This document shows positions 1 through 64,000 of a stretch of 64,000 nt of DNA, in pieces. The stretch covers positions 8,367,460-8,431,459 of the forward strand of contig NC_087083.1 in the NCBI RefSeq assembly GCF_026151205.1. Direction: 5' to 3'. Position 1 is the stretch's first letter; each line of letters starts with the position of its first letter. This DNA comes from Bolinopsis microptera (taxonomy: Eukaryota > Ctenophora > Tentaculata > Lobata > Bolinopsidae). The translations under genes were made by a program, and so were the position numbers. Below the pieces are notes generated by a model. The model made no database searches. It was not told the DNA's origin and was given only the letters and a program-made list of their open reading frames with translations.

Positions 1-1564
1 AAACGGCGGAGAGGGTCAGTACTCACTCGCAGTATGCATCACTCCATCAATGTTGTCCTCTCGGTGACTAGTCTCTTGATTGCATTCTTCTTTAAGGATA
101 ATAGCAAATAGGTTGTGCGAAAAATGACATTGCTGTGTAATATATGGTTCACGGAAAAACAATTTTTAGTTTAAGGGGGAATTTTTAGGTATTTCTTGTC
201 AATTTTGTTGTAGTAAAATATATAAAGGTGTGTTTAGTCCGCATTTGGGGCTTACTTAATAATTGGTAAACATGTGCATGGTATTTTGAAGTCGGGCGAT
301 GCAGCCCTGAGATTTTTTAGTCGCATATTTGGCGCTTACTTATATTACTAACAATTGGCAAATATGTGCATGACTTTTTGAAAAATTCTTGTTAGCATAG
401 TTTTATATTCTGATAAAAAGCGTATTTTAAAATTGTTTGTAACGGATCCCTATTCCAATTAGCAACCAAACCAAACCTAAACCATACCTAAACCACACCT
501 ATACCTATCTCTAGATCAATCGGCCAACTCTCCCAGCTTCAGTATCGCTCTCAACATCACACACCACTCCATTTCACACCTACTTGAACTCTTTAAAACC
601 TTCACACTTCTCATATTCATTTCTGTCTTAGGGTGTTCATTCTTCCGGGCTATACGTTCTAACATTTACGAACCGGTAAAACCACACACTACACAGCTGT
701 ACTTTTTCTTTCAACACTATTTACTTTTTCAACACCATTTACTACACAACACTATTTATCTCATAACTGTTTATTATTATTAACCCTTTTAACCTTTTTT
801 TCTCAAGGCAGGAATATAGGCTAGTAGTTGTACGAGGCTAATACAGAAAACACACAAAGCTTACAGCTTTCGGGCGAAGTATTAGCTAGGTCACGTTAAT
901 AGGTCACGTAATAACTATTTAATATATAATAAATCATACAGGAACTCACAACGTCACGTTATTTTGCGATCTTATTATTTTATTTTATTCCATATCAAAA
1001 TCATCTAGCTCACGTCACACTATCATCTATTAATACTTTAAAAGCTGACACTAAACATGGTGTTAACATCTAGTAAGACGGTCAAATGTGATAAATGCTC
1101 AGTACGAATTCCCAAATCTCGACAGATTCTAATATGCGACATGTGTAGGCAAGTTAAGCATTACAAGTGTAGCTACCTTAGCAAAAATGACGTTGAAAAC
1201 ATAATAAAAACTCCAGGATATAGAATATAGATGGTCTTGTTTTGAGTGTATATCGGGAGTGCTCCCTATTGGCAATGATGTATCTAGTAATACTTCAGGT
1301 TCCAGGAACTCATCATCTCACACAAAATACAAAGTTAGGTGCCATGCCTGTAGTAGCATGTCGTATAAGGCGAATAATCTCAACGAATGTCCCTGGTGCA
1401 ACAATTTGTGCCATAAAAAGTGTATTAATGGCAGCCTCGGTTGTATTCAATGCTGCGCTAAAATGATCCCCGGCTTTGGATTTTATGCTTACGAACTACT
1501 GAACGTTACTACTGTTAATTTACAGTCCAAAATTTTCAACCCATACGACCGTAACAAACTGATA
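1..1564 (+). repeat. Direct repeat, copy A (LINE 5' region)
   Basis: Bases 1-1564 match 20822-22410 almost base for base, with small indels. The match starts at the window edge, so the true left end is not visible. It ends abruptly near 1564, where the other copy continues into LINE endonuclease coding sequence. The shared stretch covers the downstream flank of a small secreted-protein gene, an untranslated leader, and the first part of a PHD-type LINE ORF. A segmental copy of a gene tail plus a LINE explains this better than simple LINE insertion, because non-LINE sequence is included. Confidence 0.85.
1057..1560 (+). pseudogene. Broken PHD-finger ORF of a CR1-like LINE (copy A)
   Basis: Translation from the ATG at 1057 gives a Cys/His-rich PHD-like finger (CDKC, CDMC, HYKC spacing). 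A small insertion relative to the copy at 21893 creates a TAG at 1228-1230. The frame resumes from 1259 with a second zinc-ligand cluster (CHAC, CPWC, CHKKC). In this copy the second cluster is in frame with the start of the EN region, whereas the other copy is frameshifted there. The element is cut off near 1564. It is a dead fragment, useful because it shows the two zinc motifs and the EN were once one ORF. Confidence 0.7.
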
Positions 1565-1767
1565 CCTTACAAGACTTTTTTGTGGCGGACCAATTTGCGA
1601 CGACCGAAATTTTGGCGGTCCGAAAACATGGCGAAATTGAACAAAAACCGTCACAAATTTCGGACGTCACAGAAAATAAGGGTATTTTTCATCATTTTGT
1701 TTTCTGACACAAAGGAAATTCAAAATTTTCTAAAAATCGGTAAAATCATGTTGAAACAAAATGAAAC

Positions 1768-2163
1768 TTATAAATCGATTTCTTCATCTTCCTCTAAGGG
1801 GTCCGGCTCGACTCTTTCAGTTTCACGCTGTTCTCCAGTGTACTCCCAGGAGTAAGATTCTCGGATAAGCTGCTTCATCTTGTACACGATGTCTCCGAGG
1901 CCTTTGAAAGTAAGTTTCAAATTCAACTTGACTTCCAATCCACCGGAGGGTATAGGGGAACGACGGTGTCTGCTATCCTCAACAACTCCATTAATTTCCC
2001 CACCGTGACAATTGAAATAGTGACAATGTTTACTAACTTCTAACGGAATATGTCCGACGGTTACCAACTGTGGAACAAGCAAACCTCTTCTGTCCTTTAT
2101 CCGCTTCACGGCACACGTATACCTCACTCTTGAAACTATCGCCTTCAGGAAGGGGACTATCAA
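1768..2163 (-). CDS. 131-codon ORF with HIRAN-like GHIPxE motif, transposon-associated
   Basis: The open frame encodes RVRYTCAVKRI, then a run with VGHIPLEVSKHCHYF and later SPIPSGGLEV, with an acidic C-terminus (DPLEEDEEIDL). The VGHIPxExS block followed by an SPIPxGGLEV block resembles uncharacterised HIRAN-like proteins that are common in invertebrate repeats. This assignment comes from motif memory, not a search. No neighbouring transposase is visible. It sits between a truncated LINE and an RNase H fragment, so it is probably a mobile-element remnant rather than a host gene. Confidence 0.4.
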   Translation of the reverse strand: MIVPFLKAIVSRVRYTCAVKRIKDRRGLLVPQLVTVGHIPLEVSKHCHYFNCHGGEINGVVEDSRHRRSPIPSGGLEVKLNLKLTFKGLGDIVYKMKQLIRESYSWEYTGEQRETERVEPDPLEEDEEIDL

Positions 2164-2185
2164 AAATCATACAACTATCAACAAA

Positions 2186-2480
2186 CAATTCATGGCAGAT
2201 CTCATTATCCCACCTAGAGCAACGAGAGACCTAACAATACCTACCATGATGCTGGGACGGCACTTCACCGTCACAACTCCTGGAGCAGATAACACGGACT
2301 ATAGAAACTCACTTCAAAACACCATCGGCTGGCTATATCATCACAACTGACAATAATAACACGATCCTTGAAGAAAGATCATTCTAGCTCCCTGATTATT
2401 GCACTGTTTACCAAACAGAGCTCACCGCTATCATTGAAGCTTGCAAATATCTATCTACATATACCAAGGTAATCGTACTG
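2186..2480 (+). pseudogene. N-terminal half of a LINE RNase H domain
   Basis: Between about 2386 and 2473 the plus strand reads DYCTVYQTELTAIIEAC and then KYLSTYTKVI, a match to the RNase H block in which a catalytic Glu follows VYQxE. A stop interrupts the frame just upstream. The reading ends at about 2473. The next expected block (SDSLSSIQAL) is found instead at about 8333, so the domain appears split. The preceding 200 bases read like LINE C-terminal sequence but with stops. Confidence 0.55.
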
Positions 2481-2600
2481 TAGTGCGACACGTACTCTAG
2501 TGCGACACGTACTCTAGTGCGAAGTCCGACAAAAACACCCTCTGTCGCACTAGGGTACGTGTCGCACTACGATCCAGGTAGCGTACTCTACTGCGACAAA
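2474..2600. repeat. Inverted and tandem GTGCGACACGTAC motifs
   Basis: The motif TAGTGCGACACGTACTC is repeated in direct orientation. It then appears in reverse complement (GTACGTGTCGCACTA) after a spacer of about 30 bases, giving a foldback of about 90 bases. It lies directly at the point where the RNase H domain breaks off, so it may be one end of the sequence inserted there. No matching end was found near 8330. Confidence 0.6.
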
Positions 2601-2658
2601 ATATCCTGACATATTTCCAAGTTCAGGTCACATCCAATCCTTCTTATGGACCATTAAT

Positions 2659-2745
2659 GATTACACAGGATTACACAGGATTACACAGGATTAAAATTAA
2701 ATTATAGATCCATTATCATGGACTGTCATAATTGTTTACAGAAAT
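2659..2745 (+). repeat. Dispersed repeat with three GGATTACACA units
   Basis: Three consecutive 10-bp units (GGATTACACA) lead into an AT-rich stretch containing ATAGATCCATTATCATGGA. The same arrangement, with only a few substitutions, occurs at 28598-28685, over 25 kb away. Both copies share the tandem units and the flank, so this is one dispersed repeat family rather than two independent microsatellites. Confidence 0.75.
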
Positions 2746-4176
2746 TAATGAAAACAATCACCTTTGCTTGAAGTCAGGGCCAGGGTTATCCTTAAATCTT
2801 AATTATGACTAATTCGCGAGGTTCTCACCAAATTGATAGTAAAATTGTTTAAGTTTCGTGCATTTGAATTACGCTGACGCATATCTTCGGTGAAGCTATT
2901 TCGCTCTTCGGAGCAGCGAAGGAAATAAGTGCACACACAGTTGACAGCATAGGAGCGCCTTTCTTGAAATTGAATATACTGTGGGGTGTTTGGTTGAATA
3001 TCAAGTGAGCGGTGGCAGTGAATATGGAGGCTCTGGTGATTTTGAGGAATTACAGTTGAGTAAGGAGACAAAATTTCGGCTGCCAGACTTTGGGGTCGGA
3101 GTGATATGATCCACCATATACGTCATCAAGTAATTAACATGCAAGCAGAACATTTTTTTTTAGAACATTTGAATATAATTTGAAACATTACAGAAATGTT
3201 GTACAAATCGCTCAAACACACACACTAGGTCTTAATTCGGTTAAGTTCCAATCGAAAATTAAATGATTCTCAAAATGTAGGTGTCTAATGAAAATGTGAT
3301 ACTGTGTGACAAAGTTAAGAATGTCTTAGTGAAAGAGAGTTAACTGTCGATGAATTCATGTGAGGTACTATCGAAGTTCAAAATGTTGTGATGGGTGACA
3401 TGATAATGACTGATAAGAAAAAGTTTTCATGTCAACTGTGCCATAATCCAGAACAGTGTGATGACTGTCAAAGTGTCGACCACTAGGTACTTGGACGAAC
3501 AAGTGTACCCGAGGTGTTCTGAGATGGCATGCTCGGGAACACGAACGCGCGCTAGTCGCTAGGGCAAAAAAAGAAATGCACAGTAAGCAAGTTAAAAAAA
3601 AGGAAAATTAAAATGCCGCTTGGGCCAAATGCAGTGAGCCAGTAAGGTGCGGTCGTAGGAGCAAGTGGCTCTGAAGACTAAAACTGATGAGACTGATGAG
3701 GCTGATACTGAAAATGAAGACTGAAAGGGGGGAAGCAAAGGAGAAGGAAAGGATGCAGGGGGACAAGAAAAAAGAAACAAGAGTGGAGACAAACCACCTG
3801 CTGAGGTCTGGCTAAAATCAGAATGCAGTGAGCGGCCCGTGTAACAAAATCGTCCGTGGCAGTCTACCCCGTACGCAGACTACGGTCCAAGATTTCAGGC
3901 GCCAGAATACACCTTTTGGTGCAGAGCTGGTCACGACCAGGGTCCTCTCGGATACCCCGTCTCGGAGGTCGGGCCAATGGAGCGATCCATTGCTGTACTA
4001 ACAACCATTGTAACCCTATCACTCTGAAGGCCCCACAGTTCCTACATGGACGCACGGCCGGAAGCCCATGTAGGGACGGAAAGTCCCAAGAGTCGCTCAT
4101 AGCATCCGTCACAGATCCAAAGCAGAAGGAGAAGGAAAGAAAGAACGAGAAAAGCAGAAGAGAGCTGGCTGAAGGA

Positions 4177-4443
4177 CTACTTTCCATCTTCATCACGAAG
4201 GCTGTCTTTGTGCTTGAGGTTCAGACTGTACATTTCTCTGATGGTTGAGCATGAAAGTCTAATCAAGTTCACATCCTGCTCGTTAAGGTTACCGTAAAGA
4301 TCTTCGGTACGAGAGAGAGTGTTGACAATGTTGTTCAGTCCGTTGTCATTGCTGTTTCCCAAGCTTTCACTAGCTCTGGTAAACTTGTCTCTGATAGCCT
4401 TCCCTTGTGGGCAGGAAGTGAGAAAGTGTGTTTCTGTATCCAA
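4177..4443 (-). pseudogene. LINE-type C-terminal tail, frame-shifted from the 901-codon ORF
   Basis: The minus strand reads DTETHFLTSCPQG and KAIRDKF, the H-x4-C signature found after the RT in many non-LTR ORF2 proteins. It then runs about 70 polar codons to a stop after DEDGK. It overlaps the last 25 codons of the 901-codon ORF in another frame, so a single-base shift near 4440 may separate two parts of one former reading frame. No RT is present upstream, so either the RT was lost or this tail was joined to an unrelated ORF. Confidence 0.5.
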
Positions 4444-7075
4444 GCTTGTTGGTAAACTGCGTTGGCCGGATACTGTTGTTGGGTAGATATTTTCCGTCCC
4501 AGGTCAGGGATTGCTCGCGATAATCAGAGTCCGTAATAGAGCTGAAGAATAGGAGCCTATAGGATGGCTTGACAGCGTTTATTTGTAAGTCAAAACCCAC
4601 TTCTGACCGTACTTGATAACGTTTCAGAGTATCGCTTGACAGGAAAATAGCCGCTCCGTGATCAGGTGATAGCCGTCCTACATCTACTTTTCCTAGATAT
4701 GATCCAGTGTCGGTCCTTGGAATTATGTCGATTACATTCTGATGTCCAAGGCAGAGAATTGCAAGCGGAGAGTCTTCTTCGATGTAAGAATCGAGATCGG
4801 ATGGGAATACCGATGTTTCTGGGATCTTGGAATTCATCTGAATTCTCTCGATGACGCAACTGTTGAGAAGATTTCCATTAATCAGGTTATTCTGTAGGAT
4901 CTGGTTCATGCATTGGAGTAAGATAGGGATTTCCTTGAAGTCCTTAGTATCGTAAGTGTCCCATGGTTGGAAGGGGTAAAATCTGGAGCTGAACAGGGCA
5001 AGCTCTCGTTGGTGAGGTCCATACTTCCGAAATGGGACGTTACTTTCCGTTGACCACTGAAGAATGTCCGCTGGTTCCTTCATAAACAGGGCTTTCTGGT
5101 AATATATGTCCCTTCTTGGTTCATCTGCGTTACTCTTTAGGTCAGTTGAGATGTAACCCGGAGATGACGACAGATTCCTTATTCGCATGCAGGGATCGAG
5201 ATGGTTTGTGATTATTGGAAGCGAGTTCAGCTTTTTCACGATTGTGACCTCTTCACAAAAACTGAGACTCTTTTCTGTCGGTGTTAGTCTGCGAAGCAAA
5301 TCCTCCTCCGGCTCTTCGTCATAATTGAACTTCAGATCTAGCTTTTCGACTTCTGGTGTTTCCTCGTATAGCTGTTCCGTATTGTTGTCACCCGGATCCT
5401 GTACTTCAGTTGAGCTCTTTCCCGCTATTTCAGTTGAGCTCTTTTCCCGTTGCTGGTCTGCGGCAGTGTCATTCCCAGTCCCGGTGGTGGTTGTAATGAC
5501 TTCGGAGTTAGTAGTAGATAAAGACTGGTTGTCTGTCTCTGGTTCTACCTCTTCATTCTTGTCGTCTTCGTTTAGTGAAGTACAATCAAAAGGGTCGAAC
5601 GATTCTCTCCCCGGTCTTTTTGGATCGTCCTCGTCGTCGTCACTGTCTCCTCCACCATTTGAGCTTTCAGTCTGAGATGAACCATGTTTTCCTTCACTAC
5701 CCAAGTTGGGTTGGCCACCACCTCCGCCGTTGTTCGCCGGTTGTTGGGAGCTGTTGTTCTGCTCTTCCGAGCCATTGTGAGAGTTACCCCTTGAGTTACC
5801 ATGATCTGGAACAGATTTCCCGCCTGGAACTGAAGAAAGAAATGTACAGGAAGAAGCAGGAAAGCTGCTGACTGGAGAACTAGAACAAGCAACAGAAATG
5901 ACGAACGGAGATGGTACACGATGTCCAACACTAAATACTGGTCCACTGTAATTGGTTTTTACCCGGCTTGCGCGGTGAGAAGAAACTTGATCAGCCGTGC
6001 TATCAGTATGAGTATCGAAAAAGGCACGTTCACGTTCGTTCTTGCGGCTAGGTACTGTGCTCGGAGTTTCAGACTTATACTCAAAACGGTAACGCCTGTA
6101 AGATAGCACGAACCAAAATTGGCGCGGATACGCGGCAAGCTCTAGTGGTCGACACTTCAGCAGTTGCTCGAGAATAGCGGTAAAAATGTGACAGTACATG
6201 TTGGTAAGATCGGTGTTAAGGCAAGTGATGTGAAGAAAATATGAGTTGTTCGGGTCGTGAAGTAAATCAAACTGCTCAAGAAAATTGTTGCCTATGTAGA
6301 AAAGTAAATAGTCGACAAGAAGTGGCAGAAAGTGACTCCACAAAAAGCTCCGGGACTCGAGTATCAGCAAAATGAATGATCTAGTCTGTTCGAAAATGTG
6401 AGTTCTAAAAGTCTGGAGCTGGCCAGATAGGCCCGAAAGAGAGCGCGAAGAAGTCCATTTACGTAGTGCTCGACCAAGTAGCAAGATACCAAGCATCGTC
6501 AGGTACATCGAAGTTGACACGAATAGGGCAAAACACGCGAAATCAAACATAAAAATACACACAAAAATGTGCCCCTCGTGTAGCATGGTAATGGCTTGAG
6601 TTAATTGTCCGAATGTTCTAGATCTATGCCAGTGAAAGAGCTTATCAACATCAGTGATAAGGGCCATAGATAAGCTGGCTAATTGTTTAGCTAGTAGGGT
6701 TGTATTCCGTTTCGAATTAGTTAGTTCACTGTCGTGGAAATGTTTTGTGCTCTTCCTTCGATTGCATGTGCCATGAAAATTGTATGGGTCCATGTTACAA
6801 GGGCCTGGTGGCACTAAACTGAGTAAGTCGGAAGATTTAAACATATGTTCGAAATCATTTTCGTTGAGTTCTAATTGTTTGATGTAAAGTTTGATTTGGG
6901 AGTTAACCGTTAACGTCCGATGTGTGAGGAAGCTCGAGGGAAGAAATTCCGAGTAAAATCGTTGAGATTCCGATGTGTCGCCCCTGGTAGACAGTGCTAC
7001 CAGGGCAAGAGTAAGTAGGGTAAGTAGCGACGTTGTTAGCTGATAAGAGAAAGCGATAAAACGACTCAAATTCAA
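4370..7075 (-). CDS. 901-codon membrane protein with degenerate AlkB-like C-terminal domain
   Basis: One open frame of 901 codons starts with a likely signal peptide (residues 1-31, hydrophobic LLTLLTLALVAL). It has hydrophobic segments near 168-202 and 233-262, a Ser/Gly/Asn/acid-rich linker (about 420-600), then a globular region (about 690-845). That region follows the AlkB/2OG-oxygenase plan: SPLAILCLG, then DHGAAIFLSSDT, then PSYRLLFF. The HxD site reads FPSD (residues 757-760), so His is replaced by Pro. The distal His position reads Arg823, while the final Arg840 is kept. If the fold is right, the oxygenase is probably inactive. The fold call is inference from motif order. The surroundings are all mobile-element debris and a LINE-like tail follows in another frame, so an element-encoded protein is most likely. 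The lack of stops suggests recent origin or selection. Confidence 0.6.
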   Translation of the reverse strand: MNLSRFIAFSYQLTTSLLTLLTLALVALSTRGDTSESQRFYSEFLPSSFLTHRTLTVNSQIKLYIKQLELNENDFEHMFKSSDLLSLVPPGPCNMDPYNFHGTCNRRKSTKHFHDSELTNSKRNTTLLAKQLASLSMALITDVDKLFHWHRSRTFGQLTQAITMLHEGHIFVCIFMFDFACFALFVSTSMYLTMLGILLLGRALRKWTSSRSLSGLSGQLQTFRTHIFEQTRSFILLILESRSFLWSHFLPLLVDYLLFYIGNNFLEQFDLLHDPNNSYFLHITCLNTDLTNMYCHIFTAILEQLLKCRPLELAAYPRQFWFVLSYRRYRFEYKSETPSTVPSRKNERERAFFDTHTDSTADQVSSHRASRVKTNYSGPVFSVGHRVPSPFVISVACSSSPVSSFPASSCTFLSSVPGGKSVPDHGNSRGNSHNGSEEQNNSSQQPANNGGGGGQPNLGSEGKHGSSQTESSNGGGDSDDDEDDPKRPGRESFDPFDCTSLNEDDKNEEVEPETDNQSLSTTNSEVITTTTGTGNDTAADQQREKSSTEIAGKSSTEVQDPGDNNTEQLYEETPEVEKLDLKFNYDEEPEEDLLRRLTPTEKSLSFCEEVTIVKKLNSLPIITNHLDPCMRIRNLSSSPGYISTDLKSNADEPRRDIYYQKALFMKEPADILQWSTESNVPFRKYGPHQRELALFSSRFYPFQPWDTYDTKDFKEIPILLQCMNQILQNNLINGNLLNSCVIERIQMNSKIPETSVFPSDLDSYIEEDSPLAILCLGHQNVIDIIPRTDTGSYLGKVDVGRLSPDHGAAIFLSSDTLKRYQVRSEVGFDLQINAVKPSYRLLFFSSITDSDYREQSLTWDGKYLPNNSIRPTQFTNKLGYRNTLSHFLPTREGYQRQVYQS

Positions 7076-7288
7076 CTTGCAAATAATATGAAGCTTGTGG
7101 CGTATAATTAGTGATGTGATCCATGGATTGAATATAATTGACTTAGAAATGGGTTAGATCTAAGGTAGAGTTCATATGACAACTCTGTACATAGAAGCTA
7201 CAAATTGAGACAATGTATTGGCTGATTATAAAGTGTTAAATCGATTAATAATATAATACTTCAGAATAAAACAAATTGCTCAATATTA

Positions 7289-7507
7289 TTACCAAAGTAC
7301 ATATTTCGCAACAGCGAACAAGTACTCAATCTTTGTTGGGTATGTCGTGTAGAAGGAACAAAGGTCGTACAGAATACTGCTGGAAATCCTCTTCTTTTTG
7401 GAAGGAGTCTTTCCAACAGCAAGCCGATCCAGATGATAATCTGTAACAACCTGTTGCTCCTTGATAGCACGAAAGTATTCTTGAACAGAGGGCTTTGGGC
7501 GATTCAC
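7289..7507 (-). CDS. Small ORF upstream of the 901-codon ORF
   Basis: This is a 72-codon ORF beginning MNRPKPSVQEYFRAI with a basic stretch PSKKKR. A second short ORF (7548-7673, minus, starting MESLGKVVQRA) lies just 5' of it. A TATAAATA box lies upstream at 7754-7761 on the minus strand. Together they could form a leader region or the first exons of the transcript carrying the 901-codon ORF. No clear splice pair was found and no family is recognised. Confidence 0.25.
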   Translation of the reverse strand: MNRPKPSVQEYFRAIKEQQVVTDYHLDRLAVGKTPSKKKRISSSILYDLCSFYTTYPTKIEYLFAVAKYVLW

Positions 7508-7753
7508 TCGGGTTTTGAAACCTCTGTGGTGGCGAAGGCTATGATTCTCATATCTCGGTCAGTCTAAGAGGATAAATTGTTCGTCTCTTCTCGTAGATGT
7601 GCAGCTCGGTATGTTGGGCAGATCCGGAGGCAGAAGCTCTGGCTCGTTGGACGACTTTTCCAAGGGATTCCATATTAGGTAGCGCCTGGTTTACTTGGAG
7701 AAGGTAGGCATGACTGTTGATAGAATGCGATACTACTACCTTCTATCGCCCAA

Positions 7754-7761
7754 TATTTATA
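7754..7761 (-). promoter_or_regulatory. TATA box candidate on the minus strand
   Basis: TATAAATA read on the minus strand lies about 80 bases before the first small minus-strand ORF and about 680 bases before the ATG of the 901-codon ORF. TATA-like strings are common in AT-rich DNA, so the support is only positional. Confidence 0.25.
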
Positions 7762-8084
7762 GCAGTCAGATCATGTCTACTTCTTAATGTACAGCTATGC
7801 AACAACCACGTCACGGTGACAGTATAAAAGTGTAACGAATGCAAATTTGTAATAATAAAGTTTATTCACGTCACTTATTTCGAAGTGATCTTGCGAATAC
7901 GATTCGTCGGTTCACATCACGTTCTTCGAAGTGATCCACTGATCACAATTCCTTCGGGTCAGCCACGTATGCAGTGTGTGATCCACCGGGTAACTCGTAA
8001 GCAGCATATGATCCTCATTCCTATCACACGCATCGTATGAAGGTATATCTCCGATTGGGATAACAAGTTCATATGCTTGGGCCA

Positions 8085-8092
8085 TATATAAG
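8085..8092 (+). promoter_or_regulatory. TATA box candidate for the FLYWCH ORF
   Basis: TATATAAG sits 39 bases before the ATG at 8131. With a start of transcription about 25-30 bases downstream, the leader would be about 15 bases long. The evidence is spacing only. Confidence 0.35.
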
Positions 8093-8130
8093 GTCACGAT
8101 GATTCTACCAAAGCATCGAACAACATCAAC

Positions 8131-8340
8131 ATGTATTCTTCAATCACCTTCATTCCTGGTCGCACTACTGGTTCAAGAAACGTTATCCACGACGGATACC
8201 GCTACTGCCTGGATAAGAAGCGTGACGACAGGACCTACCGGCGATGCACTGAGAAGATCTGCTCCGGACGTCTCAGTCTGATGAACGACACTACTGTGAC
8301 CAGTACGATATACCAACACACACATCATCATAGGGTCTGA
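8131..8340 (+). CDS. 69-codon FLYWCH-type zinc finger ORF
   Basis: The product contains GSRNVIHDGYRYCLDKK, then TYRRCTEKICSGRL and a C-terminal YQHTHHH. This is the FLYWCH order: aromatic GYxY, YxxC, C-x-(A/G)-R and a final H-x-H. FLYWCH fingers bind DNA and are frequent in Mutator-like transposases. Here only a single finger is present, with its own ATG and a TATA-like box 39 bases upstream. The stop lies at the point where RNase H sequence of a LINE resumes. It is probably a transposase remnant, though an independent small DNA-binding protein cannot be excluded. Confidence 0.5.
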   Translation: MYSSITFIPGRTTGSRNVIHDGYRYCLDKKRDDRTYRRCTEKICSGRLSLMNDTTVTSTIYQHTHHHRV

Positions 8341-8737
8341 CAGTCTATCATCTATTCAAGCTCTCTCCACACTTTCAACGCGGAGTAGAACTACAAGAGA
8401 CTGTTACGACTTTCTTAATTCACTCGGATCCAACAACACGCTAGATATACGATGGATTGCAGCACACATCGGATTGTGGGGGAACGAAAAAGCAGATGAG
8501 CTGGCCAAGCTTGGTACAATCAGTGAATCCACTTTGAAGTGTCCAATTCCACAATCCTACATCAAGCGTCAAATCGACAACAAAGTCAACAGACTGAATC
8601 AGGAAACTTGGTTAACTGACGGTCCCAGACACATCAAACTGACACTCGGCCACAAGCATGCCAAAATCATCAAAAACCTCAACACTACACTCAGCAACAA
8701 CAGACAAGATTTGCAGGGTACGATAGATTTAAAGTAA
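8333..8737 (+). pseudogene. C-terminal half of a LINE RNase H domain
   Basis: The plus strand reads SDSLSSIQAL, then IRWIAAHIGLWGNEKADELA. This matches the RNase H blocks with the catalytic SDS Asp and the H-x3-G-x2-GNExAD signature. It continues into a typical post-RNase H tail (KCPIPQSYIKRQIDNKV). The missing N-terminal block lies near 2386-2473, on the same strand and in the order expected for one domain interrupted by about 5.9 kb. A frame change near 8440 and the truncation make it a dead fragment. Confidence 0.7.
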
Positions 8738-8739
8738 TT

Positions 8740-11630
8740 TAGTATGGCTCCTGTCTTGCGGGCCATATATTGCATGTTTCAAGTAATGCTTTAAATTCTT
8801 TCTGTTCGTCCTGTGTCTTTCCCCAACGTCTACTACAACGGACAGTACTGTTGTAAAGTTTTATGGTTTTAAGTTAAGACACACATCCCTCATATAAATT
8901 TCTTAAATGTGTGACGGAATTGACCAAGTGGCACCATTTAACAAAAAATGTCGGTAACTATGTAGATAATAGTCATATGACTTTTACACAATTTAAGCTT
9001 TGGTAATCACACTATATAATGACAACACTATATAATGACAAGCACTTTGTAATGACAGCTGATCTTTGGCATTATATTAAGCTTTAACTCCATTCCTTGA
9101 TATAACGCGAAATTTTTCTTCGGAAGCTCTTTTGCAAGTTCGAACAATTTAATGCATAGTAACAAAAATCACGTGATCATTCATCATTGCTGTCCTTTCT
9201 CAATAATCATGCATGAATTGGTGAGCAAGACAACAATAGTATCGTGCTGGATATGAACTGCACGTACAATTTTAAAACTCAATACTTTGATAAATGGAAA
9301 ACATGTGGAATCCATTTATCAAAGTTATAAAACTTTTGATTGTATGCTATGTTCCACGGAACTTATGCTTATTATAGTAGTATAGTACGTTGTTTTTCAT
9401 AAATTGGATCGAGAGCAGTTGAAATTGTAGTACGTTGTTTTTTATTAATTAGTAGAGAGTAGTTGGAATTGTCGTTACCTGGACAATCAGGTTAGCAGTG
9501 TCTGATCTATTCATGACTTAATCTTGAGTAAGTTGACAACAAATGAATATTGATACTACCCGTTTGCAATGCCAATCGGCCAAGATGAAAACGAACCAAC
9601 ACGATTTTCAGAGCTCATACGAATCACAAAATATGATTGGAGGTATTCAGCTTTGCTGACGCGAATTACGTCTTGTCGTTATAATTTAATGAGAGCAATA
9701 CTTTTTTATAGTGCACGACTTAAGACTTTAATAGTAGCTTAAAGTTGACTAAAATCATGCAATAAACGCCGCCGAGATTTATGATTTATAAACTCGACCC
9801 AACTTTACAGTTTACACCGTATGTGATTTATTGGGTCATCAATTTCGAAGAAAACATTTAACTTCCTGTATGTTTTCTTAGATCACTGATCTATTGGGTC
9901 AGAAAATTCGAAGAAAATATTCATATAGGATAGGAATGTGTCGTCGATTATGCTCACAACTTTCCTGCACAGAAAAGCGTATCCCTCGTATGTAGTGAAA
10001 ATCGGGTTTACAAATATTTATCCAATTTGTTGATCGATCACCATAAAACTTTTGGAAAATGTTCAGGAGATCATTTAAAAGAGATTGGATCTCGGCCATA
10101 AATAATGTCGATAACAGTCTACAATATATAATTTTTGGGATGGCTGGCTTTTTTAGCAGATACTTAATCATTAGTCATATTTTTAGTCATTATTAATATT
10201 ATCAATTCAATCATATTTCCGACAAAATTCAGTTAAAAATAACAAATACAATGAAGTTAGATTTTGTCAAAAAGTTTAGAAGTGGAAAAAAGTCACACTC
10301 TATGGGGTACACCCTGTAAAAGATTAGGTACCGGATAATTTCCATAGTGAGCCCACATGGTTATATTTTACTATATGTATTTATATGTAAAGATGATACA
10401 TAATACATATCTGTTACCATTTTACTGACACCACGGCAACCACTTTAACACAACTTTTCACGAAAACCGTGAGAGATATACCATCGAAAATCCTTTGGTT
10501 GGGTCTAATGTATTTATTAGTTTATAAGTATTTCACCATGAGCCTGCATATTGAGCAACTCAGCAACCTGCCTCTGAGTTCTGTGTAGTGTTACTGTTAT
10601 CAGGGAAAGTAGTATTCTCGTACCATTCAACAGACAGAGTGGCATCACAGTCTTAATTGGTCCGTTAAGTTTTCTTGGCTTTAGAAGAGGAGTCAGAAAG
10701 CCTTTTCAAAATGATGAAAAATGTTCGCTGAGCTCAAACGAACGATTTATGAGGGACGCATATCGCATATTGCCCAAAAAAGAGTCGGCTGTGCATATTT
10801 TACGAGCTCATTTGGTATCTGGTCTGGACTAACAGCCTTTCAACTTGGATTTCATACCAGAATATTTGCCTCCTTATAAAATATTTGCATCATCGCGCGC
10901 AGCGCAGCATTGCAAATAAATTATAAAATGGCAAATATTTTGCTAAGAATGGCGCATTTGTTAACGCGGCGAATATTTTCGTAACATGGCAATGTTGCAA
11001 TCTGGGAGGGGGCTATATGAAAATATCCTATGAACTGGAAATTCAAATGTTGGTCAAACACGGCAGCAAGGGGCCCATGTTAACTATGTCATATTTTTTA
11101 ATGTGACAAAGTTTACAACTCACTGCCGGCCGAATTTAAGCGATATCTGATCATCTGATCAAAATATCGTTATGTGACAACTGACAAAATTTGCCTAGAG
11201 GATAAGACGATTATCCTAATCATTATCCTAATATTTACCAATATCCTCAAACTTCAATGAACGTGTCCATAATCCATATAGTCCTGCAGAGTGCAGACTG
11301 CTAACCTATTATTGTCCAGGTCAAGGTAACAACAATTCCATCCGCTGTCTACTTTATGAAAAAACAACGTAGTATAAACATAATTATGATAAAGCATAAG
11401 TTTCCTGTTTATTAATCCTTTTCTTTCATAAATAGATTCCACATATTTTCATAATCTAATATCCGAGCAAGGTAGGTACTTACATGTCTCCTGAATTCTT
11501 GAATGATGTTTCAAATCTTTTCCTAGATCGGAAAACACATACCTTCGCTGTGACACAAGGCAAATTTCCGTTGATTCATAATTATTGGGCATGGCGGAGG
11601 CTGCATTAAATCACATGAGGTCCGTGACTG
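8740..11630. other. Gene-poor repeat-rich spacer
   Basis: No ORF with recognisable content was found on either strand. Near 9360-9510 there are two diverged copies of the dispersed repeat that also occurs at 15408-15590, 18041-18225 and 18421-18510 (core TAGTACGTT then GAGCAGTTGGAATT). At 9286-9325 a 13-bp inverted repeat (CTTTGATAAATGG) brackets a short loop. A duplicated GATCTATTGGGTCA-type phrase occurs near 9825-9920. Confidence 0.6.
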
Positions 11631-11655
11631 AATTTGTTAAAAATTATTTGGTGAC

Positions 11656-12290
11656 GTGGTCTTCAATCCCAGACAAAAAGGCAAGATAATCACAAAAGAA
11701 AGTGCAACAACTCCTCGCAGCACAGGGAGATCCAAAAGAGCGAGTAACCCAATACAGCGCCAACAGAAAATTGTTCTCCTCTGTGACTTGACCATGCGAA
11801 GCTTTAAACCTGACGAGTTTCCAAAGAGGTACAATGTCTCTGTAATATACAGGCCAAGTTTGAAAGAACTTGACTCGTGCCTCGATTGAACAGTAGAAGA
11901 GATCTCAAACCTCAATCCAGATGCAGTGTACATTCACCTTGGTACTCGGGACATCCTGGAAGGCAACAAGGCTGATATTGTGGTGGGGTCATTAATCAAG
12001 TCTACTGAAAAGAGCCTTAGACAGACCTCTCAACACTGCCAAATATTCATCTCTCACCCCTTTCTCCGCGACCATCCTGGAGAGGAATGGGGTAAGAATA
12101 GTCGACTCATCACAGAGGCAATCAGAAATCTTAAAGATAACAGTGAAAAGGCTGATTTCTGGATGAGATCAAGAGAAAACAGAAACAACAACTTCTACCC
12201 GGGGGATCGGATATCCCACACGACTATCTGTTTGTCCCAGATCAACCTCATCTAAATGACAGAGGTATCAGAGTAATCATGGGAAACTTC
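11656..12290 (+). pseudogene. LINE ORF1 with SGNH/esterase-like domain, broken
   Basis: The frame opens with a basic N-terminus (RSTGRSKRAS). It is interrupted by a TGA near 11887, then continues with LNPDAVYIHLGTRDIL, and ends with HLNDRGIRVIMG read in a shifted frame near 12250. The GxRD and HLNDRG blocks match blocks III and V of SGNH hydrolases, which occur as ORF1 in CR1/L2-type LINEs. The nucleophile block reads LLCDLT instead of GDS, so Ser is not evident. It directly precedes an EN/RT ORF on the same strand, as expected for ORF1. Confidence 0.55.
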
Positions 12291-12427
12291 AAGACAAGTC
12301 TCAATAGTACATTTAGCAGGGACCGTACTTGAATTCTAGTCTCTCATTCTTAGCTCCTCCAAGTCTTCCGAGTTCTCTTCTTCTTTCCTCCTCTCCTCTT
12401 GCCTCTCTCATCTTCTATACCTGACTG

Positions 12428-14452
12428 ATGAACATCGTCAACGGTATAATTTCCTGGAATGTTGCAAACATTCATGGCTTGCTCGGAAACAAAGTTGAGG
12501 ATCCCGAATTTGTCAAAATCATCAGTCCAAATGATATAATCTGCCTCCAAGAAACCGGATGCGAAGTTTCCTATAGTGACATCCGCAAATCAGGTAAAGG
12601 AGGAGGAGTAACCACTTTGGTTAGGAACACAATTGTGGAATATTGCTCTCTGGATAAATGCACACTCACTGCGGACCATACAATGAATATTGTCATTGTT
12701 AAAATCACTGATCCCGACAGCAATCTCAACACCTTTGTTGTCAATAGCTACATCCCACCTACAAATAGCAAACAGAAAAACCGCACTAACTGCTCCGAGG
12801 CAAACTTTGATGCCCTTCAGGAAAAAATAACCAGCATCAAGAATAACCCCAGTGATGAGCTATTACTTCTTGGTGACCTTAATGCCAGGATAGGAGTAGC
12901 TCCAGATTTTCATATGTATGACAGAGTGGACGAATTCGAGCTCTTTCCAGAAACTGGCAGGTCTTCCGACTTCATGGTTATACCTGACGTGGCACCTGTA
13001 TCTCAAAATAGGAACAGCCAGGACAAAATTACCAATAGACATAAAAATCTTTTGCTTGACCTTTGTGGATCACAAAACCTCCTGATCCTTAATGGACGTA
13101 CCATCGGTGACTCTGCTGGAAAATACACATGCTACAAGTGGAACGGAAACAGCGTAGTGGACTACTTCATTGCATCAACATCCTTTCTTCACCGTGTCAA
13201 GAGCCTCTCAGTGGGTGAGCACACTCCGTTCTCCGATCACAATCCAATCTTACTCAGCCTTTGGCATAGACAAAGGGCCCCTCAAAGGAATAGTCAAGCT
13301 CCCACCAGTATCTACGAGGAAGATCCCTTTCGATACAAGATCACAGAAGAGGGTTTAGCCAACTTCACAAAATCATTTGAACAGCCTGAGTTCATTCAAA
13401 GAATCTCCCAACTGACCAAAGATGTCGAATCCACTCCAAAAACCCATGAGGCAGTTGAAGCACTGAATAGGCATATTACAGAACTCATTAACGATGTCGC
13501 TAAAAAAGAGTTCGATATCCCTAAACAAACTAAGAATCCAAAACCTAAGTTCGCCTCATGGTTTGACGGCAAGTGTCACACTGCACGACGCCTTTTCAAA
13601 CGGTCAATAAAAATTGTCGACAATAATCCTGATAACCAGAGAATTAAAACACGGCATCGTGCCAACTCTAGAGGATATCGAAAGATTGTCAATAAGAAAA
13701 GGGATGACTTCTTCAATAGCCTTAACAAGAAGATTAAAAACGGTAAAACTATATCCTGGAGAGATTTCAAGAAGCTTTAGAACTACAAGAAGGAAGAAGT
13801 CCAAACTGAAACGGAGCAACTCAACTCTTTCCACCAGTTCTACTCTGAGCTATATTCTGACAATCATCCAACCGTAGACACTCTCACTAAAAGAGCTCTC
13901 CTCGAAGAAGCCAACGCCCTATCCGAGGGATCTGCCCCTAATGAGTCACTGAACAGCCCATTTACATCGGATGAGCTGAACGCTGCGCTAGGCGAACTCA
14001 AATCGGGCAAAGCATCTTCTTTTGACCACATCAGCAACGAAATGCTCCGGGGTCTGAGCATGAATATGAGGTCGCTCCTCCTCAAACTCTTCAATTTGTG
14101 CCTGGAGACAGGAGTCTACCTCTGGAGCAAAAGTGTGATCACACCAATTCACAAAAAAGGGTGCATCAGGAACCCTGACAACTATAGAGCAATAGCAGTC
14201 TGTAGCTGTATCGGAAAACTGCTCTCTACGATGCTGCTATCTCGGCTCGTTAATCACCGCCAAATATCACATCCTGATCCACCCAACCAAGCAGGCTTTA
14301 CCAAAGGAAGTCAATGCAATGACCATATATTTACGCTGATGCTCAGTCTACCTCTTCATCATCAGTTTGAGTTGCTTCGCCTTGCATTTGAACTTTGCCT
14401 CCACAGTTCACCACGGCACCTCTTTTGGATGCCTCCTGCCGGGCAACACTAG
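12428..14452 (+). pseudogene. LINE ORF2: APE-type endonuclease plus truncated RT, one internal stop
   Basis: From the ATG at 12428, 450 codons contain an APE-type endonuclease: ISWNVANIHG, ICLQETG, GGGVTTLV, LLLGDLNARI, VVDYFI and the FSDHNPI block. A TAG at 13778-13780 interrupts an otherwise continuous frame that carries on into RT sequence. There ELKSGKASSFDHISNEML, VITPIHKKG, PDNYRAIAV and NQAGFTKGSQ match RT regions 0-2a. The ORF ends at 14452 before the FADD box, so the RT catalytic core is missing. One stop plus truncation makes it inactive. It follows the SGNH-like ORF1 on the same strand. Confidence 0.85.
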
Positions 14453-14459
14453 CTCTCAG

Positions 14460-15400
14460 ACACTGGCTAACTTACCGCGCACGAGATTTGAATAACGTTA
14501 CTGTAATGTTCCAAATTATATTTTTAATGTTCAAATGATCTTGCAACCTGTTCTAGATTTGAATGTCCATTCATGCAGTTTGGGCGAACTTCCGTCCTAG
14601 TTTTTTTTTCAAATAATGTAAACTATCATCTTTAAGACCTACTGCAGCCGTCGGAAACGGCTGTATCTTTTATACTTTTGAATCTACGGACACTTAAATA
14701 CCTACAGGCTACAATTGACTGGCAAAGCGTTTATCCCTGAATATATATGTACGTATATATGTATCACGACAATCTATCGTAAAAGTAAAACAGGGGTACC
14801 AGAAAACCAATTTCCCGATACTCCTGAATCTTGAAACATTTTTTGCAGTCGATTTGGTCAACGTCTAGACGCCCTGCAAAATTTGGTAAAGCGAATCGTT
14901 ACCTATAATGAACTAAAATGACCCAATTCCCATAACACAGAAAATGAAATTTGTCGATCCATGCTTCAAACTGTGTATCAAACTGTGAATTGTTATCATT
15001 TTCGTGTAGTTCTTAATCTTACACTGTTTGACAAGCTTGCTTTTCCCATTCCTTCATATCAGTTCCTTTGTCATTTATCAATTACTGTGATAAATGGAAA
15101 GCACATTTACTCCTTGTACACTATAATGCGCCGTGAAGTCGCTGTATTTATATATCAATATGTCCATTGTCTATATCCACAATCAATTTTATTGAGGGCT
15201 GAAATAATTGGAGTGTTCAAGTAAAACTAAATTCAAATGTTCAGAGTTATGGTTAGAGTTATGGTTTATAAGGTTATGGTTATCTCCGATTCTTCGGGTT
15301 TGTGTTTATGTTTTCGATTGGGTTGAGGGTTTATATAAAACCGTTTTATTATCAACCGCTTTTTTATTTTATTTCATTTTTATTTAAAATACCCAATCAA
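14460..15400. other. Non-coding spacer
   Basis: The stretch is AT-rich with no recognisable product. An 87-codon ORF at 14961-15224 has no identifiable motif and is not supported as a gene. A GCAGCCGTCGGAAACGGCTG-type short palindrome near 14645 is the only compact symmetry noted. Confidence 0.5.
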
Positions 15401-15407
15401 TTTCTCA

Positions 15408-15590
15408 GGACAAACAATCAAAATCAAATGTCGTAACGCGATTTATTTAATTTCATTTTAAATTGTTGGCACTGAGTTTACTGTTTTATTAGAAATTTCT
15501 TTGAAAGAATAATCAGCAGTTAGAATTATAGTACGTTTTTTTCATCAAGTAGATCAGAGCAGTTGGAATTTGTGTTACCTGGGTGTCTTC
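15408..15590 (+). repeat. Direct repeat about 185 bp, left copy
   Basis: The sequence from CTCAGGACAAACAATC to GAATTTGTGTTACC recurs at 18041-18225 with only a few changes. The two copies are in direct orientation and bracket about 2.45 kb. Shorter relatives of its right half occur near 9400-9480 and 18421-18465. No coding sequence or tRNA primer site lies beside it, so an LTR reading is not supported. It is treated as a dispersed repeat. Confidence 0.75.
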
Positions 15591-15594
15591 CACG

Positions 15595-15765
15595 AACAGT
15601 TTATGGTGTACTTAAGAATGACTTAAGTACAAATTTAAGTACAACCCAATTCGTTTGTCGTCCACGAACTGAGTCTTAAGTACACATTTTTACTTAAGTC
15701 GCATGATTTAAGTTCCTACTTAAATATTTAAGTACGACTTTGGGAGTTAAACTTAGCGTGCACTT
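15595..15765. repeat. Cluster of ACTTAAGT-type palindromes
   Basis: About nine copies of CTTAAGTAC, GTACTTAAG or close variants (ACTTAAGTA, TTTAAGTA, TTAAATATTTAAG) lie within 170 bases. TCCACGAAC occurs twice. The self-complementary core means the region can fold in many registers. It looks like the body of a small foldback element. No clear terminal repeat pair was found. Confidence 0.55.
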
Positions 15766-15825
15766 AAAGTTGCGTTAGCCTCCATATATGGTGCGTGTTG
15801 GAAGCGTAATTGTAATCGATACTTA

Positions 15826-16100
15826 CTTAAGGGCCGGGGGGGTTCACCCTGATTTTTTTGTGAAACTTGTTTTCGAGATAGCAGTTGACCAACAGACTAA
15901 GACCGGTGACCGAACTTTTGAGGGGGTCCCGGACCCCAACCGCCATACGGTGCCCGCGGGGCAGCCACGCCCATATTTGGTCCAAATTAGGCCCAATTTA
16001 GCCAAATAGCCTGAACATGCCCAAGAGGTGAAAAAAGAAAAGTTGGGATTTTCGCCTACCACCAAATTTGTACATTTTACCACTCGCCCAGGTCATCAGA
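15826..16100. other. TTAAGGGCCGGGGGGG element end
   Basis: TTAAGGGCCGGGGGGG at about 15826 resembles the left end of the foldback at 39637 (TTAAGGGGGCCGGGGG). The 73-codon and 79-codon ORFs that overlap it on opposite strands have no motif. No mirrored right end was seen downstream, so this may be a solo or truncated copy of that element type. Confidence 0.35.
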
Positions 16101-16592
16101 TATCGCTTCAAAAATTCTTGTGAGTCTAGCTGATGATCATATCCAACTTTATGGAACAGAATTTCTATCAATTCTGAGTTTTAAGGTATGAAATGTGGCC
16201 TCAAACGACTTAGTAAAATTCATCGTAAAAAGGGCCAAAAATGGCAGAATTAAGGCTTAAAATGCTTATTACTCAAAAAGTATCAGTTTTTTTGAAATAC
16301 TTTTTACAGAATCGTAATCAGCTTGATCAGACGAATCTTTTAGTACCAAATGAACTATGTTGTTGAGTGCCATAATTTCGGTGACTTTTCCGCCAAGTGA
16401 CCCTTGAAAACATCATGTACTAGCAGAGTTATATTTTTTTAAAAGAATATTTTAATGGTGTACAGTGTAATTAATATAGTTCAAAAATGTCTCTATTGCC
16501 AAATTGCTTCCAGGCGTTTTGCACGAGCAAAATGTTCAAAAATGTTTGCCTTGATCGGCAAACTTTAACTGTACGGTACTACTATAAGTATA

Positions 16593-16634
16593 GTTTTATA
16601 AATTTCAATACTATAGTATTGAAATTTATAAAAC
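16593..16634. repeat. Perfect 42-bp palindrome
   Basis: A 19-base arm beginning GTTTTATAAATTTC is followed by TATA and the exact reverse complement of the arm, giving a perfect 42-bp palindrome. It sits in AT-rich non-coding DNA. It could extrude as a cruciform or mark a very small foldback element. Confidence 0.85.
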
Positions 16635-16859
16635 CTTTGAAAGTCTGACTGTGGCGCACAAAAAAGCATTCCTACACCCCTGAATTATCTGCTATTACAT
16701 GTGAACATTGCGAGGTATCTAGGGGTGGGACAGGAGGAATTATTTTAGTTTTACGGGAAATTGAATAAAAATTGAATCAAGTAATCAAGCTTTCTTGGAA
16801 ACGCGTAGCTCCAGTATAGACATGGGTTTAAGTATAAGTATAACTTACAAGTCATTATC

Positions 16860-17125
16860 AGGGTACCAACTACCACATCTTACTGCAGGCGGCGCTCAGC
16901 CTGTCATTGATCCGCCTGTCATTCCGCGCTCAGCCTGTCATTCCGCCGAATCTCTATATGTTTATGAACATAATAGCCTGGGGTCCCCGACTCCCCAGGT
17001 AACCACATCACGATTGAGAAATTTAATTATATCTCCCCACGAATTTTACCTGGTGACCTCGAGGCTTCTCTGTTCATAAACAAATTAAATATATATTGGA
17101 ATAACAATTGATAGGCCGAGCGCCG
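16860..17125 (+). repeat. LINE 5' fragment related to the ORF1 leader at 35040-35130
   Basis: The stretch holding CGCTCAGCCTGTCATTCCG, GAACATAATAGCCTGG and GGTCCCC matches the reverse complement of about 35040-35115. That region is the start of the SGNH-type ORF1 on the minus strand. The local 39-base phrase containing CAGCCTGTCATT is duplicated. Only the leader is present here, so it is an orphan fragment of that LINE family on the opposite strand. Confidence 0.6.
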
Positions 17126-17574
17126 CCCAGTAACAAGAATTTTGATAGTATTAATTTGTTTATAATTATATGCTCTCTCGTACCACAATTAGAAAGTCTA
17201 TTATTTTACTCTTAGTTCCCAAAAATTATTTCGACAAAAATTTTGGCGGCCCTCTCGTAAATTAATGGCACATATAAATGTTTGCATTGCATTGACACTT
17301 TTATTTGTCACTGACACTATACAATATACATGTAGTTAAACTTAAATTATTTCATGTTCAATTCCATTGGAAATAGTTTTCAACCAAATCCCAAAATTGG
17401 GTAATAATATAAAGTGCATGGAACGTAACAAAAGTTTCCTTTTTCCAAATAAAAGGAAATGATATCAAATTAAATTACCGTTTCTGTACTAAACGCGAAA
17501 TGTTGCCGAGAATGAAATCGGCCGTGAATGAATCAGAATAAGAAAAGCGAACGACCAATATAAACTGAAGTGTT

Positions 17575-17661
17575 TTTCTTTAGTAGTGGAACAGCAATAC
17601 TAAGGTAAATGGTCCGCAGCAGTCCCATTACCTTAGTATTGCTGTTCCACTACTAAAGAAA
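17575..17661. repeat. Long-stem hairpin (about 35-bp arms)
   Basis: The arm beginning TTTCTTTAGTAGTGGAACAG is mirrored exactly after a loop of about 17 bases containing GGTCCGCAGCAG, apart from one extra A in the left arm. The short loop and long near-perfect stem resemble a miniature inverted-repeat element or an miRNA-like foldback. No flanking target duplication was identified. Confidence 0.8.
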
Positions 17662-18040
17662 TAATCCCGATAACACTCAACCTCTGCCTGATCCAGAGGA
17701 TATCACCATTTTACCTTCACACAGACATCGAACACTGTAAGAAGATGACGATCAGACCTCATTATTGAAGTGTTTTTCACATTATCTGGCATCCTGAGGA
17801 TAGAAATAGCCGCAGAGATATATGTTTATCTTAGAAACATAGTATGTCCGCAGGCTGGGTTATCGTCAAGGGAAGCATTACTTTACCGTAGATGTTTACT
17901 TAACGGCTAAGAAAGATTCGTAGATTCCTCTACTAGGTTAACTTCCGGTTACCTGATTAAGATTTGCATACCATTGTCGTGACCCTCATACCATCATTTC
18001 GTGACCCCATACCATTGTCGGTCCACTTAGTCACTAAGTT

Positions 18041-18225
18041 CTCAGGACAAACAATCAAAATCAAATGGATCGTAACGCGATTTATTTAGTTTCATTTTAA
18101 ATTGTTGGCACTGAGTTTACTGTTTTATTAGAAATTTCTTTGAAAGAATCATCAGCAGTTGGAATTATAGTACGTTTTTTTTTCATCAAGTAGATCAGAG
18201 CAGTTGGAATTTGTGTTACGTACCT
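18041..18225 (+). repeat. Direct repeat about 185 bp, right copy
   Basis: This is the second copy of the repeat at 15408-15590, with a 2-base insertion (GGATCG) and several substitutions. A further partial copy follows at about 18421-18510, sharing GAGAGCAGTTGGAATT and the CACTCTGTAGGACTAGGACT flank seen just after this copy. Confidence 0.75.
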
Positions 18226-19707
18226 GGAAAGTTGACAGTTAGAATACCACTCTGTAGGACTAGGACTGTATATCTGCAGACTGGTAACCTAATGGTACAG
18301 GTAATAAACACATACCTTTGCTGTGACTCAAGGCAAATCACATACGATCTTTTGATTGTGGAATTCGATTAAAAGGTCCTTTGAGATCCGTGCACCTCTT
18401 AATAAAATAATATTGCTTCTGCGGAACAAGTAGAGAGCAGTTGGAATTTTTGTTACCTGGACAGTGGACAATTAGATTACCACTCTGTAGGACTAGGACT
18501 ATATATCAGTTTGAGTTAATGGATCACGCGTTGCAAGGAACGTAGCCATTTATAAAACTGGCTACGTTGCAGGGTAAAATAGATTTTGTATAATTTAGCA
18601 TGCCTCCTGTATTGCGGGCCATATTACATGTTTCAAGTAATGCTTTAAATTCTCTCTGTTTATAAATTTTACCAAAACCCATAATCATGGGTATTGGATA
18701 GGGTGGACCGCTGCCAGTGTCTCTCTTTCCCAAACAAAAGGAAACGATATTAATTTGAATAACCGTCCGCAAATGCAAAATGATACCGAGAATGAAATCG
18801 GTCGCTCGCTTTTCCCATTTATTCACGACTTACGAATTGTAATAAGTTTCAATTAATTATATCAATCACATGCTGCAAAAAAACTCTTTGGGTTGCCTTC
18901 GCGTCGATACCTAGTATTTCGGGATAAGGTTGGTAATTAGTGTCCAATTAGCTGATGTTTATTGAATCTTTATTGCCGAGTACGGCTACCCCTATTACAA
19001 TTGACACCATTTGGGTGTCCAAATTTCGGGACCTAAAGTTTTTATTCCGTGGCCAAGTTTTTATTTCTTCATACTTATAATAAGGCCATAAAAGCATTTG
19101 ACCCAGTTTCCATTGTATATCTCTTAACGGTTTTTGCGAAAAGTCGTGTTAAAGTTGATGCCGTGGTGTCAGTAAAATGGCAACAGATACACTTAGTATA
19201 TCGTCTCGCTTTACATATACACTTACAGTAAGATAATCAGTAGTAAGATAATCAATTGAATTTTAAAATACAAATTAGATTTTAATCAATACTAATGCAA
19301 ATCAAAAGATAAACGGAGGTATTAAGTCGTATTCATAGAAAGTTGGAAAATTTTGGTATTTTGGAATTTCGATATTTTGAATTCCAAAATTTTAAAATTG
19401 ATATTCACTATCTTTTAGCAATTACTAGACAGTCTCTAATTTTGAAATATCTCCGACTGTAAAGGTCACAGAAGGATCCAGTTATAGCATTAGCTAGGAT
19501 TTTTATTGTTGTTTATGTTATCTCTGTGACTCATTATACTGTGTTTACAATATACTTGTTAAGCCCTACTCTTGGGAAAGGAGACGGCCGCGGTATATCG
19601 GGGTTTGTGGTGAATCGGATTTTTATTGTAGTTTTATTTTGTATCATTAATTTAGTTATATTCTCTCAAAACAACTTATTCAAGTAGCTGTAGATCAGTC
19701 CTGACAA

Positions 19708-20238
19708 ATGATGACAGAGTTTACAAAAGCTTTGTTTTTTCTTGCGGTCATCAGTCTGTCAGTCAGTCAGTCAACAACTATAGCACCGTTCGAGGGGGAG
19801 TTAGAACTTAAAGTAGACATGTTGGCCAGAAGTGACGAGTATGAGTGTGATGACTGTGAACTGGTGCTGGACAGGCTAATCCATACCAAGATCACGTTGA
19901 TACCCGGTGACGAATTTGCGGTCGCTGCATACCTCACTATGAACACATTGCACTGTTTTGAAAAATTCAGAATACACCCTACGGGGGATCCTGGACGCTA
20001 CGAAGAATTCCACTGCACAAATTCTGGTTGTGAATGCCCGGATAAACCCTGTGATGAAACCATAACGATGGTAGTATCTGATTTGCAAGACCATAATCCA
20101 GATGAGTACCAAGAGTGCAAGGGGATGCTAGGGACCAATGCGGAGTTCAAAGTTAGAGATGTAGTAGAATATGACATATACGAACTGGCAGTCGCTGGTC
20201 ATGTTGCAGGTACGTGGGCACACTTTGTTCCATGGTAG
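19708..20238 (+). CDS. Small secreted cysteine-rich protein (176 aa), unknown family
   Basis: The ORF starts MMTEFTKALFFLAVISL, a clear signal peptide with likely cleavage after SVSQS. The mature part has eight Cys: an early CDDC pair, one at LHC, the cluster CTNSGCECPDKPC, and one at QECKG. This fits four disulfides. It is acidic (ELELKVDMLARSDEYE) and ends GTWAHFVPW. A second Met directly follows the first, so the exact start is uncertain by one codon. A polyadenylation signal AATAAA lies at 20399-20404, about 160 bases past the stop. No intron is needed. No family is recognised. Its last 26 codons and 3' UTR are copied again downstream (20550-20640), so the locus has undergone tandem duplication. 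Confidence 0.65.
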   Translation: MMTEFTKALFFLAVISLSVSQSTTIAPFEGELELKVDMLARSDEYECDDCELVLDRLIHTKITLIPGDEFAVAAYLTMNTLHCFEKFRIHPTGDPGRYEEFHCTNSGCECPDKPCDETITMVVSDLQDHNPDEYQECKGMLGTNAEFKVRDVVEYDIYELAVAGHVAGTWAHFVPW

Positions 20239-20918
20239 GGAGGGTTAAACTGTGGCAAGCTGATTGATTTATCATTGTCATTTGTCACGTTTTTAAATTC
20301 AAAGCATATTAGTCCCACCTCCCAATTACATATCATTATTTATCCATCCCTCCACATTTTAAACATTTAATATTTAACCTAGTAAAATTATAATGATTAA
20401 TAAATCACATGCTCAGAAATTGCGGAGGGTCAAGAAAACGGCGGAGAGGATCAAGAAAACGGCGGAGAGGGTCAGTACTCACTCGCAGTATGTCATTCCA
20501 TCAATGTTGTCCTCTCGGTGACTAGTCTCCTGATTGCCTTCTTCTTGCAGATGTAGTAGAATATTGGATGTGCGAACTGGTAGTCGTTGGTTATGTTTCA
20601 GGTACGTGGGCACACTTTGTACCATGGTAGGGAGGGTTAAACTGTGGCATGCTGATTGATTTATCATTGTCACGTTTTAAAATTCAAGGCATATTATAGT
20701 CCCACCTCCCAATTACATATCATTATTTATCCATCCCTCCACATTCTAAATATCTAATATTTAACCTAGTCAAATTATATTGATTAATAAATCACATGCT
20801 CAGAAATTGCGGAGGATCAAGAAAACGGCGGAGAGGGTCAGTACTCACTCGCAGTATGCATCACTCCATCAATGCTGTCCTCTCGGTGACTAGTCTCCTG
20901 ATTGCATTCTTCTTTTAG
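20158..20918 (+). repeat. Tandem copies of the secreted gene's 3' end and flank
   Basis: Unit 1 (20158-20549, 392 bp) holds the last 26 codons, the stop, the 3' UTR with AATAAA and about 140 bases of flank. Unit 2 (20550-20918, 369 bp) repeats this, including an open 26-codon tail that again ends GTWAHFVPW and a second AATAAA. Unit 2 starts directly after TTCTTCTTGCAG, which looks like a 3' splice site. A third unit begins at 20919 but soon diverges into the LINE leader. Unit 1 lacks a donor at the matching point, so an alternative last exon is possible but unproven. Confidence 0.75.
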
Positions 20919-22410
20919 GATAATAGCAAATAGGTTGTGCGGAAAATGACATTGATGTGTAATATATGGTTCACGGAAAGACAGTTTTTAGTTTAAGGGG
21001 GAATTTTTAGGTATTTCTTGTCAATTTTGTTGTAGTAAAATTAAAACTTGTTTAATATATAAGGGTGTGTTCAGTCCGCATTTGGGGCTTACTTAATAAT
21101 TGGTAAACATGTGCATGGTATTTTGAAGTCGGGCGATGCAGCCCTGAGATTTTTTAGTCGCATATTTGGCGCTTACTTATATTACTAACAATTAGCAAAT
21201 ATGTGCATGAATTTTTGAAAAATTCTTGTTAGCGTAGTTTTATATTCTCATCAAAAGCGTATTTTAAAATTGTTTGCAACGGATCCCTATTCCAATTAGC
21301 AACCAAACCAAACCTAAACCATACCTAAACCACACCTATACCTATCTCTAGATCAATCGGCCAACTCTCCCAGCTTCAGTATCGCTCTCAACACACCACT
21401 CCATTTCACACCTACTTGAACTCTTTAAAACCTTCACACTTCTCACATTCATTTCTGTCTTAGGGTGTTCATTCTTCCGGGCTATACGTTCTAACATTTA
21501 CGAACCGGTAAAACCGCACAGCTGTACTTTTTCTTTCAACACTATTTACTTTTTCAACACCATTTACTACACAGCACTATTTATCTCATAACTGTTTATT
21601 ATTATTAACCCTTTTAACCTTCTTTTTCTTTTTTTTTCTCAAGGCAGGAATATAGGGTAGTAGTTGTACGAGGCTAATACAGAAAACACACAAAGCTTAC
21701 AGCTTTCGGGCGAAGTATTAGCTAGGTCACGTTAATAGGTCACGTAATAACTATTTAATATATAATATATCATACAGGAACTCACAACGTCACGTTATTT
21801 TGCGATCTTACTATTTTATTTTATTCCATATCAAAATCATCTAGCTCACGTCACACTATCATCTATTAATACTTTAAAAGCTGACACTAAACATGGTGCT
21901 AACATATAGTAAGACGTTCAAATGTGATAAATGCTCAGTACGAATTCCCAAATCTCGACAGAATCTAATATGCGACATGTGTAGGCAAGTTAAGCACTAC
22001 AAGTGTAGCTACCTTAGCAAAAATGACGTTGAAAACATAATAAAAACTCCAGGATATAGATGGTCTTGTTTTGAGTGTATATCGGGAGTGCTCCCTATCG
22101 GCAATGATGCATCTAGTAATACTTCAGGTTCCAGGAACTCATCATCTCACACAAAATACAAAGTTAGGTGCCATGCCTGCAGTATAGTAGCATGTCGTAT
22201 AAGGCGAATAATCTCAACGAATGTCCCTGGTACAACAATTTGTGCCATAGAAAGTGTTTTAATGGTAGCCTCTACTCGGTTGTCTTCAATGCTGCGCTAA
22301 AATGATCCCCGGCTTTGGATTTTATGCTTACGAAGTACGAACTACTGAATGTTACTACTGTTAATTTACAGCCCAAAATTTTCAATCCATACGACCGTAA
22401 CAAACTGATA
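20822..22410 (+). repeat. Direct repeat, copy B (gene flank plus LINE leader)
   Basis: This is the partner of bases 1-1564. It begins in the flank of the secreted-protein gene and runs through the leader with CCAAACCAAACC-type pyrimidine/purine runs into the PHD-type LINE ORF. Copy B continues beyond 22410 into endonuclease and RT sequence, so it is the longer copy. Confidence 0.85.
21893..22300 (+). pseudogene. PHD-finger N-terminal part of a CR1-like LINE
   Basis: The ORF starts MVLTYSKTFKCDKCSVR and contains a PHD-like Cys4-His-Cys3 pattern: CDKC, CDMC, HYKC, then WSCFEC. A 5-base insertion near 22183 compared with copy A throws the second zinc cluster out of frame, so this ORF ends in an unrelated 30-codon tail. 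PHD fingers at the N-terminus are known from several CR1-related LINEs and are thought to bind chromatin or aid self-association. Confidence 0.7.
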
Positions 22411-23084
22411 AATAATATAGGGGAACAGATTAGGAGTTCCGAGGAAAACAGTGAACTTTGGGATGAACTATCGGATAAACTAATTAGGTGCACATACCAA
22501 TTTCCTAAACAGATCCTGTGGCCTGGTGATGACGAGCTTGGAATCCTTTCCTTGAATATTCGCTCTATTCACAAAAATTTAGATCAAATTATCGACGACA
22601 TTACCAGTTATGCGAAGTATGACGTTATCAGCCTTAATGAAACCTATTGCAACATAACTAAACTCGCTAACGGTCTGGATGATTTAATTATTGATGGTTT
22701 TCATCCCCCAATCTACCAAGCCCCAATCAGAAAATCTTGCAAAGGAGGAGGCCTACTTACATATGTCAACAAACGGGTATGTAGCTCCTCAGATGATATC
22801 GAAAACTTAACTATGGATCAAGACCCGAGTTTGTATATGGCGAATTCCTGATCACTAAGATCCGATCATGTAAAAAGCTAAATAACACAGTTTTGTTAGT
22901 CAGTGTTTACAGATCACCGTCCAGCAATTCTTCTAAGTTTATCGAAAGTTTCGACGAGATCCTATCAAAATTAAGATCTCACGGGAGAAAACAGACTATT
23001 CTAGCGGGTGACTTTAACATTGATTTAATAAAGCACGAATGTGACGAAAAATCCCAAAATCTTATTGACATTGCCGCTTCCTAG
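22315..23084 (+). pseudogene. LINE APE-type endonuclease domain, frameshifted
   Basis: From about 22330 the frame reads ILSLNIRSIHKNLDQII, VISLNETYC and CKGGGLLTYV, the N-terminal APE endonuclease blocks. It stops near 22849. A second frame (22893-23084) carries LVSVYRSPSSN and ILAGDFNIDL, the middle endonuclease blocks. Further pieces such as LIDHVYTNKV are in yet other frames near 23150. Several frameshifts make it inactive. Confidence 0.75.
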
Positions 23085-23630
23085 TTCCTACGGTTTCACA
23101 CAGGTTATATCCCGACCTACCCGCATAACTGACCACCTAGTGCCACCCTGATTGATCATGTTTATACCAACAAAGTTGAAAAAATTATAAGCGTATTGGC
23201 ACTCGACTTATCTGATCATTTGGGTACATATGTACGCCTAACGCCTTTCCCTCGCTCCATCTTTCGACCGAGCTGCACGACCTTCTGGACCCAAGCTTGG
23301 TAAATGTACTCAGACCTATGAAAAACATGAATATAGGATGTTTAATGAGGCTAATAACGAAACATTTAAAAGGTTGATACATGATGAATTGCATGGGAGC
23401 TTGATGGTTTATGTGCAGAAACGCGTTACGAAAAATTTTGTGAAATTTACACTGACCATTACAACACCGCCTATCCCCTTAACACTAAACGAACTCGCAG
23501 AAATCATGAAAGGGTTGACCCAAAGCCCTGGATCATACCATGACTTGAGGACTCCTTTAATCGTAAAAATATACTTTACTTAGATTATGTCAAAGAACCC
23601 ACTATTCAGAATAAAACTAAGTATGATAAG

Positions 23631-25562
23631 ATGAAAAAGTTCTGCGAAAAGCACAAGAATAATGCAAAAGGCAGGTATTACAAAAAGTATTTCGATGAGC
23701 ACAGCGATATAAACTCTCGCAAGCAGTGGCAGATGATCAACAGTGTTCTTAATAGAACCAAAAAGAATACTGGGATCAATAAACTCGTAGATGAAAACGG
23801 CAACGTAGCTTCTAACTCGTCAGAAATAGCAGAGAAATTCAACGATTACTTTTCCAATATCGCGAGTGATCTCAAGGCGAAAATTGAAACTCGTGATGAC
23901 GATAGAAGCTACGAGGCCTTCTTAAACGACCCCGTCCCCCTCTCTATTTTTATTAGACCAGCTAGTAACTCGGAAATTTATGATATTGTCAAAAAGTTAA
24001 AAAACAAAAGTACCAAAGATACTAAAATCTTTGCACTCAAACTAGCAACTGAAGATGTTAAATTTGTTAATGCACTTACTGGAACAATCTCACAGTCGCT
24101 AGAAGAGGGAGTGTTTTTCCACAGGCACTTAAACTTGCTAGAATTGTTCCTATACACAAAAACGGCTCAAAATCAACCGTCTCTAATTATCGTCCAATCT
24201 CATTACTGGCAGCATTTTCCAAAATTTACGAAAAAGTTATGCACGCTAGACTTGTAGAATTCTTGAATCAAAATTCAAGTTTATACGAACGACAGTATGG
24301 ATTAACTTTAAGGGCCGGTAGATCTTGTGAACATGCACTTTTGGATGCTCAACACACCCTTATTAACTCAATGCATAAAAAGCAAATTTCTCTTCTCCTC
24401 CTCATCGACTTTTCTAAGGCCTTCGATATGGTACTAGATCACGATATATTTCTAAACAAGCTTAATCATTACGGTATAAGAGGTATCGCTAATAAATGGT
24501 TTAAGTCATACCTTACAAATAGAAAACAATATGTTAGTATTAATGGTATTGACTCCTCGTGCAGGGATATGAAGTATGGAGTACCGCAAGGCAGCATCCT
24601 AGGTCCTCTACTCTTTGTCCTATACATTAATGACTTACCTGGCATGGCATAAGCACACTGGCAAAGTTCATTTTATAAATATATGCAGATGATGCCAATA
24701 TTATCATATCCGGTAACAACGTATATGAGATTGAAGATCAACTAAATGTGCTGTCCCAATCTTTGGTAAAATGGGTTGATGTCAATGGATTACTTATTAA
24801 TCTCAAAAAAACTAATTATATGATATTTTCCCGACAAAAGGTACCTAATCTTTCCCCAATTATCATAAACAACGTGAATATTCTGCGCTTGAGCGAAGCT
24901 AAGTTCTTAGGTGTGATTCTTGATGAAAAATTAAGTTGGTCATCTCATTTATCAAATTAAAAGCTTTAAAGTGTAAAATGGCCCGTTATGTTGGTATACT
25001 GTACAAAATTAAATCATACATTCCCTTAGAAGTTAGAATTCAAATCTACCACAGTTTTATTCAGTCACACCTAAACTATTGCTCCTTGGTCTGGGGCTTC
25101 ACGTCCAAAACCGAAATTGAATGCTTATTCCGTCAACAAAAGAAAGGTATTACTATTAGAGCTGCAATGCCAGGATTTGTGAATTATTTTTATAAAGATA
25201 ATACACTTCCTACTGGCACCAAATCTTTTTTCAGCAGCCATTCTATCTTAACCATACACAGCATAACCTTATCTAATTCACTCATTTTCATGAATAAAAT
25301 TTTCTATTTCCCTAATCAGCTCCCTCCGCCCGTCGCAAACTATTCTCGAAACTCAGAAGTTATCACTGAGGCTAACTATGAATGGTTCAATGACTGCAAT
25401 ACTGCCACACATAGGAATTCAATATTCTTCAACGGCCCACTCCTATTTGTAGACGCATCATTAGACGAAGTTTTCAATTCAGTGTCATGCCAATCGCTGA
25501 AGGCTTTCAAATCACAATGCAAGAGAACAGTACTGAAGCTGCAGAAGGGGGTGATAATGTAA
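23631..25562 (+). pseudogene. LINE reverse transcriptase, several frameshifts
   Basis: ORFs in changing frames hold RT blocks in order: NSEIYDIVKKLKNKSTKDT (region 0/1), NYRPISLLAAFSKIYEKV (in a shifted frame near 24195), LLLIDFSKAFDMV, GVPQGSILGPLLFVLYIND, YADDANI (near 24675), and KFLGVILDEKLSW. The tail reads LNYCSLVWGF and ends at 25562. At least three frameshifts separate these blocks. The catalytic YADD is intact as sequence but not in one frame. The LINE probably ends near 26030, after TTAATAAATTTTAATTAG and a CAATCAATTCAATC tail. Confidence 0.85.
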
Positions 25563-26411
25563 ATGAGTGGTCCACGAGTAAATTCCTCATCCACGAAATC
25601 AGCGGCCTCCGTAGGTCCAGTAGAAATAAAAATTCGTAATTGGTTTTGCTGCTAATTGGGGGTAATTCCAGCGTCCAGATTTGAGTTTCTAATTTGTTTT
25701 TAAATTCCTATCAGTGAAATTAATTTGAAACCAAAACCCATTCTAAATGTGATTTGTGAACAAAACTTTTGCTTGAATTTTATTTAATTACATTTTTTTT
25801 CAATTTGCGGCGTGCCAATAAAATAACGACTTCGTATTCGCATTTATTGCAGTTTGTTACGATTTATTTCATTTGACCTCACTTTCTATTTAGTTTTGAT
25901 ATATTTTCTAATAGGTATGTTTTTTCAGGAGTGCCCACTGGGGTTTTATTATGATTATGATGTAGTTAATAAATTTTAATTAGTCCATTAGAGACAATCC
26001 CCTCACGAGGGGCTTTCAATCAATTCAATCATTGCATGACAGTATAATACTAAATGTCATATTTAAAAAAATTGGTATTCATGTATACCAACTGTAAGTT
26101 ACAGTTACACATATATTTTATATTAAAATTAGCATTAGCAATAGCTATACTAATTGGGAATACCTTAAGAACGACAAATTTAGTCTACCACAAATTTAGT
26201 CAAACTTTTGACTAAAATTGTTGTAAACCAAATTTCATGAGACTAAATTTTTCGGCGACTAATTTTAAAGCAGACCAAAATTTCAGTAGAGCAAATATGA
26301 CATGAATATTATTAAGCTAACATTGTTTATAATCAGTATATGACATCTGCATCACCGTTGTGATGTCACAAAACCCTACCAAAGTCCTATTGCACTTAAA
26401 GGGTTAGAGCT

Positions 26412-27714
26412 CAGAGGCACATATTAGGTGCGATGGGTGCGGGATCGCACAATTTACCGTTTTCCGCACATTTCCGCACATTTTGTAATTTTCTGCATAT
26501 TTCCGCATAATCTAGCATTTTCTGCGTAATTTCGCATAATTTTGAAATTTTCGCGTTAAGATTTTCGAGTGTAAAAACCAAAATATGTTAAAAGTCGGGC
26601 CCTTTTAGGGCCGTGACTCAGGCCCTTTTAGGACCGTGACTCAGGCCCTTTCGGGACCGTGACCCACTGACCCAGGCCCTTTTGGAACTCATACCTAGGC
26701 CACGTGACCCAGTTACCACGTGACCCAGGCCCTTTCGGGACCCTGACCCAGGCCCTTTCGGGACCGTGACCCAGGCCCTTTCGGGACCCTGACCCAGGCC
26801 CTTTCGGGACCGTGACCCAGGCCCTTTTGGAACTCATACCTAGGCCACGTGACCCAGTTACCACGTGACCCAGGCCCTTTCGGGACCCTGACCCAGGCCC
26901 TTTCGGGACTGTGACCCAGGCCCTTTCGGGACCGTGACCCAGGCCCTTTCGGGACCGTGACCCAGGCCCTTTCGGGACCGTTACCCAGGCCCTTTCGGGA
27001 CCGTGACCCAGGCCGTTATGGAACTCATGCCTAGGCCACGTGACCCGGTTACCACGTGACCCAGGCCCTTTCGGGACCATGACCCAGGCCCTTTCGGGAC
27101 CGTTACCCAGGCCCTTTCGGGACCGTGACCCAGGCCCTTTCGGGACCGTGACCCAGGCCGTTATGGAACCCTCGTCGTTACCGTACTTCGATCATACCTG
27201 CAGCCCTTTTTATCGGGTAATGAGCTCTATTCTTTGTAGCGTTGGCTTTATAGTGGGCTTAATGGATCTTGGATCAAATGGTTTACAAGTACTGACGATC
27301 AATGCCAACAAGCGTGTCACATATTTGCGATCACACATGGGATCTGATCGACTCTATCAAGAGGCGTCTTCAAATAACTGTCTCCTGATCTCTACCAGAT
27401 CAGGTCACTGTTCTCAGATAACTGAATCTCAATATAGGTTCAATCATGGTCTTAGTAAAGAACTACACCCTCAGTAACACATAAACAGACCTATTTTTGA
27501 TAAGAGCGGCGGTTATACAACTTAGAATTTACAAAGTTCTTCAGAAAATGCAAAAGAAAACCGCACAATTCCCGCACAAATTTCGAAAAAATCGTCGCAC
27601 ATTTGCCTCATAATTGGTAAAAATTTACCGCACCTTACCGCACATTTTACCTTTATAGTCGGGTGCGGTACCGCATAATTTCGATTTTTTTACCGCACCT
27701 AATATGTGCCTCTG
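26412..27714. mobile_element. Non-autonomous hAT-type element, 1303 bp, with 8-bp TSD
   Basis: The ends are exact 21-bp inverted repeats beginning CAGAGGCACATATTAGG. They are flanked on both sides by the same 8 bases, TTAGAGCT (26404-26411 and 27715-27722). An 8-bp target duplication plus a CAG(A/G)G terminus is the hAT superfamily signature. No transposase is encoded. The interior has CCGCACATTTCCGCA-type subterminal repeats in mirrored orientation and a central 23-bp minisatellite. Confidence 0.85.
26605..27165. repeat. 23-bp minisatellite with higher-order structure
   Basis: About 18 units of GACCGTGACCCAGGCCCTTT plus CGG vary mainly as GTGACC, CTGACC or GTTACC. They are interrupted four times by a longer variant containing GGAACTCATACCTAGGCCACG, which shows a higher-order repeat. 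The unit is GC-rich against AT-rich surroundings. A 150-codon ORF across it on the minus strand is just the translated repeat. The array lies wholly inside the hAT-type element. Confidence 0.9.
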
Positions 27715-28597
27715 TTAGAGCTCCTCTTGGACATTACATTTTTAATCGATCCATCCCAATGCATGCTCTGTTGAAACGGCTGAAGTATCATATCGACATA
27801 AACTACGTCGTACCGACAAAAATGGTAAAGTCGAAAAAGGGTGAAATAGAAACTGAACAGTGTACTGAAGAACTTAGTGATACAGAGTCACAAACTCTGG
27901 ATCTGATGTTGTTGAAATTCCTGAGTAATGCATTGCAGTTTAATCTGTAATGCTCAGACGGGGTAGACTAAATTTGTCGTTCTTAAGGTAAATGGAATGG
28001 AAAATGGTCTCGAAAAGTCGAAAAATGTAATTAAACATTTTTAGATTAAAAATTTGCGAAATTTGTGACTAAAATTATGGTAACCAAAATTATCGTAACC
28101 AAATTTATTGTGAACTAAATTTATTGGCCATAAGGTATTGAAATTTGTACAACTTTTTATGAATTCATCTTACTATACTAACAAAATTACACTATTAAAA
28201 TTATTTTTCTCATCAAATTACTTCGATTCTCGATGCATAAGGAGGGTCAGGGTTTGCTCTAACCATGCATAGCCCTTGCAGTATTCCGCGCCCGCCATCC
28301 GCTTAAAATTGGACAATATAGGTAACTTTCTCCATAATTAACGTTAATATGACTTGATTAACCGGTAATCGAATTTCCTCGTATTATACCGACATATCAA
28401 TATCGGGACAGTTAATCAAAGATTTCTTTATTTATCAATGTGTTAATAAGCACCTTAGTACTCGGCAATAAAGATAAACTTCACGACAATCTTCTTAAAG
28501 GTCTAAATTGTGATAAAGGCTAGTTTTTAAGTTGGAAATCAAAAAGGTGCACACGAGAGGACAAGTCCAAATTGATAAAAAATTGTTAAAATCACTG

Positions 28598-28685
28598 GAG
28601 GGATTACACAGGATTACACAGGATTACACAGGATTAAAGTTAAATTATAGATCCATTATCATGGACCGTCATAATTGTTTGCAGA
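28598..28685 (+). repeat. Second copy of the GGATTACACA dispersed repeat
   Basis: Three GGATTACACA units plus the ATAGATCCATTATCATGGA flank match 2659-2745 with a few substitutions. Confidence 0.75.
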
Positions 28686-29407
28686 ACACTCATCTTTGGG
28701 GATTTGTTCTTTGGCGGATTTGTTTTAAAACATATAACTCAGCTAGGAATGATGTTGTGAAGGGGTGATTATATCTAGGTAAACTATAGGTAAAAATATA
28801 ATATTAAATATAAGCTAAAATGTACTAATCTTTGTATTCTAAATGGGGAAAAGAAGAAACATTGTCAGTCAGTCGAGAAAATTGTCAGTCAGGCTATATG
28901 GCAGCTTTGTAGATGTTGTGACAATGCTAGTAGTGGTCCCAGGCTTGCGACTGGAATTGCGGTGTTTAATCGATTTAACGGTATACCAACGATCCACCTC
29001 CCACATGTTGTTTGGTACTTAGCATTATATATATGATGGAGTGGTGTCAATGATGAGGAGTGTGTGATGTGCAAGGATGGAGCGGAGAGGATGGATGATG
29101 ACGATGATGATGATGGGGAAATGTTTTAAGTTTACATTACAATAACATTCAAATTAAAAACTATAAGGCTTCTGAGGTAGATGAAAAGGAAATGCCTTAT
29201 GGTCTGGTCTTTAGGGATGAAGCAATCTTAGGAAGGATGGGGTCACAAAGTGAGCTAAATTTGGGGGCACGGTCAGTTCGGTTCATGGAGAGTTGTCTTA
29301 TCTGTATGGCGGCGCGTTCTGTCAGGTCAAGTTGAGATCGTGTTGTAAGGGATTTGAGGACTTCTATGTTGTTCCAGGAGATGGAATGTCCAGTGGTCAG
29401 GGCATGA

Positions 29408-29562
29408 CAGGGACAAAAGGATTTCGCGATTATTTTGGCCAAAAATCGCGATACCGCGATTTTTAACAGACTATACATTAATTTTAAACTATACATAAAT
29501 TTTGTCGCAAATAATGGAAAAAATCGCGATTCCGTACATGCCGCGATTTCCTTTTGTCCCTG
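29408..29562. mobile_element. 155-bp hAT-type MITE inserted in a LINE
   Basis: Terminal inverted repeats CAGGGACAAAAGGA are exact on both sides. They are followed by TTCGCGAT-type subterminal motifs repeated inside. The flanks carry the 8-bp duplication GGGCATGA (29400-29407 and 29563-29570). Termini and TSD length fit hAT. Its ends differ in sequence from those of the 26412 element, so it belongs to another subfamily. It lies in the 3' part of a minus-strand LINE. Confidence 0.88.
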
Positions 29563-30805
29563 GGGCATGATGGGCGGGGGCGTATTTTTATTACTGTATG
29601 TGTTTTAAGAGTACTTAGCTTCAGCCCGTTGTCGGTGCACCAGTTCATGATGGCTCCAAGACGTTTCTGCGTCATCTCTCTGAGATGATTGGCATCGAAG
29701 CCCTGGTTTCCGCATTTTGCCGGTCCCTCTAACGTGGCTAGTAAAGCAAGATCGTCCGCGAACCCTTGCAGGTCACATGGTATCCTGTCTCTGGTGTACG
29801 ACAGGAGACTGTCCACTACCAGGTTCCATAAGAATGGAGACAGGATCCCACCTTGCGGACACCCTTTTCTTATAACAATGGATTTCCTGCATCCGTTTAA
29901 TTCCACGTTCGTGGTTCTATTGCGGAGTTGGGACATAATCCATTTGTTGACTGAAGACGACTCACATTTCCGGTTCAGGGCCTTCTCTATAGATTTGAAT
30001 GCCACATTGTCGAAGGCCCCTTCGACATCTCAGAAGGTTCCTTGAGCCATACCGGAGCTTATGATTGTCCGTTCTATTTTGTGTACTTTTTTGTGTAAGG
30101 CTGTCTCAGTGGAGGCACCTTTTACAAAACCGTATTTTTTAAAATTAAGTTTTGAGTATATCTTAAAGTCTTCCTCCATATGCCATAGCACTATACGGTC
30201 CATCCACTTGAGTGGTACTGGAGCCATAGTGATGGTTCTGTAGTATTTAGGGTTGTAATAGTCAGTTTGCCCTCAAATTCTAGTACTGACTTCTCAACTC
30301 TACCTTTGGAAAAGATAGTGTTGGATGTCCAGTTGCTGGTTAAATTTGGCGGAATTTCTTCTGCCATATTTTGGTCCTGTTGAATACCTGGTGTCGTGGC
30401 GAAATGGGCGTCCACCATGACTGCCAGGGTTTCAGCTGGGGATTCGGTGAGGACACCATCAGGCTTCCTCACTGTCCCCAATGACCAATCGGGTATTTTT
30501 GTTGTTTTTTATTATCGTAGATATTCTCTTTGAGCATGACTTTGCTTCCATGTTCTTACAGAATTCCTTGAATTTAGATGTTTTAGTACGTCCTACCAGT
30601 CTGTTGTACTCCGCTTGATGTGAGCGTAGTTCAGACCAGTCTTTGTCGGACTTGGTCGACCGAGCTTATCTAAGGCGAAACCGGATACCGGCGTTCGCCT
30701 CTCTAACTTCCGCGGTTTCCCACAGAGGAGTACGAATCTTGTTAGATACATACCTCTCCGTACATGCGGAGTTATAGGCTCGGTTGACGTTATCAGCCGA
30801 GCCCT
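29484..30805 (-). pseudogene. LINE reverse transcriptase fragment (Jockey/I-like)
   Basis: Read on the minus strand from about 30805, the order is: a pre-RT helix region (TKSDKDWSELRSHQAEYNRL), then GTVRKPDGVLTESPAETLAV, a FDNVAFKSIEKAL block, KGCPQGGILSPFLWNLVVD and GFADDLALLA (catalytic ADD), then GAIMNWCTDNGLKLS. Stops and frameshifts at several points (about 30190 and 30015) break the ORF. The RIRP-type tail is cut by the MITE at 29408-29562. The 5' end abuts Penelope-like sequence at about 30805. Confidence 0.8.
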
Positions 30806-31887
30806 GGTGAGGGATAGGATAACAGCGTTCTTGGAGGAGTTGGTAGTGCAGGAGGAATACTTGGTGCAGAGGTTCAGGTTGGCGTGGGTGGGTTTTATGT
30901 AAACTGAAGTGGACTTGTCAGGGTGGATGAGGACGTTGAGGAAAGGGATGGTTTCGTAATCAGTTGGAAGAAGGGTGTTCTTGGGTGAATTTGAGGTCTT
31001 CGGTGAGGGAGTTGAGGAAGGTGAGGAAGTATTTTGCGTGCTGTCTGTCTCTGAAAGATCCGAGGCCATCGTCAACAAAGTGGGAGTAGGTATGAGGGGG
31101 TCAGGACATGAGGAGAGGGCTAGGGATTCTATTTCGGCAAGGCGTATTTCTACTAGTTCTAAGATGAGGTGGAGCTTATGGTGCCACCTTCGTCAATCGT
31201 CTTGGGAGTAAAAGGAGCCGTTGAAGTCGAGGTAGGAGTTGTCAAGGCACAAGTTGATGAGGGATCCTATGGTGGTGGTGGTGAGGTTGGAGGGGAGGAG
31301 AGTGGGGCTTTGTTCGTAGGACGTGATGGCTGTTTTAAGGGCCATGCGCATATCACAGGAGGTGTAGAGGGATTGGGAGGAGCCTAGGGAGTAGTGATAG
31401 GAATAGGAGGGGTTGAGGGAGGAGCCAAAGCGGTGCTTGAAGTCCGAGGAGTCTTTGAGGCGCGCGTAGGGGGTTTTGGGCTAAGGGTTTGATGACTGTG
31501 GCAAGGACTTTGTGTGTTGTGGAGCGCTTGAAGGGTTGTGTTGTAAAAGCTAACTAAGGGACGGATGGGTGCGCCAGGTTTATGAATTTTAGGTTGTCCG
31601 TAGAGTTGAGGCCATCTAGGGTGGAGCCGGAGGTGGTCTGTCGTGATCATTTTGTCGTTGTGAAGTTTCTTGAGAACTTTGTGCAGTTTGGAGGTGACGG
31701 ATTGTGTGAAGTCTTTGTTCAATAGGGTGTAACTACCTGATTTCATGTGGTCATTAATTTTATTTCTGTATTGTTCGTCGGTTAACACCAAATCATTGAA
31801 AATTGCTATTTTCCCAATTTTTATCAACTTTGGAGTCCCGTTGTGAAGTTCTTTTTGAAATCTTTTGAAACTTTGCATGCTTATCAA
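30805..31887 (-). pseudogene. Penelope-like element RT fragment
   Basis: On the minus strand the ORF at 31887-31384 reads HLRLHPRWPQLYGQPKIHKP then GAPIRPLVSFY, the Penelope signature YGxPKxHKPGxPxRPxxS. After frame changes, 31078-30810 reads IPFLNVLIHPDKSTSVYIKP and then THANLNL, the region after the catalytic Asp block. The catalytic FVDD box is not intact in any one frame. No GIY-YIG endonuclease was found, since the fragment joins LINE sequence at about 30805. Confidence 0.75.
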
Positions 31888-31899
31888 ACAATATATAAA

Positions 31900-32340
31900 A
31901 TACCACTATGCAAAAATTTACGGTGATTCGATATTCAATATTGTATACGCACGCAACGTCCGCTTAAATTTTGCACGTGCGAAAGGTGAGAATTTTGCTC
32001 ATTCGTGATTTCGAATATATTCTGCTTTTCCACGACATTTAAATAGAATTATATATGAATTTAATGCCAACTTGAATGAGTAAAAAAAGCCATATTCAGT
32101 CATTTATCGACAAATATGCCTATAAAAACACAAGGAAATGTTTTCAAAGGTTAAATTTCGAAATCATTGAAATTACCTCCTTATTAATGAAGTTATGAGT
32201 TTACATTTCGACTTTGTAAATTACCCTGACATTATAAATATAATCAAAAAGAAATGATATTTGTTCAAAACCCATTATTATGGGTAGAGTGGACCGCTGC
32301 CAGTGTCTCCTCAGCTCTCTCAAATAAAATAAAGTTAAAT
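31900..32340. other. AT-rich spacer
   Basis: No ORF, terminal repeat or RNA gene is recognised here. The phrase AAAACCCATTATTATGGGTA with AGAGTGGACCGCTGCCAGTG recurs near 18675-18725, indicating another dispersed repeat. Confidence 0.4.
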
Positions 32341-32349
32341 ACAATTTTT

Positions 32350-33751
32350 TAAACATTTAAGTTAAATACAATTTTTATTTTCCACAGAACACAAAAAAAT
32401 CAATACATATTGGATTATAAATATTCTATAATTCCATTAATAATCATTAAAAGTTGCTTTGTCATTTATAAAATCAAAAACAAAAAGCCGTACGCTGAAC
32501 GCGCGCGGCATTTTTTCTGCAGCTGCCTAGCTTGTAGCCGCTAACATCAAAGCCGCCGCGCGCGCCCAGTGCTTGGGTGCATTCTCATTGACAATTAAAC
32601 TTGGTCAAAGATATTTATATACAATTCCTAAATTAAATCAAATTATATTCAATAATCATGTTAATATGAGTATTCAACACTACTCGACAACAAATATTTG
32701 CCGGCCCATCGATGATTCAGTCGCCGAAACAAAAATCAAATGTTTGCTTTTTCGTTTCGGGAACTGTTTGAACTCAGTACTATATCCGACTAATCATACT
32801 TTATAATGGTTAAAAAACAAAGTAAAAAGATTTTCCTCGATGGACCGGCATTCGCAACCGCGAAACGTTTTGAGTACGACAAACGATGACACCACCACCA
32901 GCCCTTAATCGATAAGTCCATGGGTGACGGGATAAAGTTAAAGTAAGATGTGTAATTTCATATTGCCTATCACCTATCACCTAAATTACTTTGCATATAC
33001 TGCTTCTAGTTACACGATAGCGATCTTAGTTCCCAATAACGTTTAAGTAAAATACAATTTTTTAAGTAAAATACAATTTTTATTTTCCACAGAAGAATCA
33101 ATACATATTGAATTATAAATATCCGATAATTCCATTAATAATCATTAAAAGTTGCTTTTTCATTTGTAAAATCAAAAACGAAAAGCCGTACGCTGAACTG
33201 TGAACGCGCGCGGCGTTTTTTCTGCAGCTGCCTAGCTTCAAGCTTGTAGCCGCTAACATCAAAGCCGCCGCGCGCGCCCAGTGCTGGGGTGCATTCTCAT
33301 TAACAATTAAACTTGGTCAAAGATAGTTATATACAATTCCTAAATTAAATCAATAATCATGTTAATATGAGTATTCAACACTACTCGACAACAAATATTT
33401 GCCGGCCCATCAACGATTCAGTCGCCGAATCAAAAATCAAATGTTTGCTTTTTCGTTTCGGGGACTGTTTGAACTCAGTACTATATCCGACTAATCATAC
33501 TTTATAATGGTTAAAATACAAAGTAAAAAGATTTTCCTCGATGGGCCGGCATTCGCAACCGCGAAACGTTTTGAATACGACGAACGATGACACCACCACC
33601 AGCCGTTAATTAATAAGTCCATGGGTGACGGGATAAAGTTAAAGTAAGATGTGTAATTTCATATTGCCTATCACCTATCACCTATCACAAAAGTTACTTT
33701 GCATATACTGCTTCTAGTTACATGATAGCGATCTCAGTTCCCAATAACGTG
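32350..33751 (+). repeat. Tandem duplication of about 690 bp
   Basis: Copy 1 (about 32350-33043) and copy 2 (about 33045-33751) are nearly identical from TAAATACAATTTTTATTTTC to AGTTCCCAATAACGT. Each holds a CpG-rich core with GCGCGCGGC and its near-complement GCCGCCGCGCGCGC flanking TGCAGCTGCCTAGC, so each can fold into a GC-rich stem in otherwise AT-rich DNA. A CATCATGG-type ORF of 77 codons in copy 1 is broken in copy 2, so coding is unlikely. Confidence 0.85.
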
Positions 33752-34290
33752 TGACCCAACAGAAGGGATTGTGGAAGGACACGTACATTTTTCATTAACA
33801 CGTGCCCTGATTACCCCCTCCGTTGAGCTACTATACGGGGAACGATGACCGCCAGTCTGTAGTCAGATCGTTAATAAATTTTACTTTAAAATTGGTTGCC
33901 GGGTGATGGTGTCAGTGAGAGACGTTAGGTTAGGTGAACATTGGTACAAAAATATAATAATATAGCAGTTTATCTCAAAAGTTAAAATCACTATTTGTTA
34001 AAGTATACAAACAGTTCTATTCAAAAGAACAAAGTCCGAGAGCAGAGATAAGAGAAGATTTGGAGACTATACACGCATATGTGGGGTTTAAATTAGGTAT
34101 TAGTAATTTTAGGGTTCGACCGAAAATGTTGGTCGGTTGGTTAATAGGGAGCAGTCACTGTCATTAGAATTATCAGATTAGGAGCAACAATTAGAATCAA
34201 ATTGGACATATTGTGTATTGTGGCCCAGAAATCAGTGAAACCTAGAATGGCGGTAAAATGCTAGCGCGCCTTGTTATGCGCGTTAACATA

Positions 34291-35070
34291 CTAGCTGCTG
34301 AAAATAAAGAAGTATATCCATGATAATGACGTCGTCTGCTGAGATGCAGCCGAGTCTTTAGCCACATTGCTGTATAGTCTTCCATTCACTCTACCAGAGC
34401 GTCTTCTCTTGTCTTTTCCACCATTTAGTCTAAGAAATATTGATTGTTTAATTATCCCTGCAAGAACTCTAGCCCCAGTCCTATTTAGGTGCAGCATGTC
34501 GGGTTGCCCATGCCTGTCAAACTGCTTAGACAGTTCCCAGGCAAGGACATTGTTCTGTGCAAACTGCATAAAACCACCAACAAGCTGAACACCCTTACAG
34601 GTCTGAGGCAAGTCGAAGTGAATAGCCCTGTTAAATGTATCAACCTTTTCGTTCAGTAACATATCCTTAGTGGGTAATAATCTACAGACAGATACAGAAG
34701 TGTTAGGGCTAAGTTTCTGTATCTGTTTAACTTTCAGCTTTAGTTTCTGGTAAATATCAACAATATCAGACTGACTCTTGACATCAGGCTGCTTCACATC
34801 GTTGATCCCGCACAACAAAACAACATTAGCGTAACCCATGCAGGATTTGGGATCAATGTTAATTATGTTATTAATGTCATCAATTCTGGGTGACCAGAAT
34901 TTCCGTCCTGGCATAAGCTCGCCAAACGTGCTCCTCTTGCAAGATCCGAAGTGTAACATACCTGTGTTCGAGTCGCCCATAATACATGTGGAGTTTTTGT
35001 TTCTCCAATCTACAGATCTAAAAGTTAAGCTATTTACCTGGGGACCCCAGGCTATTATGTTCATTAACAT
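34291..35070 (-). CDS. LINE ORF1 with intact SGNH hydrolase signature (259 aa)
   Basis: The ORF reads TCIMGDSNTGML near residue 30 (block I, nucleophile Ser). It then has NVVLLCGINDVKQ (block III GxND) and, near residue 190, DMLHLNRTGARVLA (block V DxxH). The Ser-Asp-His set is complete. The tail is basic (KDKRRRSGRVNGR). SGNH/esterase ORF1 proteins are known from CR1/L2-type LINEs and probably bind RNA or lipid. No ORF2 follows in the expected place, since downstream sequence is unrelated. The leader matches the fragment at 16860-17125. This is an orphan but uninterrupted ORF1. Confidence 0.65.
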   Translation of the reverse strand: MLMNIIAWGPQVNSLTFRSVDWRNKNSTCIMGDSNTGMLHFGSCKRSTFGELMPGRKFWSPRIDDINNIINIDPKSCMGYANVVLLCGINDVKQPDVKSQSDIVDIYQKLKLKVKQIQKLSPNTSVSVCRLLPTKDMLLNEKVDTFNRAIHFDLPQTCKGVQLVGGFMQFAQNNVLAWELSKQFDRHGQPDMLHLNRTGARVLAGIIKQSIFLRLNGGKDKRRRSGRVNGRLYSNVAKDSAASQQTTSLSWIYFFIFSS

Positions 35071-35119
35071 AGAATAGAGATTAGGCGGAATGACAGGCTG
35101 AGCGCGGCCCAGTAACCTT

Positions 35120-36086
35120 CCTAATGCTATTCCAAGGTCTCTCCATCACTAATGATGTACTGCATGTTGGGAAATTTTTCTATTTCTCTTGTTACCTCAT
35201 CTGAATAGGGACCCACTCCATCATCATTATATACAATGATAAGAAGATCATAAACCATAAAATTCTCTGATAGATTGAGCTAATGGTAACTCAAGATGAG
35301 GACGTATTGCTGTTTTAGAGATCACGTTAAACACTCTGACATGCTATAACATCTGGTTACTTGTTTAGAAGATATTATATTCACAGGAGCTACTCTTCTG
35401 TTTATGCCACATGCTGTAAAATCTCTGCTTTTTTCACGTTGTGGTAGTAAAAGATGTTTTCTTCTAAATAAATAAACAAATAAATAAAGTCAATTTTTAC
35501 AGCACAGCAATATATATCTAAATATCAGATCCTCTGTAATCATAATGTATAAAAAAAGGAGCTTTTCTCTGTGCTGAAGGATGAATCAAGGCAGATCATG
35601 GTTCTGTTAGCAGGCCACCCTAGTTATGGACAATACATATATATATAAAATAATTAAATTATAATTTTAAAATTGTGTCAAGATTGAACTAAAACATAAC
35701 TCAGGGTAAAATAGACGTATTCCCTTTGTCAAATTAACTATTTACAATACTAAACTTAAACGAACTCCGGGTAAAATAAACGTAATCCCTTTGTCAAACT
35801 TGCTATTTACAATAAGTTAATAAATTAATACGGTTGAAAATTATGTCATATTAAATAACAATGTAGCATCAATATAATTGATACAAATGAGGAGCATACA
35901 TAGCAGTGAGAATTGCACATAACAAGAGGACTGGAGGTATGGAGCAATAATGATTGACAGTGCACCTTTCCACTGATGTTCCTAATTTCCTGTAATAGCT
36001 TAATAGGCATGGAAATACTTTGATTGCAGGGGATGGATTGGATTCACTTATGTACTGAGATAACTTAACCGAAATAACATAACTGC
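35120..36086. other. Non-coding spacer and LINE 3' tail
   Basis: The stretch nearest 36086 is likely the 3' UTR of the minus-strand LINE. A 60-base phrase containing GGGTAAAATA and CCCTTTGTCAAA is duplicated in tandem (about 35702-35760 and 35764-35815). An AAATAAATAAACAAATAAATAAA tract lies near 35465. No gene was recognised. Confidence 0.5.
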
Positions 36087-39000
36087 CTAGATACATTGGC
36101 TAGTGTTGGGTGGGATCATGAATTTATCGTAAGAGTTATCCCCTTGGTAATTCTCATCAGTTAGCACCATATTCATAAGAGTTTCTTTGTATAACTTAGA
36201 AAATTTCTTAACGTCGTCACACTCTCTAAGGGACTTTGGTAATATGTTCCAGGCCTTAGTTCCTAGATAGTTAAACTCCTTGTGAGATCTTGATTTAGGA
36301 GTATAAAGATTGCAGTTTTCTGCCTCACGTGATCCACCAGAAATATACGAGAATTTCCCGATAAAATGCTTTGGACATGTTTCATTGATTATACGGTACA
36401 TATATGCGCTAAGATGAACCTGTCGTCTCAAATGGAGAGGAAGCCATCCCATATTTTTGTATACATTAACCGACCTCTCTCTGATGTTTACATCTAGGGC
36501 TATTTTAGCAACCTTTTTGTACATGATATCTAACTCTCCTAGTCGTTTTTTATATGTTCTTGACCAGATGGTGTCTAAGTAGTCAAAATGTGGCAACATA
36601 AGTGCATTAGCAAACATCTTCCTGAACTTAAGAGGGAGAAGTTTTTTTGATCTATACATAGCACCAATTCTTTTGGATATCTTTTTCTTAATGTTATCAA
36701 TATGTTCATTAAATGTCAATCTGCTGTCAACTATAAGTCCAAGGTACTTATGGGATTTAGTTTCACAGATTACCAAAGTAAGGTCATCACAAATTTCAAC
36801 AAGGATGGCATCAAGGTTAGGCTTAGAGTCAAGGATCATTAGTTTAGTTTTTTCATTATTCAGGGATAGTTTATTAGCCTGAAGCCATCTGATAACTAAT
36901 TTCAACTCTTGTTTGATGTTACCATAGTTTCCTCTAGATATATTGTCAAAATATAATGCACCGTCATCAGCAAATAGATAAGGTTTAGAAAATAGGCATG
37001 CATTAGGCAGGTCATTGATAAAAATGCTGAATAGAATTGGTCCTAATATACTTCCTTGAGGCACTCCAGAGTTCAATGAATGTAAACTGCTTATCCTACT
37101 CCCAACTCTAGTTTGCTGTAATCTATCTGTGAGGAAGCTCCTAAACCAGCTCAATGCAGTATCTTTTATTCCATAATGCTTCAGCTTTTGAATGAGAATA
37201 TCATGGTTAACAGTATCAAATGCCTTTCTGATGTCCAGGAAGATAATTGCAGGATGCTTGGCACTGTTCTTAGCAGTAAATATACGATCAAACAGATCTA
37301 ACATGAGATAAGTTGTAGAGTGATCTTTACGGAAACCATATTGATGCTCTGAAAGTATTCCCTTTTCATCAAGATATTGAGTCAGTTGGGAGTTCACACA
37401 AAATTCGATGCACTTTCCAAGAATCGGTAAAATTGAGATTGGTCGATAATTACTAGGATTCTCAGTATCACCATCCTTATGGATTGGGGTGACTTTTGCA
37501 ACCTTGCAGCTGTTTGGCATGATGCCACTGGATAAACTCAAATTTACAAGATGTGTTAATGGAGCAATAAATGCAGGTAAAATTTGTCTAAACACTCTCA
37601 ATGGTATATGATCATTAGTGGATTTGCTACAAGGGATACTTGCCACATAGTCTAAGATATTGGACTCAGTTATTTCAGTAAAGCTATTCAAGCTGGTCTC
37701 GTTGTCAATCTGCTCATTTTGTAGATAAGATAGAAATTCATTTTCATTTTCCAGCTGCACTTCTGCTTGGATCTTTGGACCTATTTCAGCAAAATATTTA
37801 TTGGTGGTTTCAGCATCAAGATTGTTATTGATATTGTTAGCTTTAACAGGCAGATTTGATGCTGTCTTTATCGTTTTCCATACACCCTTTAGATCATTCA
37901 TGGCACACTTGGCTTTCAGTTCTGTTGCTAAGTTAGTCTTCCTATTAATTCTAGACAAATAGGTTGAATAGTTTCTCTGCCGTTTATATGCCATCCATAA
38001 TGAGTCACATTTATTACAGTGTATATTACCATTTGGATGTATACGTCTGTTCTTGTTGTGTGTTAAAAATTTACGGTAAAGTTTCCCTTTCAATTTCTTA
38101 CTTTCTAAAAATTCTGGAGATGGCTTATGGATGTAATCACTATGGCACTTAATTTGTTTAATTGGACAGAAGTGATCATAGTAGTGATCAATATGTTCGT
38201 TTAAACCATCAACTGCATCATTCAGACTAGTTGAATCTATTATTGGTCTATAATCACAAGTTTCCAAAAATTCTTTAAGAGCAGTAACATTCATTTTGCT
38301 GTGATCTCTTATTAGTAACTTCTTGAATTTTGAGGCCTTATGCACATTGAAATCGACAATGAACTTTACGACCTGATGATCTCCTATACAATCATCAAGG
38401 ACTTTGCAGTCAAGAAACTTGGAGTAAGTGTTTGTTATGACAACATCGATTGTGGTCTTTGTGATTCTGTTTCCTAGTTTAGCAATGCGGGTAATATCCT
38501 GAACTACCTGTACCATTCCAAACATTTTCATTGTAATGTCTAATTTCTTATAGTTCATACTGCTGATGTTGTTTTGGTCTACATTTACATCACCCAGCCA
38601 AATAACATTCTTACTTCCTATACTCATCATGCAGTCTGTCATATAATCTAAAAATTTGTCAAGAGGACTAAACAACTCAGATCTGTAGAAACAGCAGATG
38701 AAAATATTGCAATCAGTAAGATGGATCCAAATAGCCTCGATTTGGTCATATTGCAAAACTAAGTTTAGTTGAATCATTTTAAACTTTATGTGCTCACTGA
38801 TGAGAATGCCACATCCCCCATGACCGTTGTCGTTAGGACGGTCTTTGCGGATAAAAGTAAAATTCTTGGGTAGGTTTAGACTGGCTGAGTCAATATCCGA
38901 CTTAAGATTTGTTTCATTCAGGCATAAAACATCTAATTTCTCTTTCCAGATTAGATCTTGGATTTCAAGACATTTTGGCATACCTGTTAGTCCTCCCTGC

Positions 39001-39107
39001 ATGTTGCAATGTCCCACTGCAAGCTTTTTGGCATGGTATGAAACTGTGATTTTACTAATGCACGGGTTAATGCAAGAACTGCTGTGAGAGCATGAAAATT
39101 TTTCCAA
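36087..39107 (-). CDS. Uninterrupted LINE ORF2: endonuclease plus reverse transcriptase (1006 aa)
   Basis: A single open frame covers a full ORF2. The APE endonuclease has VGHCNMQGGL, DVLCLNETNL, GHGGCGILI, NVIWLGDVNVDQ, TTIDVVIT and CIGDHQVVKF. The RT has VTPIHKDGD, NYRPISILPILGKCIE, HQYGFRKDHST, IFLDIRKAFDTV, SGVPQGSILGPILFSIFIND and PYLFADDGALYF (catalytic FADD), then HKYLGLIVDSRLTF. The tail ends near MIPPNTSQCI. All catalytic boxes are present and no stop occurs, so this copy is young and may be competent. A truncated ORF1 lies upstream on the same strand (39267-39488). Confidence 0.92.
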   Translation of the reverse strand: MEKFSCSHSSSCINPCISKITVSYHAKKLAVGHCNMQGGLTGMPKCLEIQDLIWKEKLDVLCLNETNLKSDIDSASLNLPKNFTFIRKDRPNDNGHGGCGILISEHIKFKMIQLNLVLQYDQIEAIWIHLTDCNIFICCFYRSELFSPLDKFLDYMTDCMMSIGSKNVIWLGDVNVDQNNISSMNYKKLDITMKMFGMVQVVQDITRIAKLGNRITKTTIDVVITNTYSKFLDCKVLDDCIGDHQVVKFIVDFNVHKASKFKKLLIRDHSKMNVTALKEFLETCDYRPIIDSTSLNDAVDGLNEHIDHYYDHFCPIKQIKCHSDYIHKPSPEFLESKKLKGKLYRKFLTHNKNRRIHPNGNIHCNKCDSLWMAYKRQRNYSTYLSRINRKTNLATELKAKCAMNDLKGVWKTIKTASNLPVKANNINNNLDAETTNKYFAEIGPKIQAEVQLENENEFLSYLQNEQIDNETSLNSFTEITESNILDYVASIPCSKSTNDHIPLRVFRQILPAFIAPLTHLVNLSLSSGIMPNSCKVAKVTPIHKDGDTENPSNYRPISILPILGKCIEFCVNSQLTQYLDEKGILSEHQYGFRKDHSTTYLMLDLFDRIFTAKNSAKHPAIIFLDIRKAFDTVNHDILIQKLKHYGIKDTALSWFRSFLTDRLQQTRVGSRISSLHSLNSGVPQGSILGPILFSIFINDLPNACLFSKPYLFADDGALYFDNISRGNYGNIKQELKLVIRWLQANKLSLNNEKTKLMILDSKPNLDAILVEICDDLTLVICETKSHKYLGLIVDSRLTFNEHIDNIKKKISKRIGAMYRSKKLLPLKFRKMFANALMLPHFDYLDTIWSRTYKKRLGELDIMYKKVAKIALDVNIRERSVNVYKNMGWLPLHLRRQVHLSAYMYRIINETCPKHFIGKFSYISGGSREAENCNLYTPKSRSHKEFNYLGTKAWNILPKSLRECDDVKKFSKLYKETLMNMVLTDENYQGDNSYDKFMIPPNTSQCI

Positions 39108-39266
39108 TTTATGCTGCTATAAACTTGTCAGAATAAGATAAATTGCAGAACTGGCAAATTTGTATGAGATAATAACAAAACTTTCTAAAACTTCAATAAA
39201 CATGAGGAACAATGTGTAATTATCCCTTATCTAGATGAAATAAATGTTAACAATCTTTCTGAAAAT

Positions 39267-39488
39267 TCAAACTTGCTTATGGGCCCAATACTTCAGAAAT
39301 TTAGCAAGTCGAATAACACCGCTTGTATTGAGGTGACAGTTATCAGATATTTTTGCAGATGGTCTGGCAAAATAAAATTCTTTCCTGAATCCTCTTCTAT
39401 TATAGTTAAATAAATTATGGGTGCTAATGTAATTAAAACAAGAATCTTTGCTACACATATCCTTAATAACCTTATTCAGCTCTGCCAC
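39267..39488 (-). pseudogene. Truncated SGNH-type LINE ORF1, C-terminal part
   Basis: The ORF keeps the block-V region (DNCHLNTSGVIRLAKF) and the preceding helix, ending KYWAHKQV. It lies 160 bases upstream of the intact ORF2 on the same strand, the expected ORF1-ORF2 arrangement. The N-terminal part with the nucleophile is missing. Recognisable sequence stops near 39560, shortly before the foldback at 39637, so the LINE may be 5'-truncated there. Confidence 0.55.
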
Positions 39489-39636
39489 AACATCATTGCG
39501 GCCTTTTGTACTCCTGGGAAGAAGTTTGTTTCCTCTATCAAATTCAGACTCGGTCCATCTTTATCGCAGTGAGTCAAACCGACTATGTTACCTAGTTTTA
39601 GACTGAGTTCGGGTATTTGTCTTTCTTATTAATATA

Positions 39637-40388
39637 TTAAGGGGGCCGGGGGGGGGGGGGGGGGGGGGGGGTCTTCATCAAAATTCTCTCGAAATTGATT
39701 TTATAGTTGTTTCTGATAGAGGGGAGTGATATCTATCAGCTGCTTTTGGTCCCATGGAAAAATATTGTTCCTAGCCAAAATTATCGCCAGTCAAAGGTCA
39801 GCGCTTATGTGTAATTGTATTGCGCGAGCGATTTTCAATCGTGCGCCCTGAAAATCGAGTCTAAAAATCTATCTTCTCCTACATTTTTTGAGCAATCACC
39901 CTGAAACTTTCAGGATATGTTCTATAGGTCATTTAAAAGATATCTGTCGAGCCGAATTTTGAGATAGGCCTTAGAAGATTTTTTATTCAATTTTGAAAAT
40001 CTTGGACCTCATTTTTTTACGATTTTTCCAGGTCCAAGATTTTCAAAATTGAATAAAAAATCTTCTAAGGCCTATCTCAAAATTCGGCTCGACAGATATC
40101 TTCTAAATGATCCCTAGAACATATCCTGAAAGTTTCAGGGTGATTGCTCAAAAAATGTAGGAGAAGATAGATTTTTAGACTCGATTTTCAGGGCGCACGA
40201 TTGAAAATCGCTCGCGCAATACAATTACACATAAGCGCTGACCTTTGACTGGCGATAATTTTGGCTAGGAACAATATTTTTCCATGGGACCAAAAGCAGC
40301 TAATAGATATCACTCCCCTCTATCAGAAACAACTATAAAATCAATTTCGAGAGAATTTTGATGAAGACCCCCCCCCCGGCCCCCTTAA
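39637..40388. mobile_element. Giant foldback element with TTAA flanks and G/C-run ends
   Basis: Arms of about 365 bases (39641-40005 and 40020-40384) are near-perfect reverse complements around a spacer of about 20 bases (TTTTTTACGATTTTTCC). The ends are TTAAGGGGGCC followed by a 24-G run on the left, and a 10-C run then GGCCCCCTTAA on the right. TTAA at both outer edges fits a piggyBac-type target. The G and C runs differ in length, as expected for slippage. A few arm mismatches (CAGCTGC against GCAGCTAA) show some age. There is no coding capacity. Confidence 0.88.
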
Positions 40389-40897
40389 TAATAAGCATGT
40401 AATTTTTGACTGCTTCATCTCCTCATGCAAGTACAGATCTAAAACATTAGAATTAGAATTAGAATTAGAATCAAATTTACACAGCAATACAATAAGAATA
40501 AAAAATAATTTAAGAAGCTTCAATCTGCTGTGCAGGACATTCAAGTCAGTCGAAAACTGTTAGCAGAACACCCTTCTAGGGACATAAGGATATAGTATGT
40601 AAAACATAATGAGTAATAAATTAATGAGTGATAAAATAAGATATGATTTAACAGTGAACTGTGAGCATGAAGGTAACAATTAAGATTACATAGATGCCCA
40701 CTTTGGGATTACTTTAGTAATGTTATTTACAGTTATATACAGAGAAGTATAGAACAATAATAGATTGGCAATGATAACAAATGGGAACGAGTAAAGGAGA
40801 TGTTTAAAGTTCTATACTTCTGGAAATAGGTCATATATAACGCAGGGGGCCTTTCCACCCGACAAAAACTCCAGCACCATAAAATTTGTTTCAGTTG

Positions 40898-42337
40898 TCA
40901 CATAGCTAGAGTGTAGAAATAGTCGAAACTATTGTTTATTTCATAGGATGAGACTCCTTGAATTACATCTGACATAAATTTAGATTTCACACATTGTGAG
41001 AATTTTACACTACATTCTATAGTCCTTATGTTCTCTGGAATTGTATTCCAACATTTTGCACCTAAATATGTAAAGGTTTTGTGTGTTCTGGATTTGTGAA
41101 TATAAAGGTTGCACCTCTCAGCATCACGTGATCCTCCGGATACATAAGAAAATTTATCTGTGAATGATGATGGTGCAGCCTCATTAAGAATTTTATACAT
41201 ATACGTTGATAGATGGAGTTGTCTTCTTAAGTGTAAGGGTAACCACTTCATATTTCGATATACATTTACTGATGGTTCCTGCCAATGAACATCCAGAGCA
41301 ATTTTTGCTACTTTCTTGTATAATATATCAAGAGAATTAAGTTTGGTTTTGGCAGCCCTACACCATATTATATCCAGGTAGTCAAATTGGGGGAGCATAA
41401 GAGCATTTACAAACATTTTTCTATATTTCAGTGGAAGAAGATTTTTCGACCTGTATAATGCCCCTATTCTTTTAGCAATTTTTGATTTCACATAATCAAT
41501 ATGGTCTTGAAAGTTCAATAAATTGTCTATCATGAGACCTAAATATTTTTGAGATTTAGTTTCTTCTATAAATAGGCATTCTTTTTCCAAATCCAGAGGG
41601 ATGGACAACGTGTCCAGATTAGGTGATCTATCAAATACAATGAATGAAGATTTTGCAGCATTTAGCCTCAGCTTGTTGATTCTAAGCCATTCGTACACAA
41701 TTTTCATATCCTTAATTACATTCTCATATATGCCTCGGGAAATGTTATCAAAATATAGTGCACTGTCATCTGCAAATAAGTAAACAGTAGATTGTGTGCA
41801 ATTTCTACTGAGATCATTTATGAATAAACTAAATAGAATTGGTCCTAATATGCTACCCTGTGGCACACCTGTTTTAACAGGGAGTGATGTGCTTACATTA
41901 CCACGTATTTTGGTGTGCTGCTTTCTGTCCCCAAGGTAGCTTTTGAACCACTTTATGACAAAGCCATCAACTCCATAATACTTAAGTTTTTTTAATAAAA
42001 TATTATGGCTTACTGTGTCAAAGGCCTTTTTAATATCTAAGAATACAATTGCAGGTTTCTTCTGTGATTCCTTAGTCGTAAATATTTTATCAAATAGATT
42101 AAGCATTAGAAAAGTGGTGGAATGATCTTTTCTAAATCCATACTGATGGTTGGTAAGCAGTTTATTGGTTTCAACATACTCTGTAAGCTGTTGGTTAACA
42201 AAATATTCTATGCATTTTCCAAGTAGGGGGAGTATGGATATTGGCCGGTAGTTATTTGGATCATTAGGGTCACCAGTTTTAAGAATTGGAGTGACTGGTG
42301 CAATTTTACATGCCAACGGCATTGTTCCACTAAACAT
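40898..42337 (-). pseudogene. 5'-truncated LINE RT (479 codons open)
   Basis: The ORF begins inside RT region 1 (KIAPVTPILKTGD, NYRPISILPLLGKCIE). It retains HQYGFRKDHSTTF, IVFLDIKKAFDTV, GVPQGSILGPILFSLFIND, VYLFADDSALYF and QKYLGLMIDNLLNF through to the tail. The endonuclease and ORF1 are absent, which is typical 5' truncation. It is clearly related to the 36087-39107 ORF2 but differs at many positions, so it belongs to another subfamily rather than a duplicate. No stops lie in the remaining 479 codons. Confidence 0.85.
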
Positions 42338-42828
42338 ACTTCAATTATCTGCGAACTCAGTCATGCGATAACACGACTTATTAGTGTTAATAATATTGTG
42401 AGAGAACCGGCTCATTAGGTAACAACTCATTATTCTATTATATCATTCAAATATCAATGTTATTGTAAATCTATATTGTTTACCAATTATAAGAATAATG
42501 ATTTATAGATAGGTTACTCCTCATTAAACCATTGTTCATCGTCTTCATTTGTTTGCGTCGATGTCAAAAGCTTGCACAATATGCATATTTCTATGTTTGC
42601 ATATTCCTAATAAAGTCGTTAGTGGGATTTGTGGTGACGAGTGCTCCTCAATAAGCTCCACTCTTTTGCACCGGAACATGCCATCTTTTATTTCAGGCTA
42701 TGAAAATCTCATTATCAGTCAAAAAAGATTTTTCATACTGTAGTAAACCGTACGGTTCTGAGAATTGATAATAGTTGGTATGCTACAAGGACAGCATTTC
42801 CTATAAAGAAAAACTAACAATTTATAAT

Positions 42829-43595
42829 ACTATAATACCTCCGCTACTGAGTGCTAAGCGCGAAGTAGCGGAGGTATTGTATTTTATAATACATTCCGGT
42901 TCCAATTGGGAGGGGTGTAATGTGATACGTGCGCATGATACCTAATAATAATAATAATAAGTTTTAATACTTTCAACACTACTATATAACAAATAATTTG
43001 AGTGCTATGTAACCTGGCAGTAACGTTGTAAAGGACTTTGAGGGGGTCTGTAGTCCCCCCGCATAGTATGTTTGTGTTTCACTGATTTGTAAACTGAAGA
43101 CGTAAATATAGAACGCCAGTGTTATTTGTTTTGAAACTTGCCGCCAGCTAGTCTGAGTCTATGCTAATAATACCTTCGCTTCCCTTGCGGGATATATCTG
43201 CAAATTATCAGCTCTCGGTGTCCCCGAGTTTTAGTGGATATAATTCCCCGAAGGTATTATAATATAATAATGCCTTCGGCTCTTCGGTTTCCGCTTGATA
43301 ATTCCCGACAGCTTGCTGGAGGGAATTTGCGGCCCGAAGAACCGGAGGTATTATGTATTATAATAATTTCCGGTTCCGATTAGGAAGGGGTGTAATCCGA
43401 TACGTGCGCATGATACCATATAGTGTCTAATATATAGAACGCCAGTGTTATTTGTTTTACAACTTGCCGCCAGCCAGTCTGAGGTCTATGCTGATAATAC
43501 TTTCGCTTCCCTTGCGGGACATATCGGCAAATTATCAGCTCTCAGTGTCCGAGACTTTTAGTGGATATAATTCCCGGAAGGTATTATAAATAAGA
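42829..43595. repeat. Cluster of foldback MITEs with ATAATACCTYCG ends
   Basis: Several mirror-ended units lie in a row. 42836-42880 has arms AATACCTCCGCTACT. 43176-43262 has arms ATAATACCTTCG. 43266-43356 has arms ATAATGCCTTCGG versus CCGGAGGTATTAT. A second copy of the middle unit lies at about 43490-43590. Between them, two segments containing GATACGTGCGCATGATACC (about 42890 and 43365) and two starting GAACGCCAGTGTTATTTG (about 43105 and 43435) show the whole block was duplicated. The cluster ends 20 bases before a TATA box. Confidence 0.75.
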
Positions 43596-43616
43596 ATACT
43601 TTCTAAGTATCCAGAT

Positions 43617-43624
43617 TATATAAG
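43617..43624 (+). promoter_or_regulatory. TATA box of the membrane microprotein gene
   Basis: TATATAAG lies 36 bases before the ATG at 43660. The usual TATA-to-start distance would give a leader of about 12 bases. The box directly follows the MITE cluster, so an element end may have supplied or moved this promoter. Confidence 0.45.
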
Positions 43625-43659
43625 CACTGTTTATCGATCCTAATATTTCTAGCAGAGAT

Positions 43660-44805
43660 ATGGAGTTTGCAGATATTTTCCTCTGGGTAGCAGTGTTTAG
43701 TTTGAATATAGTACCTGTTGCAGCATTCGATACTGGAGATGGACTAGCTCTACTCCTTGGCTTGGTTCTTGGTCAGTATGTTCATAATATGTAAATTTAA
43801 TTTGTATATTCCTAATATAGTAATAAGTTGGTGGGGACTGCAAAAAAACAGTGCTCAAACTTGCACTCCCACAATGTTTACCACCGGATCCATACCCTTA
43901 CTAAGATAACAGAGCCAACTAACTCATTAAACCTGAGTTACTAGTGAGTGTAATGAAATTCTAAGTTGACAATACCAGAATCCAGATGGTTGATCTTGTC
44001 TTTGAATTTACATCCCTAGTACTATACTATTAGTGCTTTTCATGCAACAAGTAAAACAAATCCTTTATGTCATGTTTCCAGGGTTTGGACTGGAATTGCC
44101 CGCTTAAAGAACCTCCATCGCGTTACATTACATAATTTTCTGAAACATATATTACATTTACAATAAATTATGCAATATCACAACATTACAATCAACAAAA
44201 TAAATTTAATCGCAGAATCTCAAATGCAAATAATCGTAAATTAAACACAAAAAACAAATTAAACATGCAATAAATGAATATACGAATGCGCATCTTTTGT
44301 CAACTTACTCCTTCATAAAATTAATTTTTGACAAAAAATTTTTTTAGACGGTAAAATAATGGTTACTAATTTATAAGTCACAAATAATAAATCAATACAA
44401 ATTAATCACAAATACTAGAATAATTAATAGATATTAGGTAACTTATATAACTGAAAAACGATATATGTCGATACAAATTACAAAATAATATTAGGTGATT
44501 GAAACATTTCAATAAATTCATCATAAATATCACTACCATATTTACCCCAAATATTTAATCTTGATTTATAAAACTTGACAAACTTGTTGCGCAAAGCAGC
44601 TAACTTAAATCCTTGCGCAACCAATTTACCTAAAAGTTCGGTAACACAATTTTTGAAACCCTTAAGTGTCGAATTAATTCTATGATTAAACTTCAATACA
44701 CGGTAGTATTATTACAAGTATTAATTTTAATCTCATGATATCACAGGAGCGCTCGGGGTTCTCGCTTGTATTGGAGCATATTCTCGCAGACAGATTTACT
44801 CTTGA
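43660..44805 (+). CDS. Two-exon gene for a 56-aa membrane microprotein
   Basis: Exon 1 (43660-43771) encodes MEFADIFLWVAVFSLNIVPV, a signal-like hydrophobic start, then AAFDTGDGLALLLGLVLG. It ends in phase 1 at a GTCAGT donor. Exon 2 (44747-44805) follows a TCACAG acceptor and completes the transmembrane helix: GALGVLACIGAYSRRQIYS, then TGA. The join gives 56 residues: signal peptide, short outside segment FDTGDG, one membrane helix with a Cys, and a short basic tail ARRQ-like (YSRRQ). This GDGLAL-helix-C-x-G-x-YSRR layout resembles small, largely uncharacterised membrane proteins seen in other invertebrates; that comparison is from memory. The matched phase and continuous helix across the junction support the splice. 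Confidence 0.6.
44478..44696 (-). pseudogene. Possible retroelement C-terminal fragment
   Basis: A 72-codon minus-strand ORF inside the microprotein intron reads LLGKLVAQGFKLAALRNKFV and then KFYKS. Short tails of the form LxxQGFKxxxLxxKFxKF follow RT domains in some invertebrate retroelements. No RT lies next to it. The assignment is weak. Confidence 0.25.
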
Positions 44806-45975
44806 GCTGGGTCAGAACAACTCACACTGAGTGTTGGGAGTGTGTTGAGATAAGGGTTTGAAATGTGTTCTAGCCACCATATTATATTATGGATCATTAG
44901 AAAATAGAAACTTGAAAATCAAGGCTCAGTGCTGAGATGTAGCTTTTTAAAATGTTTCAACTTCTCCTCAGTGTTATTGGGTAGTTGGGTGACCTTCAAC
45001 ATTGACTTCAGATCTTTTGTGAATTTTTCACAATACGACTATTTAATTCTATATATTTTGTTTTGAAATTTTATAAATTTTTTGTGCTCTTTTTTTGAGA
45101 TAAAAGCCTACCAAGCAGTAGAGCGAAATCATTGTGCCCCAGTCATGATAACATGGTACATGATACATGTAACATGGTACTATCATGATAACATTGTACT
45201 GAATAATATACAAAGGGGTGGCCATATTCCGGGCCTTAAATAGCTTAACAACCCAATCTCAAACTTTGTCACCTGGTACTCTAAACTAGTTTAGACTCAC
45301 ATCTTATGGCCTTATGCAATGCCTGTTAAGCACAATACCATCTCAATGTTGAGCTATTTTTGGCCCGGCCCACACTGTGACTTTGAGTATGTGCTTTTGA
45401 ATCGTTTTAATATTCGCATGTAATAAAGTAATAATATTATGAAATGCATAAAATTGTGGCTAAGTTAAGCAATACTTTTATATATAACGATAAGTTGCAG
45501 TAATTTAGTCACGATTTTCTGTTATCTTGTCGAATTTTGTGTCTTATCACCATCTTATATATTCTAACCGGTTTGTTAAGTGCACTTCTAAATATAATAT
45601 GCGTATCTAATGTGAATATTATGCACATTAAATTATGGTTTTATTATGCAAAAATATGACTGCCTTGTGCGAGTTATAATCTAATTTCAGTCAATGACTC
45701 TGTTGCAGAATTTTTCTGTCTGCTGTTTCAGTTTTCATTCAATCGAAACTGTTATTTTTCAAAATGAAGGTTTTATTATTAGAGTTAGATATCGAGGTTG
45801 TTTAAATGTTAAAAGAAAGAAAGAATATAATAACACAATATTTGCAAACTTAGAAAACGGCTGACTTGTATCAATTTTATACCCGGAGATCATGCAAATT
45901 ACCTAACTTATTGTCTTCTTATTCCATTTATTAATCTAAAAACTTCAAATTCGATGTTCTGTTGAATTTCAAACA
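44806..45975. other. Spacer between microprotein gene and CRE array
   Basis: No ORF of interest was seen. The 3' UTR of the microprotein gene probably lies at the left end (AATAAA near 45423 is one candidate signal). ATGATAACATGGTACATGATA-type simple repeats occur near 45145-45200. If the phosphorylase start site is upstream of the CRE array, it lies in the right part of this stretch. Confidence 0.4.
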
Positions 45976-45979
45976 CTCA

Positions 45980-46344
45980 TATCACACAGTATGACGTCAT
46001 CATATCACACAGTATGACGTCATCATATCACACAGTATGACGTCATCATATCACACAGTATGACGTCATCATATCACACAGTATGACGTCATCATATCAC
46101 ACAGTATGACGTCATCATATCACACAGTATGACGTCATCATATCACACAGTATGACGTCATCATATCACACAGTATGACGTCATCATATCACACAGTATG
46201 ACGTCATCATATCACACAGTATGACGTCATCATATAACACAGTATGACGTCATCATATCACACAGTATGACGTCATCATAGCACACAGTATGACGTCATC
46301 ATATAACACAGTATGACGTCATCATATCACACAGTATGACGTCA
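45980..46344 (+). promoter_or_regulatory. Tandem array of 16 perfect CREs running into the phosphorylase start codon
   Basis: A 23-bp unit (ATGACGTCATCATATCACAC plus AGT) is repeated with exact period from 45991, the 16th core being at 46336-46344. Every copy has an intact TGACGTCA. The only differences seen are in the spacer (TATAAC in the units starting 46221 and 46290, TAGC in the one at 46267). TGACGTCA is the palindromic cAMP-response element bound by CREB/ATF bZIP factors. The last core is also the first three codons of glycogen phosphorylase. If transcribed, each unit ATG opens a short ORF (MTSSYHTV) whose TGA overlaps the next unit's ATG. Confidence 0.9.
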
Positions 46345-49300
46345 GAGGAAAGCGATTTCTTGCGGAGGAAACAGATCTCTTTAAGGGGACTTCCTGAGAT
46401 TGACAGTGTAAAGGAAGTCATCAATAACTTCAACAGGTTCTCCTTTAATATTACACTTAGTTGCTAAACTTATTTGCTTAATTAACTTGATTTTTACCAT
46501 AGTTGATTAATCGATTTGATAATTAATTTATCAATTAACCAGGCACTTGCACTACACATGCGCAAAAGACCGCAATGTTGCGACCAACAAGGATTTCTAC
46601 TTTGCTCTGGCAAACACTATCATGGACAAACTGATTGGAAAATGGATCAGAACTCAACAAAGTAAACAAACAATTAGTGTATCAATTATATCAACCATAT
46701 TTATTATGTTTTATTTAACAAGATTTGTTACAAAGCTTTTTCGAGGCTTCTTCAAAAAATACCCTTTTTTCACATTAAACAAGAAGCCGCTTCTTGTTAA
46801 ATGTGAAAAAATGGTATTTTTTTAAAAGGATGTCTTGAATTGAACATTATTATATGATATAAGTTATCTCACGTGATATTACGTTACTTGTCATTTAGTC
46901 ACATGATGGTATGACGTCACGTGGTATGACGTCACGTGTAACTGTGTAATGTGGTATATAATGACGTCACACTGCAGGTTACCACAAACAGAGTGTAAAG
47001 AGAGTGTATTATCTCTCTCTGGAATTCATGATGGGGCGGACTCTTAGTAACACTATGATAAATCTCATGCTCGAGGTATAGTATGTATAAATAATATAGT
47101 ACATACATGATTTTCTTTTCTTCTCATGCTCGAGGTATTTTACTATAGTAATACTACTAATTATATGTAATATGTAAAATTGTCATTTACTTTTTATTCT
47201 TTTAGTGAATATTCTTGTGGTGGGTCCTTTTAAAAGGACTACACAACTATTAGTGGTATGTAATGCCACACCGTGACGTCACACCACGTGACGTGACTTC
47301 ATACCACGTGACACACTCACTAACGTGACGTCACGCTGCAGGGTGCGTGTGACGAGGCGCTGTACCAGCTAGGACTTGACATTGAGGAGTTGGAGAGCGA
47401 GGAACCTGATGCTGGTCTTGGTAATGGTGGTCTAGGCCGGCTAGCTGGTTAGTGCTTACTTTATAAGCTGGACAAATACTTTATTAATTAGATATGTATT
47501 TTATTTGAGGCACACAAGTTTAGGAATTAGGTTTCTACCTGGTTCTGAGAGTTTAACCTCTCAGAACCATTTGGGATCAGATATCTGAGTTAAAGGTTTC
47601 ACTATACATTATAATACACTGTACATGATAATACTAAATTTGTTGTAACTCATCCCCAATATTTTGTTTCCTTTCTGCCATATAACTTGCCCTCTCGTCA
47701 CTCAATCCTCCGCAATGAACATATTTGATGATACAGGTCAATTTATTTAACAATTCTCACCTGGAAAAACATCCGGGCCATTATCAGTTGAGTATACTCG
47801 ATAATACAAAGAAGCCGTGTCTTCTGAGCTAAATCTGAACCGGTGTAACTTATGAAGGATGTTGACTGATATGTTGTCATCGCAAGTGGCCTGATTACAT
47901 TGAACATGTATTGTTGACGGCAAGCTCCCCTTTTTGAAAGTCCACTCCAGCTCTCCAGAGGTCATTTCTGTGTAACCATTCTGCTTGATCGTTCCTTGGT
48001 ACTTGATTGTGAAATCCAAAATTGCGTTGCCAGCCCTGGCCCTTGGGGTGTAATTTATTTCAATTCTCTAAATGTTTTCTCCGTTACACTTAGTTGAACA
48101 GAACTCAATTACAAGGTGTCTAACACCAGGAGAGTTCAGTTGCAGTTCAGTCTTCACTTCAACAGTACTCTTAGCTGAATTGAGACTAATAATAGAGCTG
48201 TTATTGACAGGTTTCCAGCCACTTCCACCACCTCTAGGTTCAGAGAGCACCAGCATTGCTAGTAGCACGAGCAGGAGAATCTTCATGTTCTATTCCAGAA
48301 ACTAACAAACAAAATATAGCACGAAACTTATCGCGACCGTCTTATTACCAGCCACTAGGAGACGAAATAATAGTCCCAGCTGCCTGTAGTTTAATCTTAA
48401 TCAGAATACCCTGTGCTATTTCTAAATTACAGTTTAATAAGCTCTCCGCAGCTGTCTTTCTATCCTTGTTTAAGTCAGTGCGTAAATAATTGTACTGATT
48501 CTCGGTCCTCCTAATTACCATTCCTAGTTTGCAGATTTTAATGAGTTTCATCTTAAAAAGTCAGGTTGTTAACCACCTACAGCTGCTCCACCAACATTAG
48601 CTGCGAGAATTTAGCGTCACGACCGAAACAAGGAATTAAAACACTGATATTCCTTGGGGTAAATCAAAGCTTATAAAATGAATTTCTACTAGAATCTTAG
48701 AATAGATGTAATAAACCTTCCGAAATTCAAGTTTCTTTTTGTTCATGTCATGTGGTCTGATCAGGATCGCTGACGTACCATAGAATTTACAATGTAGTAA
48801 CTACAATACAATATTAGTAGTTTTGGTGTTCTTTAAATACTTGTCACCTATGCAATGTTTGAGACAATAACCAGAAACGATTTTCTAAGATGATCTTAAA
48901 GGAACAGCTGTGGGTCGATTACGACTAGAATGTTTGAGAATTTGGAGCATAGTAAAGGTTGTAAAATGGTGATTAGAACGAAAATGACCAAGAATTAGTA
49001 GTTTTTAAGCAGTAAGGACTCAGGATCGCGATCGGTAAGTACGCACTAGGTCCGAAAATTGGCACACCTGTTCAGTGTTCCTGCTAAGAACCAATGAAAC
49101 TTCAGCTCAGGTTTGAGCAGTCTGATTGGGGGTAGAGCAGATGGGATAAGTTCGTTGAAGAGATGAAGATTTCCTGATGGCTTTAAAAAAGAGATCGCAT
49201 TGTGCTTCGTGCTATATTTTGTTTGTTAGTTTCTGGAATAGAACATGAAGATTCTCCTGCTCGTGCTACTAGCAATGCTGGTGCTCTCTGAACCTAGAGG

Positions 49301-52300
49301 TGGTGGAAGTGGCTGGAAACCTGTCAATAACAGCTCTATTATTAGTCTCAATTCAGCTAAGAGTACTGTTGAAGTGAAGACTGAACTGCAACTGAACTCT
49401 CCTGGTGTTAGACACCTCGTGATTGAGTTCTGTTCAACTGAGTGTAACGAAGAAAATATTCAGACAATTGAAATAAATTACACCCCAAGGGCTGGCAACG
49501 CAATTTTGGATTTCACAATCAAGCACCAAGGAACGCGAACGATCAAGGTGAATGGTTATACAGAAATGACCTCTGGAGAGCTGGTGTGGACTTTAAAAAA
49601 GGGGATCTTGCTGTCAACAATACATGTTCAATGTAATCAGGCCACTTGCGATGACAACATATCAGTCAAAAACCTTTGACAAGATAGACCGGTTCAGATT
49701 TGGCTCAGAAGACACGGCTTCTTTGTACTATCGAGTATATTCAACCAATAAAGGTCCAGATGTTTTTCCAGGTTGGAATTAATCACGTAAATGTCTCATG
49801 TTTTTTTCCCTTTTTGTCTCAATTTTTTATTAAGAGGGTTTGGGTGTGAAGAGGGAAAGTTGTGCAATGTGCGGGTGAGATTTGAACAGATGTGGAAAAC
49901 GTAAAGTGGGAGGAATCCTGTGATCAGTATAATAAGAAACCTGTAACTCAGATATCTAATATATAATGATATGTAATATATTATAATATTCACATATTAT
50001 TTTACGAACGAAGGAGTTAAAAAAAAGGTAGCCATTTGAAGGTATTGTGACGTTTTGGGATTTATTTTAATAATGTGACCTTAGTAAACAGCTGAATTTT
50101 GAACATTTCTTAACTTTGCCTCCTTGAAAATCGTTAGTTGAATCATTGAAATTAGTTTTATTACTTTAGATAATTGAGTTAAATTAAAAATTCTGATCCA
50201 GTAAATCGTGTCCAATATTATTTTTTGTAATCTACTCACCTTTATCAGCGTGTTTCCTGGACTCGCTGGCTACGCTCGGTTACCCTGCGTATGGGTACGG
50301 TATACGGTACGAACATGGGCTCTTCAACCAAGCCATCGTCAACTGTAACCAGGTAAGTTACGAGCTGTGACGTCATGTCACGTGGTGTGACGTCATATCA
50401 TGTAGTGTGACGTCATATCACGTGATGTAAATCATTAGTTAACTACGTTTAATGATAGGATAAGATTAGTAACCATATATTAATAACCAGTAAAAAGTAA
50501 TTTATCATTTAGAGATTCAGTAATTACTAACAAGTTAATTACCATGATATGTATTATAGTAATTATAATATTAATAATTAGTTAGTAATTAGTAACATCC
50601 CCCTCCCCAGATAGAGAAACCAGACAGTTGGTTAACGTACGGTAATTAGTAACAATTAGTAATAAGTAACTTATTGACACCCCCTCCCCAGATAGAGAAA
50701 CCAGACAGTTGGTTAACGTACGGTAACCCCTGGGAGAAGGCTAGACCTGAATACACAATACCTGTTAAGTTCTACGGGCACACTCAGAGAACGGGGGATC
50801 AAGTGGAATGGGTAATTATCTAATAATTTACTAATAATTGATTAATAATTAATGAATAATTAATTAAAAATAATTAGTAATTAGTTATTATTGATTGATC
50901 AAAAGGGATCCGATGTTAATTGTTTACTGTTTTAGAGTAAGATCGTACGTGGTGTTTAGCCTGCCTTTCTGTTTAACTGTCTATTTTCACGATATACGAT
51001 ACTAGCACTACCATCAAAAATACCCCCTAAACCAAAAACAAACACAGCAGTTAAACAGTTAGACTACCATTTTTCCAACATTGTCTCCAACATGTCTCAT
51101 AGATAATGTTGCCTATTGTACTGTTCTGTCTGATCCGCTACACGACCACTAGCCACCTTAAATACCTCTCTGATAGTGATACACTGGACCACTTAGGACG
51201 GCTTGGTTTCCTTTCTAAATACGTACAAGATGTCACGTTTGAAGAGAGAAGTATGGATGATTTGAAGTCGAAGAAGCACGCTAAACGGAGACCCGGTGAA
51301 GACGAGGATATAACGGAGACCTGGTTGAGACCTGGTGGTGTTCACACCAGACGGAGACCTGGTAGCTTGCACACACGACCTGGTGGGGTGGTTGTGTTTC
51401 CTAGAAGTCTCATACTTCAGGAGTTGGAGAATAGCAGGACTGTTCTCAACTACTTGGATGATTTTGGGTACCTTGATGGTTACGCCAGTCTAAAATCTAA
51501 AGTAAAAGATGAGGGATCACATCAGGATGATCTGACTATGATGAGTACTGAAGATCTTGAAGGAGCTTTGACGCTGTTCCAGTCCATGAATTCTTTGTAT
51601 CCGACAGGAAATGTTGATGAAGAAGTCCTAGCACAGATGAAAATCCCACGGTGTGGGGTTCCAGACATTGATCCCTACGATCCAGGAGCACTTGCTCAAC
51701 TCGGACTGGAAACAATACAGGGTACCAACGGGCTGAAAGGCGGATGGAAGACCTCTCTGTTTAATATTAAACCGGAAGACTTTGTTGCATTCAACAAAAG
51801 ATACGAGATTTCTGATGAAAAATGGCTGAAAAACAAGCTGTCTTTTCACATAGAGAGCATCAGTGACACGCTAGACAAACACACTCAAAATGAGATAGTC
51901 CAGGCTTTTGAAGTGTGGACTCAAAGCGTAGAACTCTTTCTCTACGAGGTAAAAGACAAAAAGATAGCAGATATAAGGATACAGTTCCTGGAAAAGGACC
52001 ATGGTGATAAATATCCATTTGACGGGCCTATGGGGGTCCTTGCACATGCTTTCTACCCTCGTAGTGGAGAAATCCACTTCGACAATGACGAGGAATTCAC
52101 CCGTTTATCCGACAGAGGGGTTAACCTAAGATACACAGCAAGCCACGAGTTCGGGCATACTTTGGGGTTAAAACATTCCGTCAAGAAAGGCTCCCTAATG
52201 TCTCCTTATCATCCTGGCTACACAAAAGAAATTCGCCTACAACACGATGATTTGGAGGGGATCTCTAAGATATTCAAGCTTGGAAAAGGTGCCGTGTTTA

Positions 52301-55300
52301 CTGCTGAGACATTTGAGGCGATGGAGTACCAAAGGTTTCAACAGAATGAATTTGTTGGCTCGCAAGATAATAAACCTCTTGCTATGAACTCGCCATGTAT
52401 TGGAGTAATAGATGCAGTAATCCAACACCCTCGCAAGAAAACTCTCTTTTTCTTCACCAAAGACATATACTACAAGGTAGAAAGAGATAAACTAGGTGAG
52501 ATAGGTGTGGTTGAAGGTTACCCAAAGTACATATCGGAAGGGTGGGATGGGTTGGAAAACAACATTGACGCTGCTTACGTTAACGCTACTATATCTGCAG
52601 CGTTCTTCTTTAAAGGGGAACAGTACTGGAAGTATGATTTTATCCAGGAGAAAATGTACCCTGGTTTCCCGAAAGCGACCATGCCGTTAGTCTCAAAACA
52701 TCTTAAAGCAACCATGATGTCCGGTAACACCGCTTACTTCTTCTCCGGAGATAAAATACTGAAATACGAAAGTTCAACAAACACGGTACAAACATTCACT
52801 GATAAGCACGTGGAATCTGACGCAGCATTTCCCCTCTTTGTGAAGGGCTACTTTGGAACCACGTACGGGTCCACTTACTCCATCTACCGAGTAAAGAACA
52901 TGGAAGCAGTCCGTGTGTATCACGGCCGACCCCTTTCCTGGGACTATGGGTTACCCATGTGTGTGGATCATCTCATGCACAATCGAGTTCTCAATCCTAA
53001 GATGAAACCGTTCTGTAACGCATATGCTTTGCTGGCTTTTACTGATTACAATTTGGATATCCCGACCGAGTGCTATGGTTTGGTGAGGCCATTCCCAGCG
53101 TTCCCGCTGGAAGCGATACATGATCTGGAGATACAGGAAGAGATACAGGGCCTCGAGACTATTGAACTTTGATAATGCGGTGAAGTTGAGTGCAGGATTT
53201 GGACTGATGTGAAAATATATGTTGTTATTTAAAGATTTAACCTGATCTTTGTTTTGAAGTTGACATAGATAACTTTAATAAAGTTTATGTATTTTAATTT
53301 GTTAGTTGAAACAATAAAATCGTAAATTCTTTTTCATTAGTTCTTCGATTAGTATTGAGCATAATTCTGCGAACAAGCCGTCTCTATTTACCATTCACCC
53401 GCAAGTAAACATAAATATCACAATGTTATAGTAATATTACTTTATAATATAAGGCATAATTTTCATGTAATGTGCGAGATCTCCCCGCTCTCAGCCAGTA
53501 ACCACGTACACATAAAGTTAATATTAATACACGTTAATGATACTAGGGGGGGGGGGGGGCAACGCCCCAAAAAGCCTTTTTGGGGCCTTTTGGGGCCTTT
53601 TGACCCTGACCACTATTTGATAGTGTTTATGGACCATAATCGCCATGTAAATACACTCAAATAAACATAAAAGTACTGTGCAAGTAGTCAGATAATATCA
53701 TTAAAGCACTTAGCATATATCAAACTTGATGAAATTGAAGTTAATTCTAGGGCCCCAAAAGGCCCTATACATACTGAAATCCAAAAAGGGCCCTAGAAAT
53801 CGGGGCTTTTTGGGGCCTTTTGGGGCCTTGTGACCCTGACCACTATTTGATAGTGTTTATGGACCATAATCTCCATGTAAATACACTCAAATAAACATAA
53901 AAGTACTGTGCAAGTAGTCAGATAATATCATTAAAGCACTTATATTATTATTAGCATATATCAAACTTGATGAAATTGAAGTTAATTCTAGGGCCCCAAA
54001 AGGCCCTACACATATCGAAAATCCAAAAAGGGCCCTAGAAATCGGGGCCTTTTGGGGCGTTGCCCCCCCCCCCCCCCCCCCATACTACTTTCAATTCTCT
54101 CGTCCCATGTCTCGCCTAATGTCTCAATGTCTATTTATAGCATTATTTAGTCGAGTTTAACATCAGAACACCGTTCAACCACTCGCTTTTTCTTTATTCA
54201 TTGGGAATTGGGAATTTTCATTCTAATAATAATCAAAGTTAATTATATGATTGAATTAAGTAATGCACTTACCGGAACTGACAGAGCTGTTCTAGTGTTC
54301 TAAATACCAAATATTACAATTAAATATAATTTGCATAATTAGCATATTTATTACTAATTAGCATATTAATTACTAACACACAGGTGGACTACACGACAGT
54401 AATAGCGATGCCCTACGATACCCCTATACCTGGTTACAAGACAAACACAGTTAACACTCTCAGGCTGTGGTCTGCTAAATCTCCTAAAGACTTCGATCTT
54501 TCTTACTGTGAGTAGTGCTATCTGGTTGGTTGGTTTACGTCACGTGACTAGAATACTGATCTCTGGTTGGTTGGTTTACGTCACGTGACGAGAATACTGA
54601 TCTCTGATTGGTTGGTTTACGTCACGTGACGAGAATACTGATCTCTGATTGGTTGGTTTACGTCACGTGACTAGAATACTGATCTCTGGTTGGTTAGTTA
54701 GCCTAGAAACTGTTTTTTCTTCTTGAGAGCTTGAGGGGTCGCATTCTCGCAGCAGGCAAGAATGTAACTACGAATTGTAGCTTTGTAGGGCAAGAACGTT
54801 CCAGTTCTTGGCAGAAGTTATCTATTCCAGAAGTTCTTTGCACTTTCCAGAAGTTGTTTGTTCTAGAACTTATTATGATAATAAATTATAAGTGTATGTA
54901 ATCCAGTTTAAATATTATAAGTGTACAATTAGTACATTAGAAGCTTCCATCTCACAATCAAGAGATTATCAGGTACCCTAGATAATAAATTCCAGAAACC
55001 TTTTTCTTCCCATCCCGGAAAGTTCCATCTCGGCAAATCCGAGCTGGATTGTTCTGGACTAACTAATAATACTTATTGCAACTAGCTGTGTTATGTGTAT
55101 TATGTAACTGATTTGTTATTTATTACACGAGAATCTCCTCGTCGTATTTTATCCTTATCGACTCAATAATACACAGATTAAGCAGTATACATGTAACTTT
55201 AATAACAGTTAAAGTAAGAAAGTAAGCTTCTTAGCGTTCTCTGATTGGTTAGTTTGTGTCACGTGACTAAAATACAGCTCTCTGATTGGTTGGTTACAAT

Positions 55301-58300
55301 AGTTCTCCTCTTCGCGTCCAAGAGTAGTCATTCTCTTGTATTGAATGTCAAGTTTATCACTTTATTGTGTCTAACATTCATAACTAATTTCACTGATTTG
55401 TAACTAATTTATATCTAATTTCACTAATCAATAACTAATTACAGTTAACCACGGTAACTACATAGACGCCGTCCTGGACCGGAACATCGCTGAGAATATA
55501 AGTAGAGTACTTTATCCTAACGACAACTTCTTCGAGGGTACGGTTCTCCTCTTAGTTTTTAAACATTTTATTTAATATATTATTGTGAACTAGAACTTTA
55601 TCTAAAAGAACACCATTCATTATAGTTCATTATAGTTCATTAAATCACTACGAATCAAATTACATTGGTTCGGTAGCTGCAGGATGATAATATAATTTGA
55701 TGATTTTGAAGCCAACATATATTTTCCTGGCAAATTGCTATATCAAAAAAATAAGATATCAATGACAACTATAATATGATAACGGAATTAATAATCAATT
55801 AATTATCAGGTAATTATCAATTAATCACCTTGATCATTATCTGATAAACAAAGATTCACCTAATTGAAATTCTAGCCAATGCAATGATTGCAAGTATATA
55901 AGCAATTAATTACTAATTAATTACTAATAATTGCAGGTAAGGAGTTGAGACTGAAGCAGGAGTATTTCATGGTCGCAGCTACTCTAGTTGACATTATCAG
56001 AAGATTTAAAGTTAACAAAGCTTCTATTCCCGAGTCAAAAGAAGAACTTTACTTGGATTTTTCTGAGAAGGTGATTATTAAAGATAAGAAATTTACTTTA
56101 AATTTAAATATCGTAATATATAAGGTAAAGATTTCAGAAAAAAAGTATGTTAAATATGTTAATTATATTAATTATGTAACATGTGACAGGTAGCGATACA
56201 GTTGAATGACACTCATCCCTCGCTGGCTGTACCTGAGCTTATGAGAATACTTATAGACGAGGAGGGACTCAGCTGGGACTCGGTTAGTTTATTTTATATC
56301 ACGTGTCGACAACGTGTCAACAACGTGTCAACAACGTGTCAACAACATGCAAACAACGTGTCAACAACGTGTCAAAACGTTTATTATCGAAAATGAAATT
56401 TAGCAGGAAACAATCCTCTAACTTGAGAAACAAGAGTTGACAAAAAAAACTGAAACTTTTATCATTACACATGATCTGTCCCAGGCTTGGAAAGTATGTA
56501 AAGGAACGTTCGCCTACACAAACCACACGATCCTACCAGAAGCGCTGGAACGGTGGCCAGTTACAATGCTGGATCACGTGCTACCTCGTCATTTGGAGAT
56601 TATCTACCTTATCAACCATTATCATCTGGAGGTATAGTTGTTATTGGTGGTTTATTATTCAGTAGTTGGAGGTTAATTATACATTAATTATTGATACGTA
56701 TGCTGGTATGCATAGTGTTAGCCAGTTATTATCATTTTATGTAATTGTACATAATATTATTACATTATGTTCAAATTCAAATGGACAAGTGGAACTGGTC
56801 GCGCTTTAAATTTTTATATTTTCCTTATCATTAAACTACTATTACATATTATTATTGAAGTATTGTTCGTTGCAGGAAGTGAGAGCTAAATTCCCTGGCG
56901 ATAATGAGAGGATTAGTAGAATGTCAATTGTTGAAGAAAATGGTGATTAATTAATTTGTTTATCTATTTAAGTCAAATAACATATGCCCCGCTTACTAGT
57001 TTAGCTCTTTCTAGTCCCCTGCTACACGGCATGTAAACAGGGATTGGCTAGTTAGAGGCGGTCCGTGTAGGCCTTACACTGTGCTTTCAGCAATACTCAT
57101 AAACATAAAGGTGACGAAATGGATCAAAATGAAATTGATCAAAATGAAATGGATGAAGATTTACCATAATTTGATAACTTACCTAACATGCCCTGGCTTT
57201 GGAGTAGGAAAGATTTGCACTTATTTATTAACAAATAAATTAATATGTCAAGAAACTAATCAGTGACCGATTAACTAATTATCCAATTAACCTCAGGAGA
57301 AAAGAGGATAAACATGGCTTACTTGTCGGTGGTTAGCTGTCACACTGTTAACGGGGTGGCGGCGATCCACAGTGGGCTCCTCGTTACATCTCTGTGAGTA
57401 TACTGGACTGTATTGTGGACCAAATAGTAGATCAAATAGTAGATCAAATAGTGGACCAAATAGTGGACCAAATAACGGACCGAATGATATAAAAAATTGT
57501 GGACCAAATATTGGATTAAATATTGGATTAAATATTGGACCAAATGAGTTTAGTTAAGTTCATACCAGCTCTATTCACTAGCACAAACACGCTTCACAGA
57601 CACTCTCCTCCTTATCTGCTCTTGCTTTAATTTGTCAATGAATTGTTGAAACATCGTCATCAGTCACAACAACGACATTTGGTAACATTTAGTCTAACGG
57701 AAATGTTATGTTCTTATGAATCAGCAGACCGTAAAAAGCAGTCAAGAAGAGAATAGGTGCTTTCTGAATTAGCTAATAACCTAAGAATGTTTCCTTGATA
57801 TGGATAGTTTTCGTTAATTAATTGTAAAGACTAAACACTTTTCGGGCCCAGAATCTTGTCCCGATAAGAGGTTATTTTAGTTAGTTGTTAGAAAAGATCA
57901 GTATTTAATCTGTGTATTAATCCTCCGGTGTATTCGACATAACTCATCCTGAAAAGGAGAATATGAAGTTTTCATTACTAATTACTAAAGAGATTCAATC
58001 AGAGTTGATAATGTTTTGAATAAACTACGTAGCTAATCCATTCAAATTTTAAGAATTAACATTCTTAAAATTAAATTCCCCCGATTTTAATCTCCTAACC
58101 CCACCAGATTTAAAGATTTCTACGAGCTGACACCTGGAAAGTTCCAGAACAAAACGAACGGAATCACACCGAGGAGATGGCTAGTCCAGTGTAACCCCTC
58201 TCTTTCTCATCTAATTACAGAGAAAATAGGTACAGAGTGTGTGTACTTGGGTTACTAATTCCTGAACACATGAACACATGAACATGTATCACTTTCGTTA

Positions 58301-61300
58301 CTTTCTTCATACATACACGTATGTAGTTTATTATATGTGATACTGGCTTTTAGTGATTTCCATTTCTGTTCTGTTCTGGCTCTGATTTATCGCATAACTT
58401 GTCAGGTGACGCCTGGCCGACCAATTTATATCAGCTGGAAAAACTCAAGGAATTTGTTACAGACAAAACATTCTTACAAGAGGTTAGCTTTATTTACAAT
58501 TTCTGAATTGACATTGGTGTGTGTTTGAGTGTGATCCTCCTCGAGTACTCGAAAGTTTGATTCGTCACCAGTATTCTACATTTTCTTATATATTTTTGGA
58601 CTTGCTTTTGTTGACAAATTTGCCGCTATCAACTTTCGAGAAGATTCTCGAGGATTCTCAGGGATTCTACATTGAGAATTTAAACGGGATCAATAGAAAT
58701 TTACCCAAGAAAAATAATTTAAACTATTTGAGAATTGAAAGTAGTTGATATAAACACGTTTTACTTCAAGGTATTCAAGACAAAACAAGGAAACAAGAGG
58801 AGGCTAGCCCAATATGTAGCTGACAACTATGGCATAACTCTGAATACAGGGAGCATGTTTGATATCCAGGTAAAAACCACCGTATTATTGTTAAATATGT
58901 AGCTAACAACTATGGGATAACTCTGAATACAGGGAGCATGTTTGATATCCAGGTAAAAACCACCGTATTATTGTTAAATATGTAGCTGACAACTATGGGA
59001 TAACTCTGAATACAGGGAGCATGTTTGATATCCAGGTAAAAACCACCGTATTATTGTTAAATATGTAGCTAACAACTATGGGATAACTCTGAATACAGGG
59101 AGCATGTTTGATATCCAGGTAAAAACCACCGTATTATTGTTAAATATGTAGCTGACAACTATGGGATAACTCTGAATACAGGGAGCATGTTTGATATCCA
59201 GGTAAAAACCACCGTATTATTGTTAAATATGTAGCTAACAACTATGGGATAACTCTGAATACAGGGAGCATGTTTGATATCCAGGTAAAAACCACCGTAT
59301 TATTGTTAAATATGTAGCTGACAACTATGGGATAACTCTGAATACAGGAAGCATGTTTGATATCCAGGTAAAAACCACCGTATTATTGTTAATTCGTTAC
59401 GTGATATGACCTGATGTTATGTCCTATAATATCCCAGCTGCTACCAGCTACATTGCCAGCCGGCATGATTATCCTCGAACACGGATTTTGAGTAGTGTCT
59501 TGACGGCGGGCGCGAACGCCATATCATTTCTGTGCAGAACACGCCGCGCAAAACGCGCATTATATAGTCCGATCTGCGCGCATGTCATAATAATCATACC
59601 GAAGTACGTGAGTACGCTGGTACGTGACAATAAGAATTAGAGTCCCATGATTCGGGATTCAAAGGTTGTGAACTATATGAATCTTGTTCCAAAAGGAGGC
59701 TTAAACGCTTGTTACGGAAGACGATGCACGAGAACTAGCGATCAACACATCACAATTCACCAATCTGTATTATACTATTCTAGTCACGTGATAACACCCA
59801 ATCAATCTCCTTGCAGGTAAAGAGAATCCACGAGTACAAGCGTCAAACCCTCAACCTACTCCACGTCATTACCCTCTACAACCGGATTAAGAGTAATCCT
59901 AACTTGGAGTTCGTTCCTCGAACTATTTTCTTCGGCGGCAAGGTTAGCATAAAATACTTCTACGTTATTTAACTTTTTCATTGTCACGCGTCAACCACCA
60001 GAAACCACATCTTTTTATCGGCTATTACTAAACATCCAGATAATCATCAATCAGTCAAAAATGAACCCCAACTATTTCAGGCAGCTCCAGGATACCAAAC
60101 AGCTAAACAGATAGTATCACTGATCTGCCACCTTGCAAATGTGGTTAACAATGATCCAATCATCGGAGACAAGCTCAAAGTAGTGTTCCTCGCTAACTAC
60201 AGGGTACGTTATAACAATGCTAACAATTTTATTACAATGTTATAACATTTGAGGTGGTGGTTTGATTGACTAACCCTACAATCCAACAAAATGAACGATG
60301 AATTGTTTCTCAGCGATAAGATAAGTAACATACATAAATAAAGCTCGTGGAAATTATTTCTATAACCTAATTCTAATATTCCTTAGTGCTCTCTAGCAGA
60401 GATTATAATGCCAGCAGCCGATCTTTCGGAGCAGACTAGTTTGGCTGGGACAGAAGCGTCCGGAACAGGAAACATGAAGTTCATGGTGAGTAGCATCTCG
60501 CTTCTTTGTGAGAGTTGTTTCTATGCTATGATATAAGGTCGTCCAAACGTGGCCTCGAATGAATCCAAATCGGAGACACTTTTTCCTATGCTCTACAGAT
60601 AATCCTAACCAAGCGTATTTTCGCCCTTTAGTTGAACGGGGCGCTGACTATAGGAACTCTGGACGGGGCTAATGTTGAGATGGCAGAGGAGATGGGAGAA
60701 GATAATATATTTATCTTTGGTATGAAGGTGGACGAGGTGCAACAACTCTGGGATCAAGGGTAGGTCTCTAATTTAAAGATGCTAGAACTTCCGTCGCGAA
60801 AGCTGGTTCATCGTGGTTTTAGGGTCGGGTAAATATTCCACAGCCAAACAATTTGTTTGCAAGCTGCAAAGGTAGAGTGAGCACATACTCACAGTACGTA
60901 AGATACAATACCACCAGAATCTAAAAGCAACAACCCCCGTACAGATATGAAACACGACGTTACCTAGCCCGTCTGCCGGAGCTGCAGCTGGCACTGTCCC
61001 AAATAAGTACAGGGTACTTTAACCCTGCTGAACCGCACAAGTTCAGGGACTTTGCGGAACAGCTTATCTCCAATGACAGGTACTTTTATTAGATAATGAC
61101 AGGTACTTTTATTAGATAATGACAGGTACTTTATTAGATAATGACAGGTACTTTATTAGATAGTGGTGGGAGAATTGATATCACCAAAAAGGGTATCAAT
61201 CCTTTTAATTTTCTGCCGTATATTTATTGAAGAGCTCTACAAACAAATTACGTACTTTGTCGGTAGCTAATTGGTTAACAATAACTAATTAAGTGATTAA

Positions 61301-61751
61301 AACTAATTAAATACAGGTTCTGTGTGATAGCGGACTACGAGAGCTACCTGAAAGTCCAGGAGGAAGTTAGTGAGCTCTACATGGACTGGATCAAGTGGAC
61401 TGAGAAATGTCTTTACAACATTGCTAGTGCGGGAAAGTTCTCCAGCGATAGAACCATCAAGTCAGTTGCTACGTTAATTAATTAATAATTGATTAATTGG
61501 TTTTTGATTTAGTTGTTTTTAAAATTTGTTTTATTGCTTTTGTTTACTGTTGACCAGATGATAACAGTTAACTTGTTCACCACCGTCGCTAGGTATTTTA
61601 AGTACATTAATCATAATTAATAACTAATTAATAACTAATTGTAACATAATTAATAACTAATTAAATAATTAATTGTAACTTCAGGCAGTATGCTGATGAG
61701 ATATGGGACATAAAGCCAGTAGAAGTAGACCTCAACCCTCCTAAAGAATAG
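46336..61751 (+). CDS. PYG: Glycogen phosphorylase, 23 exons, 840 aa
   Basis: The enzyme cleaves glycogen with phosphate to give glucose-1-phosphate, in the cytosol. Exons: 46336-46436, 46543-46661, 46978-47075, 47342-47447, 50249-50352, 50692-50811, 54384-54507, 55445-55537, 55937-56070, 56190-56282, 56485-56631, 56876-56942, 57297-57393, 58108-58229, 58406-58482, 58771-58869, 59817-59942, 60081-60203, 60387-60485, 60632-60759, 60945-61079, 61317-61460, 61685-61751. All junctions are GT-AG and keep phase, giving 2523 coding bases (human muscle form: 842 aa). Ser15 lies in [10 protein letters not shown], the phosphorylase kinase site. AMP-site Trp68 and both Gln72/Gln73 are present, but the usual Tyr76 is His. 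The PLP lysine is Lys681 in [11 protein letters not shown]. Start: an in-frame TGA lies 45 bases upstream with no other ATG between. Introns 4 and 6 contain other genes. CREs and E-boxes cluster upstream and in introns. Confidence 0.97.
46754..46822. repeat. Hairpin in phosphorylase intron 2
   Basis: Two 33-base arms (46754-46786 and 46790-46822) are reverse complements at about 31 of 33 positions, with a 3-base loop CCG. The arms include TTTTTTCACATT and AACAAGAAG. The tight loop makes a stable stem in the pre-mRNA between exons 2 and 3. It could also be a tiny MITE. Confidence 0.75.
46912..46969 (+). promoter_or_regulatory. Three CREs, two fused to E-boxes, in intron 2
   Basis: TGACGTCA occurs at 46912-46919, 46927-46934 and 46962-46969. 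The first two continue as TGACGTCACGTG, so a CACGTG E-box overlaps the CRE. The third lies 8 bases before the exon 3 junction dinucleotide, within TGACGTCACACTGCAG. Two more perfect CREs follow in intron 3. Confidence 0.6.
47274..47333 (+). promoter_or_regulatory. Two CREs and E-box-like motifs in intron 3
   Basis: TGACGTCA lies at 47274-47281 and 47326-47333, with CACGTGAC twice between them. The second is again directly before the acceptor, in TGACGTCACGCTGCAG, almost the same string as at the end of intron 2. Confidence 0.6.
47747..48286 (-). pseudogene. Small secreted-protein gene in intron 4, one in-frame stop
   Basis: Read on the minus strand, the frame starts [17 protein letters not shown], a signal peptide. 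It continues [15 protein letters not shown] and has Cys pairs in [11 protein letters not shown] and [10 protein letters not shown], ending VFPGENC. A single TAG at 48068-48070 interrupts 179 otherwise open codons. The sister copy has CAG (Gln) there, so one C-to-T change explains the stop. The other copy has a different lesion. The gene is antisense to the host phosphorylase gene and shares about 35 bases of 5' flank with its sister. Family unknown. Confidence 0.65.
49245..49782 (+). pseudogene. Inverted sister of the intron-4 secreted-protein gene, frameshifted
   Basis: The first 144 codons (49245-49679) match the minus-strand copy closely, including an identical signal peptide. The codon that is TAG in the sister is CAG here. 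After DDNISV a one-base insertion near 49668 shifts the frame and gives a stop at 49677-49679. The lost C-terminus is still visible in the next frame ([11 protein letters not shown], then VFPG) and would end at 49782. The two copies form an inverted repeat with about 0.95 kb between start codons. The protein looks like a small secreted beta-rich protein with two Cys pairs. Function is not recognised. Confidence 0.65.
50368..50415 (+). promoter_or_regulatory. Three CREs at 20-bp spacing in intron 5
   Basis: TGACGTCA lies at 50368-50375, 50388-50395 and 50408-50415, followed by variants of ATGTCACGTG and ATATCACGTG. The context TGACGTCATATCAC resembles the upstream array unit, suggesting common origin. 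Confidence 0.6.
50600..50727 (+). repeat. Duplicated 5' end of exon 6 with decoy splice sites
   Basis: The acceptor and first 35 bases of exon 6 (50692-50726) are preceded 81 bases upstream by an exact copy (50611-50645) with its own CCCCTCCCCAG acceptor. The copy runs into TACGGTAATT, which supplies a possible donor. That makes a 31-base pseudo-exon. Its inclusion would shift the phosphorylase frame. Confidence 0.8.
51106..53172 (+). CDS. Matrix metalloproteinase with haemopexin domain (688 aa), intronless, nested in phosphorylase intron 6
   Basis: This secreted zinc endopeptidase cleaves extracellular matrix. The start [16 protein letters not shown] is a weak signal peptide. The prodomain includes [14 protein letters not shown] (about 114-126) and the cysteine switch PRCGVPD (181-187). 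The catalytic domain follows: [11 protein letters not shown] (347-357) binds zinc with three His, Glu348 is the base, and SLMSPY gives the Met-turn (Met365). A haemopexin-type C-terminus runs from PCIGVID (about 434) and repeats YYKV, YWKYD and ILKYE blades. Odd feature: a basic insertion near 56-95 ([25 protein letters not shown]) separates two YLxxLGFL-like prodomain pieces. One uninterrupted exon suggests a retrocopied origin. Polyadenylation signals follow at 53277 and 53313. Confidence 0.93.
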   Translation: MLPIVLFCLIRYTTTSHLKYLSDSDTLDHLGRLGFLSKYVQDVTFEERSMDDLKSKKHAKRRPGEDEDITETWLRPGGVHTRRRPGSLHTRPGGVVVFPRSLILQELENSRTVLNYLDDFGYLDGYASLKSKVKDEGSHQDDLTMMSTEDLEGALTLFQSMNSLYPTGNVDEEVLAQMKIPRCGVPDIDPYDPGALAQLGLETIQGTNGLKGGWKTSLFNIKPEDFVAFNKRYEISDEKWLKNKLSFHIESISDTLDKHTQNEIVQAFEVWTQSVELFLYEVKDKKIADIRIQFLEKDHGDKYPFDGPMGVLAHAFYPRSGEIHFDNDEEFTRLSDRGVNLRYTASHEFGHTLGLKHSVKKGSLMSPYHPGYTKEIRLQHDDLEGISKIFKLGKGAVFTAETFEAMEYQRFQQNEFVGSQDNKPLAMNSPCIGVIDAVIQHPRKKTLFFFTKDIYYKVERDKLGEIGVVEGYPKYISEGWDGLENNIDAAYVNATISAAFFFKGEQYWKYDFIQEKMYPGFPKATMPLVSKHLKATMMSGNTAYFFSGDKILKYESSTNTVQTFTDKHVESDAAFPLFVKGYFGTTYGSTYSIYRVKNMEAVRVYHGRPLSWDYGLPMCVDHLMHNRVLNPKMKPFCNAYALLAFTDYNLDIPTECYGLVRPFPAFPLEAIHDLEIQEEIQGLETIEL
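53277..53318 (+). terminator. Polyadenylation signals of the nested metalloproteinase gene
   Basis: AATAAA occurs at 53277-53282 and 53313-53318, about 105 and 140 bases past the MMP stop. They lie on the sense strand of phosphorylase intron 6, so premature polyadenylation of the host transcript must be avoided if they are used. Confidence 0.55.
53546..54081. mobile_element. Foldback element with G/C-run ends and 6-bp TSD in intron 6
   Basis: The left end is a 14-G run then CAACGCCCCAAAAAG. The right end is CTTTTTGGGGC-type sequence, GGGGCGTTGC and a run of about 19 C. Both sides are flanked by ATACTA (53540-53545 and 54082-54087). The interior is a direct duplication of about 235 bases (about 53580-53815 and 53816-54050), each half starting GGGGCCTTTTG and including CTGACCACTATTTGATAG. 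It resembles the 39637 foldback in having homopolymer caps but differs in target site and arm length. Confidence 0.75.
54515..54690 (+). promoter_or_regulatory. Four-copy 41-bp array of inverted CCAAT plus E-box in intron 7
   Basis: GTCACGTGAC occurs at 54539, 54580, 54621 and 54662, exactly 41 bases apart. Each is preceded by GGTTGGTTTAC. In units 3 and 4 this is preceded by CTGATTGG, the NF-Y (inverted CCAAT) consensus, and in the others by the variant CTGGTTGG. TTACGTCA also makes a CRE half-site overlapping the E-box. GTCACGTGAC is the preferred site of USF/TFE-type bHLH-ZIP factors. A fifth unit is at 55248-55267 with CTGATTGGTTAG. Confidence 0.65.
55241..55295 (+). promoter_or_regulatory. 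Fifth inverted-CCAAT/E-box unit in intron 7
   Basis: CTGATTGGTT, then GTCACGTGAC at 55258-55267, followed by another CTGATTGGTTGG at about 55282. It is a separated relative of the 41-bp array about 0.6 kb upstream. Confidence 0.55.
58811..59391 (+). repeat. Seven-copy 83-bp tandem repeat made from the 3' half of exon 16 and its donor
   Basis: Units start at 58811, 58894, 58977, 59060, 59143, 59226 and 59309, exactly 83 bases apart. The first is the real exon 16 end plus the start of intron 16. Each further unit repeats the 57 coding bases ending TTTGATATCCAG and the donor GTAAAAACC, but no acceptor. Units alternate GCTGACAAC and GCTAACAAC, so growth was probably by duplicating a two-unit block. 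The true donor is the first one, since exon 17 begins with [10 protein letters not shown] in phase after DIQ. Confidence 0.92.
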
Positions 61752-63753
61752 ATAACGTTTTACTTTATTACTAAGGGCCAGGGGGAGGGCGACTAAAGAA
61801 CACTACGAATGAGTGAATAGTGGTTAAACTGACTTCTCTAGTTCACGTTTTAATTTATCACACGAATATCCTAATGAGTAATGAAGGAGCAAGCTAGGAG
61901 GGAGGGTGTCTTTAGTAGTCAGGAGAAGTGTTAAGTTAATATGTGAACGGTCCTTAGGGTACTGGTAGAAGAGGGAACCTCTCTGACTTCATGTATATGT
62001 TTTAATGATTATATTTTGTAAAACTTTTGGCAGGAGAGGTTGAGACATTGGATTACACCGGATTAATACATTTGTAAACTTAGTATTGGATATGATTTTG
62101 AAAATTAATTTATTATTATCGTACAAATTTGTAGAGAATTATAGTTATACCTATTAAAAGTAGCAGCAAATTGCACTATTTTCATAAGTTTATCATGATT
62201 TACTACTTTACTAGTACTACTACTGTATTCGTATTTTTTTGGAAAATGTACTCAAATTTTGCATGATTAAGTGCATGATGTTTTTATTGTTTGACATATG
62301 TAGTGTGTTTGAATGATTTTATTGTTAAAATTGAATTAACACTTGCTGAATTTCTTAGAAAATAATTCAATTTTTAATGAAAACTTAAATAAGTTTTTTA
62401 ATGACAGATTTATTACAAAAATGTTATCAGTTATGTCAGGAAATTTGCTGATGTTCGATTTATTCGATGCTTCGATGTTCATTTCTACATGTTTATTGTT
62501 TCATAATTTATTCTTCCATCTTCAAATTTTCATAATTAAATATTCGTTTCAATATATTCATTAGTTTCTGTAATGATCATTTGTGTACTTTAAATCTATA
62601 AAGTTGAACAACGAGTTTCATTTCTCTCAGGGTCCAATAGAAGGTTGAGAAGGCTCGAGATCGTAAATTTCAAAACAGAATTTATACTTCAATATTACCT
62701 ACTCAAAAGAATTTATAAATTGTGCTCACAGCAAAATCTAAAGCCCATCGTACTCGAGTCCTATTAGTTAAACGAAGCACAAATTCTTCATCAAGATCAA
62801 GTGTTTATTTACGAGCAGCCTTAAGTTCTATCGTTATTATTCCTTGATCATTATCCCCTGGTTCAATGGTTCATATATATATTCAAGTACCTGATCCAGG
62901 TAACATGTTATTACTATAAGTATAATTATGAGTGTGACCGATAATAGTAGTAGTAGGTACACTGATATCATAGTATCCACACTAACAACTACTATAATAA
63001 GCCACAGCTATAACGAGAGAGAGCCGCCGTATGTGTGCATGTATTTTACAATGCTAATGTTAGGGAGAGAGTCCATTAGAGCGGGCTAGCTACTACTAAT
63101 ACACCCTAGACCTCCATGTCCTCAACCTCCTTGTTCTCTGCTCTCTCTCTCTCTCTGCTCATCTCTCTGTTTAATACTGACACTCACTCTCTGTTACTGC
63201 CATCTATCTTGTGATTTCAGTTTCTGAATCCCTGTTATGCTATGGCACCAATGTAATTATGGTTCTACCACCGTGTTTTGGATCAGACGAAATAAATTTT
63301 ACAATGATGTTTTACATAATGTTTCTCACTCCAGCTACAGTCTGGTAGTGTTGAGTATCATGAATATTTTTCTAGCTTTCATATTCCATGTCTTTTGCCT
63401 CATAGGAGATATTGTGGTCTTTTGTAAATGTAACTGTAATACAATATACATTGATGTAAAGTTTATTTTAATTTTTAAGTAGACAATTTTCCTGTTAGTG
63501 TTAGTGTAATATAATGAACGCTAGGAGCTGGCATCGAATGTTAAGTCTCCGATTTTGATAAATTTGGTACCAAAAGTTACCACCAAGTGTGAACAATACA
63601 AATTCACTTGCATAAAAGTAACGTAACGGTTCACTTGTTAAGTTTAAACCCGGAAGTTGATAATCAGTTTTACGTTAATGGTTTAGAATTATAATAATGA
63701 ATAATGAATGTTAATTCTTATTCAGTTAATCAGAAGCCAAGAGAAATGTAAAA
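61752..63753. other. Phosphorylase 3' UTR and intergenic spacer
   Basis: The sequence is AT-rich, with no recognised ORF. ATTAAA near 62153 is one possible polyadenylation signal for phosphorylase. A CTCTCTCTCTCTCTCTG tract lies near 63145. The 73- and 81-codon ORFs at 62343 and 63237 have no motif, are rich in hydrophobic residues by base composition, and are not supported as genes. Confidence 0.5.
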
Positions 63754-63790
63754 ATGATATTGTTCCTATGTCTCGCTCTCCCACTAGCCG
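63754..63790 (+). CDS. Possible first exon of a secreted-protein gene, cut by the window end
   Basis: ATG at 63754 opens MILFLCLALPLAG, a compact signal peptide core, and meets a GTTAGT donor at 63791 in phase 1. The remaining 200 bases show no continuing ORF and would be intron. The exon structure is like other signal-peptide first exons, but only 37 bases support it. Confidence 0.3.
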
Positions 63791-64000
63791 GTTAGTTTGT
63801 TCTTAAATTTAGAACTTTTACTTTTTAATGTTAATCCCTTTTAAGGATTTGGTGGGCAAGGTGAACCGTAACAGTGATCCTAAGATTTTATTGTTCGTTA
63901 CTGAAAGTGAAAGTGTAACTAATTGAAAATGCAAAGCTCTACCAGTATCTAAATCTATAACTGTATAAGAGAGTTAGAATTAACCCAAATATCAGGGACA

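Follow-up and report, generated by a model that had tools for sequence, protein, structure and literature searches.

A 23-bp array of cAMP-response elements running into the start codon of a ctenophore glycogen phosphorylase gene is probably a young minisatellite

Ctenophores are known to trans-splice a leader onto their mRNAs. The Hormiphora leader was found on 56% of Iso-Seq reads, a figure reported as a lower bound, and for Mnemiopsis a leader is reported to occur 491 times in the genome (PMC8527503). In animals that trans-splice, the DNA at a start codon need not be a promoter, and a row of perfect transcription-factor sites can arise simply as a by-product of repeats. In fission yeast, the ade6-M26 recombination hotspot requires a site resembling the cAMP-response element (CRE) together with a bZIP pair (PMC9775316). 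Ctenophore CREB proteins with a KID have been published, and CREB has been reported missing in Pleurobrachia (PMC4736632). Here we describe a stretch of 64,000 nucleotides of Bolinopsis microptera DNA (the window, to which all positions refer unless stated otherwise), in which a tandem array of CREs is fused to the start of a glycogen phosphorylase gene, and we compare this array with CRE repeats in the rest of the genome.

Tandem Repeats Finder reported the array as 16.0 copies at a period of 23 with 98% matches (Table 1), starting at 45977 and not, as a preliminary description of this DNA had it, at 45980. By slicing the array unit by unit, we found that TCATATCACACAGTATGACGTCA is perfect in 13 of the 16 units. 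Units 12, 14 and 15 carry a single substitution each, all of them in the spacer, and the TGACGTCA core is intact in 16/16 units. The preliminary description had spoken of 16 perfect CREs at a 23-bp step, with no core mutated and spacer changes in three units, and was accurate in all these respects. Each unit also includes the heptamer ATGACGT. With its homogeneous units arranged head to tail, 16 × 23 bp, the array falls within the definition of a minisatellite (10–100 bp); because 13 of 16 units are identical in the one assembly from which the array is known, it appears to be young. The window as a whole contains 24 copies of TGACGTCA, compared with 0.73 expected from 100 shuffles (largest shuffle, 3), of which 16 lie in the array and eight in introns of the phosphorylase gene.

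Table 1. Position of the array and of associated features in the window.
Feature	Position	Strand	Description
Spliced-leader sequence copy	42961..43002	+	GTTTTAATAC + TTTCAACACTACTATATAACAAATAATTTGAG, ~3 kb upstream of array
Minisatellite	45977..46344	+	unit TCATATCACACAGTATGACGTCA, one intact TGACGTCA each, x16
Last unit, candidate trans-splice acceptor	46322..46344	+	CACACAG/T then ATG (46336); acceptor use inferred
Glycogen phosphorylase gene	46336..61751	+	23 modelled coding exons, 840 aa
CRE cluster, intron 2	46907..46969	+	15-bp repeat x2.1, plus CRE 46962-46969, which stops 8 nt short of exon 3
CRE/E-box repeat x2, intron 3	47272..47333	+	plus CRE 47326-47333, which stops 8 nt short of exon 4
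CRE/E-box minisatellite, intron 5	50366..50428	+	20 bp x3.2, begins 13 nt past donor

The phosphorylase frame starts at the ATG of the last array unit, where nine bases, ATGACGTCA, code for Met-Thr-Ser (codons 2 and 3 are ACG and TCA), just as the preliminary description had read the last core. This start codon is credible, because residue 6 of the protein pairs with residue 6 of the human muscle enzyme in an alignment, and the frame cannot run further upstream, because an in-frame TGA lies at 46291, within the array. Query residues 6–838 align with residues 6–838 of the human muscle form and, in one continuous alignment, with residues 9–841 of the human brain form. In these alignments the serine of RRKQIS (residue 15 counting Met) is in register with the regulatory serine of animal phosphorylases, a position which we take to have that regulatory role. 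The enzyme side of the earlier cAMP reading, which had invoked activation of phosphorylase itself, would accordingly be served by a regulatory-site serine that appears to be kept. A genome search with PF00343 gave 15 matches, all at this locus, so that this is the only phosphorylase gene found by a search that can miss weak matches; a divergent second copy is possible.

The phosphorylase gene contains further repeats. An 83-bp unit present seven times (58811–59392) includes the end of exon 16 and its donor, the exon being continued only by the first copy; a 23-bp unit present four times (61072–61162) takes in the end of exon 21 together with the donor; and the exon 6 acceptor lies, with the first part of that exon, in a tandem duplicate (50612–50811). 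Ten of 19 intronic tandem arrays were found within 25 nt of an exon edge, compared with 2.9 expected (P = 2e-5), in a test that covered fully intronic arrays only, left out the two donor-overlapping arrays, and was carried out on the same gene in which the pattern had been noticed. Intron 6 harbours a nested, single-ORF matrix metalloproteinase-like gene (51103–53172; Peptidase_M10, hemopexin). In intron 4, a small protein whose N-terminus is signal-like is encoded in inverted duplicate (48068–48289 and 49242–49679); its plus-strand copy gave no Pfam match.

A search for the spliced leader at up to three mismatches returned 1,706 matches genome-wide and none for the reversed control. The leader ends in AATTTGAG and resembles the published Hormiphora leader (PMC8527503). 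When the Hormiphora leader itself was used (25 bases, up to three mismatches), there were no matches in the genome and three for its reversed control; the window's own leader variant did match. We examined 43 leader copies, i.e. three plus the next 40 matches listed, all on contig C1. Downstream of AATTTGAG these copies fall into 24 sequence families, as would be expected of copies derived from leader–mRNA junctions, and the first ATG is found 0–9 nt past the leader in 34 of the 43 copies and in 17 of the 24 families, compared with 16% at random positions (P = 3e-9). Two glutamate-receptor ORFs were also compared with the PDB: the nearest entry was Mnemiopsis ML032222a for one of them and kainate receptors for the other. 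On this genomic evidence, the host is a ctenophore that trans-splices a leader, and the DNA adjoining an ATG therefore need not be promoter. Several of the 43 copies, among which are L020, L021 and L041-L080, share recurring downstream families and look as if they were retrocopied from the 5′ ends of trans-spliced mRNAs. The copy that precedes the array (Table 1) is probably a retrocopy of a leader–mRNA junction. Its identity as a leader-RNA gene is doubtful, because leader copies run into differing downstream sequences; the fold downstream of it is ordinary (z −0.94), and Rfam gave no family at gathering score in the same downstream sequence.

Every array unit reads (C/A)ACACAG/T-ATG, which amounts to a candidate acceptor followed by a start codon. 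In 15 of 16 units the AG within (C/A)ACACAG is the only one; unit 14 has a second. Joining at the last unit would yield leader-T-ATG-ACG-TCA, in which a single base precedes the ATG, as in seven of the 43 leader copies. Scored with a matrix built on the 22 introns of the gene, the last-unit acceptor reaches 0.63, and 7/22 true acceptors score lower. It is outscored by five AGs that precede the array (45691, 45501, 45709, 45770 and 45732), and a 5′ UTR exon or another acceptor is therefore possible. The fit of acceptor to ATG is weak evidence when taken alone, because an AG ends 0–9 nt upstream of 44% of random ATGs. The 15 upstream ATGs of the array open 12 frames reading MTSSYHTV, two reading MTSSYNTV and one reading MTSS, and the stop overlaps the next ATG in 14 of the 15. 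Given these short upstream ORFs, good translation would be achieved most simply if the array were removed or if transcription began downstream of it.

The genome searched comprises 264.65 Mb on 232 contigs, and it contains 17,804 copies of TGACGTCA, compared with 2,709–3,590 expected from Markov models of order 1–3 trained on a 140-kb sample from 14 preset places. Triplets of TGACGTCA with spacers of 5–35 nt gave 3,401 overlapping matches versus 299 for the reversed word, and triplets of the E-box palindrome TCACGTGA gave 3,631 versus 295. The comparison word TCAGCTGA gave 151 triplets, all of them, among the matches listed, in one C4 stretch; AGTCGACT gave a single triplet match, and CGACGTCG none (12 for its reversal, GCTGCAGC). 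Counted by eye among the matches listed, the first 12.5 Mb of C1 alone contain at least 20 separate CRE clusters. We fetched 19 CRE loci, namely these C1 clusters and one C4 array, and recovered tandem units at 18 of them, with periods of 13–42 bp and many differing spacers; these loci are not all independent, because L022 and L024 share a common unit on opposite strands and the units of L029 and L030 are nearly alike. The phosphorylase array, too, has the features of this class, i.e. an intact TGACGTCA with a spacer that is free to differ between loci. Among 118 tandem repeats (period 9–100) in the sample and the window, the palindromic 8-mers with the largest excess were TGACGTCA (four arrays) and TCACGTGA (three), although all four TGACGTCA arrays lie in the window, which was itself chosen for them. 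The CRE part of the class is uneven, because the random 14-piece sample contained TGACGTCA just four times, never in an array, versus 26 occurrences of TCACGTGA.

Pfam was searched with 10 ORFs, taken from 10 loci among the 19 fetched. Four gave matches: a hAT dimerisation region in L022, LplA in L036, zinc fingers just below cut-off in L025 and low-complexity matches in L033; the other six (L027, L028, L029, L030, L034 and L039) gave none. In L036, three CREs at positions 1043–1095 of that locus are read through in a probable lipoyltransferase-like coding exon (...SRDVTPQSRDVISAKHHDVI...), the ORF scoring 30.3 bits for LplA-B at a cut-off of 27. Its match in the PDB was weak (whole-sequence E 1.9e-5, best stretch 0.038). 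Long repeats were also seen apart from CRE loci. A long minisatellite of 23-bp units (CGTGACCCAGGCCCTTTCGGGAC), each with two CpGs, occupies 26598–27159 of the window; the loop-anchor motif of Mnemiopsis is described as GC-rich with two CpGs (PMC12221973). A 46-bp unit is present 147 times at 75–6905 of L013, and 73% of L015 is tandem repeat.

What recurs in the genome is the core rather than this particular unit. At an exact 23-bp step we counted 97 CRE pairs, 15 of them in the phosphorylase array, versus 55 for the control word, a small excess. With up to three mismatches, the 23-bp unit matched 38 times: 16 times in the phosphorylase array, 12 times in one C4 array (20-bp step) and as 10 dispersed singles. 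The genome search found no exact 23-mer beyond the phosphorylase locus, and the idea of a common dispersed satellite was rejected, exact copies being present at one locus only. The preliminary description had named the frequency of the unit elsewhere in the genome as a finding that could overturn its promoter reading; the answer is divided, in that the exact 23-mer is unique to the locus and CRE-core clusters are common as a class. Three of the dispersed matches read TCATATCACGTGGTATGACGTCA, which is close to the intron 5 repeat of the phosphorylase gene, and by this likeness the array unit could be derived from a dispersed composite of CRE and E-box. In the literature listed on CRE repeats and on ctenophore promoters and tandem repeats, mostly outside subscription journals, we found no report of a class of CRE-core minisatellites. 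We find the CRE/E-box-core repeats that recur in the genome more interesting than the phosphorylase array itself.

We consider it probable that the array is a young CRE-core minisatellite. We think it equally probable that it lies in an outron that would be removed by trans-splicing at the last unit. A CRE-palindrome sequence at the 5′ edge of phosphorylase exon 1 would recently have been amplified to give the array, and similar cores (TGACGTCA or TCACGTGA) would have been amplified at other places in this genome. The pre-mRNA would be trans-spliced at the last CACACAG to yield an mRNA beginning leader-T-ATG, with the array as discarded outron. In RNA the array would be neutral or mildly costly, the possible cost arising because each upstream unit, if retained, would bring in an ATG and with it a short upstream ORF. 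As DNA it could bind bZIP dimers; a promoter or enhancer effect would be compatible with this origin and would not be needed to explain the array. Activity of the CREs at the DNA level and a response to cAMP are, as judged from the motifs, possible.

According to the reading put forward earlier, the array would be a strong cAMP-responsive promoter or enhancer: PKA would phosphorylate CREB, and CREB/ATF dimers on the CREs would raise phosphorylase transcription alongside activation of the enzyme. We regard this as unlikely, even though its ingredients are present. One ORF in the genome encodes both a pKID (LSRRPSYRKIL) and bZIP_1, each above the Pfam cut-off, in line with the KID-bearing CREBs published for ctenophores (PMC4736632), and a second, weaker pKID match (25.9 bits) lies on C13. 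On the CREB side, then, the proposal is supported, in that such a protein is encoded and its binding to the array would be possible in principle. Array and organism show two of the things that such a promoter calls for, a consensus CRE in 16/16 units at the start of the gene and a CREB with KID and bZIP; a real CRE promoter would likewise be expected to have many intact CREs in a row just ahead of its ORF, and more CRE and E-box sites lie in the phosphorylase introns. However, CRE clusters are found genome-wide, one of them inside the probable coding exon of L036, and with trans-splicing the transcription start may lie elsewhere.

The cAMP-promoter reading had also drawn on core conservation as a hint of selection. 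In interior units of the phosphorylase array we counted 0/120 core changes versus 3/225 spacer changes, a difference that is not significant (P = 0.55), and the hint is not supported here. Another CRE array, L025, showed fewer changes in the core than in the spacer (4/192 versus 18/240, P = 0.014), which is in favour of a promoter role; L040 did not differ (2/136 versus 1/204, P = 0.57). A pooled test over the arrays favoured conserved cores (P = 0.0007), but we discounted this value because intact cores had been the basis for choosing the arrays and because units at the edges were counted wrongly, the phosphorylase array having been charged with six core changes where the true number is zero. 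The evidence for selection on cores is thus mixed across arrays and gives the earlier hint no support for the phosphorylase array. Collectively, the perfect CREs, the encoded CREB and the serine at the regulatory position are in support of the preliminary description; core selection finds no support in this array, and the trans-spliced leader had been missed.

By analogy with ade6-M26 (ATGACGT, Atf1-Pcr1), CRE and CACGTG sites might, when occupied by bZIP or bHLH factors, be hotspots of breakage or recombination that seed minisatellites genome-wide, an idea that we consider doubtful. The two related palindromes are indeed the outliers in clustering, with differing spacers, and ATGACGT occurs within the unit. 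Yet the clustering controls were six other words only, and in the review that describes M26 the plain CRE TGACGTCA in ade6 is reported to be neither bound by Atf1-Pcr1 nor able to promote recombination (PMC9775316). The M26 parallel is suggestive only.

The units could also be tandem trans-splice acceptors, an improbable arrangement in which the leader would join any unit, joins further upstream would give chains of short upstream ORFs, and copy number would tune translation. The acceptor–ATG sequence is indeed repeated in every unit, exon 7 of the gene uses an acceptor ending in aacacacag, an ATG near the leader is usual in this animal's leader copies, and the chain of stops overlapping the next ATG is nearly complete. 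The acceptor score, however, is middling, and the core recurs elsewhere with differing spacers, which argues against cassette function as what the class shares. A composite of all these ideas, in which bZIP/bHLH palindromes (TGACGTCA, TCACGTGA) would seed minisatellites genome-wide and the phosphorylase array would fuse CREB sites with acceptor-ATG cassettes, its length tuning both transcription and translation, strikes us as very improbable.

A young CRE-core minisatellite, discarded with the outron, is therefore the reading that we prefer. If the link between CRE/E-box cores and minisatellites were true genome-wide, it would offer a direct test of whether factor binding shapes the origin of tandem repeats in an early-branching animal. 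Among known systems, CRE-driven promoters of metabolic genes share with this locus perfect TGACGTCA sites upstream of a cAMP-linked metabolic gene and an encoded CREB; unlike them, the array has near-identical spacers from tandem duplication and belongs to a repeat class that extends beyond promoters. The ade6-M26 hotspot of fission yeast shares the CRE-like heptamer ATGACGT, found here in each unit, and differs in that the plain CRE in ade6 is reported as a non-hotspot (PMC9775316). The leader trans-splicing described for ctenophores is matched by the leader end AATTTGAG, by hundreds of genomic copies and by an ATG near the leader in those copies, whereas the candidate acceptor of the phosphorylase gene is present in 16 tandem copies (PMC8527503). 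Finally, minisatellites of the Jeffreys type resemble the present class in having short tandem units at several loci with a common core and the rest of the unit differing; here, by contrast, a palindrome recognised by transcription factors (TGACGTCA or TCACGTGA) forms the core, the animal is a ctenophore, and one of the arrays carries a start codon.
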